Assembly (NCBI RefSeq): GCF_014252455.1
Contig: NZ_CP060245.1
Coordinates: forward strand, 88,173 to 152,172
Source: Blattabacterium cuenoti
GTDB taxonomy: Bacteria; Bacteroidota; Bacteroidia; Flavobacteriales; Blattabacteriaceae
Reading direction: 5' to 3'
Length of the DNA: 64,000 nt
Shown: one piece after another, positions 1 to 64,000 of the stretch
How positions within the stretch are numbered: the first letter of the stretch is position 1
Layout of the letters: each line of letters opens with the position of its first letter
Notes under the pieces: generated by a model
The model's database searches: none
Seen by the model: only the letters and a program-made list of their open reading frames with translations
What the model was told of the DNA's origin: nothing
Position numbers and translations under genes: made by a program

Positions 1-20
1 TAAAATTAATATGAATATAA

Positions 21-37
21 TATGTCATAATGACATA
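21..37. repeat. 17-bp inverted repeat upstream of grpE
   Basis: Seven-base arms (TATGTCA at 21-27 and TGACATA at 31-37) flank a three-base spacer, just before the first possible grpE start. The symmetry is perfect and includes G and C bases, which are scarce here, so it may be an operator or a small hairpin. It does not match the CIRCE heat-shock element. No function can be assigned from one copy. Confidence 0.3.
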
Positions 38-47
38 ATTATATTAT

Positions 48-827
48 ATGGCAAATATTTTGCAATTTTATCATTTTATAAAAATTTGTTTTATGATAAA
101 TTTTAAAAAAAATACTAAAATAAAAAACGAAAAAGAATCTTCTTGTTATCAAGAAGAAATAGATAAAAAAGAATCTTCTTGTTGTCAAGAAGAAATAGAT
201 AAAGAAGAATCTTTTTGTTGTCAAGAAGAAATAGATAAAAAAAAATCTTCTTGTTGTCAAGAAGAAATAGATAAAGAAGAAATAGATAAAAAAAAATCTT
301 CTTGTTGTCAGGAAGAAATAGATAAAGAAGAAATAGATAAAAAAAAATCTTCTTGTTGTCAGGAAGAAATAGATAAACCAAAGATCGACATAATTAAAGA
401 TCAATTAGAAAAAGAAAAAAATAAATTTTTACGTATTTTTGCAGAATTTGAAAATTATAAAAAGCGGATTCAAAAAGAAAGATTGGATCTTTTTACTATT
501 ATTCATCAACAAATAATTACAGATTTTATACCAATTTTAGATGATTTTGAACGAGGATTAAAAGAGTTGAAAAAAACAAAAGATGAATTTATTATTCAAG
601 GTATTTCTTTAATACAAGAAAAATTTATTAAAATTTTAAAGAAAAAAGGATTAAATAAAATACAAATTAAAAAAGGAGATGATTTTAATACTGATTTTCA
701 TGAAGCTATTACACAAATTCCAGTTATAAAAGAAAATTTAAAAGGAAAAATCATAGAAATTATAGAACCTGGATATATTATTAATGAAAAAGTTATACGA
801 CATGCTAAAGTTATTACTGGAAAATAA
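48..827 (+). CDS. grpE: GrpE nucleotide exchange factor with N-terminal tandem repeat
   Basis: GrpE is the cytosolic nucleotide-exchange factor that releases ADP from DnaK. Residues 113-259 form a normal GrpE core: a long dimerisation helix (about 113-150, with an EFENYKKR segment) followed by the C-terminal beta domain ending near HAKVITGK. Residues 29-110 are unusual: six near-identical units built on SSCCQEEIDK, four of 12 residues and two of 17 with an extra EEIDK. The start may be 48 or the internal ATG at 93; neither has a clear ribosome site. dnaJ follows after 15 bases, so the two cochaperones are probably cotranscribed. The repeat adds about 80 residues to an otherwise ordinary protein. 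Identity of the core is firm. Confidence 0.93.
   Translation: MANILQFYHFIKICFMINFKKNTKIKNEKESSCYQEEIDKKESSCCQEEIDKEESFCCQEEIDKKKSSCCQEEIDKEEIDKKKSSCCQEEIDKEEIDKKKSSCCQEEIDKPKIDIIKDQLEKEKNKFLRIFAEFENYKKRIQKERLDLFTIIHQQIITDFIPILDDFERGLKELKKTKDEFIIQGISLIQEKFIKILKKKGLNKIQIKKGDDFNTDFHEAITQIPVIKENLKGKIIEIIEPGYIINEKVIRHAKVITGK
132..377 (+). repeat. In-frame tandem repeat inside grpE (36/51-nt units)
   Basis: Six tandem copies of a unit encoding SSCCQEEIDK-type peptides. The first three and the last copy are 36 nt; the fourth and fifth are 51 nt because they carry an extra 15-nt EEIDK module. Copies differ by only a few bases, which points to recent expansion by replication slippage. All lengths are multiples of three, so the grpE frame is kept. 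Confidence 0.9.
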
Positions 828-842
828 TTAACTTTTATCTTC

Positions 843-1967
843 ATGGTTAAAAAAGATTATTACGAAATATTAGGTATTGCTAAAAATGCTTCTTCAGAAG
901 AAATTAAAAAAGCTTATCGAAAATTAGCAATTAAATATCATCCAGATAAAAATCCAGATAATAAAAAAATAGCAGAAGAAAAATTTAAAGAAGCTGCTGA
1001 AGCTTATGAAATATTGAGTAATCCAGAAAAAAGACAACGTTATGACCAATTTGGACATTCTGGTGTTAAAGGAAGTACTTCTGGATCTGGTGGAATGAAT
1101 ATGGAAGATATTTTTACCAATTTTGGAGATATTTTTGCTGATGCATTTGGTGAAGGTTTTTCTAGTTTTGGTTTTGGAAAAACTACCAAACATCAATCAA
1201 CTATTAAAGGTAGTGATTTAAGAATTAGAGTAAAACTAACTTTAGAAGAAATAGCTAAAGGCATTGAGAAAAAAGTAAAAGTAAAAAGATTAAAAATAGC
1301 TCATGGTGTAAGATTTAAAAATTGTAATATTTGTCATGGTAGCGGTCAAAGAACTCGGATAACGAATACTATTTTAGGTAGAATGCAAACTACTTCTCAA
1401 TGTAATATATGTTATGGTACTGGTAAAAAAATTGAAAATATTCCTTATGGAGCTAATAAACATGGATTAATTAAAAAAGAAGAATTAGTGAATATAAAAA
1501 TACCAGCAGGACTTACAGAAGGAATTCAATTAAAAATTTCTGGAAAAGGAAATGAAGCTCCATTTAATGGAATTCCTGGAGATTTAATTGTTTTAATAAA
1601 AGAATTACCTCATAATCAATTAAAAAGAGAAGGAAGTAATTTACATTATGATTTATATATTTCTTTTCCAGATGCCATTTTAGGAGCTTTGAAAGAAGTT
1701 CCTACTATTAATGGAAAAGCTCGTATTAAAATAGATCCAGGAACTCAATCCGGAAAAACTCTAAGATTAAAAAATAAAGGATTACCTCATCTTGAAGGAT
1801 ACGGATATGGAAGTCTTTTTATTCATGTTAATGTTTGGACTCCAAAAAAAATTAATCCAGAACAAAAAAAATTTTTCGAAAAAATGAAAGAAAATGAAAA
1901 TTTTCTTCCTCATCCTGGAAATTTTGAAAAATCTTTTTTTGATAGAGTTAGAGAAATGTTTTCATAA
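843..1967 (+). CDS. dnaJ: DnaJ chaperone lacking zinc site I
   Basis: DnaJ (Hsp40) delivers unfolded proteins to DnaK and stimulates its ATPase. The J domain (1-70) has the HPD motif at 33-35, followed by a Gly/Phe-rich linker (about 71-115), a central region and two C-terminal beta-sandwich domains. Family members normally have four CxxCxGxG motifs. Only motifs 2 and 3 are present here (C161/C164 and C187/C190). The places of motifs 1 and 4 hold no cysteines (around 150-156 and 200-208). Motifs 2 and 3 form zinc centre II and motifs 1 and 4 form centre I, so one zinc site appears retained and one lost. The gene lies directly downstream of grpE. Confidence 0.95.
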
Positions 1968-2011
1968 CATTATGAATTATTCATATAAATTTTGAAATAC
2001 TTAATTTTTTT

Positions 2012-3202
2012 ATGAAAAAAGTAGTAGTAGTAGGACTTTCAGGCGGAGTAGATTCTAGTGTCGCTGCATTAATTCTTAAAAAAAAAGGGTATAACGTTAT
2101 TGGTTTATTTATGCATAATTGGGAAAATACTCATTTTCATTATACTCCATGTAATACTTGGAAAAAAGATAGTATAGATGCACTTTTAGTTGCTCAAAAA
2201 TTAAATATTCCTTTTCAAATCATAGAAATGAAAAAAGAATATAAAAAATATATTATTAATTATATGTTTGATGGATATAAATCTGGAAAAACACCTAACC
2301 CTGATATTTTATGTAACAAAAAAATAAAATTTAATATTTTTTTAAAAAAAGCAATAAATTTAGGAGCAAATTTTATTGCTACAGGTCATTATGTAAATAA
2401 AGCAACTATATTAAAAAATAATAAAATTATTTATCGTCTTTTAATTGGAAAAGATTCTAAGAAAGATCAATCCTATTTTTTATGTCAATTAACACAATTC
2501 CAATTAAAAAAATCTCTATTCCCATTAGGAAAATTCACCAAAAAACAAGTACGTAAAATAGCATCAATAAATGGATTATCTAATGCAAATAAAAAAGATT
2601 CTCAAGGGGTATGTTTTTTGGGAAAAATTAATTTATCTCAATTTCTTCAAAAAAAAATATTACCAAAATTAGGAGAAATTATTCTTATAGATTCCAACTC
2701 TTTAATATATAATAAAAAAAATAAAAATTTTCTTTCTAAAGAAGATGAATTATTTTTTTTTTCAAAAAAAAAAATATATAAAAAATCAGATGGAAAAATA
2801 ATAGGATATCATAAAGGAGCTCATTTTTTTACAAAAGGACAACGTAAAGGAATTTCAATAGGAGGATATAAAAAAGCTCTTTTTGTTATTGATACTGATA
2901 TAAAAAAAAATATTGTTTATACAGGAATGGGAAAAAATCATCCAGGTTTATACAAAAAATCTTTATTTATTCATCAAAAAGACATTCATTGGATTAGAGA
3001 AGATCTTTCTCTTTTAAATGGAGAAAAAATGGATGTTTTTTGTAGAATTAGATATAGACAACCCTTACAAATAGCAAAATTATATAAAATAAAAACAGGA
3101 TTATTTATCGAATTTGAAACAATGCAATGTGCTATAACAGAAGGACAATTTGCTGTTTGGTATCTTCATAAAGAATTAATAGGATCAGGAATAATTTCTT
3201 AA
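2012..3202 (+). CDS. mnmA: tRNA 2-thiouridylase MnmA
   Basis: MnmA adds sulfur to U34 of tRNA Lys, Glu and Gln in the cytosol. The N-terminal PP-loop SGGVDSS (10-16) binds ATP. The two catalytic cysteines are visible: C101 in NPDILCNK and C201 in SQGVCFLG. The 396-aa length is slightly above the usual 360-380. An A11 tract lies in the coding sequence (2764-2774) without breaking the frame. MnmG, which modifies carbon 5 of the same U34, is also in this window (24154-26022). Confidence 0.95.
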   Translation: MKKVVVVGLSGGVDSSVAALILKKKGYNVIGLFMHNWENTHFHYTPCNTWKKDSIDALLVAQKLNIPFQIIEMKKEYKKYIINYMFDGYKSGKTPNPDILCNKKIKFNIFLKKAINLGANFIATGHYVNKATILKNNKIIYRLLIGKDSKKDQSYFLCQLTQFQLKKSLFPLGKFTKKQVRKIASINGLSNANKKDSQGVCFLGKINLSQFLQKKILPKLGEIILIDSNSLIYNKKNKNFLSKEDELFFFSKKKIYKKSDGKIIGYHKGAHFFTKGQRKGISIGGYKKALFVIDTDIKKNIVYTGMGKNHPGLYKKSLFIHQKDIHWIREDLSLLNGEKMDVFCRIRYRQPLQIAKLYKIKTGLFIEFETMQCAITEGQFAVWYLHKELIGSGIIS

Positions 3203-3402
3203 TTAAGAAAAAATTTTATTTTAAATCATTTTTATATTATTGAATAATATTCATTTTTTTTCATTAAAATATAATATATTTTAAATATAAACACATAAAA
3301 ACGCTTTTATATAATATTTTTTTTTTATATTTTTACATATTATATAATTTTAATTTTAATAAAATTATTATTTATATAAATCTATACTATATAATTCAGT
3401 AA

Positions 3403-3410
3403 TATTTTTG
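3403..3410 (+). promoter_or_regulatory. Possible Bacteroidota -7 element (TATTTTTG) upstream of ilvD
   Basis: TATTTTTG matches the Bacteroidota consensus TAnnTTTG and ends 20 bases before the ilvD ATG, in the longest intergenic gap of the window. No TTG-type -33 element is seen at normal spacing, and such matches are expected by chance in AT-rich DNA. Confidence 0.25.
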
Positions 3411-3430
3411 ACTTTTACATAAAACATTTC

Positions 3431-5119
3431 ATGAAAAAAAAAATTAATAATTTTAGTAAAAAAATAACAGAAGAAATTAATTTACCAGCCGCTCATGCTA
3501 TGCTTTATGCTACAGGATTGAAAGAATCAGATTTTAAAAAAGCTCAAATAGGAATTATTAGTAATTGGTATGAGGGAAATCCTTGTAATATGCATTTGAA
3601 TAAATTAGGAAAAATTGTTAAAAATTCTATAAAAAAAAAAAAAAATTTAATCGGATTTCAAATTAATACTATTGGTGTAAGTGATGGTATTACTATGGGG
3701 ACATTAGGAATGAGATATTCTCTACCTTCTAGAGAATTAATAGCAGATAGTATAGAAACCGTAATAGATTCACACCATTATGATGGTGTAATAGCTATTC
3801 CTGGATGTGATAAAAATATTCCAGGAGTTATGATGGCTTTACTTAGATTAAATAGACCTTCTATTATTGTTTATGGTGGAAGTATTTCTTCTGGATTTTA
3901 TAATGGTAAAAAATTAGATATTGTTTCTTCTTTTGAGGCTTTAGGAAAAAAAAATCTCTGTCAAATATCTGAAAAAGAATATAAAAATATAATAAAAAAA
4001 TCTTGTCCTGGACCAGGAGCTTGTGGTGGAATGTATACAGCAAATACTATGGCTAGTGCTTTAGAAGCTATGGGGATGATGCTTCCTTATTCTTCTTCTT
4101 CTCCATCTGTAAGTAATAATAAAAAAATAGAATGTAAAGTAATTCCTAATTATATTCAAAAATTATTAGAAAATAATATAAAACCTAAAGATATTGTAAC
4201 AAAAAATTCTATAGAAAATGGAATAAAATTGGCTATGTGTTTAGGTGGTTCGACTAATTTAATTTTACATTTTTTAGCGATTGCTAAATACGCAGATATT
4301 CCTTTTTATCTAAAAGATTTTCAAAAAATTAGTAATCAAATACCTCTTATTGGAAATTTAAAACCAAGTGGTATTTTTTTGATGGAAGATATTCATATCC
4401 ATATTGGTGGAATCCCAGTAATTATTAAATATTTATTAAATGAAGGAATATTATATGGAGATTGTTTAACCGTTACTGGAAAAACTTTATCTGAAAATAT
4501 GAAAAATATTCCTAATATAAATTTTAATCAAAAAATTATTTATCCTTTAAATAATCCTATAAAAAAAAACGCACATATTAGAATTTTATATGGGAATATA
4601 TCTCCAAAAGGTTCAATAGCTAAAATTACTGGAAAAGAAGGAATTTTATTTCGTGGGAAAGCAATAGTTTTTGATTCAGAAGAACAAGCTAATTTAGCTA
4701 TTTTAAATAAAAAAATTAGACCAGGATCTGTAATTGTTATTAGATATGTTGGTCCAATAGGAGGACCTGGAATGCCTGAAATGCTTAAACCAACGTCTTA
4801 TATTATGGGATCAGGATTAGGTAAAAAAATTGCTCTCATTACAGATGGAAGATTTTCAGGTGGATCACATGGATTTGTAGTAGGACACATTACTCCAGAA
4901 GCACAATCAGGAGGGTTAATTGCTTTCATTAAAAATGGAGATATTATAACAATAGATGGAAAAAATAATACTATAACTCTTGAAGTAAAAAAAGAGGAAA
5001 TTAAAAAAAGAAAAAAAGGATGGATTCCTCCTTTATTAAAAATAAAAAGAGGATATCTATATAAATATATGAAAACAGTATCTTCAGCTTCTGAAGGGTG
5101 CATGACTGATCAATTTTAA
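3431..5119 (+). CDS. ilvD: Dihydroxy-acid dehydratase IlvD
   Basis: IlvD dehydrates 2,3-dihydroxy-isovalerate and 2,3-dihydroxy-3-methylvalerate to the keto-acid precursors of valine and isoleucine. The iron-sulfur motifs CDKNIPG and CPGPGACGGMYTANTM are intact, as is the C-terminal GRFSGGSHG segment. The 562-aa length is normal. It is the first gene of a same-strand cluster ilvD-B-N-C-A with 8-42 base gaps. An uninterrupted A15 tract (3631-3645) codes for lysines, the longest A run I noticed in a gene here; the frame is intact in this sequence. Confidence 0.97.
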   Translation: MKKKINNFSKKITEEINLPAAHAMLYATGLKESDFKKAQIGIISNWYEGNPCNMHLNKLGKIVKNSIKKKKNLIGFQINTIGVSDGITMGTLGMRYSLPSRELIADSIETVIDSHHYDGVIAIPGCDKNIPGVMMALLRLNRPSIIVYGGSISSGFYNGKKLDIVSSFEALGKKNLCQISEKEYKNIIKKSCPGPGACGGMYTANTMASALEAMGMMLPYSSSSPSVSNNKKIECKVIPNYIQKLLENNIKPKDIVTKNSIENGIKLAMCLGGSTNLILHFLAIAKYADIPFYLKDFQKISNQIPLIGNLKPSGIFLMEDIHIHIGGIPVIIKYLLNEGILYGDCLTVTGKTLSENMKNIPNINFNQKIIYPLNNPIKKNAHIRILYGNISPKGSIAKITGKEGILFRGKAIVFDSEEQANLAILNKKIRPGSVIVIRYVGPIGGPGMPEMLKPTSYIMGSGLGKKIALITDGRFSGGSHGFVVGHITPEAQSGGLIAFIKNGDIITIDGKNNTITLEVKKEEIKKRKKGWIPPLLKIKRGYLYKYMKTVSSASEGCMTDQF

Positions 5120-5127
5120 TTTTTTTT

Positions 5128-6822
5128 ATGGAAAAATTATTATTATTTGGTTCAGAAATAGTCATAAAAACTCTTTTATATGAAGGAGTAAAATATATTT
5201 TTGGGTATCCAGGAGGAGCTATTATGCCTATTTATGATACTTTACATAATTATTTAAATGTTTTAACTCATATACTAATGCGTCATGAACAAGGATCAAT
5301 ACATGCTGCACAAGGATATGCTAGAGCTACTGGAAAAATAGGAGTTTGTTTTACTACATCAGGTCCTGGAGCAACAAATTTAATTACTGGATTAGCAGAT
5401 GCATTAATAGATAGTACCCCTATTATTTGTATTACTGGACAAGTATCTTCTCATCTGTTAGGAACAGATGCTTTTCAAGAAACTAATATTATAGATATTT
5501 CAATTCCAGTAACTAAGTGGAATACTCAAGTTTTAAAAGCTGAAGATATTTGTAAATCCATTCAAAAAGGTTTTTTTATAGCTAAAAAAGGAAGACCAGG
5601 ACCAGTATTAATAGATATAACTAAAGATGCTCAATGTAAAAAAACAGTATTTCATTATCAACGTTGTAAATATGTTAAAAATTTTAATCCATATCCTTGT
5701 ATAGAAAAAAATAAAATTAAACAAGCTGCAAATTTAATAAATTTATCTATAAAACCTTTAATTTTAGTAGGACAAGGAGTCATTTTAGCTAAAGCAGAAG
5801 AAGAATTTAAAAAATTTATAAAAAAAACTGGAATTCCAGTAGCTAGTACACTTTTAGGATTGGGGGCTTTAGAAAGTCATCATCGTTTATATGTAGGAAT
5901 GTTAGGAATGCATGGCAATTATGCTCCTAATATTTTAACAAATAAATGTGATTTATTGATAGCAATTGGAATGCGTTTTGATGATCGTGTAACCGGAGAT
6001 GTTAAAAAATATGCTAAACAAGCGAAAATAATACATCTAGAAATAGATCCTTCTGAAATTAATAAAAATATATTATGTCATATAGCGATTTTAGGAGATT
6101 GTAAAATTACTTTAAAAAAATTGACTTTTTATGTAAAAAAATCTACTTATCCAAAATGGATAGATAAATTTTATAATTTAAGAAAAAAAGAAGAAATAGC
6201 TATTATAAAAGAGGATCTTAATCCTTTAAAAAAAGGAATAACTATGGGGGAAGTTATTAAGTGGATAAATAAATATAAAAAAAAAAATGCTATTCTTGTC
6301 ACAGATGTAGGGCAACATCAAATGATCGCTTCAAGATATTTTAATTTTACTTATAAAAAAAGTCAAATAACTTCCGGTGGATTAGGAACAATGGGATTTG
6401 CTTTACCTGCTTCTATAGGGGCAAAATTAGGAGCTAAAAAAAGACAAGTAATTTGTATTGTAGGAGATGGTGGGATTCAAATGACTATACAAGAAATGGG
6501 AACTATTTTACAAAATAAAATTCCTATAAAAATTATATTATTAAATAATAATTTCTTAGGTATGGTACGTCAATGGCAACAACTTTTTTTTAAAAAACGT
6601 TATTCATGTACAGAATTAGTAAATCCAAATTTTGTAAAAGTAGCAGAGGCTTATAATATTGAAGCAGAAAAAGTAAAAGAAAGAGAACAATTAGAAAAAT
6701 ACGTAAAAAAAGCATTAAAAAAAGAAAAAGCTTTTTTATTAGAAATCATTATCGAACGAGAAAATAATGTTTTTCCTATGATCCCTACAGGAGCATCTGT
6801 AGATGAAATTCGTTTAACATAA
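5128..6822 (+). CDS. ilvB: Acetolactate synthase large subunit
   Basis: This is the catalytic subunit of acetohydroxyacid synthase, a thiamine-diphosphate and FAD enzyme committing pyruvate (or pyruvate plus 2-oxobutanoate) to branched-chain synthesis. Visible motifs include GYPGGAIMPIYD, the catalytic glutamate in MRHEQGSIHAAQGYARATG, and the ThDP motif beginning GDGGIQM with NNN downstream. The 564-aa length is typical. It starts 8 bases after ilvD and is followed 21 bases later by a shortened regulatory subunit. Confidence 0.97.
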   Translation: MEKLLLFGSEIVIKTLLYEGVKYIFGYPGGAIMPIYDTLHNYLNVLTHILMRHEQGSIHAAQGYARATGKIGVCFTTSGPGATNLITGLADALIDSTPIICITGQVSSHLLGTDAFQETNIIDISIPVTKWNTQVLKAEDICKSIQKGFFIAKKGRPGPVLIDITKDAQCKKTVFHYQRCKYVKNFNPYPCIEKNKIKQAANLINLSIKPLILVGQGVILAKAEEEFKKFIKKTGIPVASTLLGLGALESHHRLYVGMLGMHGNYAPNILTNKCDLLIAIGMRFDDRVTGDVKKYAKQAKIIHLEIDPSEINKNILCHIAILGDCKITLKKLTFYVKKSTYPKWIDKFYNLRKKEEIAIIKEDLNPLKKGITMGEVIKWINKYKKKNAILVTDVGQHQMIASRYFNFTYKKSQITSGGLGTMGFALPASIGAKLGAKKRQVICIVGDGGIQMTIQEMGTILQNKIPIKIILLNNNFLGMVRQWQQLFFKKRYSCTELVNPNFVKVAEAYNIEAEKVKEREQLEKYVKKALKKEKAFLLEIIIERENNVFPMIPTGASVDEIRLT

Positions 6823-6843
6823 TATATTTAAATACATAATACT

Positions 6844-7152
6844 ATGAAGGATCAATTCAGAATAATAATTTTAGGGGAAAATCAAATAAGATTATTAAGT
6901 CGAATATTAATAATATTCAATCGTAAAAACATAAAAATAAATTATATAAATTTTTCTAATTATGAAAACGAGACTATTGATAATTTTAAATATATTATTG
7001 ATTTAGAATGTTTTGAAGAACAATTAATGAAAATTACAAAATTAATTGAAAAATTAATTGGAATAATCAATGTATATTTTTCTAAAAAAATAACAAAACC
7101 ATCTAGAGAAAATTCATGGAAAAAAATCAATTTTCCATTAGCCACATTTTAA
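6844..7152 (+). CDS. ilvN: Truncated acetolactate synthase small subunit
   Basis: IlvN normally activates IlvB and mediates valine feedback through its ACT domain. This 102-aa protein keeps one ACT-like domain (about 4-80) but lacks the C-terminal domain of ordinary 160-190 aa small subunits. Aligned by eye with E. coli IlvH, Asn11 is kept (N13), but Gly14 becomes Arg16 and Asn29 becomes Lys31. Changes at these positions are associated with valine insensitivity. The bases after the stop show no continuing frame, so this looks like real shortening. Position between ilvB and ilvC supports the identity; the sequence alone is weak. Confidence 0.8.
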   Translation: MKDQFRIIILGENQIRLLSRILIIFNRKNIKINYINFSNYENETIDNFKYIIDLECFEEQLMKITKLIEKLIGIINVYFSKKITKPSRENSWKKINFPLATF

Positions 7153-7181
7153 TTAAAATTAAATTTTAAATAAATTATGTT

Positions 7182-8234
7182 ATGAAAATAAAATTTGGAT
7201 CTGTAGAAGAAACTATTATTACTAGAGAAGAATTTCCATTAAATAAGGCTTTGAAAATATTAAATAATGAAATAATTGCTGTATTAGGATATGGAGTACA
7301 AGGGCCTGGTCAATCTTTAAATTTAAAAGATAATGGTTTTTCAGTCATTGTAGGACAAAGAAAAAATTCGATGTCTTGGAATAAAGCTTTGGAAGATGGA
7401 TGGATAGAAGGAAAAAATCTTTTTACCTTAGAAGAAGCTTCTAATAGAGGGACCATCCTTATGTATCTTTTATCAGATGCCGGTCAAATATCTTTTTGGC
7501 CTACTTTAAAAAAATATTTAACAAAAGGAAAATCTTTATATTTTTCGCATGGATTTGGATTAACTTTTAATGAAAAAACAAAAATTTTCCCACCTAAAAA
7601 TATAGATATTTTTTTAGTAGCCCCTAAAGGATCAGGAACTAGTTTAAGAAGATTTTTTAAACAAAAAAAAGGTATTAATTCTAGTTATGCTATTTATCAA
7701 GATTATAGTGGAAATAGTTTAAAAAAAGCTCTTTCTATAGGAATAGGAATTGGATCTGGATATTTATTTAAAACTAATTTTAAAAATGAAGTTTATTCTG
7801 ATTTAGTAGGAGAAAGAGGGACCTTAATGGGGGCGATACAAGGTATTTTTTCTGCACAATATCAAATTTTAAGAGAAAAAGGTCATTCTCCTTCAGAATC
7901 TTTTAATGAAACAGTCGAAGAACTTACTCAAAGTCTTATGCCATTAGTTTCAGAAAAAGGAATGGATTGGATGTTTTCTAATTGTTCCACTACGGCACAA
8001 AGAGGAGCTTTAGATTGGTGTAATAAATTTAAAGAAGCTACTTTACCAGTATTTAAAGAATTATATCATGAAGTATTATCAGGGAATGAAGCAAAAAAAA
8101 TTATAAAATCTAATAGTCGTGATGATTATAGATTACAATTAAAAAAAGAATTAAAAAATCTTAGAGAAAGTGAATTATGGAAAGTTGGGAATATTATTAG
8201 AAGTTTAAGACCAGAAAATAAGAAAAAAAAATAA
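7182..8234 (+). CDS. ilvC: Ketol-acid reductoisomerase
   Basis: IlvC isomerises and reduces acetolactate and acetohydroxybutyrate with NADPH and magnesium. The nucleotide-binding loop GYGVQGPGQSLNLKDNG and the following VGQR are clear. The metal-site helices (EVYSDLVGERGTLMG and the ESFNETVEELTQ region) are present. At 350 aa it is close to short class I enzymes, and the GVQGPGQ variant is the Bacteroidota-like form. It sits 29 bases after ilvN and 42 before ilvA. Confidence 0.96.
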   Translation: MKIKFGSVEETIITREEFPLNKALKILNNEIIAVLGYGVQGPGQSLNLKDNGFSVIVGQRKNSMSWNKALEDGWIEGKNLFTLEEASNRGTILMYLLSDAGQISFWPTLKKYLTKGKSLYFSHGFGLTFNEKTKIFPPKNIDIFLVAPKGSGTSLRRFFKQKKGINSSYAIYQDYSGNSLKKALSIGIGIGSGYLFKTNFKNEVYSDLVGERGTLMGAIQGIFSAQYQILREKGHSPSESFNETVEELTQSLMPLVSEKGMDWMFSNCSTTAQRGALDWCNKFKEATLPVFKELYHEVLSGNEAKKIIKSNSRDDYRLQLKKELKNLRESELWKVGNIIRSLRPENKKKK

Positions 8235-8276
8235 TCATAATTATTAGTTATACTTCTTTAAAAAAATTTTTTTATT

Positions 8277-9548
8277 TTGACAATATTAAAAAAAAATAAA
8301 ATTCATTTTCCTTCTTATAAAGAAGTAAAAACGGCTAAAAATTTATTAAAAAATATTATTTATGAAACTCCATTACATATAAATAATCTTTTATCAGAAA
8401 AATATAAAGCTAAAGTTTATCTAAAAAGAGAAGATTTACAAATTATACGGTCATATAAAATTAGAGGGGCATATAATAAAATAAAAAATTTAACTCATCA
8501 AGAATTAAAAAATGGAATAGTTTGTGCTAGTGCAGGGAATCATGCACAAGGAGTAGCTTACTCCTGTCAGCTATTAAAATTATCAGGAAAAATTTATATG
8601 CCAAGTACCACTCCTAAACAAAAAGTAGAAAGAGTGAAAATGTTTGGGAAACAATATGTTAAAATTAATCTTATTGGAGATACTTTTGATGCTGTTAGTT
8701 ATGAAGCTATAAAAGATTGTAAAAAAAATAAAAAAATTTTTATTCATCCTTTTGATGATATAAAAATTATTGAAGGACAAGCAACTGTTGGATTAGAAAT
8801 TTTAAAACAATATAAACATAAAATAGATTATATATTTATTCCTATTGGAGGAGGAGGGTTAGCTTCAGGAGTAGGGAGTCATTTTCAACAATTTAGTCCT
8901 AATACAAAAATTATAGGGGTAGAACCTGAAGGGGCTCCATCTATGAGTTATTCTTTAAAAAAAGGAAAAGTAATAGAATTAAAAAAAATCGATAGGTTTA
9001 TAGATGGTGCTTCAGTAAAAAAAGTAGGAAAATTAAATTTTGATATCTGTAATAAGGTGTTACATGATATACAAATAGTCCCAGAAGGGAAGGTATGTAC
9101 GACTATTTTAGATTTATATAATTTAGAAGCTATTGTTGCAGAACCAGCAGGAGCACTCTCTATATCTGCATTAGATTTTTATTCTAAAAAAATAAAAGGA
9201 AAAACTATTGTTTGTATATTAAGTGGGGGGAATAATGATATTACTAGAACAGAAGAAATACGAGAAAGATCACTATTATATGAAGAAAAAAAACATTATT
9301 TTATTGTAAAATTTCCACAAAGAGCTGGATCATTAAAAGAATTTGTTAATAATATTTTAGGAACAAAGGATGATATTACCTATTTTGAATATTATAAAAA
9401 AACTTCTAAAGAAGAAGGTCCAGCTATTATAGGAATAGAATTATCCGATAAAAAAGAATTGTCAGGATTATTAGCAAGAATGAAAAAATATAAAGTACAT
9501 TTTCAGTATATTAATAAAAATACAGATTTATTTCGTGTATTAATATAA
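8277..9548 (+). CDS. ilvA: Threonine dehydratase IlvA
   Basis: IlvA converts threonine to 2-oxobutanoate and ammonia, the first step to isoleucine. K61 in SYKIRGAYNKI is the predicted PLP lysine; SAGNHAQGVA and GGGGLASG are the substrate and phosphate loops. At 423 aa it is the short form with one C-terminal ACT-like regulatory domain (about 330-423), against about 514 aa in E. coli. The start is TTG at 8277, the first in-frame start after the preceding gene. It ends the ilv cluster and connects it to thrABC at 50221-54954. Confidence 0.95.
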   Translation: MTILKKNKIHFPSYKEVKTAKNLLKNIIYETPLHINNLLSEKYKAKVYLKREDLQIIRSYKIRGAYNKIKNLTHQELKNGIVCASAGNHAQGVAYSCQLLKLSGKIYMPSTTPKQKVERVKMFGKQYVKINLIGDTFDAVSYEAIKDCKKNKKIFIHPFDDIKIIEGQATVGLEILKQYKHKIDYIFIPIGGGGLASGVGSHFQQFSPNTKIIGVEPEGAPSMSYSLKKGKVIELKKIDRFIDGASVKKVGKLNFDICNKVLHDIQIVPEGKVCTTILDLYNLEAIVAEPAGALSISALDFYSKKIKGKTIVCILSGGNNDITRTEEIRERSLLYEEKKHYFIVKFPQRAGSLKEFVNNILGTKDDITYFEYYKKTSKEEGPAIIGIELSDKKELSGLLARMKKYKVHFQYINKNTDLFRVLI

Positions 9549-9554
9549 TTTTTG

Positions 9555-9639
9555 TACCCACGACTGGGCTCGAACCAGTAAATCCTAAACGGATACTACC
9601 CCCTCAAAGTAGCGTGTTTTCCAATTTCACCACGTGGGC
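9555..9639 (-). tRNA. tRNA-Leu(GAG)
   Basis: An 85-nt class II tRNA on the minus strand. The seven-pair acceptor stem (GCCCACG with CGTGGGT), a CTACT/GGTAG anticodon stem with loop TTGAGGG, a long variable arm and a T arm with GGTTCGAGCC are all readable. The anticodon is GAG. The 3' CCA is not encoded. It lies 6 bases beyond the end of ilvA, in the opposite direction. Confidence 0.93.
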
Positions 9640-9738
9640 TAAAAAAAAATAATTATTTTCATCAAAATTAAATAAAAAAAATGAAAATTTAATTATCATT
9701 ATATTTGAAAAAATTTTATTTATAAAATTGATAAAAAT

Positions 9739-10443
9739 ATGAATATCGCAATAATAGGATATGGAAAAATGGGGAAATCTATAGAAAAAATAGCTAAAAA
9801 TAGAAATCATCAAATTATTTTTTGTTCTAGTGAAACTCCTAATACTTTTTTTTTTAAAAAAAAAATAGATGTAGCATTAGAATTTAGTCATCCTAATTCT
9901 GCTTTTCAAAATATTAAAATTTGTTTAGAAAATAATATTCCAATAGTATCTGGAACAACAGGATGGATAGAAAAAATTCCTCTTATAAAAAAAATTTGTA
10001 TAAAAAAAAATGGAACTTTTTTATATTCTTCTAATTTTAGTATAGGAATGAATATTTTTTATGAAATTAATAATATTTTATCAAAATTATTATTTCCATA
10101 TTCTATAAATTATGAAGTTATGATTGAAGAAATACATCATACAAAAAAAATAGATAAACCTAGTGGAACTGCTTTATCTTTAGCAAAAGATATTATCCAT
10201 AATAAAATGAAAAAAAATTGGATTTTAGATAAAAAAAAAAATAATCAAATTTTAATTTTGTCTAAAAGATTAGAAAACGTAATAGGAATACATAAAGTTA
10301 TGTATCAATCTAAAATAGAGGATATTCAAATTAAACATAAAGCTCATAATAGAGAAGGTTTTGCTTTTGGTGCTATAATTGCTGCAGAATGGATTAAAAA
10401 TAAAAAAGGTATTTTTTCTATGAAAGAAGTATTAGGGTTTTAA
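9739..10443 (+). CDS. dapB: 4-Hydroxy-tetrahydrodipicolinate reductase
   Basis: DapB reduces hydroxy-tetrahydrodipicolinate in the diaminopimelate/lysine pathway, feeding peptidoglycan and lysine. The N-terminal GYGKMGKS is the NAD(P)-binding loop, GTTGW is conserved, and [15 protein letters not shown] carries the catalytic His and Lys. At 234 aa it is a little shorter than the E. coli enzyme (273) but like Bacteroidota homologues. lepB follows on the same strand, as is common in Flavobacteria. Confidence 0.95.
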
Positions 10444-10537
10444 TATAAAAAAAAATAATTTATATGTATTCATATTTTTTTTTAGTAGTATTTTTTTATG
10501 TATAGAACATTGTATTTATATATTAGGAACATGGAGA

Positions 10538-11947
10538 TTGTATAAAAAATTAGGAATTTCTTTTTATAAATCTATAATTCCTATTTATAATATTTTTTTA
10601 ATTTTAAAAATTCATAAAAAACCTATTTGGTGGATTTTATTTTTAGTTTTTCCAATAACTAGTATTTTTTTGTTTTGTAGTTTATGTATAGATTTACTTT
10701 ATTTTTTTGGTAAAACAAAAAATAAAGATTTTTTTTTATTTTTTTTATCTATAGGAATATATATATATTATATTAATTATTCTAATAATATTGAATTATT
10801 GAATAAAAAAATAAAAAAAGAAACAGGAGACAATATTTTATTTTATATAATTCTTTCTTTTATTACTCATACTTATATTATTCAACCTTTTGCACTTCCT
10901 ACCTCTTCTATGGAGGAAACTTTATTAGTAGGTGATTTTATCTTAGTTAGTAAAATTCATTATGGATTACGTTTACCTATAACTCCTATTTCTATTCCAT
11001 TTACACATAATACCATTTTTGGAAAATGTAAATCTTATATTTCTTCTATTCAATGGCCTTATTTTCGTTTTCCTACTATACAATCAATACGAAGAAATGA
11101 TATTGTTGTGTTTAATTTTCCTAAAGATTTTAATCATAAAGTAATAGATAAAAAAGATAATTATATTAAACGTTGTATAGGATTACCTGGAGATAATATT
11201 TATATTAAAAATGGTATTGTTTTTATAAATAATAAGAAAGAAATAAATTCAATAAAAACAAAACAAGTTTATTTTGTAAAAACAAAAAATATTCCATTGA
11301 ATATAGAATTTATTAAGGATCATATGAATATTAAAGATATTGAAATTATAGGAGAAAAATATAATGAATATTTTTATCAAATGATGTTAACAGAAAAACA
11401 AGTTTTTGATATAAAAAATTTATTTGATAATATAGTTTTTATTAAAAAATATATTTTACCAAAATTTTTTAAAGAAGATTCTATTTTTTCAAATTATTTG
11501 AATTGGAATAGAGATAATTTTGGTTCATTATATATTCCGAAAAAAGGAGATATAATTGAATTAAATTCAAAAAATTTACATATTTATTCTGATATTATTA
11601 TATATGAAAATAATAAAAAAGATTTTTTTATTAAAAATAAAAAAAAATATAAAATAAAAAATAATTATTATTTTATGTTAGGGGATAATAGACATAATTC
11701 TTATGATTCTCGTTATTGGGGGTTAGTTCCAGAAGATCATATAGTAGGAAAACCCATATTTATATGGATGAGTATAAATTGGGATATAAAAAATCCTTTA
11801 AATTTTTTTCATTGGAAATTTCGTTGGAATAGAATTATGACAACTATAGATCAAAAATCTTATTTATTCTTTGTTTTAATATTTCTATTTATATATATTT
11901 TTTCTTATTTTGTTTTTTCTTATGTAAAAAAAAATAAGTATTATTAA
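10538..11947 (+). CDS. lepB: Signal peptidase I, 5' end probably frameshifted
   Basis: LepB cleaves signal peptides of exported proteins at the cytoplasmic membrane. The catalytic serine is in PTSSMEETL (S124 from this start), the lysine region is [11 protein letters not shown], and the C-terminal box is [15 protein letters not shown] long insertion between them is typical of Bacteroidota. The best start in this frame is TTG at 10538, but the frame is open upstream and encodes [12 protein letters not shown], which matches the expected N-terminus. An ATG at 10464 in another frame encodes [11 protein letters not shown] and runs to a T7 tract at 10491-10497. One extra T would join both parts into a normal N-terminal membrane segment. 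The last four bases are shared with the convergent rhomboid gene. Confidence 0.88.
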
Positions 11948-12645
11948 TAATTTTTTTCGTTTTCTTTTTTTATAAAAAAACATCCTATTAAATATCCAGA
12001 TAATATTCCTCCAATATGAGCAAAGTGTGCTACTTCTGGTGCTAAATTACAAATAGCTGAAATAAAACTTCCTAAAATAAAAATGAAAAGAGCTTTTCGT
12101 ACAGCAATTGGAAAAGGAAATGGCAAAATGAATATTTTATTATTTGGAAAACATCTAGCAAAAGCTCCTACTATTCCACTTACTGCTCCAGAAGCACCCA
12201 TCATAGGAGAATATATAGAATTATACAAATAATAACGTTCTTCTTGATTTAAATTATTAAATATTTTTTTCAATTGTGAAAGATCTAATGTATGAAGAAA
12301 ATAATAAAGGATACTGGTATTGAATATTAATTGTAATAATGCAGAAAAAATACCTGATAAAAAATATATTATTAAGAATTTTTTTATTCCTAATAAAGTT
12401 TCTATTTTCCCTCCAAACATAAATAAAGCTAACATATTAAAAACAATATGTAAAAAAAGATATTTGGAATGTATAAACATATGAGTAAAAATCTGATAGA
12501 TTTCAAATCTATCATCTAAGGGATGATATAAAGAAAAAAGACTTTCTATTTTATATTGTGAAAAAACAAAAGTAGCTGTATATACAAGGATATTTATACT
12601 AATTAAATGTTTTACAGCATCTGAATTAAAATTATAAAAATTCAC
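11944..12645 (-). CDS. Rhomboid family intramembrane serine protease
   Basis: This 233-aa protein has about six hydrophobic segments. The catalytic pair is present: S152 in GASGAVSG and H210 in AHFAHIGG. The oxyanion Asn is N70 in HIVFNMLAL, with a preceding His. It should therefore be an active rhomboid protease cutting membrane proteins; the substrate is unknown. Its start overlaps the mutL stop by 14 bases on the same strand, and its stop shares TTAA with convergent lepB. Confidence 0.9.
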
Positions 12646-14359
12646 TTATAAAAAATTTTTTTTTAAACACAAAAAATATAGGATATCCTGAATAAGTATA
12701 ATTGATATTTTTACAGGAAAAAAAATCTTTCATTAAGCATATCATTTGATTTGAATTTAATGTACTCCCATATTTTATAGCAGCTGATTGAGATATAGAT
12801 TGAATAAGTTTATTTTTATTTTTAGTTTCTCCTTTAATAAAATTATATTTTAAAATATTTTTAATAATTTCTATCAAAATATTTTGTTTTATTTTTTCAG
12901 GAATAGAATATAAATATACAGATTGATTATTAAAATAAAAATAAAAACCAATTTTAATTAATTCATATTGAATATTTTTTAATGAAATTAATTCATTTTT
13001 TAAAAGTTTTATTTCAATTGGAAAAAGAAATGGTTGACTAATTAATTTTTTTTTTAAAAAAAATTCAAATAAAATATTTTGATGAGCTCTATTTTGATCT
13101 AAAAATATTATATATTCATTTTCCCATGAAAATATTATATATTTTTTAATTATTTGAAAAGTTTTGATATATGTTTCATTTATTATATAATGAGATAATT
13201 GATTTATTAAATGATGATCAATAATATTATTATATTTTTTCGTTTTATCAAACCAATTTTCTAATTGAATTACTTTTTCTTTATAAGAAAATTCATCTAA
13301 AGGATTTTTTAATAAAAAGGAATCCTTTGTCTGAAAAGAATTATTAAATAAATCTTCTTTTTTAATTTCATATTGATCACATAATATTTTTTTTAATTCT
13401 TTTTTAATTAAAGAACAAATATTTTCTTCTTCTTCCAACTCCAATTGAATTTCTATTTTAGAAGGATGAATATTATAATTTACTAATTTTGTGTTTATAT
13501 AAATAAAAATAAAATAAGAAACTGTTTTTAAATTTTTTAAAATTCCATCATAAGAATGAATAATATTTTTATGTATTATTATATGGTTTATACATCTTTT
13601 ATTGACAAATAAAAATTGATCTCCTTTTTTTAAAGAAGTATCTGGTTTGCTAATAAAACCTTTTATAAAAATTTTTTTTTCTTTTATAAAAAAAGGTATT
13701 AATTTTTTATTTTTTTTATGAAAAATTTCTTTAATTCTTTCTTTTAAAGATGCCTTTTTTAAATTAAAAATAATTTTATTATTATGATATAATCGATAAA
13801 TAATATTTCTATGAGCTAAAATTATTTTATAAAATTCATTAATAATATGTTGAAATTCTATTATAGAAGATTTTAAAAAACGTCTTCTAGCAGGTATTTT
13901 ATAAAAAATATTTTTGACAGAAATTCTAGTACCTTTAAGCATATTAATAGGTATTTTTTTTTTTATTTTTCCATCTTCTATAAAAAGGTGTATTCCAATT
14001 TTATTTTCTTTATTTTTAGTTTGTATTTCTAATTGAGAAATAATAGAAATTGAAGATAAAGCTTCTCCTCTAAAACCCTTTGTGTTAATTTTAAAAATAT
14101 CTTCATTAGTTTTTATTTTTGAAGTTGTATATCGTTGAAAACTAATTTTTGCATCATTATAACTCATTCCGGATCCATTATCTATTAATTGAATTAAAGT
14201 TTTTCCTGAATCTTGAATAAAAATATCAATTTTATTTGATTTGGCATCTATAGAATTTTCTAAAAGTTCTTTTAATACAGAAGATGGACGTAGTATAACT
14301 TCCCCAGCAGCAATTTTATTAATTACTTGTTGAGGTAATAATTGAATATAATCTGTCAT
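12632..14359 (-). CDS. mutL: DNA mismatch repair protein MutL
   Basis: MutL links MutS mismatch recognition to strand removal. The N-terminal GHKL ATPase motifs are clear: ELLENSIDAKSN, DNGSGM and TKGFRGEALSSI. The C-terminal dimerisation domain is lysine-rich and divergent. The region matching the endonuclease motif DQHA(x)2E(x)4E reads DQNRAHQNILFE, so two motif residues are changed and nicking activity is doubtful. At 575 aa it is shorter than most homologues. No mutS is in this window. Confidence 0.94.
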   Translation of the reverse strand: MTDYIQLLPQQVINKIAAGEVILRPSSVLKELLENSIDAKSNKIDIFIQDSGKTLIQLIDNGSGMSYNDAKISFQRYTTSKIKTNEDIFKINTKGFRGEALSSISIISQLEIQTKNKENKIGIHLFIEDGKIKKKIPINMLKGTRISVKNIFYKIPARRRFLKSSIIEFQHIINEFYKIILAHRNIIYRLYHNNKIIFNLKKASLKERIKEIFHKKNKKLIPFFIKEKKIFIKGFISKPDTSLKKGDQFLFVNKRCINHIIIHKNIIHSYDGILKNLKTVSYFIFIYINTKLVNYNIHPSKIEIQLELEEEENICSLIKKELKKILCDQYEIKKEDLFNNSFQTKDSFLLKNPLDEFSYKEKVIQLENWFDKTKKYNNIIDHHLINQLSHYIINETYIKTFQIIKKYIIFSWENEYIIFLDQNRAHQNILFEFFLKKKLISQPFLFPIEIKLLKNELISLKNIQYELIKIGFYFYFNNQSVYLYSIPEKIKQNILIEIIKNILKYNFIKGETKNKNKLIQSISQSAAIKYGSTLNSNQMICLMKDFFSCKNINYTYSGYPIFFVFKKKFFISEFL

Positions 14360-14518
14360 AATTTTTTTTTGATATATTTTTTAATAATTCGTATATAAAA
14401 AAATTTTTTATGAATTTTTAATCGAATAGATATCAAAATATGATGATTAAAAATATAAAATTGTATTTATATTTTTTTATATTATATTACAAATATATTT
14501 AAAATGAAAATTTGTATT

Positions 14519-15154
14519 TTATAATTTATTTTCAATAAACATTAAATATTTATCTACATTATCTTTATATAAAAAAAGAGGATATTTTTTTTTTATTTTT
14601 TTAAAAAAAAATTTAGAATCTTGATATTTTTTTAAATAAAAAGCTAATAAAGCGGCTTTATAATAATAAAGTGGTGTAGTAATTTCGTTTTCTTTTATAT
14701 TCGCTGCTTTTAAATAATTCTTTAAAGCTTCTTTTTTATTATTCATTTGTGTTAAAGAATCTCCAATAATCCCATATTTTATAGAAGATAAAATTTCATC
14801 TTTTGCATAAAAAGTATTCATTATTTTTATGGATTCTTTGTAATTTCCTAATTTATAATAACAAATACTTGCATAAAATTTGGCAATATTTCCTGCTTTT
14901 GTATAAGGATATTTGGTAATAATACCAGAAAAACCTAAATAAGTATTTTTATATTTTTTTTTATTATTAATAGCTTTATCTATAACCCCTTGTGAAAGAT
15001 ATTTTTGGGCGTAAATTAATTCTTTTAAAGCTTTTTCTTCTGAAGAAGATAAAAAAATTTTTTTATAAAAAAAATAAATTCCTATTATTATAAAAATTGT
15101 AATAATAAAAAAAAGTATAATTTTTTTTTTTTTAAAAAAATAATTATTATTCAT
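14519..15154 (-). CDS. Membrane-anchored TPR-like protein
   Basis: A 211-aa protein with one N-terminal transmembrane helix (about 12-30) followed by helical repeats of TPR character (for example NIAKFYASICYYKLGNYKES and the pattern around LKNYLKAANI). It resembles the anchored tetratricopeptide/YfgM-like proteins common in Bacteroidota, which are envelope proteins without an agreed role. It sits 18 bases downstream of the gldE homologue on the same strand. The specific function is unknown. Confidence 0.65.
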   Translation of the reverse strand: MNNNYFFKKKKIILFFIITIFIIIGIYFFYKKIFLSSSEEKALKELIYAQKYLSQGVIDKAINNKKKYKNTYLGFSGIITKYPYTKAGNIAKFYASICYYKLGNYKESIKIMNTFYAKDEILSSIKYGIIGDSLTQMNNKKEALKNYLKAANIKENEITTPLYYYKAALLAFYLKKYQDSKFFFKKIKKKYPLFLYKDNVDKYLMFIENKL

Positions 15155-15172
15155 ATTAAAATTTTATCTAAA

Positions 15173-16576
15173 TTATTTTGGTTTTTGTCTTATAACCTCT
15201 ATACTTTTAATTCTTTTATTATCTATACTTTTGATAATAAAGGAATAATTTAAAAAATTAATTTTTTGTTGTTTTTTTGGAAATTCTTTATTTATTTCCA
15301 TAATAAAACCTCCTAAAGTATCTGCATATCCCTTTTTTTTTTCAAAAAAAATTTCTTCTTTAATTTTCATAATACGATAAAAATTAATTAAAGACGTTTT
15401 TCCATCAAATAAATAATGATTTTTATTAAATTTAGAATAAAATATATCTTCTTTATCAAATTCATCTATAATATCTCCTACTATTTCTTCAATAATATCT
15501 TCAAGAGTAATTAAACCACAAGTTCCTCCATATTCATCTACGACAATAGCTAAATGAATTTTTCTTTTTTTAAAATCATTTAAAAGATCATCTATTTTTT
15601 TATTTCCTGGAACAAAAAAAGGAAAATGAAGGAGGGTCTTCCATTGAAATTCTTTTTTATGTATAAATGGAAGAAGATCTTTAGCAAATAAAACTCCTTC
15701 TATATCATCAATACTTTCTTTATATATAGGTATTCTAGAATATCCTTTATTACAAACTAAATCTAAAAGATTAGGAAATATAATATTATTACTTAAAGCA
15801 AACATATCTATTCTTGGAGTCATAATTTGATGTATCTCTGTATTTCCAAAATCTACAATTCTTTGTAAGAATTGACATTCTTTTATATTTTTTTTATGAT
15901 AAGATGCAATTTTTAATGCTTTTGAAAGTTGATTAACAGATATATATCTTTTTTTTTTTTGAATTTTTTTTTCGACAAATCTAGAAATTAAAATCATTAT
16001 TTTACTTATAGGATTTAATATTTTATTTAAAAAAATTAATGTCTTTGACATAAAAACAGCAAAAATAAAATTATTTTTACTCGCATATATTTTTGGAATA
16101 ATTTCTCCAAATAAAAGTAAAATAAAAGTTAAAAAAACTACTTCTAAAAGAAAATGAATAGGAATAGATATTTTAAAAAAATATTTTTGTAAATACTCCG
16201 TAATTAAATAAGAACTTAATATAACAATACCAATATTTGCAAAATTATTAGATATTAATATAGTAGCTAAAAGTTTTTTTTTATTTTTAAGAATATTAAA
16301 AATTCTATCTCCTTTTAATGGATTTTTTTTAATTTCTTTATCAAGAGTTTTTTTTTCAAGACAAAAAAAAGCCGTTTCTGATCCAGATATAAAGGCAGAA
16401 AATAATAATAAAATTATTATTAAGGTAAAATAAAATATTATTGGTATATATGGGATATAAAAAGTATTTTCTAAAAAAATATTCGTCGAAGATTCTTTTT
16501 TCAATAGATTTAATTTTAATGAAAATTGATCAAAATAAATAATCCTGATTAAGGAATATTTTTTCTTTTTTTTCAA
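15173..16576 (-). CDS. gldE: GldE-like CNNM/CBS-domain membrane protein
   Basis: A 467-aa protein of the hemolysin/CorC (CNNM) family. It has an N-terminal DUF21 domain with four hydrophobic segments and the motif SGSETAFF, a central CBS pair (TPRIDMFAL to VVDEYGGTCGLITLEDIIEEIVGD), and a C-terminal CorC-type domain. Position next to mutY, with HU nearby, matches GldE of gliding Flavobacteria. This symbiont lineage is not known to glide, so the retained role is more likely ion transport or an envelope function. The symbol rests on family plus context; a plain CorC-like protein is the alternative. Confidence 0.8.
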   Translation of the reverse strand: MKKKKKYSLIRIIYFDQFSLKLNLLKKESSTNIFLENTFYIPYIPIIFYFTLIIILLLFSAFISGSETAFFCLEKKTLDKEIKKNPLKGDRIFNILKNKKKLLATILISNNFANIGIVILSSYLITEYLQKYFFKISIPIHFLLEVVFLTFILLLFGEIIPKIYASKNNFIFAVFMSKTLIFLNKILNPISKIMILISRFVEKKIQKKKRYISVNQLSKALKIASYHKKNIKECQFLQRIVDFGNTEIHQIMTPRIDMFALSNNIIFPNLLDLVCNKGYSRIPIYKESIDDIEGVLFAKDLLPFIHKKEFQWKTLLHFPFFVPGNKKIDDLLNDFKKRKIHLAIVVDEYGGTCGLITLEDIIEEIVGDIIDEFDKEDIFYSKFNKNHYLFDGKTSLINFYRIMKIKEEIFFEKKKGYADTLGGFIMEINKEFPKKQQKINFLNYSFIIKSIDNKRIKSIEVIRQKPK

Positions 16577-16588
16577 AGATAAAAAAAA

Positions 16589-17626
16589 CTAAATCATTTT
16601 TTTTAAAAAAAATACAATAGGACTAGGAAAAGGATATTCTTTTATTTTTTTATATGAAATAAAAAAATAATTTTTAAAATATTTTTTTTTATTTTTTTTT
16701 AAAATTTCACAATTTAAAAATTGAATATATAAATTTTGATGAGTTAATTGATGTTTTTTTTGATAAAGTATAGTATTAATTTTTACTCTAAATTTTTTAT
16801 AAAAATTTTCTTTTATTTTTTGAAATGTTAATTTTTTATTATATTCTATTAAAGGAAAATCATAAAGTCCTTTCCATATATCTTTTTTATATCTTTTATG
16901 TATACAAATATTTTTATATTGATCATTTATAAAAATATAATAAAAAAATCTATTTTTTTTTGTTATTATATTATTTTTTATAGGAAATTTATAAACAGTG
17001 CCATTTTTAAATGAAAAACACGATGTTTTTAATGGACAAAAAAAACATTTAGTTTTTTTTGTAGTACATAATATTGCTCCTAAATCCATAATAGCTTGAT
17101 TAAATATTCCTGGATGGTTTTTATCAATGATTTTTAAAAGAAAAATTTTTAATATATTTTTAGTTACATTAGATCTAATATTTGTATAAATTCCTAAATA
17201 TCTAGAAATTACTCTAATAACATTTACATCTATCGCTGGAATAACTTCGTTAAAACATATAGAGGCTATAGCGGCCCCAGTATATGGGCCTATTCCTTTA
17301 TATAAAATTAATTCTTTATATTTTTTGGGAAAAATAATTGATTTTTCTTTTAATCTTTTAGAAAAAGAATGTAAATTAATAGCTCTTTCATAATATCCTA
17401 AACCTTCCCATTCTTTTAAAATATCTTTTTCTTTAGATTTAGCAAGTTTTTCTAAACTTGGAAATTTTTTTATAAAATTATAATAATATTTAATAGTTTT
17501 ACAAACTTTAGTTTGCTGTAACATAAATTCCGAAACTAATATATAATATGGATTTTTAGTTTCTCTCCAAGGAAGTTTTCGATGATTAATTTTATACCAA
17601 CTAATAATATTTTTAGAAAAAACCAT
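16589..17626 (-). CDS. mutY: Adenine DNA glycosylase MutY
   Basis: MutY removes adenine mispaired with 8-oxoguanine. E33 in LVSEFMLQQT and D133 in PAIDVNVIRV are the catalytic residues, with a helix-hairpin-helix at about 107-125 (KGIGPYTGAAIAS). The iron-sulfur ligands C187, C194, C197 and C203 follow the C-x6-C-x2-C-x5-C spacing. The C-terminal NUDIX-like domain (about 225-345) is divergent. It is 12 bases upstream of the gldE homologue on the same strand. Confidence 0.95.
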   Translation of the reverse strand: MVFSKNIISWYKINHRKLPWRETKNPYYILVSEFMLQQTKVCKTIKYYYNFIKKFPSLEKLAKSKEKDILKEWEGLGYYERAINLHSFSKRLKEKSIIFPKKYKELILYKGIGPYTGAAIASICFNEVIPAIDVNVIRVISRYLGIYTNIRSNVTKNILKIFLLKIIDKNHPGIFNQAIMDLGAILCTTKKTKCFFCPLKTSCFSFKNGTVYKFPIKNNIITKKNRFFYYIFINDQYKNICIHKRYKKDIWKGLYDFPLIEYNKKLTFQKIKENFYKKFRVKINTILYQKKHQLTHQNLYIQFLNCEILKKNKKKYFKNYFFISYKKIKEYPFPSPIVFFLKKMI

Positions 17627-17659
17627 ATATATTTAATTTTTCAACAATTTTATAAAAAA

Positions 17660-17686
17660 TTGGTATATTTAAAAAACCTAATTTTG
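17660..17686 (+). promoter_or_regulatory. Candidate Bacteroidota promoter of the HU gene
   Basis: TTG at 17660-17662 and TAATTTTG at 17679-17686, separated by 16 bases, resemble the Bacteroidota -33/-7 pair (TTTG and TAnnTTTG). The -7 element ends 22 bases before the HU start codon. It lies in the divergent gap between mutY and HU. This is the only site I found with both boxes at plausible spacing. Confidence 0.4.
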
Positions 17687-17708
17687 TTATTTGATATAAT
17701 GATTTAAC

Positions 17709-18011
17709 ATGACAAAAGCAGATATAATAACAGAAATCATATCAGAAATTGGATCTGAAAGAATTAAAACAAAAAAGGTAATAGAAATATTTATGCAAAA
17801 AATTAAACAAAGCCTGACATCAGGAAAAAATGTTTATTTAAGAGGTTTTGGATCTTTTATTATTAAATATCGAGAAAAAAAAATTGGACGTCATATCTCA
17901 CAGGAGAGGTCTATTATAATTCCTGCGCATAATATCCCAGCATTTAAACCTGCAAAATCTTTTACTGAATTGGTAAAAAAAAACGTTCCTATTAAAAATC
18001 ATCAATCGTAA
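17709..18011 (+). CDS. HU/IHF family DNA-binding protein
   Basis: A 100-aa histone-like protein that bends and compacts DNA. The N-terminal helices (MTKADIITEIISEIG) and the beta-arm region (VYLRGFGSFIIKYREKKIGRH, then PAHNIPAFKPAKSF) match the HU/IHF fold, including the arm-tip proline after IIPAHNI. It sits divergently from mutY, a Bacteroidota arrangement. A 30-aa basic protein gene follows after 10 bases and is probably cotranscribed. Confidence 0.93.
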   Translation: MTKADIITEIISEIGSERIKTKKVIEIFMQKIKQSLTSGKNVYLRGFGSFIIKYREKKIGRHISQERSIIIPAHNIPAFKPAKSFTELVKKNVPIKNHQS

Positions 18012-18021
18012 AATATAAATT

Positions 18022-18114
18022 ATGCCAAACGGAAAAAAAAGAAAAAGACGAAAAATAGCTACCCATAAAAGAAAAAAAAGAAATAGAAAAAATAGGCATA
18101 AGAAAAAAAAATAA
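18022..18114 (+). CDS. 30-aa highly basic protein, candidate ribosomal or RNA-binding protein
   Basis: A short ORF of 30 codons with an ATG start. The peptide begins MPNGKKRKRRKIATHKRKKR and ends NRKNRHKKKK; 19 of 30 residues are Lys or Arg. I recall nearly identical small proteins (MPNGKKRKRHKVATHKRKKR type) annotated as hypothetical in many Bacteroidota, so it is likely a real conserved gene. Size and charge suggest a ribosomal or RNA-binding protein. It could be the extra protein bL38 described in the Flavobacterium johnsoniae ribosome, but I cannot check that match. It lies 10 bases after HU. Confidence 0.75.
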   Translation: MPNGKKRKRRKIATHKRKKRNRKNRHKKKK

Positions 18115-18263
18115 AAAATTTTATGTTAGGGACTATATTTTTTATTAAAGTAATTTTTTTTATAAAAATCTTTTTTTATTTTAAAATGGATAAAATTATT
18201 AAAATATTTATTCAAATGAAGTAATAAAAAAAAATTACATTTTCTAATGTAGTAGTAAGGAAG

Positions 18264-18344
18264 GTGGGCGTGGTGGAATTGGTATACACGTCAGACTTAG
18301 GATCTGATGCCTATGGCATAAGGGTTCAAATCCCTTCGTCCACA
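18264..18344 (+). tRNA. tRNA-Leu(TAG)
   Basis: An 81-nt class II tRNA. The acceptor stem GTGGGCG pairs with CGTCCAC, and the anticodon loop CTTAGGA sits between CAGA and TCTG arms, giving anticodon TAG. The T arm contains GGTTCAAATCC. CCA is not encoded. Its last 19 bases overlap, on the opposite strand, the 3' end of the gltA reading frame. Confidence 0.95.
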
Positions 18345-19600
18345 CATTCAACTATATTTCTTTTTTTATATCCTATGTAAATTTGTCTAGGCCTACCTAT
18401 AGGATCTCTATTTAATCTCATTTCTTTCCAATGTGCCATCCAACCAGGTAATCTACCTAAAGCGAACATAACGGTAAACATATCTTTTGGTATTCCAATA
18501 GCTTGATAAATAATTCCAGAATAAAAATCTATATTAGGATATAATTTTTTTTCTTTAAAATAGGAATCTTGAATCGCTACTTCTTCAAGTTCATTTGCTA
18601 ATTTTAAAATAGGATTATCCATATCTAATTGACTGATTATTTTTTGAGCTACTTTTTTTATTATCCTAGCTCTAGGATCAAAATTTTTATAAATTCTATG
18701 TCCAAAACCCATTAATCTAAACGGATCTTTTTTATTTTTTGCTTTTTCTATCCATTTTTGAATATTTCCACCACTTTTTAAAATATTTTCTAACATTTCT
18801 ATTACAGCTTGATTAGCTCCTCCATGTAATCTTCCCCAAAGAGCACTAATTCCTGCAGATACAGATGAAAAAAGTCCTGCATGTGCGGAACTTAATAAAC
18901 GAACTGTTGTCGTAGAACAATTTTGTTCATGATCTGCATGTAAAATTAAAAGTTTATCTAAAGCGTCTGTTATAATAGGATTTGTTTCATAATATTTTTT
19001 AGGAAAAGAAAAAAACATTTTTAAAATATTAGAAGTATAAGATAAATTTTTATCTACATGAGATGGGGGTAATCCGACTTTTTTTCTATACGTTAAAGCA
19101 GCTAATATAGGAAGTTTTGCTAAAAGATGAAGATACATATCTTGTTCTTTTAAATATTTATTTTTTATAAATGCAGTAAGTATACATGTGAAAGAGGATA
19201 AAATTCCCATTGGATGATAAAAATCAGGAATTTTATCAAAAATTTGATATATTTCCTGATTCATATAATGAAATTCTTTTATTTGATTAGAAAAAGATTC
19301 TAATTGTTTAGAATTAGGTAATTCTCCATTTAAAAGGAGATAACTCGTTTCTACAAATGAACATTTATTAATAATTTGTTCAATAGGATATCCTCTATAT
19401 AATAAAATTCCTTTCTCTCCATCTATAAAACTGATAGAACTTTTTGAAAGTCCTGTATTTTTTAATCCTGGATCAAAAGTAATTAATCCTGTATTTTCTC
19501 TAAGTTTAGATATATTAATAGCTTTTTCATAAAAAGTTCCAGATACTACAGGTAATTTATAATTGTATCCATTAATATCTAAATTTATAATTTTACACAT
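18326..19600 (-). CDS. gltA: Citrate synthase
   Basis: GltA condenses oxaloacetate and acetyl-CoA into citrate, the entry step of the TCA cycle. The catalytic region is visible: HADHEQNCSTTTVRLLSSAH, WGRLHGGANQAV, and GFGHRIYKNFDPRA with its active-site His; the C-terminal GRPRQIYIG contains the expected Arg. At 424 aa it is the hexameric bacterial type. The final codons are antisense to tRNA-Leu(TAG), so the extreme C-terminus is constrained by the tRNA sequence. fumC of the same cycle is at 22242-23627. Confidence 0.96.
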   Translation of the reverse strand: MCKIINLDINGYNYKLPVVSGTFYEKAINISKLRENTGLITFDPGLKNTGLSKSSISFIDGEKGILLYRGYPIEQIINKCSFVETSYLLLNGELPNSKQLESFSNQIKEFHYMNQEIYQIFDKIPDFYHPMGILSSFTCILTAFIKNKYLKEQDMYLHLLAKLPILAALTYRKKVGLPPSHVDKNLSYTSNILKMFFSFPKKYYETNPIITDALDKLLILHADHEQNCSTTTVRLLSSAHAGLFSSVSAGISALWGRLHGGANQAVIEMLENILKSGGNIQKWIEKAKNKKDPFRLMGFGHRIYKNFDPRARIIKKVAQKIISQLDMDNPILKLANELEEVAIQDSYFKEKKLYPNIDFYSGIIYQAIGIPKDMFTVMFALGRLPGWMAHWKEMRLNRDPIGRPRQIYIGYKKRNIVECVDEGI

Positions 19601-19636
19601 AATAATTTAATTAAATTAAGAAATATAAATAATTAT

Positions 19637-20575
19637 TTAATTTTGATACAAAATCATTTTATCAAAAGATATCAGGGTATCAAATCCTTTTTTTGCAAAA
19701 TATTTATTCATTCCCTCTCTATAACTTATTAAAACAAAATCCCCCCCCCAAGTTCCTAAACTTTTTACTAGTCCTAAATAATCTGGAAAATATTTTTCTT
19801 TTATAGTTGGAATATCTAATATTTCGGATATAATTTTTTCATGTTTGAATAATAATATTTCAAATTCTTTCAACGTGTTACATAACGTAATTTGATTAGT
19901 AATAGAAGATATTAAATTTATATTTTTTTGATTAACAATTTTATTTTTAAAACGAAAAAATTGTATTCCTTCCTTAGTATTTTTTTTTTTATTTAAATGT
20001 AGAAAAAAAAGTTTATTTTTAAATGGAGGATTAAAATATATAGGAAAAATAAAAGGTTTATTATTTTTTAAACTGTAGATGATTGCTTGTTTTTGATATC
20101 CACAAGCAATATCATATCCACTTCCTAAAAAAATTTTATCTAATAATAATTGATAAGGATTAATTTTCGCCCATTTGGCAATATTATTAATTAAAGTTGA
20201 ACTACTTCCTAAACCCCAATTAATAGGAAAATCCAATTTTGTTTTTACATATATTCCAAATGAATTTTTAAGAAAATTTTTTTTTATTTTTTGAAATTTT
20301 AATAATAAAATTTTTAATTTAAGAGCTATTTTTATTTCTGTTTCATAACAAATATCTAAAGTAGGAAGTTTAAAGATTCCTTGAAACCAAGATTGATTAA
20401 TTTCATTTATACTGTTCCAGTATAATTTATTATATTTTTTTTCATTACCAAAAAAAATAGTCATTGATTGTCCTTTAACTGTTGGTAAAGCTAAACCCTT
20501 AGCACCATTTAAAATCAAATATTCTCCTGTTAATAATAATTTACCATGACTATAAAAATATTGATTTTTATGCAT
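19637..20575 (-). CDS. GYDIA-family GHMP kinase
   Basis: A 312-aa GHMP-superfamily kinase. The N-terminal GKLLLTGEYLILNGAKGLA segment is typical of mevalonate/phosphomevalonate kinases. The phosphate loop reads WGLGSSSTLI, and SGYDIACG gives the Bacteroidota GYDIA subfamily its name. Flavobacteria make isoprenoids by the mevalonate route, so a mevalonate or phosphomevalonate kinase role is a reasonable guess, but no other mevalonate gene is in this window. Its start overlaps the fabD stop by 8 bases. Confidence 0.85.
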   Translation of the reverse strand: MHKNQYFYSHGKLLLTGEYLILNGAKGLALPTVKGQSMTIFFGNEKKYNKLYWNSINEINQSWFQGIFKLPTLDICYETEIKIALKLKILLLKFQKIKKNFLKNSFGIYVKTKLDFPINWGLGSSSTLINNIAKWAKINPYQLLLDKIFLGSGYDIACGYQKQAIIYSLKNNKPFIFPIYFNPPFKNKLFFLHLNKKKNTKEGIQFFRFKNKIVNQKNINLISSITNQITLCNTLKEFEILLFKHEKIISEILDIPTIKEKYFPDYLGLVKSLGTWGGDFVLISYREGMNKYFAKKGFDTLISFDKMILYQN

Positions 20576-21425
20576 TTTTATAAATTTTTTTCATAAGTCC
20601 TTGTAAAATATTTCCTGGTCCTATTTCATTAAAAGTAATAGCTCCATCATCAATCATATTTTTAATAGATTGTTTCCATTTTACAGGAGAAGTTAATTGT
20701 TCTATAAGATTTTTTTTTATTTCATGATATTTTGTCACTGGTTGAGCATTTACATTTTGATATATTGGACATTTAGAATTTTTAAAAGAAATTTTTTGTA
20801 TAATTTTTTCTAATTTTTTTTGTACTGTCGACATAATAGGAGAATGAAAAGCTCCATTAACAGGTAAAATTAATATTTTTTTTGCTCCTTTTTTTTTTAA
20901 AGACAAACAAACTCTTTGTAAAGCTTTTTTTTCTCCAGAAATTACTAATTGTCCAGGACTATTATAATTAGCAGGAACAATAATTCCTTTATCTTTTTTA
21001 CAAACTTCCTCAATAATATGATCTTCTAAACCTAATATTACAGCCATTCCTCCAGATATTGATTGACAAATTTTTTGCATCATATATGCTCTTTTATTTA
21101 CTAATATTAACCCTTCTTCAAAAGAAAAAACTCCAATAGAAGCTAATGCAGAAAATTCACCAAGAGAATGTCCAGCTACCATATCTGGATTAAAATTATT
21201 TAATATTTTAGTTTTTATAACAGAATAAATATAAATAGCCAGTTGTGTATATAAAGTATTTTTTAAAATTTCTTGAGGTCCTTCAAACATAATTTTTGTT
21301 ATTTTAAAACCTAGAATATCATCTGATAATTTAAATTTTTTTTTTGCTAAATGAGATGAATGAAATAAATCTTTTCCCATTCCAACAAATTGAGATCCTT
21401 GTCCAGGAAATATATAAGCTTTCAT
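20568..21425 (-). CDS. fabD: Malonyl-CoA:ACP transacylase
   Basis: FabD moves malonyl from CoA to acyl-carrier protein for fatty-acid synthesis. The nucleophile is S87 in AGHSLGEFSALA. GQGSQFVGMG lies at the N-terminus, and the catalytic His is in NGAFHSPIM. At 285 aa it is near the usual 310. It is the upstream partner of the GHMP kinase gene. Its substrate comes from acetyl-CoA carboxylase, whose accB and accC are at 37001-38823. Confidence 0.96.
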   Translation of the reverse strand: MKAYIFPGQGSQFVGMGKDLFHSSHLAKKKFKLSDDILGFKITKIMFEGPQEILKNTLYTQLAIYIYSVIKTKILNNFNPDMVAGHSLGEFSALASIGVFSFEEGLILVNKRAYMMQKICQSISGGMAVILGLEDHIIEEVCKKDKGIIVPANYNSPGQLVISGEKKALQRVCLSLKKKGAKKILILPVNGAFHSPIMSTVQKKLEKIIQKISFKNSKCPIYQNVNAQPVTKYHEIKKNLIEQLTSPVKWKQSIKNMIDDGAITFNEIGPGNILQGLMKKIYKNA

Positions 21426-21469
21426 AATATAAAAATGTTTAATTTAAAAAAAACTAATAATAATTTTAT

Positions 21470-22240
21470 ATGAAAATTACGGATACTCATACACATTTGT
21501 ATATGAAACAATTTGATGATGATCGAGATTTTATTATAAAAAAAGCTATTCATAATGGAATAGATAAATTTTATCTCCCTTCTATAGATCATTCTACAAT
21601 TACTAAAATTGTAAAATTAGAAAAAAAATATCCAAATATATGTTTTTCTATGATAGGACTACATCCTAGTAAAGTTCATCCATATAATTTTAAAAAAGAA
21701 TTAAAAAATATTGAAAAATGGTTTCATAAACATTCTTTTTCAGCTATAGGAGAAATAGGAATGGATTTACATTTAGAAAAAAAATTTTTTTTTGAACAAG
21801 AATATGTTTTGAAACATCAAATTCAATGGGTTAAAAATACAAATTTACCTATCATTATTCATTGTAGAAAAGCTTTTGATCCACTTTTTAATATTTTATC
21901 TAAAGAAAAAAATTTTATAATAAAAGGAATTTTTCATTGTTTTTCTGGTACATTAGAACAAGCACAAAAAATTATTGATTTTGGATTAAAATTAGGAATT
22001 GGTGGAATGATCACTTTTAAAAAAAATCCTATTAGTTCTTTTATAAAAAAAATAGATTTAAAAAATATCGTATTAGAAACGGATTCTCCATATTTATCAC
22101 CTCATCCTTTTCGAGGAAAAAGAAATGAACCTATTTATATAAAAATTATTTTGAAAAAACTTTCTAAAATTTATTCTATTTCTGAAAAAAAAATATCAGA
22201 AATTATTAATTTAAATGTAAAAAAATTATTTTTATCTTAA
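21470..22240 (+). CDS. tatD: TatD family metal-dependent DNase
   Basis: A 256-aa TIM-barrel hydrolase of the TatD family. Metal ligands are visible in DTHTHLY, GEIGMDL, IIHCRKA, FHCFSGT and ETDSPYLSPHPFRGK. Family members act as 3'-5' nucleases or tRNA/DNA turnover enzymes in the cytosol; the exact substrate here is unknown. It is divergent from fabD and its stop is one base from the convergent fumC stop. Confidence 0.92.
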   Translation: MKITDTHTHLYMKQFDDDRDFIIKKAIHNGIDKFYLPSIDHSTITKIVKLEKKYPNICFSMIGLHPSKVHPYNFKKELKNIEKWFHKHSFSAIGEIGMDLHLEKKFFFEQEYVLKHQIQWVKNTNLPIIIHCRKAFDPLFNILSKEKNFIIKGIFHCFSGTLEQAQKIIDFGLKLGIGGMITFKKNPISSFIKKIDLKNIVLETDSPYLSPHPFRGKRNEPIYIKIILKKLSKIYSISEKKISEIINLNVKKLFLS

Positions 22241-22241
22241 T

Positions 22242-23627
22242 TTATATCATTTTTTCAGGTTTTATTAATTGATTAAATTCATCAATAGTTAAATATCCTA
22301 ACCGAATTGCTTCCTCTTTTAAAGTAGTATTATTATAATATGCACATTTTGCAATTTTTGCGGATTTTTCATATCCAATATGAGTATTCAATGCTGTAAT
22401 CAACATTAAAGATTTATCTAATAATTCTTTAATTCTAGGATAATTTGGTGTAATCCCTTTTACACATAAATTAGAAAAAGAAATACAAGCATCAGATAAT
22501 AGTTGTGAAGATTGTAAAAAATTATAAGCTATTAATGGTTTAGATACATTTAATTCATAATTTCCAGAAGACCCTGCTATAGATATAATTAAATCATTTC
22601 CTATAATTTGTGTACATACCATCATAAGAGCTTCACATTGTGTAGGATTAATTTTTCCAGGCATAATAGAAGATCCTGGTTCATTTTCAGGAATATAAAT
22701 TTCTCCTATTCCAGAACGAGGCCCTGAAGATAAAAAACGAATATCATTAGATATTTTCATTAAAGATACAGCTATTTGTTTTAAAGCTCCATGAGCTTCT
22801 ACAATAGCATCATGAGATGCTAAAGATTCAAATTTGTTATCCGATATTTTAAATGGAAATCCAGTATATTTACATATATAATCCACCACAATTTTATCAT
22901 ATCCTTTAGGAGCATTTAATCCAGTTCCTACAGCTGTTCCTCCAATAGGTAATTCAGAAAGATGATCTAAAGTATTTAAAATTGATTTTAATCCATGATC
23001 TATTTGAGAAACATATCCAGAAAATTCTTGTCCTAAAGTTATAGGGACAGCATCCATCAGATGAGTTCTTCCTATTTTAATTATATTTTTAAATGAAATC
23101 ATTTTTTTTTTAAAAATATTTCGTAATCTTTTTATAGAAGGAATAGTTTCTTCTATTAATTTTTTATAAGCAGAAATATTCATTGCGGTAGAATAAGTAT
23201 CATTAGAAGATTGTGACATGTTTACATCATCATTAGGATGTAGAAACAATTTATGTTTCCCAAGTACTTTCCCCATTAATATTTGAGATCTATTAGAAAT
23301 TACTTCATTAACATTCATATTCGAATGAGTCCCTGATCCTGTTTGCCATATGACTAAAGGAAATTGATCATTTAATTTTCCTTGTATAATTTCTTCACAT
23401 ACTAAAGAAATTAATTTTTTTTTTTTTTCAGATAAAAGACCTAATTTAAAATTAGCATATGCCGCTGATTTTTTTAAAATAGCTAAAGCATGTATAATTT
23501 CTATAGGCATAGATCCTGATAATCCAATTTTAAAATTATTTCTTGATCTTTCAGTTTGTGCGCCCCAATATTTATCAAAAGGGACTTTAACTTCTCCTAA
23601 AGAATCTTTTTCTATTCTAAAATTCAT
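22242..23627 (-). CDS. fumC: Fumarate hydratase class II
   Basis: FumC interconverts fumarate and malate in the TCA cycle without an iron-sulfur cluster. The signature [16 protein letters not shown] contains the catalytic Ser loop, and [16 protein letters not shown] and the [13 protein letters not shown] segment are intact. At 461 aa it has the normal length. Besides the TCA cycle, fumarate could accept electrons from the class 1A PyrD at 40586-41533. Confidence 0.97.
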
Positions 23628-23706
23628 TATTATAATTTTTTTTTACGAAATTAGTAAACTTTATAAAAAAAATTATAATTTTTATCTAATTTAATCATGA
23701 TTTTTT

Positions 23707-23892
23707 ATGATAATGAAATTTATAGGATTTTTAATTTTCATATTGATAATGCTATCTGGTTTTTGGTGTATTATTTTTTTATCTTTTTTTAGTATATACT
23801 GGATAATCACTATAGGTTTTTATATGATAAAAAACTGTAAATATGAAAAAAAAAGAAATAAAATTGTTTATAATAAAAAAAATATTTCATAA
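23707..23892 (+). CDS. Small hydrophobic protein of unknown function
   Basis: A 61-codon ORF encoding two hydrophobic stretches (about 4-20 and 22-42) and a basic tail. I do not recognise a family. It is upstream of, and overlaps by 50 bases in another frame, the ftsB-like gene. The overlap and simple composition mean it could be a chance ORF in AT-rich DNA; the distance from fumC (divergent) leaves room for a real small gene. Confidence 0.35.
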   Translation: MIMKFIGFLIFILIMLSGFWCIIFLSFFSIYWIITIGFYMIKNCKYEKKRNKIVYNKKNIS

Positions 23893-24157
23893 TAAATATT
23901 TTTTTATTAGTTTATTTTTTCTAATTTGGATGTCTTTTTTTGATACCAATTCTTTATTATTACATTGGAAATTTAAAAAAAATATAGAAAAAATGATTTT
24001 ATATAGAGATTTTTTGAAAAAAAAAATTTCTTTAGAAGTAAATCATTTAAAAAAAATTAATACAGATTATAAATATCTTGAAAAATTAGCAAGAGAAAAA
24101 TTTTATATGAAAAAAGATAATGAAGATTTGTTTATCATTTTTGAAAAAAATCGTTAA
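23843..24157 (+). CDS. FtsB/DivIC-like septum formation protein
   Basis: A 104-aa bitopic protein: a short basic N-terminus, one transmembrane helix (about 20-36), then a coiled coil (about 43-80) and a short C-terminus with YLEKLAREKFYMKKDNED. The last segment matches the conserved E-x2-AREKfgm motif of FtsB/DivIC, which bridges FtsQ and FtsL in the divisome. The start overlaps the preceding 61-codon ORF. The stop shares TTAA with convergent mnmG. Confidence 0.85.
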   Translation: MKKKEIKLFIIKKIFHNKYFFISLFFLIWMSFFDTNSLLLHWKFKKNIEKMILYRDFLKKKISLEVNHLKKINTDYKYLEKLAREKFYMKKDNEDLFIIFEKNR

Positions 24158-26022
24158 CGCCCAATATTTATTAATAAAATACTTAAATCAGAAGGAGATA
24201 CTCCACTAATCCTTGATGCTTGAGCTAAAGATACTGGACGATAAAAAATTAATTTTTCTATAGCTTCTATAGATAAAGATTTGATTTTTTTATAATTAAA
24301 ATTTTTTGGTATTTTAATATTTTCAAGTTTTGACAATTTTTTTGCATTTTCTTTTTCTCTATGTAGATATCCTTTATATTTAATACGAATAGAAACTTGT
24401 TCTAATATTTCTTGATTAAAATTATTTTTTTCTATTTCTTTTTTTAAAAATGGAATAGATATAATATCGTGTATATCAATTTCTGAACGAGATAAAATAG
24501 TATTTATTTTTTTATTTTGATTAATAATTGTAGATTTTTTTTTTTTTAAAATAGGATTAATTATATTTGGTTTAATATTTTTTTCAAAAATAAAAAGACA
24601 TTTTTTTACTTGATATTTTTTTATATCTAATAATTTCATTCTTTTTTCTTTAATTAATCCTATTTTATATCCCATTGGAGTTAATCTTTCATCTGCATTA
24701 TCTTGACGTAATAACATTCTATATTCAGCTCTAGACGTAAACATCCTATAGGGCTCTTCTGTACCCTTTGTAATTAAATCATCTATTAAAACACCAATAT
24801 AAGCTTGATTTCTTTTTAAGATAAATGGATCTTTTTGATGAATTTTTAAATGAGCATTTATTCCTGCCATTAATCCTTGTGCTGCTGCTTCTTCATATCC
24901 TGTAGTTCCATTAATTTGTCCAGCAAAAAAAAGATTATGAATTCGTTTACTTTCTAAGGTTAATTTTAATTGTGTTGGAATAAAATAATCATATTCAATA
25001 GCATATCCAGGTCTTAATATTTTTACTTTTTTAAATCCAGCAATTTTTTTTAAAGCTTCATATTGTTTTTCTTCTGGTAAAGAAGTAGAAAATCCATTTA
25101 TATAAACTTCTTCTGTATTCCATCCTTCTGGTTCTACAAAAATTTGATGTTTTTTTTTATCTATAAATCTACAAATTTTTTCTTCAATAGATGGACAATA
25201 TCTAGGACTAGCTCCTTTAATAGATCCTGTAAAAATTGGAGAAACATTTAAATGTTTATATATAAAATCATGCACTTCTATATTAGTATAAGTAATATAA
25301 CATTTTTTTTGTTTTTTTAATTTTTTTGTCTTTAAAAAAGAAAATTTTTTTGGATTTTTATCTCCATGTTGAGATCCCATTTCTTCATAATTTAAAGAAC
25401 GACCATCTACTCTTGGAGAAGTTCCTGTTTTCATTCTTCCATATTTAAATCCAAAATATTTATTTAATTGTTCCGTGATTCCTATAACTTCTGGTTCCGA
25501 AATTCTTCCTCCATGAATTTTATTTTTACCAATATGAATAATTCCATTTAAAAATGTTCCATTGGTTAAAATAACCGATTTCCCTTTAATTTTTAATCCT
25601 AAAGAAGTAATGACTCCTTTTACTTCATCCTTTTTAACAATTAAAGATTTAACGGTATCTTGATAGAAATCTAATTTAGAATTTTTTTCTAAAAAAAATC
25701 TCCAATTATTAGAAAATAATCTTCTATCACATTGTGCTCTAGGACTCCACATAGCAGGGCCTTTAGATTTATTTAACATTCTAAATTGTATCATACTATA
25801 ATCAGTTATAATACCTGAACATCCACCTAAAGCGTCTATTTCTCTAATAATTTGACCTTTAGCAATTCCTCCTATAGCAGGATTACAAGACATTTGACCA
25901 ATAGTTTGTAAATTAGTAGTAATGAGTAATGTTTTGGATCCCATTTTAGATGAAGAGACAGCTGCTTCAGATCCAGCATGTCCACCTCCAACAATAATAA
26001 TATCATAAGTATCTAAAAACAT
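24154..26022 (-). CDS. mnmG: tRNA uridine-5-carboxymethylaminomethyl modification enzyme MnmG
   Basis: MnmG works with MnmE to modify carbon 5 of wobble U34. The FAD-binding VGGGHAGSEAAVSSSKMG is at the N-terminus, SCNPAIGGIAKGQ and DALGG follow, and the C-terminal domain ends near SLAQASRISGVSPSDL. At 622 aa it is full length. Its partner mnmE is not in this window; MnmA, acting on the same base, is at 2012-3202. ybeY lies 7 bases upstream on the same strand. Confidence 0.97.
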   Translation of the reverse strand: MFLDTYDIIIVGGGHAGSEAAVSSSKMGSKTLLITTNLQTIGQMSCNPAIGGIAKGQIIREIDALGGCSGIITDYSMIQFRMLNKSKGPAMWSPRAQCDRRLFSNNWRFFLEKNSKLDFYQDTVKSLIVKKDEVKGVITSLGLKIKGKSVILTNGTFLNGIIHIGKNKIHGGRISEPEVIGITEQLNKYFGFKYGRMKTGTSPRVDGRSLNYEEMGSQHGDKNPKKFSFLKTKKLKKQKKCYITYTNIEVHDFIYKHLNVSPIFTGSIKGASPRYCPSIEEKICRFIDKKKHQIFVEPEGWNTEEVYINGFSTSLPEEKQYEALKKIAGFKKVKILRPGYAIEYDYFIPTQLKLTLESKRIHNLFFAGQINGTTGYEEAAAQGLMAGINAHLKIHQKDPFILKRNQAYIGVLIDDLITKGTEEPYRMFTSRAEYRMLLRQDNADERLTPMGYKIGLIKEKRMKLLDIKKYQVKKCLFIFEKNIKPNIINPILKKKKSTIINQNKKINTILSRSEIDIHDIISIPFLKKEIEKNNFNQEILEQVSIRIKYKGYLHREKENAKKLSKLENIKIPKNFNYKKIKSLSIEAIEKLIFYRPVSLAQASRISGVSPSDLSILLINIGR

Positions 26023-26029
26023 ATTTTTT

Positions 26030-26449
26030 TCAAAATTGAAATAAAATTAAATAAAACTCTTCTTTTTTTTTCATTAATTTTTTATTAATTTGATTTTTAT
26101 CATCATATCCTAAAAAATGTAATAAAGCATGTATCATTACACGTTTTAATTCAATATGAAATAATTGATTCCATTTTTTAGAATTATATAAAACTCTATC
26201 TATACTAATAAATATATCTCCTGATATATATTTATATTTATCCAAAAAAGAAAAAGCAATGACATCTGTATAATAATTTTTTTTTAAATATTTTTTATTG
26301 ATTTTTAAAAGATAATCATCACTACAAAAAATATAATTAATATTCCCTATTTTACCTCCTTCATTTTTGAAAATCATAGAAATATCTTGAATTAAGATAA
26401 ATTTATTTTTAATAGAAAAATTAGAAATTTCATAAAAAAAATTAATCAT
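26030..26449 (-). CDS. ybeY: Endoribonuclease YbeY
   Basis: YbeY is a metalloprotein needed for 16S rRNA 3' maturation and ribosome quality control. The metal motif reads HALLHFLGYDDK: two His ligands are present, and the third (H-x3-H-x5-H) is replaced by Asp. I recall the same substitution in other Bacteroidota, so it is probably a lineage feature. At 139 aa it is a normal short form. It is upstream of mnmG. Confidence 0.9.
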   Translation of the reverse strand: MINFFYEISNFSIKNKFILIQDISMIFKNEGGKIGNINYIFCSDDYLLKINKKYLKKNYYTDVIAFSFLDKYKYISGDIFISIDRVLYNSKKWNQLFHIELKRVMIHALLHFLGYDDKNQINKKLMKKKEEFYLILFQF

Positions 26450-26464
26450 GAAATATTATTATTT

Positions 26465-27211
26465 ATGTTTATAAAAATTATACGTAAAAATATTCCTAAT
26501 ATTTTTACTTTATTAAATTTATTTTTTGGATGTATTTCTATAATAATACTTATACAATACAAAAATTTTAAATTTTCTTTTATTTGTACTATATTTTCAT
26601 TAATTTGTGATTTTTTAGATGGATTTTTTTCTAGATTTATGAAAATTGAAAATAAATTTGGTAAAGAATTAGATTCCTTAGCAGATATAATTTCTTTTGG
26701 AATAGTTCCATCTATAATAATTTTTTTTTTATTAAAAAAAATTAATATAAAAATTCCATTTGTTGAATGGTCTTCCTTTTTAATTACTATATTTTCTGCA
26801 TGTCGTTTAGCTAATTTTAATATTAGTAAAAATAGATATACTTATGGATTAAATACTCCAATCAATACTTTATTTTTTACTTCTTTATCTGTTATATTAT
26901 TTATTCCTAGTACTAATTATAGTACAATTTTTGTGAAAAAAATAATATTTTCTTATCCTATGACAATATTATTTATAATTTTTTTTTCCTGTTATTTTTT
27001 AATATCTAAAATATTAATGTTTTCTTTTATTTTTAATGGTTATTCTTGGAAAAAAAATAAAAAACGTTATGTATTTTTAATAATAAGTATATTTCTTTTA
27101 TTAACTTTACAAATAGTTTCTTTACCATGCATTATTATTTTTTACCTTATAACTTCAATTTATTTTGATCGATTTAATAATAATAGAAAAAATTACATTA
27201 AAAAAACATGA
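26465..27211 (+). CDS. pssA: CDP-diacylglycerol-serine O-phosphatidyltransferase
   Basis: PssA makes phosphatidylserine, the precursor of phosphatidylethanolamine, in the cytoplasmic membrane. The CDP-alcohol phosphatidyltransferase motif DG-x2-SR-x8-G-x3-D-x3-D is visible from FLDGFFSRFMK to GKELDSLADI, with Ser in place of the usual Ala. There are several transmembrane segments in 248 aa. Its stop overlaps the start of the next gene as ATGA. It is divergent from ybeY. Confidence 0.93.
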   Translation: MFIKIIRKNIPNIFTLLNLFFGCISIIILIQYKNFKFSFICTIFSLICDFLDGFFSRFMKIENKFGKELDSLADIISFGIVPSIIIFFLLKKINIKIPFVEWSSFLITIFSACRLANFNISKNRYTYGLNTPINTLFFTSLSVILFIPSTNYSTIFVKKIIFSYPMTILFIIFFSCYFLISKILMFSFIFNGYSWKKNKKRYVFLIISIFLLLTLQIVSLPCIIIFYLITSIYFDRFNNNRKNYIKKT

Positions 27212-27975
27212 AATTACAACTTTATCGTCCTATTTGTTTCTTTGATATAGAAGCTACAGGAATCAATATTGGTAAAGATAGGATTATAGAAATTTCTATT
27301 TTAAAAATATTTCCAAATGGAAATAAAGAAGATAAAACTTGGTTAATTTTTCCTGGTATTCCTATTCCACCAAAATCAACTGCTATTCATGGAATTAAAG
27401 ATGAAGATGTCGCAGGAAAACTAGAATTTAAAGATATAGCTCTTTCTATTCTTAGAATGATAAAAAATACAGATTTAGCTGGTTATAATTCTAATAGATT
27501 TGATATACCTCTTTTAGTAGAAGAAATGCTTCGTGCTGGAATATCTTTTGATATAAAAAAATATAAAACAATAGATGTTCAAGTAATTTTTCATAAAATG
27601 GAACCTAGAACACTTTCTGCTGCTTATAAATATTTTTGTAAAAAAAATTTAATGAAAGCTCATAGTTCTAAAGTAGACACATATGCTACATATGAAATAT
27701 TATTAGCACAATTAGAAAAATATGAAAATCTAAAAACAGATGTAAAAAGTTTAAATCAATTTTCTCATACAAAAAATTTAGCAGATTTAGCTGGTTTTAT
27801 AAAAATCGATGAAGAAGGAAATGAAATTTTTAATTTTGGAAAATATAAAGGAGAAAAAGTATACGAAATATTTGAAAAAGATCCAAATTATTATGGATGG
27901 ATACAAAATTCAGATTTTCCCATATATACTAAAAAAATATTAACAAATATTAAATTAAGAAAATTTCATAAATAA
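27208..27975 (+). CDS. DnaQ-like 3'-5' exonuclease
   Basis: A 255-aa DEDDh exonuclease. Motif I is FFDIEATGIN, motif II lies in GYNSNRFDIPLL, and motif III is HSSKVDTYAT. A C-terminal module with FNFGKYKGEKV and YYGWIQ resembles the DUF3820-type domain found on Bacteroidota exonucleases. It may act as proofreading subunit of DNA polymerase III or in general repair; the sequence does not separate these. It overlaps pssA by 4 bases. Confidence 0.88.
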   Translation: MKLQLYRPICFFDIEATGINIGKDRIIEISILKIFPNGNKEDKTWLIFPGIPIPPKSTAIHGIKDEDVAGKLEFKDIALSILRMIKNTDLAGYNSNRFDIPLLVEEMLRAGISFDIKKYKTIDVQVIFHKMEPRTLSAAYKYFCKKNLMKAHSSKVDTYATYEILLAQLEKYENLKTDVKSLNQFSHTKNLADLAGFIKIDEEGNEIFNFGKYKGEKVYEIFEKDPNYYGWIQNSDFPIYTKKILTNIKLRKFHK

Positions 27976-27976
27976 T

Positions 27977-29830
27977 TTATTTATTTACTAAATCTTTTAA
28001 TTTTTTAGATATAAAAATATTAAGATTTTTTCCACGTAATAAATTTTTTGATAAAAGAGTTAAATTTAAAGCCTCTTGAATGAGGTCTCTTTTTTTATTT
28101 TCATCTAATTCTATTAATATTTTTTTTATGAATGGATGATTAATATTTATTATTAATTGATATAATTTTTCATCATCATTGTTAATGATGCTTTTTCCCA
28201 TAGAATTCATTTCTTTTATTCTTCTTAAGTATTCTGGAATAATAATAAAAAAAGGATTATCTTTTTGTGATAAAATTTCTAATTTTATAGAAAATTTATT
28301 ATATTCATTTATTAAATTATTTTTTATAATCTTTTTTAAATCTTTTTTTTCTTTTTCTGAAAGTGCAGAAAAATACTTTTCTTCTTTTTGATTAATTAAT
28401 TTATCAATATGATCGGAATCTACGCTAACAAAAGAAATATCTTTATGAAAAAATTCTAATTTTTGTATTAAATGTACTGTCATAGGACTATTGAAAATTA
28501 ACACTTGATAAGATCTATCTTCTGCTTCTTTAATAGAACTATATTGTTTTTCTTTATTTGTAGCATATAGAAAAATAATTTTTCCTTCTTTATTTTTTTG
28601 AATATTTTTAATTTTTTCTTTTAATTCTTCTAGAGTAAAAAATAATCCATTAGTTGTAAAATAAAGAAAAAATTTATTTACTTTATCAAAAAATTTTTCT
28701 ATACTAATCATTCCATATTCGACAATAATTTTTATATATTTCCATTTTTTTTCAAAATTTTTTCTATCTTTTTTAAAAAGAAAATAAAGTTTATCTGCAA
28801 CTTTTTTTGTAATATATTTAGATATATTTTTAACAGATGTATCGTGTTGTAAATGAGAACGTGACACATTAAGAGGAATATCAGGAGAATCAATTACTCC
28901 TTTTAATAAACTAAGAAAATCTGGAACAATTCCTTCTAAATTATCCGTAATATAAACTTGATTTTGGTATAAATGTATTTTTTCTTTTTGAAAATCTATT
29001 TTATTTTCTATTTTTGGAAAAAATAAAATACCTGTTAAATTAAAAGGATGATCTATATTTAGATGAATCCAAAATAAAGAATCCTCTAATTGATTTGGAT
29101 ATAATTCATGATAAAAATTTAAATAATCTTTATTATTTAAATGCATTGGATTTTTTTTCCAAGCAGGAAAAATATTATTAATAACAGTTTCTTTATCATC
29201 TTCTTTTGATAAAGAAATGGGAATAGGCATAAATTTACAATATTTATGTAATAATTTTAAAATAAAATCATATTCTAAAAATTCTTTATTTTCTTCATTC
29301 ATCAAAAGAATTATTTCCGTTCCTCTTTTTCTTTTTTCCATTTTTTTTCTAAGAATAAAATTTGGAGTTCCATCACATGACCAAAATACGGAATGTTGTT
29401 CTTTTTTATAAGATTGAGTCAAAATAACTACTTTATTAGATACCATAAAAGTAGAATAAAAACCTAATCCAAAATGGCCAATAATAGAATTAGATATACT
29501 ACTACTTTGATCTTTATATTTTTGAATAAATTCTTCTGCTCCAGAAAAAGCTATTTGATTTATATATTTTTCTACTTCTTCTATAGTCATTCCTATTCCA
29601 TTATCAATAATATGAATAGTTTTATTATTTTTATTTATTTTTATTTTTATTTTAAAATTATTATTAATTTCTTCTATTTTTCCTATTCTTGCTATAGTTT
29701 TTAATTTTAAAATCGCATCTGTTGCATTAGAAACTAATTCTCGTAAAAAAATCTCTTTATCCGAATAAAGAAATCTTTTAATAATAGGAAAAATATTATC
29801 TGAAGTAACACTAATTTTATTTTTTTTCAT
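27977..29830 (-). CDS. htpG: Chaperone HtpG (Hsp90)
   Basis: HtpG is the bacterial Hsp90, an ATP-driven cytosolic chaperone that cooperates with DnaK. The N-terminal GHKL ATPase shows ELVSNATDAI, DNGIGMT and GHFGLGFYS. Middle and C-terminal domains follow to 617 aa, near the usual 620-630. The stop is one base from the convergent exonuclease gene. With grpE and dnaJ it shows that the chaperone network has been kept. Confidence 0.96.
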   Translation of the reverse strand: MKKNKISVTSDNIFPIIKRFLYSDKEIFLRELVSNATDAILKLKTIARIGKIEEINNNFKIKIKINKNNKTIHIIDNGIGMTIEEVEKYINQIAFSGAEEFIQKYKDQSSSISNSIIGHFGLGFYSTFMVSNKVVILTQSYKKEQHSVFWSCDGTPNFILRKKMEKRKRGTEIILLMNEENKEFLEYDFILKLLHKYCKFMPIPISLSKEDDKETVINNIFPAWKKNPMHLNNKDYLNFYHELYPNQLEDSLFWIHLNIDHPFNLTGILFFPKIENKIDFQKEKIHLYQNQVYITDNLEGIVPDFLSLLKGVIDSPDIPLNVSRSHLQHDTSVKNISKYITKKVADKLYFLFKKDRKNFEKKWKYIKIIVEYGMISIEKFFDKVNKFFLYFTTNGLFFTLEELKEKIKNIQKNKEGKIIFLYATNKEKQYSSIKEAEDRSYQVLIFNSPMTVHLIQKLEFFHKDISFVSVDSDHIDKLINQKEEKYFSALSEKEKKDLKKIIKNNLINEYNKFSIKLEILSQKDNPFFIIIPEYLRRIKEMNSMGKSIINNDDEKLYQLIININHPFIKKILIELDENKKRDLIQEALNLTLLSKNLLRGKNLNIFISKKLKDLVNK

Positions 29831-29848
29831 ACTTATTAAATATTTTGT

Positions 29849-30802
29849 TTATATCCGAAAAAAAGAATTAATAAATTCTTTTCCATTAAATTTTTTTAAA
29901 TCATGTTTTTTTTCACCTACTCCAATATATTGAATAGGTATTTTAAATTGATCCATAATTCCTATAACTACTCCACCTTTAGCAGTCCCTTCTAATTTAG
30001 TTAGAATAATAGAAGTAACTTTTACAAAATCAGTAAATTTTTTTACTTGTTCAAAAGCATTTTGACCAGTAGAAGCATCTAAAATTAATATAATTTCATG
30101 AGGGGATTGATCAATTACTTTTTTCATGACTCTGCTTATTTTAGCAAGTTCTTCCATAAGATTAACACGATTTTGTAATCTACCAGCTGTATCAATTAAT
30201 ACAACATCCATATTTTTAGATTTAGCAGATAATAAAGTATCGTATGCAACAGAAGCTGGATCTGCATACATATGTTGTTTAATTAATGGAACATTTACTT
30301 TATTTGCCCATATTTCTAATTGATTTATAGCAGCTTCTCTAAATGTATCAGAAGCACCTATAATAACTTTTAAACCTTGTTTTTTAAAATAAAATGCTAA
30401 TTTCCCAATAGTGGTTGTTTTTCCTACTCCATTTACCCCAATCATCATAATTACATATGGTTTTTTTTTTAATTTTATTTTATTTTCTAAACATGTATTA
30501 TTGAAATTTATAAGTAATTCAATTTCTTCTTGAAGAAATTTATATAATTCTTGTACATTTCGATATTGTTCTTTTTGAATTCTTTTTTCAAAATTATTAA
30601 TGATTTTTATAGTAGTTTTTGTTCCAATATCTGCAGATAATAATATTTCTTCTATCTCTTCTAAATAATTTTTATTTAATTTTGATTTTTTGAAAAAAAA
30701 ATTTTTGATTTTAGAAAAAAAAGTTTTTTTAGTTTTTTTTAATTCAAAATCAAATGTTTCCTTTTTTTTATTTAACAAAAACATTTCATTAATAAATATC
30801 AT
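29849..30802 (-). CDS. ftsY: Signal recognition particle receptor FtsY
   Basis: FtsY docks SRP-ribosome complexes to the membrane for cotranslational insertion. The GTPase motifs are GVNGVGKTTTIGKLA, DTAGRLQNRVNLM and TKLEGTAKGG. The N-terminal region (about 1-60) is short and basic, without the long acidic A domain of E. coli. At 317 aa it is like Bacteroidota FtsY. The start overlaps the DUF4295 gene by 14 bases, a conserved neighbourhood with L33 and L28. Confidence 0.97.
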   Translation of the reverse strand: MIFINEMFLLNKKKETFDFELKKTKKTFFSKIKNFFFKKSKLNKNYLEEIEEILLSADIGTKTTIKIINNFEKRIQKEQYRNVQELYKFLQEEIELLINFNNTCLENKIKLKKKPYVIMMIGVNGVGKTTTIGKLAFYFKKQGLKVIIGASDTFREAAINQLEIWANKVNVPLIKQHMYADPASVAYDTLLSAKSKNMDVVLIDTAGRLQNRVNLMEELAKISRVMKKVIDQSPHEIILILDASTGQNAFEQVKKFTDFVKVTSIILTKLEGTAKGGVVIGIMDQFKIPIQYIGVGEKKHDLKKFNGKEFINSFFRI

Positions 30803-30953
30803 TTTTTTGGAAAAAATTTTTTACTTCATTATATGGTAAAAATTTTTTTTCAAAAGTATAAGAACCAGATTTTTTAGATTTAACTGTTCGAATAGCTAAA
30901 ATAATTTTTTTTAAATTTTCTTTTTTTTTATTTTTAACAATTTTTTTAGACAT
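30789..30953 (-). CDS. DUF4295 family small protein
   Basis: A 54-aa basic protein, MSKKIVKNKKKENLKKI at the start and KSKKSGSYTFEKKFLP in the middle. It matches DUF4295, a small family encoded between rpmG and ftsY in Bacteroidota. The function is unknown; linkage to L28 and L33 suggests a ribosome role. The stop lies 14 bases inside ftsY. Confidence 0.85.
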   Translation of the reverse strand: MSKKIVKNKKKENLKKIILAIRTVKSKKSGSYTFEKKFLPYNEVKNFFQKNDIY

Positions 30954-30955
30954 AA

Positions 30956-31138
30956 TTATTTAATTTCTTTATGAATTGTATATTTTTTTAATATAGGATT
31001 ATATTTTTTTAATTTTATTCTATTTGGAGTGTTTTTTTTATTTTTTGTAGTAATATATCTAGAGGATCCAGAAATTCCACTTTTTTTTTGTTCAATACAT
31101 TCTAATATTACTTGTATTCTATTTCCTTTTTTTCCCAT
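30956..31138 (-). CDS. rpmG: 50S ribosomal protein L33
   Basis: A 60-aa L33 (bL33) with the segments [12 protein letters not shown] and [22 protein letters not shown]. The zinc cysteines of C+ forms are absent (only C15 remains), so it is the zinc-free type. It directly abuts rpmB (no gap) and is two bases from the DUF4295 start, giving a compact ribosomal operon. Confidence 0.95.
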
Positions 31139-31372
31139 TTATTTTTTATAATTATAATTAAAACGTTTTAATGCTTTTTCAATTCCAATTTTATTAATAA
31201 TTTTTATAGCATAAGTACAAATTTTTAATTTTATCCATTTTTTTTCTTTTATTAAAAAAAAACGTTTTTTACATAAATTTATTTTAAAAAAACGTTTATT
31301 TTTATTATTTGCATGAGAAACTTTATTTCCTATCATTGCTTTTTTTCCTGTTAATTCACAAACTTTTGACAT
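31139..31372 (-). CDS. rpmB: 50S ribosomal protein L28
   Basis: A 77-aa bL28 starting [20 protein letters not shown], followed by [18 protein letters not shown]. It is the first gene of the minus-strand set rpmB-rpmG-DUF4295-ftsY. Length and N-terminal motif are typical. It is divergent from yebC. Confidence 0.96.
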
Positions 31373-31415
31373 AATTATTTTTTTTACTAAATTAAATAAA
31401 ATTCATATTATAACC

Positions 31416-32144
31416 ATGTCAGGACATAGCAAATGGACTAATATACAACATAGAAAATCTCATAAAGATTTTATAAAATCTAAAAAATTTTCTAAAATAA
31501 TTAAAGAAATATCCATTGCAGCTAAAGAATCAGGGGGAAATAAAACTTTTTTTCGTTTAAAAAATGCAATTTTCAATGCTAAAGCTATTAATATTCCTAA
31601 ACATACTATAGAAAAAGCAATAAAAAATGCTTTACCAAAAAAAACTAATAATTATCAAAATTTTAACTTAGAAGGACAAATTCATGGAATTAGTTTAATT
31701 ATAGAATGTAATACCGACAACAGTATAAAAACGACTTATAATAATATAAAATCTTTTTTTAATAAAAAAGGAGGTAGATTATGTAATAATGGAGAATTAA
31801 TTCATTTATTTGATCGTATAGGTTTTTTTTCTATAAAAAAAAAAAATATTAATGGGTCACTAGAAAATTTTGAACTTATGGTAATTGATTTTGGAGCACA
31901 AGATTTTATAAAAAATAACAATATGATTTATATATATACTAAGTTTAAATTTTTTGGGTCTATGAAAAATTATCTAAAAAAATTAAAAATTATTCATATA
32001 TCTACAATTAAACATATTGCTAAACATACAAAAATTATTTTAAAAGAAAAAGAAAAAAAAATATTAAATTTTATTGAAGAATTAAAAATAAAAAATAAAA
32101 ATATAAATAATATTTATTCTAATTTAATTAAAAATAAAAAGTAA
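31416..32144 (+). CDS. YebC/PmpR family protein
   Basis: A 242-aa YebC-family protein with the signature MSGHSKWTNIQHRKSHKD and the following KFSKIIKEISIAAKESGG. Members are described as transcriptional regulators or, more recently, translation factors relieving ribosome stalling. An A12 tract (31835-31846) lies in frame. The stop codon overlaps the 5' strand of the RNase P RNA P1 helix, so yebC and rnpB may share a transcript. Confidence 0.93.
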   Translation: MSGHSKWTNIQHRKSHKDFIKSKKFSKIIKEISIAAKESGGNKTFFRLKNAIFNAKAINIPKHTIEKAIKNALPKKTNNYQNFNLEGQIHGISLIIECNTDNSIKTTYNNIKSFFNKKGGRLCNNGELIHLFDRIGFFSIKKKNINGSLENFELMVIDFGAQDFIKNNNMIYIYTKFKFFGSMKNYLKKLKIIHISTIKHIAKHTKIILKEKEKKILNFIEELKIKNKNINNIYSNLIKNKK

Positions 32145-32427
32145 GACGTCCTATCGCATTGATTTTTTTAAAATGAGGAAAGTCCGGACACCATAGAGCA
32201 GTACAATGGGTAACACCCATACACCGTAAGGTGAGGAATAGTGCAACAGAAAGAATATACAGATTATTGCTGTAGTGAAATCATGTAAACTCTGTACGGT
32301 GAAATGCCATATATACCGGAAAACTAGCTCGGTTGATACTGGGGGGTAGGCAGATTGAGATATAGGGCAACCTATATCCTAGATAAATGATAGGTATAAA
32401 AACAGAATCCGGCTTATAGTCTTACTT
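32141..32427 (+). ncRNA. rnpB: RNase P RNA
   Basis: The catalytic RNA of RNase P, about 287 nt. The universal P4 5' strand reads GAGGAAAGTCCGGAC, and the 3' strand is in ACAGAATCCGGCTTA. The ends pair as GTAAGAC with GTCTTAC to form P1. AGCTCGGTTGATACTGGGGG lies in the 3' half. Its protein partner rnpA is at 43633-43980. tRNA-Ser(GGA) begins 5 bases downstream. Confidence 0.95.
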
Positions 32428-32432
32428 TTATT

Positions 32433-32520
32433 GGAGAGATGGCCGAGAGGATTAAGGCGCACGCTTGGAAAGCGTGTTCACAATATAATAGTGTCAAGGG
32501 TTCGAATCCCTTTCTCTCCG
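32433..32520 (+). tRNA. tRNA-Ser(GGA)
   Basis: An 88-nt class II tRNA. The acceptor GGAGAGA pairs with TCTCTCC, discriminator G as in serine tRNAs, anticodon loop CTTGGAA giving GGA, and a long variable arm before GGTTCGAATCC. CCA is not encoded. It may be cotranscribed with rnpB, whose product would process its 5' end. Confidence 0.95.
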
Positions 32521-32528
32521 CTAGTTAA

Positions 32529-33674
32529 TTAATAGTTTTCTATATCTTTTAATTTTTTTTCAATAACATTTTTACGTACCCCCATTACTTTGTCTATATC
32601 TTTAGAAGCTGCCTGTAATTTATCTTGTGCTTTATGAAGTAATATTCCAAAATGAGTAAATTCTTGTTTCACAATTTCTAAAATTTTCCAAACTTCAGAA
32701 CTTCTTTTTTGAATAGCTAAAGTACGAAACCCTATCTGTAAACTATTTAACATAGCAGCTAATGTAGATGGACCGGTAATAATAATTTTATATTTTCTTT
32801 GTAATTCTTCTAATAAACTTGAATTTTTTACAATCTCTGCGTATATTCCTTCAAAAGGTAAAAAAATAATGGCAAAATCAGTAGTATGTGGAGGATCTAT
32901 ATATTTATATTGAATATCTTTAGACATTCTTTTTAAAACAGATTCCATGTTTTTTTTAGCTATTATTATTTGTTTTTTTTCTCCAATATTATAAGCTTCT
33001 TGTATTTTTTCATAAGTTTCTTTTGGAAATTTTACATCAATTGGTAACCATATAATATTTCCATCTTCAAGTCCTGGAAGTTTAATAGCAAATTCTACTA
33101 CATAATTTGTACTAGATTTAGTTATAACATTACAAGCATATTGTTCTGGAGATAAAATTTGTTGTAATAACATTGATAATTGCATTTCACTAAAACTTCC
33201 ACATATTTTTACATGATTTAATGTTCTTTTTAAAGCATTCACATTTTTTGCCAAATTTTTCATATCTCCTAATCCTTCTTGTAAAAAATGTAATTGATTC
33301 CCAATAATTTCAAAAGATTTACCTAAATGGATATTTAAAGATTTTTGAAGTTTTTCATTAACATTTTCTCTTATTTCTTCTAATTTTTTTTCTGTACTTT
33401 TTACAAGTTTTTCTTGTTCTTTATGAAAAAAATTTAATTTATTTGATTGATTATCAATATAAAAATAAATTTTATCATTAATAGAATTTTTAAATTCTTT
33501 TATAGATAATATCAGTTCTTCTTTAAACTCTTTTAAAACATTATTAAATTCTTTTCTATCATATTGAAATATTTTATAATATTCATTTTTTTGATCTTTG
33601 AATTTATTTTTTAAAAAAAATATAAAAAAAATCATAGAACTTACTACAATTCCACAAAAATAAAAAAATATCAT
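32529..33674 (-). CDS. rmuC: RmuC family protein
   Basis: A 381-aa RmuC-type protein: an N-terminal transmembrane helix (about 2-20), a long coiled coil (about 30-155), and the RmuC nuclease-like domain (about 160-360) with LPGLEDGNIIWLPIDVKFPKE and FAIIFLPFEGIYAE. RmuC limits DNA inversion at short inverted repeats in E. coli. It lies between tRNA-Ser and tRNA-fMet, in reverse orientation to tRNA-Ser. Confidence 0.92.
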   Translation of the reverse strand: MIFFYFCGIVVSSMIFFIFFLKNKFKDQKNEYYKIFQYDRKEFNNVLKEFKEELILSIKEFKNSINDKIYFYIDNQSNKLNFFHKEQEKLVKSTEKKLEEIRENVNEKLQKSLNIHLGKSFEIIGNQLHFLQEGLGDMKNLAKNVNALKRTLNHVKICGSFSEMQLSMLLQQILSPEQYACNVITKSSTNYVVEFAIKLPGLEDGNIIWLPIDVKFPKETYEKIQEAYNIGEKKQIIIAKKNMESVLKRMSKDIQYKYIDPPHTTDFAIIFLPFEGIYAEIVKNSSLLEELQRKYKIIITGPSTLAAMLNSLQIGFRTLAIQKRSSEVWKILEIVKQEFTHFGILLHKAQDKLQAASKDIDKVMGVRKNVIEKKLKDIENY

Positions 33675-33701
33675 AAAAAAATAATGATGAAGTATAATGA
33701 A

Positions 33702-33774
<73 letters not shown>

Positions 33775-33831
33775 ATTAATTTCTATAATATAATATTTTT
33801 ACTATACAAAATCAAATATTAATTAAATTTT

Positions 33832-35394
33832 TTATCCATTCATAGATATTAAAAATTCTTTATTATTTTTAGTTCTAGCTATACGTGATCTTAAAAATTC
33901 CATAGCTTCTACAGGATTCATATCAGAAAGATGTTTACGTAAAATCCACATTCTTTGTACTGTATGAGTATCTAATAACAAATCATCTTTTCTAGTACTA
34001 GAAGAAACTAAATCAATAGCTGGATAAATTCTTTTATTAGCAATTTTTCTATCTAATTGAAGTTCTTTATTTCCTGTTCCTTTAAATTCTTCAAAAATAA
34101 CTTCATCCATTTTAGATCCTGTATCAATCATTGCTGTAGCTATAATGGATAAAGATCCTCCATTTTCTATATTTCTAGCTGCACCAAAAAATCTTTTTGG
34201 TCTATGTAACGCATTAGCATCTACACCACCAGATAAAACTTTTCCAGATGCAGGAGCTACAGTATTATATGCACGTGCTAAACGTGTTATAGAATCTAAT
34301 AAAATTACTACATCATGAGAACATTCTACCATTCTTTTTGCTTTCTGTAATACAATATTTGCAACTTTAACATGTCTATCTGCTGGTTCATCAAAAGTAG
34401 AAGCAATTACTTCTCCTTTTACATTTCTTTGCATATCTGTGACTTCTTCTGGACGTTCATCAATTAATAATATAATTAAATATACTTCTGGATGATTAGC
34501 GGCAATAGCATTAGCTATTTCTTTTAATAAAGTAGTTTTACCTGTTTTTGGAGGAGCGACAATCATTCCTCGTTGTCCTTTTCCTATAGGAGTAAATAGG
34601 TCTACTATTCTAGTAGAAAGAGTTGCATTTTTTTCAGCTAATTTAAATTTTTCATTTGGAAAAAGTGGAGTCAGATGTTCAAAAGAATTTCTTTCTCTTA
34701 CAAAATTAGGAGGTCTTCCATTAATTTCAATAATTTTAATTAAAGGAAAATATTTTTCTCCATCCTTAGGAGGACGAACTTCTCCTCTTAGAGTATCTCC
34801 TGTTTTCATACAAAACAGTCTAATTTGAGATTGAGAAACATAAATATCATCAGGAGATGATAAATAATTAAAATCAGAAGATCTTAAAAAACCATAATTT
34901 TCTTGCATAATTTCTAATACTCCTTCACTAATTATAATTCCTTCAAATTCATATTCAGGTGTTCTATATTTATTAGAATTTTTTTTAGATACACCAATTT
35001 TTGGGATAGAAGATATTATATTTTCTGATCTGTCATTTTTTTTCCAATTTTGAAAATATTTTTTCTGATATTTTACAGATTCTTCTTTATTTTTTTTTTT
35101 ATTATAAGACGATTTTAAATATTCTTTAGAAGTTAATTTTTTTTTTCCATGAATATTTTCTAAATATCTATTTTTAGATTCAGAATTTTTACGTTCTTTA
35201 AATATTTTTTTTAAAGAAGAATTTTCTATCTTTGAAGAAGATAATGGAGGTATTTTTTTTTTGTTAAAAATGGAAATAATTTTTTCTAGGAGCTCGTTTT
35301 TTCGTAGTTGTGTACATTTTTTTAATCCTGAAGAACGAGCAATCTCCTGTAATTCAAAAAGTTTTTTACTTTTTAATTCAGTAATATCAAACAT
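33832..35394 (-). CDS. rho: Transcription termination factor Rho
   Basis: Rho is the hexameric RNA helicase that ends transcription. The N-terminal Rho_N domain (about 1-45) is followed by a basic, Ser/Lys-rich linker (about 50-140), as in Bacteroidota, then the RNA-binding domain. Walker A is PPKTGKTT, Walker [13 protein letters not shown], and the C-terminal Q/R loops follow. The length of 520 aa against about 419 in E. coli is due to the linker. A T11 run (A11 in the message) at 35090-35100 lies in the linker. Rho may matter unusually here because convergent genes leave no room for hairpin terminators. Confidence 0.97.
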
Positions 35395-35514
35395 AAAGTA
35401 ATTGGGTTATATTTTATATTTGCCATTCTTGGCTTAGAAATAATTATATAAATACGATAAATACAATTATACTTAATTTAAACTTTAATAAAAAATTATA
35501 AAATATTTTTTAAT

Positions 35515-35904
35515 ATGTTAAATCCTATATTTTATCGAATACAATCTTTTTATTTATTTATATCTATAGTATTATCTAATATTTCTTTATATTTATATTT
35601 ACAAAAAAAAAATCCATTTTTTTTAAAAAAAATACTGTTAATTTTTTTAATTATATGTTTATTTTTATCTATTTGTAGTTTTCTTTCTTTTAAAAAAAGA
35701 AAACTACAAATATTTTTAAATTCTTTTAATATACTTTTAAATAGTATAATTTTTATACTAAAAATTATTTTTTTTTCATATTATCCATCATTTTTTTTAA
35801 TAAAAATGAACTTTTTTATTTTATTATCTATATTGTTTTTATATCTTTCAAATAAATCTATAAAAAAAGATTTAGAATTAATTTATTCTATGAATAGAAT
35901 ATAA
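35515..35904 (+). CDS. DUF4293 family membrane protein
   Basis: A 129-aa protein with four hydrophobic helices. It begins MLNPIFYRIQSFYLFISIV and ends with FLYLSNKSIKKDLELIYSMN, matching the DUF4293 family. In Flavobacteria this gene lies next to rho, as here. Function unknown. It is followed two bases later by prfA. Confidence 0.85.
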   Translation: MLNPIFYRIQSFYLFISIVLSNISLYLYLQKKNPFFLKKILLIFLIICLFLSICSFLSFKKRKLQIFLNSFNILLNSIIFILKIIFFSYYPSFFLIKMNFFILLSILFLYLSNKSIKKDLELIYSMNRI

Positions 35905-35906
35905 TA

Positions 35907-36986
35907 ATGAAAAAAACTTCATTAATTAACAAATTTGAAATTTTAGAGAAAGAATTTCATAAAATTTCAAAATATATTCTTCAAAAAGATGTTCTATCTA
36001 ATTCAAAAAAATATAAATTTTTTTTAAAAAAATATAAAAAATTAAATAAAATAGTAAAGATATATGATATATATAAAAAAAAATTAATTTCTTTAAAAGA
36101 AGCTAATACTATTTTAAAAATAGATTATGATCCTGAAATGAAAGAAATGGCTTTTTTAGAAAAAAATAAAATTTTAGAAGATTTATCTTTAATTGAAAGA
36201 AAATTTTATAATCTTTATTTAAATGACATAAATAAAAATAATGATAGAAATGCTATTTTAGAATTACGTTCTGGAACCGGTGGAGATGAAGCTTGTCTTT
36301 TTGTAGAAGATATATTGCGAATGTATATCATGTATTTCAAAGAGATGAATTGGAAATACGAAATTATACATATTCAAAAAGGAGGTGTTAAAGGGTATAA
36401 AGAAATCATTTTAAATGTTATTGGAAATAACAAAATAGGAGTTTATGGAAATTTAAAATTTGAATCTGGAGTTCATAGGGTCCAAAGAATACCAAAAACA
36501 GAATCTCAAGGAAGAGTACATACTTCTGCTATAACTGTGGCTGTTCTTCCAGAAATTCAAGATATAGAAATGAATATTAATTCATCCGATATTAAAAAAG
36601 ATACATTTAGATCTAGCGGATCTGGAGGACAACATGTAAATAAAACAGAATCTGCTGTTAGATTAACCCATATTCCAAGTAAAATTACTGTAGAATGTCA
36701 AGAAGAACGTTCTCAACATAAAAATTTTGAAAAAGCGATGAACGTTTTACGATCTCGTATTTATCAAAAGCAAATGGAAAAAAAATTTCAAGAACAATCT
36801 ATAAAAAGAAAATCTTTAGTCTCTACAGGAGATCGTTCCGTAAAAATACGTACCTATAATTATCCTAAAGGGAGAGTCACAGATCATAGAATTCATAAAT
36901 CTATTTATGATCTTGTTGGTTTTATGAATGGAAATATTCAAAAAATGATTAATTATTTAAAATTATCGGAAATAGAAAATAAATAA
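35907..36986 (+). CDS. prfA: Peptide chain release factor 1
   Basis: RF1 terminates translation at UAA and UAG. The peptidyl-hydrolysis motif is in SGSGGQHVNKTESAVR, and the codon-recognition tripeptide is PKT in VQRIPKTESQGR, fitting the RF1 PxT pattern and not the SPF of RF2. At 359 aa it has standard length. It is two bases after the DUF4293 gene. Confidence 0.97.
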   Translation: MKKTSLINKFEILEKEFHKISKYILQKDVLSNSKKYKFFLKKYKKLNKIVKIYDIYKKKLISLKEANTILKIDYDPEMKEMAFLEKNKILEDLSLIERKFYNLYLNDINKNNDRNAILELRSGTGGDEACLFVEDILRMYIMYFKEMNWKYEIIHIQKGGVKGYKEIILNVIGNNKIGVYGNLKFESGVHRVQRIPKTESQGRVHTSAITVAVLPEIQDIEMNINSSDIKKDTFRSSGSGGQHVNKTESAVRLTHIPSKITVECQEERSQHKNFEKAMNVLRSRIYQKQMEKKFQEQSIKRKSLVSTGDRSVKIRTYNYPKGRVTDHRIHKSIYDLVGFMNGNIQKMINYLKLSEIENK

Positions 36987-37000
36987 TATAATAATTTCAT

Positions 37001-38335
37001 CTATAAAAGTGTATCTATAAAATTTGTATGATAATTTCCTTTTAAAAAATCATTATTTTTCATAATTTTTCTATGAAAAGGGATTGTCGTAGGAATTCCT
37101 TCTATAATAAACTCTTCTAATGATCTTAACATTTTTTCAATAGTTTCTTTTCTACTTTTTGCGGTAGTAATAATTTTAGCAATCATAGAATCATAATAAT
37201 GTGGAACTATATATCCAGCATAAACATGAGTATCTACTCGTACTCCTTTTCCTCCTGGTAAATGCATTTGAGTAATTTTTCCAGGAACTGGACGAAAATT
37301 TTTAAAAGGCTCTTCTGCATTAATTCTACATTCTATAGAATACATTTTTGGATAAAAATTTTTATTAGAAAGTTTTTTTCCATTAGCTATAAAAATTTGT
37401 TCTTGTATAAGATCTAACCCAGTTATTTCTTCTGTAATAGGATGTTCTACTTGTATTCTAGTATTCATTTCCATAAAATAAAAATTATGATTTTTATCTA
37501 CTAAAAATTCTATAGTACCCACTCCTTCATAATGAATAAATTCAGCCGCTTTAATTGCATTATTACCAATTTTTTTTCTTAAATATGTAGTTAAAAATGG
37601 AGAAGGAGCTTCTTCTACTAATTTTTGATTTCTACGTTGAATAGAACAATCTCTTTCAGATAAATGACAAGTTTTTCCATACTGATCACTAATAATTTGT
37701 ATTTCTATATGTCTTGGATTGATAATTAATTTTTCTATATACATATTAGTTTTACCAAAACAAGATAAAGCCTCTTTTTTAGCTTCTACCCAAGAAGATT
37801 GTAATTTTTTTTTATCTAAAACAGATCTAATTCCTTTTCCTCCTCCTCCAGAAATCGATTTAATTATAATTGGATATCCTATTTTTTCTACAATTTTTTC
37901 TATTTCTTTATAAGAAGCATCAAAAAAACAATCATATCCAGGTAAACATAAAATTCCAGCTTTTTTCATGTTTTTTTTAGCTGCAATTTTATTTCCCATT
38001 TGAATAATATGATTAGGTAATGGACCAATAAATTTAATTCCATGTTTTTGACACATAGATGAAAAATATGCATTTTCAGATAAAAACCCATATCCAGGAT
38101 GAATCGCATCTGCATTAGTTATTTCTGCCGCAGATATTAAATTAGGAATATTTAAATAAGATTTATATGGAGAAGGAGGCCCAATACATACAGCTTCATC
38201 AGCAAAATAAACATGAAGACTATGTTTATCTGCTGTAGAATATACAGCGACTGTTTTTATTCCCATTTCTTTAGCAGTACGTATAATTCGTAAAGCAATT
38301 TCACCTCTATTAGCAATTAATATTTTTTTAAACAT
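37001..38335 (-). CDS. accC: Biotin carboxylase AccC
   Basis: AccC is the ATP-dependent carboxylase subunit of acetyl-CoA carboxylase, making carboxybiotin on AccB. ATP-grasp motifs include SGGGGKGIRSV, FMEMNTRIQVEHPITEE and RIQVEHP. At 444 aa it is full length. accB lies 8 bases upstream and rpmF beyond it, all on the minus strand. accA and accD are not in this window. Confidence 0.97.
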   Translation of the reverse strand: MFKKILIANRGEIALRIIRTAKEMGIKTVAVYSTADKHSLHVYFADEAVCIGPPSPYKSYLNIPNLISAAEITNADAIHPGYGFLSENAYFSSMCQKHGIKFIGPLPNHIIQMGNKIAAKKNMKKAGILCLPGYDCFFDASYKEIEKIVEKIGYPIIIKSISGGGGKGIRSVLDKKKLQSSWVEAKKEALSCFGKTNMYIEKLIINPRHIEIQIISDQYGKTCHLSERDCSIQRRNQKLVEEAPSPFLTTYLRKKIGNNAIKAAEFIHYEGVGTIEFLVDKNHNFYFMEMNTRIQVEHPITEEITGLDLIQEQIFIANGKKLSNKNFYPKMYSIECRINAEEPFKNFRPVPGKITQMHLPGGKGVRVDTHVYAGYIVPHYYDSMIAKIITTAKSRKETIEKMLRSLEEFIIEGIPTTIPFHRKIMKNNDFLKGNYHTNFIDTLL

Positions 38336-38343
38336 AAAAAAAA

Positions 38344-38823
38344 CTAAGAAGTTGTTAAAATAATAAATAATGGTTGATCATAATCAACTGGAGATGCATC
38401 TTCTACAAGAATTTTAATAATTTTTCCTTCTACTTCAGATTCTATATCATTAAATAATTTCATCGCTTCTATAACACAAACTTTAGTTCCTATTTTAATA
38501 TTATCTCCTATTTTTACAAAAGGTTTTTTATCTGGATGAGGTTTTCTATAAAAAGTTCCAATCATCGGAGATTGAATAGTTTGAAATTTATTTTTTTTAT
38601 CATCTTTTAATTCAGATTCTAATTTAGAAAATCTATCAGAAATATCTGAACTTCTATAGGAGGTAGAAATATTTCTTAAAATTGGATTTAATGATTTTTT
38701 ATTTTTTTGATTAACAATTTTATTTTTAATATAAATTTTAGTTTCTCCTATTTTAATTTTGATTTCATCAATTTCTAATTGAGAAATAAATTGAATAAAT
38801 GATTGAATATTTTTTAAATCCAT
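38344..38823 (-). CDS. accB: Biotin carboxyl carrier protein AccB
   Basis: AccB carries biotin for acetyl-CoA carboxylase. The biotinylated lysine is K122 in IEAMKLFND, in a C-terminal biotinyl domain (about 82-159) beginning IQSPMIGTFYRKPHPD. The N-terminal half is charged and linker-like. At 159 aa the size is typical. accC follows after 8 bases. Confidence 0.96.
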   Translation of the reverse strand: MDLKNIQSFIQFISQLEIDEIKIKIGETKIYIKNKIVNQKNKKSLNPILRNISTSYRSSDISDRFSKLESELKDDKKNKFQTIQSPMIGTFYRKPHPDKKPFVKIGDNIKIGTKVCVIEAMKLFNDIESEVEGKIIKILVEDASPVDYDQPLFIILTTS

Positions 38824-38831
38824 AAATAGGA

Positions 38832-39011
38832 TTATTTTTCTAATACTATTTTTCCTTTATAATAAAGTTTGTTATCATGCCAATATGCATGATGATATAA
38901 ATGTTTTTTAGAAGTTAAAGAACATTTAACTAATAAAGGTTCTTTAATTTTTATATGTGTTCTTCTTTTATTTTTTCTAGATTTAGATTGTCTTCTTTTA
39001 GGATGTGCCAT
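38832..39011 (-). CDS. rpmF: 50S ribosomal protein L32
   Basis: A 59-aa bL32. It begins MAHPKRRQSKSRKNKRRTH, the invariant L32 signature, and continues to HHAYWHDNKLYYKGKIV. The zinc-binding cysteine pairs of some L32 proteins are absent. It lies 8 bases upstream of accB. The ATG at 39011 gives the conserved N-terminus exactly. Confidence 0.95.
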   Translation of the reverse strand: MAHPKRRQSKSRKNKRRTHIKIKEPLLVKCSLTSKKHLYHHAYWHDNKLYYKGKIVLEK

Positions 39012-39123
39012 ATTATCATATTTTTTTATTCATTGCTAATTTATAAAAATTAAATGCTCTATAAGAAGAATTAAAAATAATTTTTTATCTTTTAAAAAAG
39101 CATATCCTTTAATTTATTTTTAT

Positions 39124-40599
39124 ATGGATAAATTAACTCAAAAACGTAAAGATTATTCTAAATGGTATAATGATATTATCATAAAATCTGGATTAGCAGA
39201 TTATTCTGGAATTCGTGGTTTTATGATTATTAAACCATATGGTTTTTCTATATGGGAAATGATAAAAAAAAAATTAGATAAAATGTTAAAAGTAACAGGA
39301 CATAAAAATGTTTATTTTCCTTTACTTATTCCTAAATTTTTTTTTGAAAAAGAAAAACAACATATTCAAAATTTTTCCAAAGGATGTGCTATAGTTACGC
39401 ATTATAAATTAAAAAATGACAATAAAAATAAAGAAGAATTAGTAATAGATACAAAATCTAAATTAAAAGAAGAATTAGTTATTAGACCTACTTCTGAAAG
39501 TATTGTATGGGAAACTTACCGAAGATGGATTCATTCTTATAGAGATCTTCCTATACTTTTTAATCAATGGGGTAACGCTATTAGATGGGAAATGCGTACT
39601 CGTTTATTTTTAAGAACTTCTGAATTCTTATGGCAAGAAGGACATACGGCACATTCTAATAAAAAAGAAGCAATAGAAGAATCTAAAAAAATATTAAATT
39701 TATATACTCATTTTTCGGAAAAATATATGGCAATTCCCGTAGTACAAGGAATAAAACCATATATGGATAAATTTTCTGGATCGGAAATTACTTATTGTCT
39801 TGAAGCTCTTATGCAAGATGGAAAATCTTTACAAATTGGAACTTCTCATTTTCTTGGACAAAATTTTTCTAAAGCTTTTGATGTTAAATTTACTAATAAA
39901 AATGGTATAAAAGAATATGTATGGGGGACTTCATGGGGAGTTTCTACTAGATTAATAGGTGGATTAGTTATGTTACATTCCGATAATAATGGTTTAATAT
40001 TACCTCCAAAAATAGCGCCGATTCAAATTGTTATTATTCCTATTTTTAAAAATAAAAACGAATTAAATAAAATTAATGAAATTGTTGAAAAAATAAAAAA
40101 AAATATTGAAATTAAAGGTATTAGTGTAAAATATGATAATAGAGAATTTTTTACTCCTGGATGGAAATTTAATGAATACGAAATGAAAGGTATTCCTATA
40201 AGAATTCATATAGGAAAAAATGAAATTAAAAAAGAACAAATAGAAATTGTACGAAGAGATACTTATGAAAAAATATATATATCTTTTAATAAAATAAGTT
40301 TAATGATACCAAAAATACTTGAAAAAATACAAAATAATATCTATCAAAGAGCTTTAAATAGAAAAAAAAAATTAAGTATTAATTCGGATAATTATGAAGA
40401 TTTTAAAGAAAAAATAAAAAATACCGGTGGGTTTATTTTTTCTCATTGGGATGGAACAATTAATACTGTAAAAAAAATTCAAAAGGAAACAGAAGCTACT
40501 ATCCGTTTTATCCCTATAAAATATACAAAAGAAATTGGAAAATGTATTTATTCAGGTAAACCTTCTATTCAAAGAGTTGTTTTTTCTAAATCTTATTAA
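39124..40599 (+). CDS. proS: Prolyl-tRNA synthetase (short, archaeal/eukaryotic-type)
   Basis: ProS charges tRNA-Pro. Class II motifs are visible: RPTSESIVWETYRRW, RWEMRTRLFLRTSEFLWQEGH and a C-terminal GGLVMLHSDNNG. At 491 aa and without the inserted editing domain it is the archaeal/eukaryotic-type ProRS found in many Bacteroidota. The C-terminus ends in SKSY, a Tyr end typical of this type. It overlaps the convergent pyrD by 14 bases. Confidence 0.96.
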   Translation: MDKLTQKRKDYSKWYNDIIIKSGLADYSGIRGFMIIKPYGFSIWEMIKKKLDKMLKVTGHKNVYFPLLIPKFFFEKEKQHIQNFSKGCAIVTHYKLKNDNKNKEELVIDTKSKLKEELVIRPTSESIVWETYRRWIHSYRDLPILFNQWGNAIRWEMRTRLFLRTSEFLWQEGHTAHSNKKEAIEESKKILNLYTHFSEKYMAIPVVQGIKPYMDKFSGSEITYCLEALMQDGKSLQIGTSHFLGQNFSKAFDVKFTNKNGIKEYVWGTSWGVSTRLIGGLVMLHSDNNGLILPPKIAPIQIVIIPIFKNKNELNKINEIVEKIKKNIEIKGISVKYDNREFFTPGWKFNEYEMKGIPIRIHIGKNEIKKEQIEIVRRDTYEKIYISFNKISLMIPKILEKIQNNIYQRALNRKKKLSINSDNYEDFKEKIKNTGGFIFSHWDGTINTVKKIQKETEATIRFIPIKYTKEIGKCIYSGKPSIQRVVFSKSY

Positions 40600-41533
40600 A
40601 AAAATTTAATTTTCCTATAATTTCATTAATAGAGGAATAATTTTTTTTTTTCAAAATATATATTAATTCTTTAATTAATCTATCAAATACCGTTGGTCCT
40701 TCTTTTAAAAATTGTGTTCCAACTTGAACTGCCGATGCTCCACATAATAGATGTTCAAATATATCTTTTCCAGTCGAAATGCCACCACATCCTATGATAG
40801 CAATATCTTTACGAAGATAAGTATAAAATTTACGAATATTAGCTAATGCAAATGGTTTAATAGATCTACCTCCAATACCACCAAATCCTTCTTTTGGTTT
40901 AATCACTACGGATTCTTTATTAAAATCAATAAAAAGACCATTTGGTAAACTATTAATACAAGTAACAAAATGAATAGGATATTTATTTAAAATTAATGCC
41001 ATTTTTCTAAAATGAATATCCTCAAAATATGGAGGTAATTTAATTCCTAAAGGTTTTTTATAAAATTTAAATAAATTTTTAAAAAAATGTGAAATTTTAG
41101 AAAAATTATATCCTAATATTGTATTTTTTTTAAAAATATTAGGACAAGATATATTTAATTCTATAGCATTAATTTTAGAAGAAAAATTTGCTTTACGAAG
41201 AAGAAGATAATTTTCTTCTAAAGAAAATCCTGATAAGGATAAAAAAAATGGTTTTTTATATTTTTTTTTTTCAAAAAAATTTAAATAAAAATCAATTCCA
41301 AGATTTGGTAATCCCATAGAATTAATACTGCCTATATCCCATTCAAAATATCTTGGTGACAAATTCCCTTTTCTAGATTTTATGGTACAACTTTTTGTAA
41401 TTAAAGCCCCAGAAGAACTATGAATAAGATCCGATAATTCTTTTTCTGTAGTACAAAGTATTCCTGATGCGTTCATAATACAGGGATTTAATTTTATACC
41501 ATTAATATTAGTAGAAATATCTATTTTTTTCAT
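40586..41533 (-). CDS. pyrD: Dihydroorotate dehydrogenase, class 1A (fumarate type)
   Basis: PyrD oxidises dihydroorotate to orotate. The 315-aa sequence follows the class 1A (Lactococcus PyrDA, yeast URA1) pattern: MNASG near the start, GSINSMGLPNLG, the active-site Cys in ELNISCPN, then VVIKPKEGFGGIGG and FEHLLCGASAVQVGT. It has no N-terminal membrane helix of the class 2, quinone-linked enzyme. Known class 1A enzymes use fumarate as electron acceptor. It is divergent from the fused pyrE-pyrF gene, 63 bases apart, so the last three pyrimidine steps share one locus. Confidence 0.93.
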   Translation of the reverse strand: MKKIDISTNINGIKLNPCIMNASGILCTTEKELSDLIHSSSGALITKSCTIKSRKGNLSPRYFEWDIGSINSMGLPNLGIDFYLNFFEKKKYKKPFFLSLSGFSLEENYLLLRKANFSSKINAIELNISCPNIFKKNTILGYNFSKISHFFKNLFKFYKKPLGIKLPPYFEDIHFRKMALILNKYPIHFVTCINSLPNGLFIDFNKESVVIKPKEGFGGIGGRSIKPFALANIRKFYTYLRKDIAIIGCGGISTGKDIFEHLLCGASAVQVGTQFLKEGPTVFDRLIKELIYILKKKNYSSINEIIGKLNFFNKI

Positions 41534-41596
41534 GATGTTAAATATATACGAATCCTAAAAGGATAAAATTTATAACTTTATCAAAATAGGTTTTTT

Positions 41597-42952
41597 ATGG
41601 AAGAAAAAGAACAATTTTTTTTAAAAATTTATCAATTAGGAATTATTAAATTTGGTCATTTTACATTAAAAAGTGGAATAAGTTCCCCTATCTATATAGA
41701 CTTTCGTCCAATTGCTTCTAGACCAAATTTATTAATTAAATTATCGGATTTACTTCTTAAAGAAGTTTCATCTCACACATTTGAATTAATTTGTGGAGTC
41801 CCTTATGCTGCTTTACCTATAGCTACCACTGTATCTTTAAGATCTAATATCCCTTTAATTATTAAAAGAAAAGAAAATAAAGGATATGGAACAAAAAAAA
41901 TGATAGAAGGTATTTACAAAAAAGGACAAAATTGTCTTCTCATAGAAGATGTCATAACTAGTGGAGATAGTTTATTAAAAACTATAATAGATCTTGAAAA
42001 AGAAGGATTAATTATACAAAATATTTTATCCATTCTTGATCGTGAACAAGGAGGAATAGATAATCTAAAAAATAGAGGTTTTAATATACAAACTTTATTT
42101 CGTATTAAAGAAATTTTAAATATGTTAAAACAGAAACATCTTTTAAAAAAAAAAGAAATACATATTATTCAATTTTTTAAAAAAAAAAATAATAAAATAC
42201 AAAAAAAACGTATTTCTTACGAAGAAAAAAAAGAAAAAATAATTCATCCAATAGGAAAAAAACTTCTTGAAATAACATTAAAAAAAAAAACTAATTTAAT
42301 ATTTTCTGCAGATTTAATACATTCTAAAAATATTTTAAAATTAGTAAATTTAATTGGAGATATAATTTGTGGATTAAAACTTCATGTAGATATTATTAGT
42401 GATTTTTCATTTTCTTTCATTACATTACTTAAAAAAATTTCTATAGAAAAAAAATTTTTATTATTTGAAGATAGAAAATTCTGTGATGTAGGCCATACCA
42501 ATTATCTTCAATTACATCATGGAATACATAAAATATCATCTTGGGCTGATGTAATTACAGTACATGTTATTTCGGGAAGTGATAGTATAAAAAATTTAAA
42601 GATACCTTCTCATATGGGATTAATTACGGTATCAGAAATGTCTTCTAATGGAAGATTATCTGATGATTCATATATAAAAAAAGCTTTAAATATTTCTTTA
42701 AAAAATCCAAAAGTTATTGGAACTGTTGCACAAAGAAAAGTAGATGATAGATTATTATTATTTACTCCTGGTATACATTTTACTATTTCAAAGAATAAAG
42801 GAAATATATATATTCATCCTAATCAAGCTTTTAAAAAAAATAAAAGTGATTTTATTATTGTAGGAAAAGCTATATATCAATCCAATAATCCAAAAATTTT
42901 AGCAGAAAAATATAGAGAAGCAGGATGGAAAGCATATGAAAATGGACTTTAA
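41597..42952 (+). CDS. Bifunctional UMP synthase (PyrE-PyrF fusion)
   Basis: A 451-aa fusion of orotate phosphoribosyltransferase (about 1-190) and OMP decarboxylase (about 225-451), covering the last two steps of UMP synthesis. The PRPP motif is LLIEDVITSGDS (114-125). The decarboxylase tetrad is K261 in GLKLHVDIISDF and D292/K294/D297 in EDRKFCDVG. Both halves and the linker (IIHPIGKKLLEI, KTNLIFSADL) align by eye with human UMPS, including GYGTK and LDREQGG. Bacteria usually encode separate PyrE and PyrF. Divergent neighbour of class 1A pyrD. Confidence 0.93.
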   Translation: MEEKEQFFLKIYQLGIIKFGHFTLKSGISSPIYIDFRPIASRPNLLIKLSDLLLKEVSSHTFELICGVPYAALPIATTVSLRSNIPLIIKRKENKGYGTKKMIEGIYKKGQNCLLIEDVITSGDSLLKTIIDLEKEGLIIQNILSILDREQGGIDNLKNRGFNIQTLFRIKEILNMLKQKHLLKKKEIHIIQFFKKKNNKIQKKRISYEEKKEKIIHPIGKKLLEITLKKKTNLIFSADLIHSKNILKLVNLIGDIICGLKLHVDIISDFSFSFITLLKKISIEKKFLLFEDRKFCDVGHTNYLQLHHGIHKISSWADVITVHVISGSDSIKNLKIPSHMGLITVSEMSSNGRLSDDSYIKKALNISLKNPKVIGTVAQRKVDDRLLLFTPGIHFTISKNKGNIYIHPNQAFKKNKSDFIIVGKAIYQSNNPKILAEKYREAGWKAYENGL

Positions 42953-43042
42953 ATCTTTTTTTTAAAAAAAATTAATAGTATTCATTATATTTTTGTTTAA
43001 TTTGTAATAGATAATATAATGAACAATAGAATATAAAATTTT

Positions 43043-43615
43043 ATGGAATGGATTAATTCATTAATCAGTTGTTTTATGATTCTTTTTAGTATCATAGATA
43101 TTCTAGGGAACGCACCTATTATTATGGGGTTTAAATCTAAAGGAAATATTATAGAAACTAAAAAAGTAATTATCACTTCACTTTTGATATTTTTATCTTT
43201 TTTATTTTTAGGACAACCTCTTCTAAAAATTATTGGAATAGATGTACACTCTTTTTCTATAGCAGGATCTATTGTTTTATTTTTAATTGGATTAGAAATG
43301 ATATTAGGAATAGATCTTCATAAAATAAATAATAATGCTCAAACTTCTATTGTCCCAATAGCATTTCCACTTATAGCTGGACCAGGATCGTTAACTACTT
43401 TAATTTCTTTAAGAACTACTTATGATGTCAATATTATTCTTTTATCTCTTATTTTGAATATGATAGTAGTTTATTTCGTTTTAGAGAAATGTGATATTAT
43501 TGCTCAAAAAATAGGAAATAATGGTTTAGATATTTTAAAAAAAATATTTGGAATTGTTTTATTAGCTTTTGCAGTAAAAATTTTTGGATCTAATGCTCGT
43601 CAATTATTTATATAA
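43043..43615 (+). CDS. MarC family membrane protein
   Basis: A 190-aa polytopic protein of the MarC (UPF0056) family with six hydrophobic segments. Conserved pieces are IDILGNAPI, GQPLLKIIGI, SFSIAGSIVLFLIGLEMI and AFPLIAGPGSLTTLI. The family has no established substrate. It ends 17 bases from convergent rnpA. A TATTTTTG at 42988-42995 could be its promoter but no -33 box is seen. Confidence 0.9.
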   Translation: MEWINSLISCFMILFSIIDILGNAPIIMGFKSKGNIIETKKVIITSLLIFLSFLFLGQPLLKIIGIDVHSFSIAGSIVLFLIGLEMILGIDLHKINNNAQTSIVPIAFPLIAGPGSLTTLISLRTTYDVNIILLSLILNMIVVYFVLEKCDIIAQKIGNNGLDILKKIFGIVLLAFAVKIFGSNARQLFI

Positions 43616-43632
43616 AGGGGAGTGTTGTAACT

Positions 43633-43980
43633 TTAATGAATTTGATTTAATATTTTTTTAATAGATGTATCAATTATTTTAAATGTCGGTAAAAATAAAC
43701 CCTTATAAATAAAAACTATATATATTTTGTTAAAATTTATTTTTTGTTCTAAAATATATTTATTAAATAAAAGTGAAGCTCGGAATAAGCGTTTTATTTT
43801 ATTTCTATGAACAGATTTTTTGAATATTTTTTTTTTTACTAAAATACCAATTAATTTTATTAATGTAGTTTTTTTTTTTCTTTTTTCTAAAAAATAAGCT
43901 ATTTTAATAGGAAATACTGATAAAAAATTTCCATATTCTAGAATATCTCCTACATTTTTTTTTAATGAAAAAATTTTCAT
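43633..43980 (-). CDS. rnpA: RNase P protein component
   Basis: RnpA is the protein subunit of RNase P. The RNR motif is in [13 protein letters not shown], and the fold is preceded by [13 protein letters not shown]. At 115 aa it is of usual size. Its start overlaps the fbp stop by 4 bases, not the common rpmH-rnpA neighbourhood. The RNA partner rnpB is at 32141-32427. Confidence 0.93.
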
Positions 43981-44984
43981 TTATTATTATTTGTTTCAAT
44001 TTTTATAAATTCTTCTAATTTAGAAACCATAGAAAAAGATCCACAAATAAATGGAGTTCTTTGATGTAAATATAAAGGTTCTATATCGAGAATCCTTTTT
44101 TTTCCATCAGAAGCTTTTCCACCTGCTTGTTCTGTTAAAAAAGCTATAGGATTACATTCATAAAGTAATCTTAATTTTCCATTTGGCGAATGAGCTGTTT
44201 GAGGATAAATATATATTCCACCTTGTATCATATTTCTATGAAAATCTCCAACTAAAGATCCAATATATCGTGCTGTATATGGACGACTTTCTTTTTTTTC
44301 TTGACAATATTTTATAAAATTTTTAATTCCTTTAGGAAATCTTTCATAATTTCCTTCATTAATAGAATAAATTTTTTCTATTTTAGGAAAATGAAGATTA
44401 GGATGAGATAAATAAAAAGTTCCAACTGAAGGATCTAATGTAAAGCCATGCACTCCATTTCCTGTAGTATAAACTAATATAGTGGAAGATCCATAAATAA
44501 TATATCCGGATAGTATTTGTTGATTCCCTTTTTGTAAAAAATCTTCTATAGATAAATCTATTTGCATAGAAGATTTTCTTATATATACTGAAAATATAGT
44601 TCCAATAGATACATTGACATCTATATTAGAAGAACCATCTAGTGGATCAATTAAAACAATATATTTATTTTGTCCTATATTTTCATTTTCTCCAATTAAT
44701 ATAAAATCTTTACTTTCTTCTGAAGCAATTCCACAAACTACATTTCTACTTTTAAATGATTCAATGAAAACCTTATGTGCAAAATTATCCAATTTTTGTT
44801 GATTTTCTCCTTGAACATTAGTTATCCCTGTACTTCCTATTTTTTCAGTTAACCCTGCTTTATTTACTTCCTTATTAATTGCTTTAGCCGCTAATTTTAT
44901 AGAACTAAACAATCTTAATAAAGATTCTGTAGAATAAGTAAAGCGATCTCTATTTTCTATAATAAATTCTCCTAATGTATACAT
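43977..44984 (-). CDS. fbp: Fructose-1,6-bisphosphatase class I
   Basis: Fbp hydrolyses fructose-1,6-bisphosphate to fructose-6-phosphate, the committed step of gluconeogenesis. The metal site [12 protein letters not shown] is intact, and [11 protein letters not shown] and [12 protein letters not shown] lie toward the C-terminus. At 335 aa it has normal length. Its retention suggests sugar phosphates are made from amino acids or other non-sugar carbon. It is the first gene of the fbp-rnpA pair. Confidence 0.96.
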
Positions 44985-45054
44985 AATGTATGAAGAATGA
45001 TTTTTATTAGATTATTTAATAAATATCAGATTTTTTTATTAATTTAGTTTTTTA

Positions 45055-45816
45055 ATGAAAATTATTAAACAATCATTAATATTATTATGGCGTTCTTGGT
45101 TTTTTTTTATCAATATATTTTTAATTCCATTATGGGCTGGAGCTTCTATCCCATTTCTTTTTAAGGATAAATATTATCACATTGCATATTGGTTTCATCA
45201 AATATGGGCTAGATGGAATCTCTTTCTTATGGGATTTTGGTATGTTTTAGAAAAAGATAAAGAAATATTAGATAAAAATAAACAATATGTCATCATTAGT
45301 AATCATAGTTCTATTATGGATATAATGTTAATTTATTCTTTAATGAGACATCATCCTTTAGTTTTTCTAGGAAAAGCAGAATTAGCTAAACTTCCTTTTT
45401 TTGGTTTTGTTTATAGAAAAAGTAATATATTAATCGATAGAAAAAATTTATTCAGTTGCATGAAAGTATTTAAAAAAATACAAGAAAAAGTAGATTCTGG
45501 AAAAAGTGTTTGTATTTTTCCAGAAGGGAGAGTTCCTAAATCATCTATTTTTTTAGATACTTTTAAAAGTGGTGCTTTTTTTATTGCTATCAAAAAAAAA
45601 ATTCCTATTATTCCATTTACTATTGCAGATATAAAAACAAAATTTCCTAGTTTTCCTTTTATAAAAGGGGCTCCTGGAAAAATAAGAATTAAACAACATC
45701 ATTCTATATCTACAACAAATTTATCTTTAAAAGATAAAAATTTTTTAAAAAAAAAATGTTTCAATTTAATTAAATACCAACTAGAAAAATTTGAAAAAGA
45801 AAAAATTAAAAAATAA
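45055..45816 (+). CDS. plsC: 1-Acyl-sn-glycerol-3-phosphate acyltransferase
   Basis: PlsC makes phosphatidic acid at the membrane. The acyltransferase motif is H84-x4-D89 in NHSSIMD, and the substrate-binding motif is FPEGRVPKSS. There is an N-terminal hydrophobic segment (about 8-35). At 253 aa it is typical. rnhA follows after two bases. It is divergent from fbp. Confidence 0.93.
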   Translation: MKIIKQSLILLWRSWFFFINIFLIPLWAGASIPFLFKDKYYHIAYWFHQIWARWNLFLMGFWYVLEKDKEILDKNKQYVIISNHSSIMDIMLIYSLMRHHPLVFLGKAELAKLPFFGFVYRKSNILIDRKNLFSCMKVFKKIQEKVDSGKSVCIFPEGRVPKSSIFLDTFKSGAFFIAIKKKIPIIPFTIADIKTKFPSFPFIKGAPGKIRIKQHHSISTTNLSLKDKNFLKKKCFNLIKYQLEKFEKEKIKK

Positions 45817-45818
45817 TA

Positions 45819-46313
45819 ATGGTAAATAATCATTCAATTCATATATATACCGATGGATCTTCTAAAGGTAATCCTGGCCCTGGAGGATATGCTACTTTTA
45901 TAGAAAAAATAGGGACTTATTATAGAAAAATTATTTCTGAAGGATTTCGTTATACAACAAATAATCGTATGGAATTATTAGCTGTCATCATTGGTTTAGA
46001 AAAAATTTCAAAAAAAAAACAAAATATTGTTGTATTTACGGATTCTAAATATATCATAAATACTATTCAAAATAATTGGATTGATAAATGGAAAAAAAAT
46101 AATTTTTATAAAAAGAAAAATGTTGATTTATGGATTCGATTTTTAGATATTTTTTCTCAACATTTTATTTCATTTCAATGGATTAAAAGTCATGGACTTA
46201 ATTATATTAATGATTATTGTGATCGATTATCTATACAAGCTTCAAAAAATAAAAAATTAAAAATAGATCATGTATATGAAAAACAAAATATACAAAATTT
46301 TATCTCTAGCTAA
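45819..46313 (+). CDS. rnhA: Ribonuclease HI
   Basis: RNase HI cuts RNA in RNA-DNA hybrids. The active-site residues D12 (IYTDGSSKGNPGPGG), E52 (NNRMELLAV), D75 (FTDSKYI) and the C-terminal DYCD region with KSHG before it are all present. At 164 aa it is standard. Its stop shares CTAA with the convergent methyltransferase gene. Confidence 0.95.
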   Translation: MVNNHSIHIYTDGSSKGNPGPGGYATFIEKIGTYYRKIISEGFRYTTNNRMELLAVIIGLEKISKKKQNIVVFTDSKYIINTIQNNWIDKWKKNNFYKKKNVDLWIRFLDIFSQHFISFQWIKSHGLNYINDYCDRLSIQASKNKKLKIDHVYEKQNIQNFISS

Positions 46314-47098
46314 TAAGTAGTAGTATATTTTCTTTGTCTAATACCCTCATATAGTATAATAGATAATGCATTACTTACATTCAAAGAATCAATTTGTCCA
46401 AACATAGGAATAGTAATTATTTTATCAGCATTTTTAAACCAAATATTAGATGCCCCTTTTTTTTCTGATCCTAAAACTATAGCTAAATTTGAAGTAATTT
46501 TAGTATTATATAATTGTATAGATTTTTTATGAAATCCTAAAACTAAAATTGTTATTTTTTTTTCTTTAAGCCAAGAAATAATAGAATTTGTTTCTTCTAT
46601 AAAAATTTTTTTTGTAAAAACACTTCCTAAACTACATCTAATCACATTTTTGTTAAAAATATATGTTTTCATATTACACAATATAATCAAATGGACTCCT
46701 ACTGCATCTGCTGTACGTAATATAGATCCCAAATTCCCTGGTTTTTCTATTCCATCTAATATTAAAATAAAAGGATTTTTAGGAATTTTTATATGTTTTA
46801 TTTTATTAAAAATTTTTTCTTTAAATAAAGAAATAATTCCACCTGAATTTTTTCTATATGCTAATTTTTTAAATATTTTAAAACTAATAAAAATTACAAG
46901 ATGATTAAAAGGTTTAATAATATCATACTGATTAAATATTTTTTTACAAATAAATATTTCTATAGGGGAGAAATTCCCTTTGATAGCCATTTCAAATTCT
47001 TTTACTCCTTCCACAAGGAATATTTTTTTATCATATCTTTTATAAATTAAATACTTAATCTTTATATTGCGTAAACTATATATTTTTTTCATATTCAT
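46310..47098 (-). CDS. TrmH/SpoU family RNA methyltransferase
   Basis: A 262-aa SpoU (SPOUT) 2'-O-methyltransferase. An N-terminal substrate-binding domain (about 1-90) precedes the catalytic motifs EKPGNLGSILRTADA, LGSEKKGAS and a final SLNVSNALSIILYE. It probably methylates rRNA or tRNA; the target is not evident. Start is divergent from the broken dCMP deaminase. Confidence 0.92.
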   Translation of the reverse strand: MNMKKIYSLRNIKIKYLIYKRYDKKIFLVEGVKEFEMAIKGNFSPIEIFICKKIFNQYDIIKPFNHLVIFISFKIFKKLAYRKNSGGIISLFKEKIFNKIKHIKIPKNPFILILDGIEKPGNLGSILRTADAVGVHLIILCNMKTYIFNKNVIRCSLGSVFTKKIFIEETNSIISWLKEKKITILVLGFHKKSIQLYNTKITSNLAIVLGSEKKGASNIWFKNADKIITIPMFGQIDSLNVSNALSIILYEGIRQRKYTTTY

Positions 47099-47118
47099 TG
47101 AATATAAAAAATCTTCGA

Positions 47119-47564
47119 ATGAATCAAAAAATTTATAACAAAAAGTATGATATTTATTATATGAATGTAGCTATACAATATTCTAAATTATCTTTTTGTA
47201 AAAAAAAAAAGTAGGAGCTATTATTGTTAAAAACAATCGTATTATATCTAATGGATATAATAAAACTCCTAGTGTATTTGATAATATATGTGAAGATACA
47301 AATGGAAATACTAAATGGTATGTTTTACATGCAGAAGCTAATGCTATTTTAAAATTGACTATTTCTTATAAATCTTGTGAAGGAGCTTTTTTATATATTA
47401 CACATTTTCCATGTAAAGAATGTAGTAAATTAATTTATCAATCTAAGATTAAAAGAGTTATATATTTACATAAAGATATCATCAATAATGATATATTAAA
47501 TTTTTTTCATCAATCAAAAATTATAATATATCAAATTAATATTTTTACCCAGATGGCGGAATAG
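47119..47564 (+). pseudogene. dCMP deaminase with a frameshift at an A11 tract
   Basis: Two adjacent frames together encode a complete dCMP deaminase (ComEB-type). The first, from ATG 47119, reads to SKLSFCKKKK and stops at TAG 47212 directly after eleven A residues (47200-47210). The second continues with VGAIIVKNNRIISNGYN, the zinc motif HAEAN and PCKEC. Twelve A residues would give an unbroken 149-aa protein matching family members across the joint. It is therefore either a one-base loss in progress, a sequencing error, or a gene rescued by slippage. The enzyme supplies dUMP for ThyA (54960-55757). Its 3' end overlaps tRNA-Leu(CAA) by 18 bases. Confidence 0.85.
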
Positions 47565-47627
47565 GTTTACGCGCTGGACTCAAAATCCAGTGATTTTATC
47601 ATGCGGGTTCGAATCCCGCTCTGGGTA
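47547..47627 (+). tRNA. tRNA-Leu(CAA)
   Basis: An 81-nt class II tRNA. The acceptor ACCCAGA pairs with TCTGGGT, the anticodon stem CTGGA/TCCAG has loop CTCAAAA giving CAA, and the T arm reads GGTTCGAATCC. CCA is not encoded. Its first 18 bases are also the last codons of the dCMP deaminase frame on the same strand, so the two transcripts may compete or be processed apart. Confidence 0.95.
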
Positions 47628-47640
47628 TTTATTATTTTTT

Positions 47641-49350
47641 TTAAAATAAAAAATATCTTTGAGATAGTGGTAAAACATCCGATGGATTAGATTGTATTTT
47701 TTTTCCATCAATATAAACACTATAAGTTTTTGGATCTATTCTTAGATCTGGAGTTTTATCATTCAGTATCATATCTTTTTTAGATAAATTTCTACATCCT
47801 TTGACTATCTTTATTTTCTTTTTTATTTCATTTTTATCGATAAATCCATCATTAATAGCATGAATGGAAACAAAAATACTGCTTAATTTTGGTTCAAAAA
47901 ATCCAAACATTTTACGATACATAAATGGTTGGGGTGTAGGAATAGTCGCATTAGGATCTCCCATGCTAGCGTAAACAATCATTCCACTTTTTATGACTAA
48001 TTCTGGTTTTACTCCAAAAAAAGATGGTTTCCATAAAACTAAATCTGCCATTTTTCCAATATGAATGGATCCAACATAATCTGAAATACCATGAGTAATC
48101 GAAGGATTAATGGTATATTTAGAAATATATCGTTTTACTCGAAAATTATCATTTTTAATAGAATCCTTATTTAAAGGACCTTTTTGTTTTTTCATTTTAT
48201 CTGCAGTTTGCCAAGTACGTTTTACGATTTCCCCAATTCTTCCCATAGCTTGAGAATCAGAACTAGTCATACTAATAGCTCCTATATCATGTAAAATTCC
48301 TTCTGCACTAATTGTTTCAGATCTAATACGTGATTTTGCAAATGAAATATCTTCTGGAAGATTGGAATCTAGATGATGACAAATCATTAACATATCTAAA
48401 TGTTCATCTATAGTATTACAAGTATAAGGCATCGTAGGACTTGTAGATGAAGGTAAAATATTAGAAAAAGATATCACTTTTAATAAATCAGGAGTATGTC
48501 CTCCCCCAGCTCCTTCTGTATGATAAGTATGAATGGTTCTATTTTTAAAAATTTTTAAAGTATCTTCTATATAACCTGATTCATTTAAAGAATCGGTATG
48601 AATATTCACTTGTACATCTAATTTATCCGATACTTTTAAACATTGATCAATAACAGAAGGAGTACTTCCCCAATCTTCATGAATTTTTAATCCACCTGCT
48701 CCAGCTTGAATTTGTTCTACTAATGCGTCAGGATTAGAACTATTTCCACTAGCAAGAAAAATAAAATTTATAGGAATATGATCCGTACTTTTTAACATTC
48801 TTTGAATGTTCCAAACGCCAGAAGTACAATTAGTCGCTATAGTCCCTGTCGTAGGCCCTGATCCTCCTCCAATAATAGTAGTAGTTCCATTTTCTAATGC
48901 CACTTCAAATAATTGAGGACATATATAATGAACATGACTATCTACACTTCCAGTTGTTACAATCATATTTTCCGAAGAAATTACTTCAGTCCCAGCTCCA
49001 ATATACATATTTGAGTTTACCCCATCCATAAAATAGGGGTTACCTGCTTTTCCAATTCCAACAATTATTCCATTTTTTATTCCAATATCTGCTTTTATAA
49101 TTCCCCAATAATCAATAATAATAGCATTAGTTAAAACCAAATCTAATACCCCTTCATTTTTACTAGTTGCCAATGGATGTTGTCCCATTCCATCTCTAAT
49201 CACTTTACCTCCTCCAAAGACACATTCATCCCCATAAATAGTGTAATCTTTTTCAATTTCAATCCATAAAGATGTATCTCCTAAACGAATCCTATCTCCT
49301 TTAGTAGGGCCATACATACTAGCATAAGATTCTCTATTAATTTGTTTCAT
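47641..49350 (-). CDS. ureC: Urease alpha subunit
   Basis: UreC is the catalytic subunit hydrolysing urea to ammonia and carbamate with two nickel ions. All metal ligands are in place: H139 and H141, the carbamylated K222, H251, H277 and D365, plus catalytic-site H224 and H325 (HHLD). At 569 aa it has normal length. It overlaps the ureAB stop by 4 bases. The accessory genes ureD-G needed for nickel loading are not in this window. In the cockroach symbionts urease starts nitrogen recycling. Confidence 0.98.
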
Positions 49351-49985
49351 ATTTTTTTTATATGTTCTTTTCCTGAAAATCCATAAACTTTTTTACTCCC
49401 TCCTATTTTTACTAATGTTATTTTTTTTGTTTCTCCTGGTTCAAAACGTACTGATCTCCCAGAAGGTATGTCTAATCTATATCCTTTTGTTTTATTTCTA
49501 TTAAAATTCAAAGCCATATTCGTTTCATAAAAATGAAAATGAGATCCCACTTGAATTGGACGAGTTCCAAAATTAGTAACAACTATTTCAATCCTAGCCC
49601 GTTCAGGTAATAAAATAATATCCTCTTTAAGAAGTTTATATTGTCCTGGAATCATTTTATTTTTTTGATTATTTTTAATCTTTTTTTTAATAGGATGATG
49701 AATAGTTACTAATTTTGTTCCATCAGGAAAAGTAGCTTCTATTTGAACATTATGAAGTATTTCATATACTCCATCCATTACTTGATCATCATGTAAAATA
49801 TTTCCTGCTTCATACATAAGTTCTTTTACTGTTTTTCCATCACGTGCTCCTTCCATTACATAATGAGTAATAAAAGCTACAGATTCAGGATAATTTAATT
49901 TTAATCCCCTTTTTAAACGTTTTTTAGCTAATTCTCCAGCCATGTGAAGAAGAAGTTTTTCCTTTTCATAAGAAGTTAAATGCAT
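49347..49985 (-). CDS. ureAB: Fused urease gamma/beta subunit
   Basis: One gene encodes urease gamma (about residues 1-100, starting [20 protein letters not shown]) and beta (about 110-212, with [26 protein letters not shown] and [16 protein letters not shown]) joined by a basic linker. Fusion is like Helicobacter UreA. I place the start at 49985 because MHLT is the conserved gamma N-terminus; an upstream in-frame ATG at 50051 would add 22 residues unlike the family. It is cotranscribed with ureC (ATGA overlap). Confidence 0.95.
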
Positions 49986-50220
49986 ATTATTTATTGTAAC
50001 AACTTTTCTATACTTATTTTCAAAAGTTTTAAAGTTATGAAAATTATTCATTATATAGTTAGTTTAGTATACTTACTTTTTGTTATACTAACAATTATAA
50101 TAATTAATTAAAATAATATTAATTTTTTGTCTTTCATAAAAAAAACTCCTCTATAAATTATCCTTATTTTTGTTGGTATCATGGGGAAATTGTTTTAATA
50201 AATTAATAATTCATTAAAAA

Positions 50221-52677
50221 ATGCAAGTTTTAAAATTTGGGGGAAGTTCCGTTGCTCATTCTGATTCTATCAAACGTATTTGTTCATTGTTAAAAAAAAA
50301 ACCAAAAGGAAGATATGCTATAGTGGTATCTGCTTTAAGTAAAATAACAGATCAATTAATCCAATGTGGAAAATTAGCTTCTGAAAGAAATAATATTTAT
50401 AAAAAAATTTTAGAAAAAATAGAAATTCGTCATCTAAATATTATTAGAAAATTATTTCCAATTACTTATCAAAGCCATTTAATCAGTTGGATAAAAAAAA
50501 ATATTAATGATTTAGAAAGTTTATGTGATGGTATATTTCAAGTAGAAGAACTTTCAAAACGTTCTTTAGATAAAATTATGAGTTTTGGAGAATTGAGTTC
50601 CTCTTTTCTTATTTCAGAAAAACTCAAACAATATGGTTTAGATGCAATCTGTAAGGATAGTAGAGATTTAATTATTACAGACTCACAATTTGGATGTGCA
50701 CAAGTAGATTTTATTACAAGTAATCATTATATTATTCAATATTTTAGTGAAAAAAAATCAGAATATATTGTTTTACCAGGTTTTATAGGATCTACATTAA
50801 AAAATGAAACAACTACTCTGGGAAGAGGAGGTTCTGATTATACTGCTTCTATTTTAGCTGCGGCTATATCTGCTAGTTTACTTGAAATATGGACAGATGT
50901 TAGTGGAATGATGACGGCAAATCCAAAAATAGTGCATCAAGCTTTTCCTATAAAAGAAATTTCTTATGAAGAAGCTATGGAATTATCGCATTTTGGTGCA
51001 AAAGTAATTTATCCTCCTACTATACAACCAGCTATGAAAAAACATATTCCTATACAAATTAAAAATACTTTTTCTCCTATAGATCCAGGAACTTTAATTT
51101 ATTTTAGTAAAAGTACAAATGTTAGTCAACCTGTAACTGGAATTTCTGGTATTCAATATTTATCTTTACTTACTCTTGAAGGTAGTGGAATGGTAGGAGT
51201 CCCTGGGTATTCAAAACGTTTATTTGAAGCTTTATTACGTGATAATATTAATGTAATTTTTATTACACAAAGTTCTTCAGAACACTCTATTACTACAGGA
51301 ATTCATGAAATGGATGTTATGAAAGCAAAATCTGTGATAGATAATGAATTTTCTAAAGAAATTCATCAAAGACGTATTGATCCATTAATCATAGAAAAAG
51401 ACCTTTGTATTATTGCAGTTGTAGGAGATAATATGAAAAATCTTCATGGTACTAGTGGAAAAATGTTTGCTTCCTTAGGAAGGAATAGTATTAATGTTAG
51501 AGCTATTGCACAAGGGTCTACTGAAAAAAATATATCAGCTGTTATTCGAAAAAATGATTTTAAAAAAGCTTTAAATACCTTACATGAAGCTTTTTTTGAA
51601 AGTCCTCCAAAACAAATTAATCTTTTTATTTGTGGAGTAGGGAAAGTAGGAAGTAAATTATTAGAACAAATTGATCAACAAAAAATTTATTTACTAAAAG
51701 AATTAAAACTTCAAGTAAGAATAATTGGATTAGCAAATAGTAAAAAAATGTATTTTAATGATCATGGTATTGATTTATCTAAATGGAAAAATCATTTGAA
51801 TCAAAAGAAAGGGGACTCTATGAATATCTATTATTTTATGGAAAAAGTATGGAAATTGAATTTAAGAAATAGTTTATTTGTAGATAATACAGATAGCGAA
51901 ACAATGGCTATGACTTATGAAAAATTTTTACAAAATGGAATTGGAGTCATTACTTGTAATAAAATAGCTTGTTCTTCAGATTATCATCATTATAAAAAAT
52001 TAAAAACACTATCTCGACATTTTCAAGCTCCATTTTTATTTGAAACTAATGTAGGGGCAAGCTTACCTGTTATCAGTACTCTCAATGATCTTATAAATAG
52101 TGGAGATAAAATTAATAAAATAGAAGCAGTTTTATCTGGAAGTTTAAATTTTATTTTTAATCATTTTATAGGTGAAAAAACCTTTTTAGAAGTAGTAAAA
52201 GAAGCTCAATATAAAGGTTATACTGAACCAGATCCTCGTATTGATCTAAGTGGATTAGACGTTATGAGAAAAATACTCATTTTAGCAAGAGAATGTGGAG
52301 CTTCTTTAGAAATTAAAGATATTCATCACAAATCTTTTTTACCTAAAAATTGTTCTATTTCTTCTAATTCTTCTATAGAAAATTTTTATCAAAAATTATA
52401 TCAATATAAAAATTATTTTTTTAAAATAAGAAAAAAAGTAGAACAAGAAAAAAAAAAATTACGTTTTATTGCTCGTTATGAAAAAGGAATTGCTTCTGTA
52501 GGATTAGAATCCGTTTCACAAAAACATCCTTTTTATCAATTAGAAGGAAAAGATAATATGGTTTTATATCATACATATCGTTATGCTGAACAACCTTTAA
52601 TGATAAAAGGAGCAGGTGCTGGAGCAGAAGTAACAGCTTCTGGAGTATTTTCGGATATTATTAAAGCTACTAAATAA
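50221..52677 (+). CDS. thrA: Bifunctional aspartokinase/homoserine dehydrogenase
   Basis: ThrA performs the first and third steps of threonine synthesis from aspartate. The kinase domain (about 1-290) begins MQVLKFGGSSVA, with TLGRGGSDYTA. Two ACT domains follow (about 310-460). The dehydrogenase (about 465-818) has LFICGVGKVGSKLLE, NKIACSSDYHHYKK and GYTEPDPRIDLSGLDVMRK. At 818 aa it matches E. coli ThrA (820). It is the first gene of thrABC and overlaps thrB by one base (TAATG). Feedback may be intact since the ACT region is complete. Confidence 0.97.
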   Translation: MQVLKFGGSSVAHSDSIKRICSLLKKKPKGRYAIVVSALSKITDQLIQCGKLASERNNIYKKILEKIEIRHLNIIRKLFPITYQSHLISWIKKNINDLESLCDGIFQVEELSKRSLDKIMSFGELSSSFLISEKLKQYGLDAICKDSRDLIITDSQFGCAQVDFITSNHYIIQYFSEKKSEYIVLPGFIGSTLKNETTTLGRGGSDYTASILAAAISASLLEIWTDVSGMMTANPKIVHQAFPIKEISYEEAMELSHFGAKVIYPPTIQPAMKKHIPIQIKNTFSPIDPGTLIYFSKSTNVSQPVTGISGIQYLSLLTLEGSGMVGVPGYSKRLFEALLRDNINVIFITQSSSEHSITTGIHEMDVMKAKSVIDNEFSKEIHQRRIDPLIIEKDLCIIAVVGDNMKNLHGTSGKMFASLGRNSINVRAIAQGSTEKNISAVIRKNDFKKALNTLHEAFFESPPKQINLFICGVGKVGSKLLEQIDQQKIYLLKELKLQVRIIGLANSKKMYFNDHGIDLSKWKNHLNQKKGDSMNIYYFMEKVWKLNLRNSLFVDNTDSETMAMTYEKFLQNGIGVITCNKIACSSDYHHYKKLKTLSRHFQAPFLFETNVGASLPVISTLNDLINSGDKINKIEAVLSGSLNFIFNHFIGEKTFLEVVKEAQYKGYTEPDPRIDLSGLDVMRKILILARECGASLEIKDIHHKSFLPKNCSISSNSSIENFYQKLYQYKNYFFKIRKKVEQEKKKLRFIARYEKGIASVGLESVSQKHPFYQLEGKDNMVLYHTYRYAEQPLMIKGAGAGAEVTASGVFSDIIKATK

Positions 52678-53627
52678 TGAAGGGTATTAAAATATTTTCA
52701 CCAGCTACTATAGCTAATTTGGTATGTGGATTTGATATAATTGGACTATCTTTGGATTTTCCAAATGATGAAATTTTTTTATATAAATCTAATAATCCAG
52801 GAATTCATATTCAACAAATTCATGGATCTTCTTTACCTCAAGATCCAAATAAAAATGTAGCTTTTATAGCTTTACAAGCTTTATTAAAAACATATAAAAA
52901 AAAACATAAAATTGAAAAATATAAAAAAATAGGTTTTACATTAGAGTTAATTAAAAATATTCTTCCAGGAAGTGGAATAGGATCTAGTGCTGCTAGTGCT
53001 GCTGGAGTTGTTTTTGGTGCTAATATTTTATTAGGAAAGCCTTTTAATAAGATGCAATTAATACGTTTTGCTATGGAAGGAGAACGTATAGCAAGTGGAA
53101 CTTTTCATGCTGATAATGTAGCTCCAGCTATTATGGGAGGAGTGACTCTTGTCCGTAGTTATCATCCTTTAGATATTACAAAATTACCTTCTCCAAAAGA
53201 ATTATGGGTAAGTATTATTCATCCTCAAATTGAAATAAAAACATCTGATGCAAGAGAAATTCTTAAAAAAAAAATTTTAATGAAAGATGCAATACGACAA
53301 TGGGGAAATATTGGAGCTTTAATTGCCGGTTTATATCAAGAAAATTATGAATTAATTAGTAGATCATTAGAAGATGTAATTGTAGAACCTATAAGGTCGA
53401 TGTTGATTCCAGCATTTTATGAATTAAAAAAAAAATGTAAAGAAATTGGAGCTTTAGGTGGAGGAATTTCTGGATCTGGACCTTCTGTTTTCATGTTAAG
53501 TAAAGGGAATCATACTGCTCAAAAAGTAACGGATATGATGAATCGTGTATATTCTTCTTTAAGAATTGATTATAAAACTTATACTTCTCCTATTAATCAA
53601 AGAGGAATTAAATGGAATAAAATTTAA
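52677..53627 (+). CDS. thrB: Homoserine kinase
   Basis: ThrB phosphorylates homoserine. The GHMP phosphate loop is LPGSGIGSSAASAAG, and a C-terminal LGGGISGSGPSVF is typical. At 316 aa it is near the usual 310. It follows thrA with a one-base overlap and precedes thrC by four bases. Confidence 0.96.
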   Translation: MKGIKIFSPATIANLVCGFDIIGLSLDFPNDEIFLYKSNNPGIHIQQIHGSSLPQDPNKNVAFIALQALLKTYKKKHKIEKYKKIGFTLELIKNILPGSGIGSSAASAAGVVFGANILLGKPFNKMQLIRFAMEGERIASGTFHADNVAPAIMGGVTLVRSYHPLDITKLPSPKELWVSIIHPQIEIKTSDAREILKKKILMKDAIRQWGNIGALIAGLYQENYELISRSLEDVIVEPIRSMLIPAFYELKKKCKEIGALGGGISGSGPSVFMLSKGNHTAQKVTDMMNRVYSSLRIDYKTYTSPINQRGIKWNKI

Positions 53628-53631
53628 TAAA

Positions 53632-54954
53632 ATGTTATATTATAGTTTAAATAATTTTAAAAATTATGTTTCTTTTAAAACAGCAGTTTTAACAGGTTTA
53701 GCAATAGATGGAGGGTTATATTTTCCAGAAAAAATTCCTAAAATAAAACGAACATTTATTCAAAATATTAAAAAATATGATAACTATTCCATAGCTATGG
53801 AAGTTATAAAACCTTATATTGGAGAATACATATCTGAAGAATATATTGATAAAATCATACATAATACTTTAAATTTTTCTTTTCCATTAAAAAAAATTTA
53901 TGAAAATATTTATGTTTTAGAACTTTTTCATGGTCCTACTTTAGCATTTAAAGATGTCGGCGCTAAATTTATGGCCGGATGTTTAAGCTATTTTTATAAA
54001 ACAATAGGAGAACTTATAACTGTATTAGTTGCTACTTCCGGAGATACTGGAGGAGCTGTAGCTAAAGGATTTCATAATGTATCTGGAATTGAAGTCATTA
54101 TTTTATATCCACATAAAGGAGTCAGTGATTTACAAGAAAAACAAATTACTTCTTTAGGAGATAATATATTTCCTTTAGAAATAAAAGGAAATTTTGATAA
54201 TTGTCAGTATATGGTAAAAAAAGCTTTTCTAGATAAAGAAATAAAAAATAAATATTTATTAACTTCTGCGAATTCTATTAATATAGCAAGATGGTTACCT
54301 CAAATGTTTTATTATTTTATAGCTTATAAAAAAATAATAGAAAAAAATCAAAAAATAATTTTTTCAGTTCCTAGTGGCAATTTTGGAAATATTTGTGCAG
54401 GAATGCTAGCAGAAAAAATGGGATTACCTATAAAATATTTTATTGCTTCTACGAATATTAATGATACTATTCCTAGATTTTTAAAAGGAGAAAAATATCA
54501 TCCTTTACCAGTAAAAAAAACGATATCAAATGCTATGGATATATCTAATCCTAGTAATTTTTCTCGTATTTTACATTTATATAAAAACAATATATTTAAA
54601 TTAAAGAAAAAATTATGCTCTTATAAATTTACAGATGAAGAAACATTTAACATTATAAAAAAAGTTTGGAGTAATTATAAATACATATTAGATCCCCATG
54701 GAGCAATTGGTTATTTAGGGATAAAAAAATATTTAAAATTACAAAAAGTAAAAACTCATTTTTTAGAAACAGCTATTTTTTTAGAAACAGCTCATCCAAT
54801 TAAATTTTTAGATAAAATGCCATTCTTTTTAAGAAAAAAAATTTTTCTTTCTAAAGAAGAAAAATTTAGAAAAAAATTAAAAATAAAAAAAAAGATATCT
54901 TTATCTAATAATTACAATTTTTTTAAAGATTGGTTAATTAAAAGAAGGAGATAA
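53632..54954 (+). CDS. thrC: Threonine synthase
   Basis: ThrC converts phosphohomoserine to threonine with PLP. The start MLYYSLNNFKNYVSFKTAVLTGL at 53632 fits the family; the frame is open further upstream into thrB but lacks similarity. The PLP lysine is in HGPTLAFKDVGAKFM, followed by ATSGDTGGAVA and SVPSGNFGNICAG. At 440 aa it is the normal E. coli-like type. Threonine feeds IlvA (8277-9548). Confidence 0.96.
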   Translation: MLYYSLNNFKNYVSFKTAVLTGLAIDGGLYFPEKIPKIKRTFIQNIKKYDNYSIAMEVIKPYIGEYISEEYIDKIIHNTLNFSFPLKKIYENIYVLELFHGPTLAFKDVGAKFMAGCLSYFYKTIGELITVLVATSGDTGGAVAKGFHNVSGIEVIILYPHKGVSDLQEKQITSLGDNIFPLEIKGNFDNCQYMVKKAFLDKEIKNKYLLTSANSINIARWLPQMFYYFIAYKKIIEKNQKIIFSVPSGNFGNICAGMLAEKMGLPIKYFIASTNINDTIPRFLKGEKYHPLPVKKTISNAMDISNPSNFSRILHLYKNNIFKLKKKLCSYKFTDEETFNIIKKVWSNYKYILDPHGAIGYLGIKKYLKLQKVKTHFLETAIFLETAHPIKFLDKMPFFLRKKIFLSKEEKFRKKLKIKKKISLSNNYNFFKDWLIKRRR

Positions 54955-54959
54955 TTTAA

Positions 54960-55757
54960 TTAAATGGCTATATCTCCTGAAATATGAGGAGATGGATTAT
55001 AATTTTTTAATTTAAAATCTTTGAATTTAAATTGAAAAATATTTTTTATAGAAGGATTTAAGATCATTTTAGGTAATGATTTTGGAGATCTTTTCATTTG
55101 AAGTTTTATTTGTTCTATATGGTTATTATAAATATGAGCATCTCCTATTGTATAGATTAAAGTTTTTTCTTTCAAATGAAGAGTTTTAGCTATCATAGTA
55201 AGCAATAAAGCATAAGAAGCTATATTAAATGGTAATCCTAAAAAAATATCTGCACTTCTTTGATATAATTGTAATGATAATTGTTTTTTATTAGAAACAT
55301 AAAATTGAAACATTAAATGACAGGGAGGTAATATCATTTTATGAATCATTCCTACATTCCAAGCAGAAACTATTAAACGTCTTGAATGAGGATTTATTTT
55401 AATTTCTTTGATAATATTCTTAATTTGATCAATATGATGTCCGTCATATGTTGGCCATTTTCTCCATTGAAATCCATATATTGGGCCTAGATCTCCATGA
55501 TCATTCGCCCATTCATCCCATATGGATACTTTATGATTTTTTAAGTATTGTATATTCGTATCTCCTTTTAAAAACCATAATAATTCATAAATAATAGATC
55601 GAATATTTAATTTTTTGGTAGTTAAAAGAGGAAACCCTTTTTCTAAATCAAATTTCATTTGAAAACCAAAAATACTTTTTGTACCTACTCCAGTACGATC
55701 CATTTTTTTTATTCCTTTTTTTAAAACTTTTTTCAATAAAAATAAATATTGTTTCAT
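54960..55757 (-). CDS. thyA: Thymidylate synthase
   Basis: ThyA methylates dUMP to dTMP using methylene-tetrahydrofolate. The nucleophile is C146 in [30 protein letters not shown] and the dUMP-binding motif RRLIVSAWN are present. At 265 aa it matches E. coli ThyA (264). Its substrate dUMP could come from dCMP deaminase, which is frameshifted at 47119-47564. It ends 5 bases from thrC. Confidence 0.97.
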
Positions 55758-55796
55758 TTTTTTATTTCTTTTTAAAAGAAAAATTTATTTCTTAAG

Positions 55797-55804
55797 TATT
55801 TTTG
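55797..55804 (+). promoter_or_regulatory. Possible -7 element (TATTTTTG) upstream of prs
   Basis: TATTTTTG matches the Bacteroidota TAnnTTTG consensus and ends 18 bases before the prs ATG at 55823, in the divergent gap from thyA. No -33 element is found at normal spacing. Weak evidence. Confidence 0.25.
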
Positions 55805-55822
55805 CATAAAAAAAACAAAATT

Positions 55823-56755
55823 ATGAATCAAAAGGTACTTTTTTTTTCGACAAGAAGTGGATTAAAATTATCAGAAAAAATAGCTTATCATTATGGTAAT
55901 TTTTTAGGTAAAATTCGTTTTTTAGAATTTAGTGATGGGGAATATACCCCTTGTTTTGAACAATCTGTTCGTGGATCACGAGTATTTTTGATTGGATCTA
56001 CTTTTCCTCCAGTAGATAATTTAATGGAATTACTTTTAATGTGTGATGCCGCTCGTAGGGCTTCTGCTCATAATATAACACTTGTTATTCCATATTTTGG
56101 ATGGGCGAGACAAGATCATAAAGATAAAACAAGAACTCCTATTGCAGCAAAACTTATAGCTAATTTAATGGTAGCTTCAGGAGCTAATAGAGTTATGACT
56201 ATGGATTTACATGCAGATCAAATTCAAGGATTTTTTGATATTCCTGTAGATCATTTATATGCCTCTAGAATATTTATTGATTATATTAAAAAATTAAATA
56301 TGGATCAATTAACTATTGCTTCTCCAGATATGGGAGGAGCAAAAAGAGCTAGAAGTTATGCAGGTTATTTAGGAACAGATGTCGTTATTTGTTATAAAGA
56401 AAGAAAAAAAGCTAATGAAATAGAATTTATGAATCTTATTGGAAATGTAAAAGAAAAAAATATCATACTAATAGATGATATGGTAGATACAGCTGGAACA
56501 TTAACAGAAGCAGCAAATCTTATTAAAAAAAAAGGGGCTAGAAGTATTCGTGCTATAGCTACTCATCCTGTTTTTTCTGGAAATTCATATGATAAAATTA
56601 AAACATCGTATATTGAAGAATTTATTGTAACTGATTCTATTCCCATTAAAAATAATAATGAAAAAATTAAAATATTATCTTGTGCTCCACTTTTTGCAGA
56701 AGTTATGCAATCAGTACATAATGATGAATCTATTAGTAATAAATTTATAATTTAA
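55823..56755 (+). CDS. prs: Ribose-phosphate pyrophosphokinase
   Basis: Prs makes PRPP, used by the PyrE part of UMP synthase and by purine, histidine and tryptophan synthesis. The ATP region is SDGEYTPCFEQSVRG, the catalytic loop DMGGAKRARSYAG, and the PRPP motif ILIDDMVDTAGT. I choose ATG 55823 (310 aa, MNQKVLFFSTRSG); a TTG at 55802 would add seven unneeded residues. rplY follows after two bases. Confidence 0.96.
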   Translation: MNQKVLFFSTRSGLKLSEKIAYHYGNFLGKIRFLEFSDGEYTPCFEQSVRGSRVFLIGSTFPPVDNLMELLLMCDAARRASAHNITLVIPYFGWARQDHKDKTRTPIAAKLIANLMVASGANRVMTMDLHADQIQGFFDIPVDHLYASRIFIDYIKKLNMDQLTIASPDMGGAKRARSYAGYLGTDVVICYKERKKANEIEFMNLIGNVKEKNIILIDDMVDTAGTLTEAANLIKKKGARSIRAIATHPVFSGNSYDKIKTSYIEEFIVTDSIPIKNNNEKIKILSCAPLFAEVMQSVHNDESISNKFII

Positions 56756-56757
56756 TT

Positions 56758-57432
56758 ATGCAATCTATTCAAATATACGGTAAAAAAAGAAATATAGGAA
56801 AAAAAGAGGTACAATTAATTAGAAAAAAAGGAGAAGTCCCTTGTATTTTATATGGAAAAAATATTCATATTCCTTTTTCTACTTCTTTAGAAAGTTTTAA
56901 ATATTTAGTATATACATCAAATGTATATTGGGTCCTCATTCAAATAGAAGGGGAAACAAATAATATTAAAACAGTTAAAAAAGAAATTCAATTTGATCCT
57001 ATTAGTGAAAAAATATTACATGCAGATTTTTATAAAATAGAAGAATTTAAACCTATTATTTTGGAAATCCCTATTAAAACTTTTGGAAGATCTATTGGTG
57101 TTTCTAAAGGAGGAGAATATTATTCTCCTGTTAGAAAATTAAAAGTAAAAGCTCTTCCATCTAATTTTCCAGAAAATATCAAATTGGATATTAATTCTTT
57201 AGATATAGGAGATCAAATTAACGTAAAAGATCTATATAATGAAAAATATACTATTTTACATCCTTTAAATACTCTTATAGCAAGAGTAAAACATTCTCGT
57301 ATAACAACAACAACAACGACAACGACAACGACAACGACAATAAAAGGATCTAAAGATGATGAAAATAATAATAAAGTAGAAAATAAAATAGATAAAAAAA
57401 ATAAGAATGAGGGATCTAAAAAGAGATCATGA
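56758..57432 (+). CDS. rplY: 50S ribosomal protein L25 (Ctc type) with poly-Thr tail
   Basis: A long bL25/Ctc protein that binds 5S rRNA. The N-terminal L25 domain (about 1-95) contains GEVPCILYGK and FDPISEKILHADFY; a C-terminal domain (about 96-180) ends near HPLNTLIARV. Then comes a run of 12 threonines encoded by ACA/ACG repeats (57304-57339) and a charged Asn/Lys tail. Length 224 aa. The prs-rplY order is common in bacteria. The stop lies 26 bases inside tadA. Confidence 0.95.
   Translation: MQSIQIYGKKRNIGKKEVQLIRKKGEVPCILYGKNIHIPFSTSLESFKYLVYTSNVYWVLIQIEGETNNIKTVKKEIQFDPISEKILHADFYKIEEFKPIILEIPIKTFGRSIGVSKGGEYYSPVRKLKVKALPSNFPENIKLDINSLDIGDQINVKDLYNEKYTILHPLNTLIARVKHSRITTTTTTTTTTTTIKGSKDDENNNKVENKIDKKNKNEGSKKRS
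57304..57339 (+). repeat. ACA/ACG trinucleotide microsatellite in rplY
   Basis: Twelve tandem triplets (four ACA, then ACG/ACA alternating) encode consecutive threonines. The alternating ACG ACA pattern is itself a six-base repeat, suggesting slippage-driven growth. Length is a multiple of three, so the frame is kept. Confidence 0.9.
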
Positions 57433-57850
57433 TTTTATGGCAATAGCCATAGAAGAAGCTTTAATTGCTTTTCATAAAAATGAAGTTCCTATAGGCGCTA
57501 TTATTACTTATAATAATGTAGTAATAGCTAGAGCTCATAATTTAACTGAAACTTTTAAAAATATTACTGCACATGCGGAAATATTAGTGATTAATTTAGC
57601 TTCTTATTATCTAGGAAAAAAATATATCAAAGAATGTACTTTATATGTAACAATTGAACCATGTATTATGTGTACAGGGGCCTTATTTTTTTCTCAAATT
57701 GGGAGAGTAGTATGTGGGGCTCCTAATTTAAAAAGAGGTTTTTTATATACAAGTGCAAAATTACATCCTAAAACAAAATTTTTATCTGGAATTATGAAAA
57801 ATAAATGTCAAGATATTATTAAAAAATTCTTCTTCTTAAAAAGAATTTAA
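57407..57850 (+). CDS. tadA: tRNA adenosine deaminase TadA
   Basis: TadA deaminates A34 to inosine in tRNA-Arg(ACG). The zinc site is H56 and E58 in AHAEIL plus C86 and C89 in EPCIMC. At 147 aa it is typical. The start used is ATG 57407 (MRDLKRDHDF), inside the end of rplY; an ATG at 57437 (MAIAIEEA) is an alternative just after the rplY stop. The stop shares TTAA with convergent dedA. Confidence 0.94.
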   Translation: MRDLKRDHDFMAIAIEEALIAFHKNEVPIGAIITYNNVVIARAHNLTETFKNITAHAEILVINLASYYLGKKYIKECTLYVTIEPCIMCTGALFFSQIGRVVCGAPNLKRGFLYTSAKLHPKTKFLSGIMKNKCQDIIKKFFFLKRI

Positions 57851-58536
57851 ATTAGTAATTTTTTTCTTATTTTTATTTTAAATAATAAAGGAAAAGTTGT
57901 CATTAATACTATTAAAAAAATAATCCATTCTAAATGATTTTTTAATTCTGGAAATTTTTTATCTAAATAATGTCCAGATAACATGATAGAAAATGTCCAA
58001 ATAAGTGCTCCAATAATATTATAAATCATAAATTTTTTAAAATCCACACGAATGGCTCCTGCTACAATAGGAGCAAAAGTACGAAACATGGGAAGAAAAC
58101 GACTCATAATCAGGGCTGTTGTTTTATATTTATTATAAAATAATTTTGCAATGATAAGATGTTTTTTTTTAAAAAGAAATGAATCCTTTTTTTTATATAA
58201 AAATTTTCCAGATTTATAACCCAACCAGTACCCTTGGATATTTCCAAGAATAGCAACAAATGCTACAATCAAAATAATTACGAAAAATGGAACATTATAG
58301 AAATTTTTACATAAATCTTCTCCAAAAATACCAGCAGTAAATAATAAAGAATCTCCAGGTAAAAAAAATCCGATAAAAAATCCTGTTTCTGCAAATATAA
58401 TTGCTAAAATAATAAATAAAGTTGTATTTCCAAAATAGAAAAAAATCCATCTAGGATTAAATAAATGTTGAAAAATATCCCAAAAATTTAACATTTTATT
58501 TTCTATTGAATAGGATATAATTTTTTTAAAAAACAA
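57847..58536 (-). CDS. DedA family membrane protein
   Basis: A polytopic inner-membrane protein of the DedA/VTT superfamily, associated with undecaprenyl-phosphate or phospholipid flipping and membrane homeostasis. Signature pieces are FFLPGDSLLF, GNIQGYWLGYKSG and SRFLPMFRTFAPIVAGA. At 229 aa it is normal. The true start may be ATG 58494 (MLNFWDIF), 14 codons inside. It is convergent with tadA. Confidence 0.92.
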   Translation of the reverse strand: MFFKKIISYSIENKMLNFWDIFQHLFNPRWIFFYFGNTTLFIILAIIFAETGFFIGFFLPGDSLLFTAGIFGEDLCKNFYNVPFFVIILIVAFVAILGNIQGYWLGYKSGKFLYKKKDSFLFKKKHLIIAKLFYNKYKTTALIMSRFLPMFRTFAPIVAGAIRVDFKKFMIYNIIGALIWTFSIMLSGHYLDKKFPELKNHLEWIIFLIVLMTTFPLLFKIKIRKKLLI

Positions 58537-58613
58537 AGTAAAATCTTTTCATTTTTTTAAAATAAAGGTTAAAAATATTTATATTTTATAAATATCAATT
58601 TAATACATTTTAT

Positions 58614-58733
58614 ATGGAATATTTATTCAAATTTATTAATATTTTAGGTTGGAATGCTAATCTATTTTTCATAATAATTTTTTTTATTTTTTTAATATTT
58701 TGGTTATATAAAATATTTTATTTTATTGATTAG
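58614..58733 (+). CDS. 39-aa single-helix membrane protein
   Basis: A short ORF with ATG at 58614 and TAG at 58731. The peptide begins MEYLFKFINILGWNANL, followed by a 20-residue hydrophobic helix and YKIFYFID. Weakly resembles the small Flavobacteria proteins with W-x-AN before a helix (DUF6341 type). It lies between divergent dedA and aroB, 50 bases upstream of aroB. I cannot assign a function; chance origin is possible. Confidence 0.5.
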   Translation: MEYLFKFINILGWNANLFFIIIFFIFLIFWLYKIFYFID

Positions 58734-58783
58734 ATAAAATTAATTAATTCTTTAATAAATAAAGATAAAAAGATAAAATAGGT

Positions 58784-59884
58784 ATGTTAGATTGTGATCA
58801 TCAACAAATGATTTTTTTAAATACAAATAACGAGGCTTATAAAACCTTACAAAATTATATATGTGATCAGCAGATAGATATAAAAAATATATTTATTTTA
58901 GTAGATGATTATACTTATAAATATTGTTTACCTGTTCTTTTATATCATATAATTTTTTTAAAAAAATCTAATATTATTCAAATTAAATCAGGAGAAAAAG
59001 AAAAAAACATTTATACATGTATTCAAATATGTAAAAAATTAATAAATCTAAAAGCTACTAGAAATAGTTTAATGATAAATTTAGGAGGAGGTGTTATTAC
59101 AGATATTGGTGGATTTGTATCCTCTGTATTTAAAAGGGGAATTCGTTTTATTAATATTCCTACAACATTATTAGGAATGGTAGATGCTGCTATAGGATAT
59201 AAAACAGGAGTAAATTTAGAATCTATTAAAAATGAAATAGGATCTTTTTATCGTCCAGAATTTTTAATTATTGATCCGAATTTTTTAAAAACTCTTACTG
59301 AAAAAGAATTTATTTCAGGAAAGGCTGAAATGTTTAAACATGGATTAATAGCTGATAAAAATTTTTGGATAAATATGAAAAAATATCATGATTTAAATAT
59401 AAATCAAAATAAAAATAAATGGGAGTATTTTATCCATAAATCTATACAAATAAAAAATAAAATAGTAAAAAAAGATCCTCAAGAAAAAGGATTAAGAAAA
59501 ATTCTAAATTTTGGACATACCATCGGGCATGCTTTAGAAAGTTATTATATGAATTATAAAAAAATTAATTTGATACATGGAATAGCGATTGCTATGGGAA
59601 TGATTTATGAATCTTGGATTTCATATAAAATAAATGGGTTATCTATAAAAAATTATCAAGAAATTAAATTAATTCTTTCTAGATTATATCCTATACAAAA
59701 AATTTCCAATATAGAAATAGATAAAATATTATTAATTATAGAACATGATAAAAAAAATGATAGAAATAAAAATCAATTTTCATTATTAGAAAAAATAGGC
59801 ATTTGTTCCTACAATTGTCCAGTCCCTATTTCCTTAATAAAGGAAAGTTTTTTACATTTTTCCAAAAAAACTAGTTTGTTATGA
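58784..59884 (+). CDS. aroB: 3-Dehydroquinate synthase
   Basis: AroB cyclises DAHP to 3-dehydroquinate, the second shikimate step toward aromatic amino acids. The NAD-binding loop NLGGGVITDIGGFVSS, the segment FINIPTTLLGMVDAAIGYKTGVN, and metal ligands in SGKAEMFKHG and LNFGHTIGHALE are conserved. At 366 aa it has normal length. gyrA follows 51 bases later on the same strand. Confidence 0.96.
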   Translation: MLDCDHQQMIFLNTNNEAYKTLQNYICDQQIDIKNIFILVDDYTYKYCLPVLLYHIIFLKKSNIIQIKSGEKEKNIYTCIQICKKLINLKATRNSLMINLGGGVITDIGGFVSSVFKRGIRFINIPTTLLGMVDAAIGYKTGVNLESIKNEIGSFYRPEFLIIDPNFLKTLTEKEFISGKAEMFKHGLIADKNFWINMKKYHDLNINQNKNKWEYFIHKSIQIKNKIVKKDPQEKGLRKILNFGHTIGHALESYYMNYKKINLIHGIAIAMGMIYESWISYKINGLSIKNYQEIKLILSRLYPIQKISNIEIDKILLIIEHDKKNDRNKNQFSLLEKIGICSYNCPVPISLIKESFLHFSKKTSLL

Positions 59885-59935
59885 TTCACTTTTTTTACAA
59901 AAAATATTCTTTATCTTAATTTTAACATAATTTAT

Positions 59936-62389
59936 ATGAATGAAAATGAAAAAGAAAAATTAATTCCTATTAATATTGAAGATGAAATGAAATCTTCTTA
60001 CATAGATTATTCTATGTCGGTTATTGTCTCTAGAGCTTTACCAGATGCAAGAGATGGATTAAAACCTGTACATAGAAGAGTTTTATATGGAATGTATAAA
60101 TTAGGAATTTTTTCTCATAATTCTTATAAAAAATCTGCTCGTATTGTAGGTGAAGTATTAGGAAAATATCATCCACATGGAGATCTTTCAGTTTATGAGA
60201 CAATGGTTCGTCTAGCACAAACATGGACTATTCGTTATCCATTAATAGATGGACAAGGGAATTTTGGATCATTAGATGCTGATCCTCCTGCTGCAATGCG
60301 TTATACAGAAGTTAGAATGAAAAAAATAGCTGAAGATATGTTGTTGGATATAAAAAAAGAAACGGTAAAAATGAAATTGAATTTTGATGATTCTTTAGAA
60401 GAACCAACTGTATTACCTACACGTATTCCTAATCTTTTAATCAATGGAGCTTCAGGTATTGCTGTTGGTATGGCAACTAATATTCCTCCTCATAATTTAA
60501 AAGAAACCATACAAGCTATTTGCGCATATATTGATAATTATGATATATCTGTAGAAAAAATTATGGAATTTATTAAAGCTCCAGATTTTCCTACAGGTGG
60601 AACTATTTATGGATATGATGGAGTAAAAAAAGCCTTTTATACAGGAAGAGGACGTATTATTTTACGAGCAAGAGTTCATTTTGAAGAAATTCATGGAAGA
60701 GAATGTATTATTGTAGATGAAATTCCTTATCAAGTCAATAAATCAGAAATGATTACTAAAACAGTAGGGTTAATGAAAGAAGGAAAAATAGAAGGAATTT
60801 ATCAAATTAGGGATGAATCTGATAGAAATGGATTACGTATAGTATATATTCTTAAACAAAAGACAAATTCTAATATATTATTGAATAATTTATTTAAATA
60901 TACTTCTTTACAAACTTATTTTAATGTCAATAATATAGCTTTAGTTAAAGGAAAACCCGTTCAATTGAATATAAAAGATCTCATACAACAATTTGTAGAT
61001 CATAGACAAGATATTATTATACGTAGGACTCAATACGAATTAAAAAAATCTACATATAGAGTTCATATTTTGACAGGATTTTTAGCTATATTAAATCATA
61101 TAGATCAAATGATTGAATTAATTCAAAAGTCTAAAAATCATCAGGACGCACATGATAAATTAATTAAAAAATTTCAATTATCTAAAAATCAATCTAAATC
61201 AATTTTAGATATGCGATTACAAAGTCTGACTTTTTTAGAAATTAATAAAATAAAAAAAGAATATAAAGAATTAATAAAAAAAATAGATTTTTTCAATAAG
61301 GTTTTAACAGAACCTTATAGAAGAATGGAAATTATTAAAAAAGAACTTTTAGATATTCAAGAAAAATATCAAGATCCACGTAGGACTAAAATAGATTATT
61401 TAGGTAATGAAGTTCATATAGAAGATCTTATTGAAGATGAACAGGTCGTCATTACTATTTCTCATGCAGGATATATAAAGAGGACTTCTTTATCAGAATA
61501 TAAACGTCAAGGAAGAGGTGGAATAGGAAATAGAGGAGCTCTTGCTAGAAAATATGATTATATAAAATATTTACTCATAGCCACTAATCATCAATATTTA
61601 CTTTTTTTTACAGAAAAAGGAAAATGTTTTTGGTTAAGAGTTTATGAAATACCGGAAGGATCTAAAATTTCTAAAGGAAGAGCTATACAAAATATGATTT
61701 CTTTACAAGAAGATGATAAAGTTAATGCTTATATATTAACTGGAGATTTAACTAATAAAAAATATGTGAAGAATCATTATGTTATAATGGTTACTCAAAA
61801 AGGAATTATTAAAAAAACTTCTTTAGAAAGTTATTCACGTCCTAGAAAATATGGAATTAATGCTATTATTATTCGTAAAGGAGATTTTTTATTAGAAGCT
61901 ATTTTAACGAAAGGAGATAGTCATGTATTTATTGCCGTAAAAAGTGGAAGAATTATTCGGTTTTCAGAAAAAAAAGTTCGTACAACTGGAAGAAATTCTT
62001 CTGGAGTTATAGGGATTAAAAATGATATAGTAATTGGAATGATATGTGTATATGAGAAGAATAATAATGATAAAGGAAATTTATTAGTAGTGTCATATAA
62101 AGGATTTGGAAAAAGATCTAATATAAACAATTATCGTATTACTAATCGTGGAGGAAAAGGAATTAAAACTATAAATATTACTAAAAAAACAGGACATTTA
62201 ATTTCAATTAAATATGTCACGGATAAAGATGATTTAATGATTATTAAAAAATCAGGAATTATTATCCGTATTCCTGTATCTGATATACGAGTAATGGGGC
62301 GTAATACTCAAGGGGTCAGATTGATTTTTCTTAAAGAAAATGATGCTATCGCTGATGTAGAAAAAGTTGATAAAAAACAGGATTTTTAA
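59936..62389 (+). CDS. gyrA: DNA gyrase subunit A
   Basis: GyrA is the cutting and rejoining subunit of gyrase. The active tyrosine is Y123 in [10 protein letters not shown]. The GyrA box reads QGRGGIG (about 519-525), so this is gyrase, not topoisomerase IV. Six beta-propeller blades make up the C-terminal part. At 817 aa it is shorter than E. coli (875). The QRDR reads [11 protein letters not shown]84 and E88 at the positions of E. coli Ser83 and Asp87. The stop shares TTAA with the convergent protease gene. Confidence 0.97.
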
Positions 62390-64000
62390 TTTTTATCATT
62401 ATTAAAATCTCGTAAAATATTAACACATTCAGATATTTGAAAATCATTTAATAAATGTTTATTCCATTCTTTTTGTTCTTCTAATTGAGGATCTAAAATG
62501 ATTTTATATGATAATGGAAAGGCTCGTAATCCATATATATTTAAATATTTTTTTAATAATTGAAAATAATGATTTCTTTTTTGAATTTTTAAATTAGCAT
62601 TATAAAAAATTTTCCAATTGAGAGGAATAGAAATGTTATTAAAAAATTTTTTTTCTATAAATTGTATATTTTTATATATTTTTATTATTTCTTTATGATT
62701 TTTTAAACGATTGATACTTTTTAATTTAATTTTTTCCAAATCTACTTTTCCTTTCCAAGGAATATAAGGAATAGATTCAATATGATCCCATTTCATGTAA
62801 TTAGGTTGATTTTTTTCCATAAATTTGTATAGTCCTATACAACAAGAATTATTTGGAATAAAAATATCTGAATTTACGCCTTTTAATTGAGTAGAACTTC
62901 CATTTATTCTATAAAATTTATTCATAGTAAATTTTAATGCTCCCAATTCTTGATTAGAAAAGATAAATTTATTTAATGAATAAATAGTTTGAATAGTTCC
63001 TTTTCCATAGGTTTGAGTGCTACCAACAATAATGCCTCTTTTATAATCTTTTATAGCAGCAGCGATAATTTCTGATGCAGATGCTGATAGTTCATTGACT
63101 AGAAGAACTAGAGGCCCTTTCCAAAGAATTTTATGTTTATTATTTTTTAGTATTTTTTTTTCCCCATTAGATAATCCTAATTGTACTATGGGAACTTTTC
63201 CCAAAAAAAATCCGGTAATTGCTATTACTGTTTCTAAAGATCCTCCTCCATTATTTCTTATATCAAGAATTAAACCTTTAATATTTTCTTTTTTTAATTT
63301 TAAAATAATATTTTTTATATCTTTAGCGGCATTTTTTCCATTTTTATTTTCAGGATTAAAATAAAATTCTGGTAAATATATTAAACCATATTTATTTTTT
63401 TTATTATAATTATCTAATATGGTGACACTTTTTGCAAAAATTTCTTTATTTTCAATAATATCTCTTATGAGAATAATTTCTTCTATAGATCCATTTTTTT
63501 TTTGGATAGTTAGTTTTACTTTAGTTCCTTTTTTTCCTCTTATTAGACGAATAGAATGTTCTAATAACATTCCTATAATATTTTTATATTCTGAATTAGG
63601 ATTTTTTGCTATTTTAATAATTTTATCTCCTATTTCTATTTTTTTACTTTTCCATGCTGGTCCGCCTACAATAATTTTTATAATAGTAGCATATCCTTTA
63701 TCATCTTGTAATGATACACCAATTCCTTCTGTTTCTCCAGATATATTTAAATTAAAATTTTCTTTTTCTTGAGCAGAAAAATAACAAGTATGAGGATCAT
63801 ACTGTGAAGTAATAGTATTTACGTACATAGAAAACCAATCTTTTTTTTTTTTCATTTTTAATTTTCTAAAATATTCTCTTATATCTTCTTCTACTTTTTT
63901 TCTATATTTTTTTTCTTTTATTATAAGAATATTATTCCAATTTTTTGGAGTAGGTTTATTTGTATTTATTGAAGTAATTATTTCTATAAGAGTTAAATAT
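62386..64000 (-). CDS. prc: Tail-specific (C-terminal processing) protease, partial
   Basis: A periplasmic S41 protease of the Tsp/Prc type. The frame stays open to the right edge (through [18 protein letters not shown]), so the N-terminus is outside the window; ATG 63855 is internal. A PDZ domain follows [11 protein letters not shown] ([26 protein letters not shown]). The S41 domain contains the catalytic Ser in [18 protein letters not shown] and Lys in TYGKGTIQ. At least 538 residues are visible. It is convergent with gyrA and shares its stop palindrome. Confidence 0.93.

Follow-up and report, generated by a model that had tools for sequence, protein, structure and literature searches.

The window, by which we mean the whole analysed stretch of 64,000 nucleotides (64 kb), comes from a Blattabacterium genome of 608,467 bp. 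It contains a dCMP deaminase gene that is split in two at a run of 11 A, with the 5' half at 47119-47210 and the 3' half at 47211-47564. The features discussed below are as follows.

43633..43980, - strand: rnpA (RNase P protein), in frame in the source genome
43827..43837, - strand: A11 run of rnpA (T on the + strand), in frame in the source genome
47119..47214, + strand: 5' half of the dCMP deaminase gene, from ATG at 47119 to TAG at 47212-47214; the 0-frame product has 31 aa, ends in CKKKK and aligns with the N-terminus of in-frame relatives
47200..47210, + strand: A11 run, the site of the frame break; the in-frame length is 12 (or 9)
47211..47564, + strand: 3' half of the dCMP deaminase gene, 117 codons, HAE and PCxxC intact
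47546..47628, + strand: tRNA-Leu (caa), found by ARAGORN; overlaps the end of the deaminase frame
54960..55757, - strand: thyA (thymidylate synthase), PF00303 at 8.7e-118, intact

The poly-A run at 47200-47210 is exactly 11 A long and stands in the context TGT A11 GTAGGAGCT. From the ATG at 47119 the 0-frame reads MNQKIYNKKYDIYYMNVAIQYSKLSFCKKKK and terminates as C-KKKK-TAG; the 3' frame reads VGAIIVKN...HAEANAI...PCKEC... and is closed by a TAG at 47562-47564. In eight free-living relatives the spacing from Cys to Val-Gly is exactly four residues (12 nt), and the A11 run is therefore one base short. A spacing of 12 nt also separates the Cys and Val codons in all in-frame Blattabacterium relatives. 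The frame is restored by the addition of one A or by the removal of two. The one-base deficit that an earlier note had seen at this run is confirmed by the exact read of the run and by the 12-nt spacing in the relatives, and its description of two conserved halves that join once an A is added is borne out by the 5' and 3' frames and by the alignment of the relatives.

The deaminase gene lacks a stop codon ahead of the tRNA-Leu gene, and its frame extends over the first 19 nt of that gene (47546-47564). The frame also seems to run into the tRNA in several relatives.

Enzyme identity and dUMP supply

The 3' half matches the deaminase family PF00383 with 72 bits (cut-off 25). The closest solved proteins are deoxycytidylate deaminases, among them 4p9c, which matches the 3' half at 4.5e-23. 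The zinc motifs of the deaminase domain, HAE (as HAEAN) and PCxxC (as PCKEC), are both present, and they are retained in all 37 genomes checked. Judged by this homology, the enzyme would convert dCMP to dUMP. The intact thyA is a plausible user of that dUMP, given the two protein families.

The other usual source of dUMP is dUTPase, and a family search of the source assembly found no gene for it. Among 41 genomes, 8 have a dUTPase that scores above the family threshold, in most cases on a separate small contig. Because the gene lies on such a contig in most of the relatives that have it, its absence here may be an artefact, and it may merely be missing from the source assembly. Two genomes carry a chromosomal dUTPase about 4.7 kb before the deaminase (G034:C1:140033-140389 and G004:C1:139396-139728). 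In G034 and G066, rnpA is further away by about 3 kb, an arrangement that would fit an insertion of plasmid DNA.

Recurrence of the break and selection on the broken gene

The deaminase gene is retained in all 49 Blattabacterium genomes compared. Its frame is broken at a pure A-run in 32 of them (A11 in 30, A10 in 2) and intact in 16, of which nine have A12 and seven an interrupted 12-nt run. The remaining genome (G071) is broken differently, so that the break recurs at this one site in 32 of the 48 classifiable genomes. Comparison of the tract across relatives, which the earlier note had proposed as a check, thus reveals a recurrent break, and its presence as A11 in 30 of 49 genomes is therefore far beyond chance. 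A tree built from eight neighbouring proteins places broken genomes in every deep clade and requires at least nine changes between the broken and the in-frame state. Under a two-state model the broken share settles at 0.66 in the long run, as expected for frame-neutral drift of run length.

In the deaminase of G071 (L108), TAG-TAA replaces the Cys codon before the A-run and the remainder is intact. The gene may be truly lost there, or the break may be of a different kind.

The same measure was taken in other genes. In 17 neighbouring genes (37 genomes), 8 of 250 pure runs of at least A10 coincided with a frame break, compared with 27 of 31 for the deaminase (p=2e-26). When 353 ORFs from six relatives were searched against the 64-kb window, no further frame break coincided with a run of at least 9 A or T. 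A test for asymmetry between A-runs and T-runs was empty, since the genes surveyed contained a single sense T-run of at least 10.

The downstream half shows no decay, as the earlier note had observed, and the wider comparison upholds this: premature stops in the 3' half, whose accumulation in relatives the note had named as a refutation, were found in none of 37 genomes examined, and dN/dS is the same whether the gene is broken or in frame. In simple counting estimates that use an inferred broken status for ancestors, pooled dN/dS of the 3' half is 0.298 in nine sister pairs with both members broken and 0.290 in five in-frame pairs; the eight neighbouring genes range from 0.07 to 0.28. Constraint extends to the 5' half, whose last 15 codons have a pN/pS of 0.38. 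In a clade of eight genomes, all with A11, dN/dS of the 3' half is 0.43. Neutral simulation on the branches of this clade gave a mean of 1.06 and a minimum of 0.74, with stops in at least 7 of 8 sequences, and none is observed. The uniformity of this A11 clade meets the possible objection that the breaks are all of very recent origin. Judged from these substitution patterns, both halves are under purifying selection while broken. The out-of-frame deaminase appears to evolve like a working gene, and its frame is most likely repaired during RNA or protein synthesis.

A few breaks in other genes were recorded along the way. Both rnhA (L061, L068, L080, L085) and trmH (L052, L059, L065, L068) show sporadic single-genome breaks at runs of 10-13 A, and the two are possible further rescued genes. 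In G026 (L075), ureC and ureAB are both frame-broken away from long A-runs, which suggests real urease loss there. In G025 (L074; 511 kb, the smallest genome of the set), thrA has two frame changes that are not at A-runs and sit near the homoserine dehydrogenase part.

How the frame may be restored

The composition of the run differs with its frame. Every broken run is pure A (32 of 32), and interruptions by G, T or C, which vary in base and position, occur in 7 of 16 in-frame runs vs none of the 32 broken ones (p=1.6e-4, an optimistic value because the species are related). Similarly, rnpA runs are interrupted in 3 of 9 in-frame genomes vs none of 34 broken ones (p=0.007). Such a distribution of interruptions between the frame states points to selection for run purity. 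Run length is also skewed. The ratio of A10 to A11 is 2:30 in the deaminase vs 147:68 in the 17 neighbouring genes (p=1e-11), and that of A11 to A12 is 30:9, equal to 68:22 in the same 17 genes (p=1). Avoidance of A10 together with parity of A11 and A12 is expected if insertion of one A on A11 restores the native product with four lysines; 11 and 12 A would then be nearly equal to selection, and 10 worse.

A parallel case lies 3.3 kb away in rnpA: of 43 classified genomes, 34 have this gene broken at an A-run of its own (relatives' loci L050-L108). The wrong frame is one in 18 genomes and the other in 16, and the run is always pure. The RNase P protein is ordinarily essential, and the rnpA breaks therefore testify independently to an effective rescue. 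Breaks in both wrong frames can be mended by a ladder of transcript lengths, but not by a ribosomal shift in a single direction. In Blattabacterium strain Bge, rnpA was called the sole pseudogene, with a stop at codon 53 for which a point mutation was suggested (PMC2768785). Codon 53 coincides with the genus-wide position of the rnpA A-run, although most relatives have an A-run frame break instead of a point-mutation stop. In G062, taken as the counterpart of Bge, rnpA has a TAA with both flanks in one frame (GTA-A9-CTT-TAA-AAA-TCA), and the Bge gene may have gone one step beyond the state of its relatives.

The deaminase gene probably encodes a functional, recoded dCMP deaminase whose frame is restored by RNA polymerase slippage (+1) on A11. 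RNA polymerase would slip on the run so that a share of transcripts carries 12 A, and these would encode the full 148-residue enzyme (...SFC-KKKK-VGAII...); faithful 11-A transcripts would yield the 31-residue stub. If slippage supplies enough enzyme, A11 and A12 would be almost equivalent to selection, and the frame state would drift to and fro within the genus with the protein sequence remaining constrained. Polymerase slippage is preferred because it accounts at once for the purity of the runs, for 11 being favoured over 10 and for the two wrong frames of rnpA. In two other insect endosymbionts, corrected transcripts amount to 12-50% (PMC5009743), and in lacZ with 7-11 A, slippage led to insertion at least twice as often as to deletion (PMC6260861). 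The earlier note had already favoured slippage, and the frame break, the constraint and the run purity support it; the level of rescue (RNA polymerase or ribosome) and its efficiency are what we infer, and the sequence evidence fits partial as well as full rescue. That A11 is itself selected and not merely tolerated, as a programmed low dosage of deaminase and RNase P protein throughout the genus, is doubtful.

The main rival is a -1 ribosomal frameshift at the heptamer A AAA AAG, a good site for such a shift, by which translation would continue into the GTA frame and produce the same CKKKKV joint. E. coli dnaX uses a -1 ribosomal frameshift at A AAA AAG, and the heptamer is also found in the Blattabacterium deaminase, in the right frame at 47205-47211, with the 0-frame TAG directly after it in the source genome; it is present at every A11-G. 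However, the deaminase differs from dnaX in that no stimulatory structure was found: pseudoknot-free folds of 31 broken genomes gave a mean z of -0.38 and differing structures, with none in common downstream. Inspection by eye of the region upstream of the heptamer also found no Shine-Dalgarno-like stretch. A -1 shift could mend neither the two A10 genomes nor about half of the rnpA cases, in which both wrong frames occur, and although fewer than 11 A would suffice for the heptamer, the entire run is pure in all 32 broken genomes. Ribosomal frameshifting is unlikely for these reasons.

Less probable still is a mixture at the DNA level within one host, in which the assembly records 11 A as the most frequent length and the enzyme comes from copies with 12 A. 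Long A-runs mutate often, and the repeated changes of frame state on the tree agree with this, but the uniform A11 of the clade of eight long-branched genomes indicates a stable consensus. Also, a bottlenecked symbiont passed from mother to offspring is expected to hold little diversity, which counts against such a mixture.

An assembly or sequencing error that hides a true run of 12 A is very improbable. Homopolymers are error-prone, and some early genomes of the genus came from 454 machines (PMC4567559). However, the same 11 is read in 30 genomes and 12 in nine, the genomes stem from several laboratories and platforms, and among 68 A11 runs counted in 17 other genes from these assemblies, 65 are without a frame break. 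Mistakes would not avoid interrupted runs. The presence of A11 in 30 genomes and of interruptions solely in the in-frame state argues against assembly error and decay alike. A decaying pseudogene caught early, to which a frame break in a shrinking genome and a 0-frame product of merely 31 aa might point, is hardly credible for a gene kept in every genome, stop-free in the 3' frame of the 37 examined, under unchanged constraint and with its active-site motifs retained.

Re-initiation at a Shine-Dalgarno-like AGGAG after the run was considered and rejected. The stretch follows from the Val-Gly codons, is not kept in relatives (GTAGGC, GTTGGT and others) and has no in-frame ATG, GTG or TTG close behind it.

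Known systems and meaning for the genus

Frame breaks at poly(A) runs that are rescued by transcriptional slippage have been described in Buchnera and Blochmannia (reviewed in PMC5009743), and in Blochmannia such breaks are common to two species (Blochmannia vafer; PMC3017870). Blattabacterium resembles these AT-rich insect endosymbionts in having one indel, within an A-run of about 9-11 nt, in a gene that is otherwise intact, and in that some breaks are common to several species with no increase in rate. A lone indel in a pure A-run of at least 9, an otherwise intact gene and purifying selection on both sides of the break, as expected of a slippage-rescued gene, are found in the deaminase. 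In contrast, Blattabacterium belongs to another phylum (Flavobacteriales), its broken state is the majority of the genus (32 of 49 genomes), and its tally of purity by frame points to selection for run purity. The association of Blattabacterium with cockroaches has been dated to more than 200 million years (PMC9603385).

Programmed transcriptional slippage is known from Thermus dnaX, Shigella mxiE and spa13, and Citrobacter tssM (PMC6260861, PMC4256274). These cases are similar in that bases inserted at a homopolymer of 9-11 nt restore the frame. However, the deaminase gives no sign of two useful products, its 31-aa stub looks functionless, and Blattabacterium genomes with A12 manage without the break.

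A literature search found no report of slippage rescue for Blattabacterium, although several relevant papers lay outside the search and priority is uncertain. What looks new is the scale, with a broken frame as the majority state of an old genus, in two genes. Frame-broken genes of symbionts are often counted as pseudogenes. Since the deaminase and rnpA are out of frame in most species, with no measurable drop in constraint on the deaminase, both the counting of lost genes and the metabolic modelling of Blattabacterium can go wrong for genes of this type. The finding that runs are interrupted solely when in frame offers a test for rescue from sequence that is usable for any genus with many genomes. 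The case of the deaminase also illustrates how a coding run can turn nearly neutral in its length once expression is sloppy enough.
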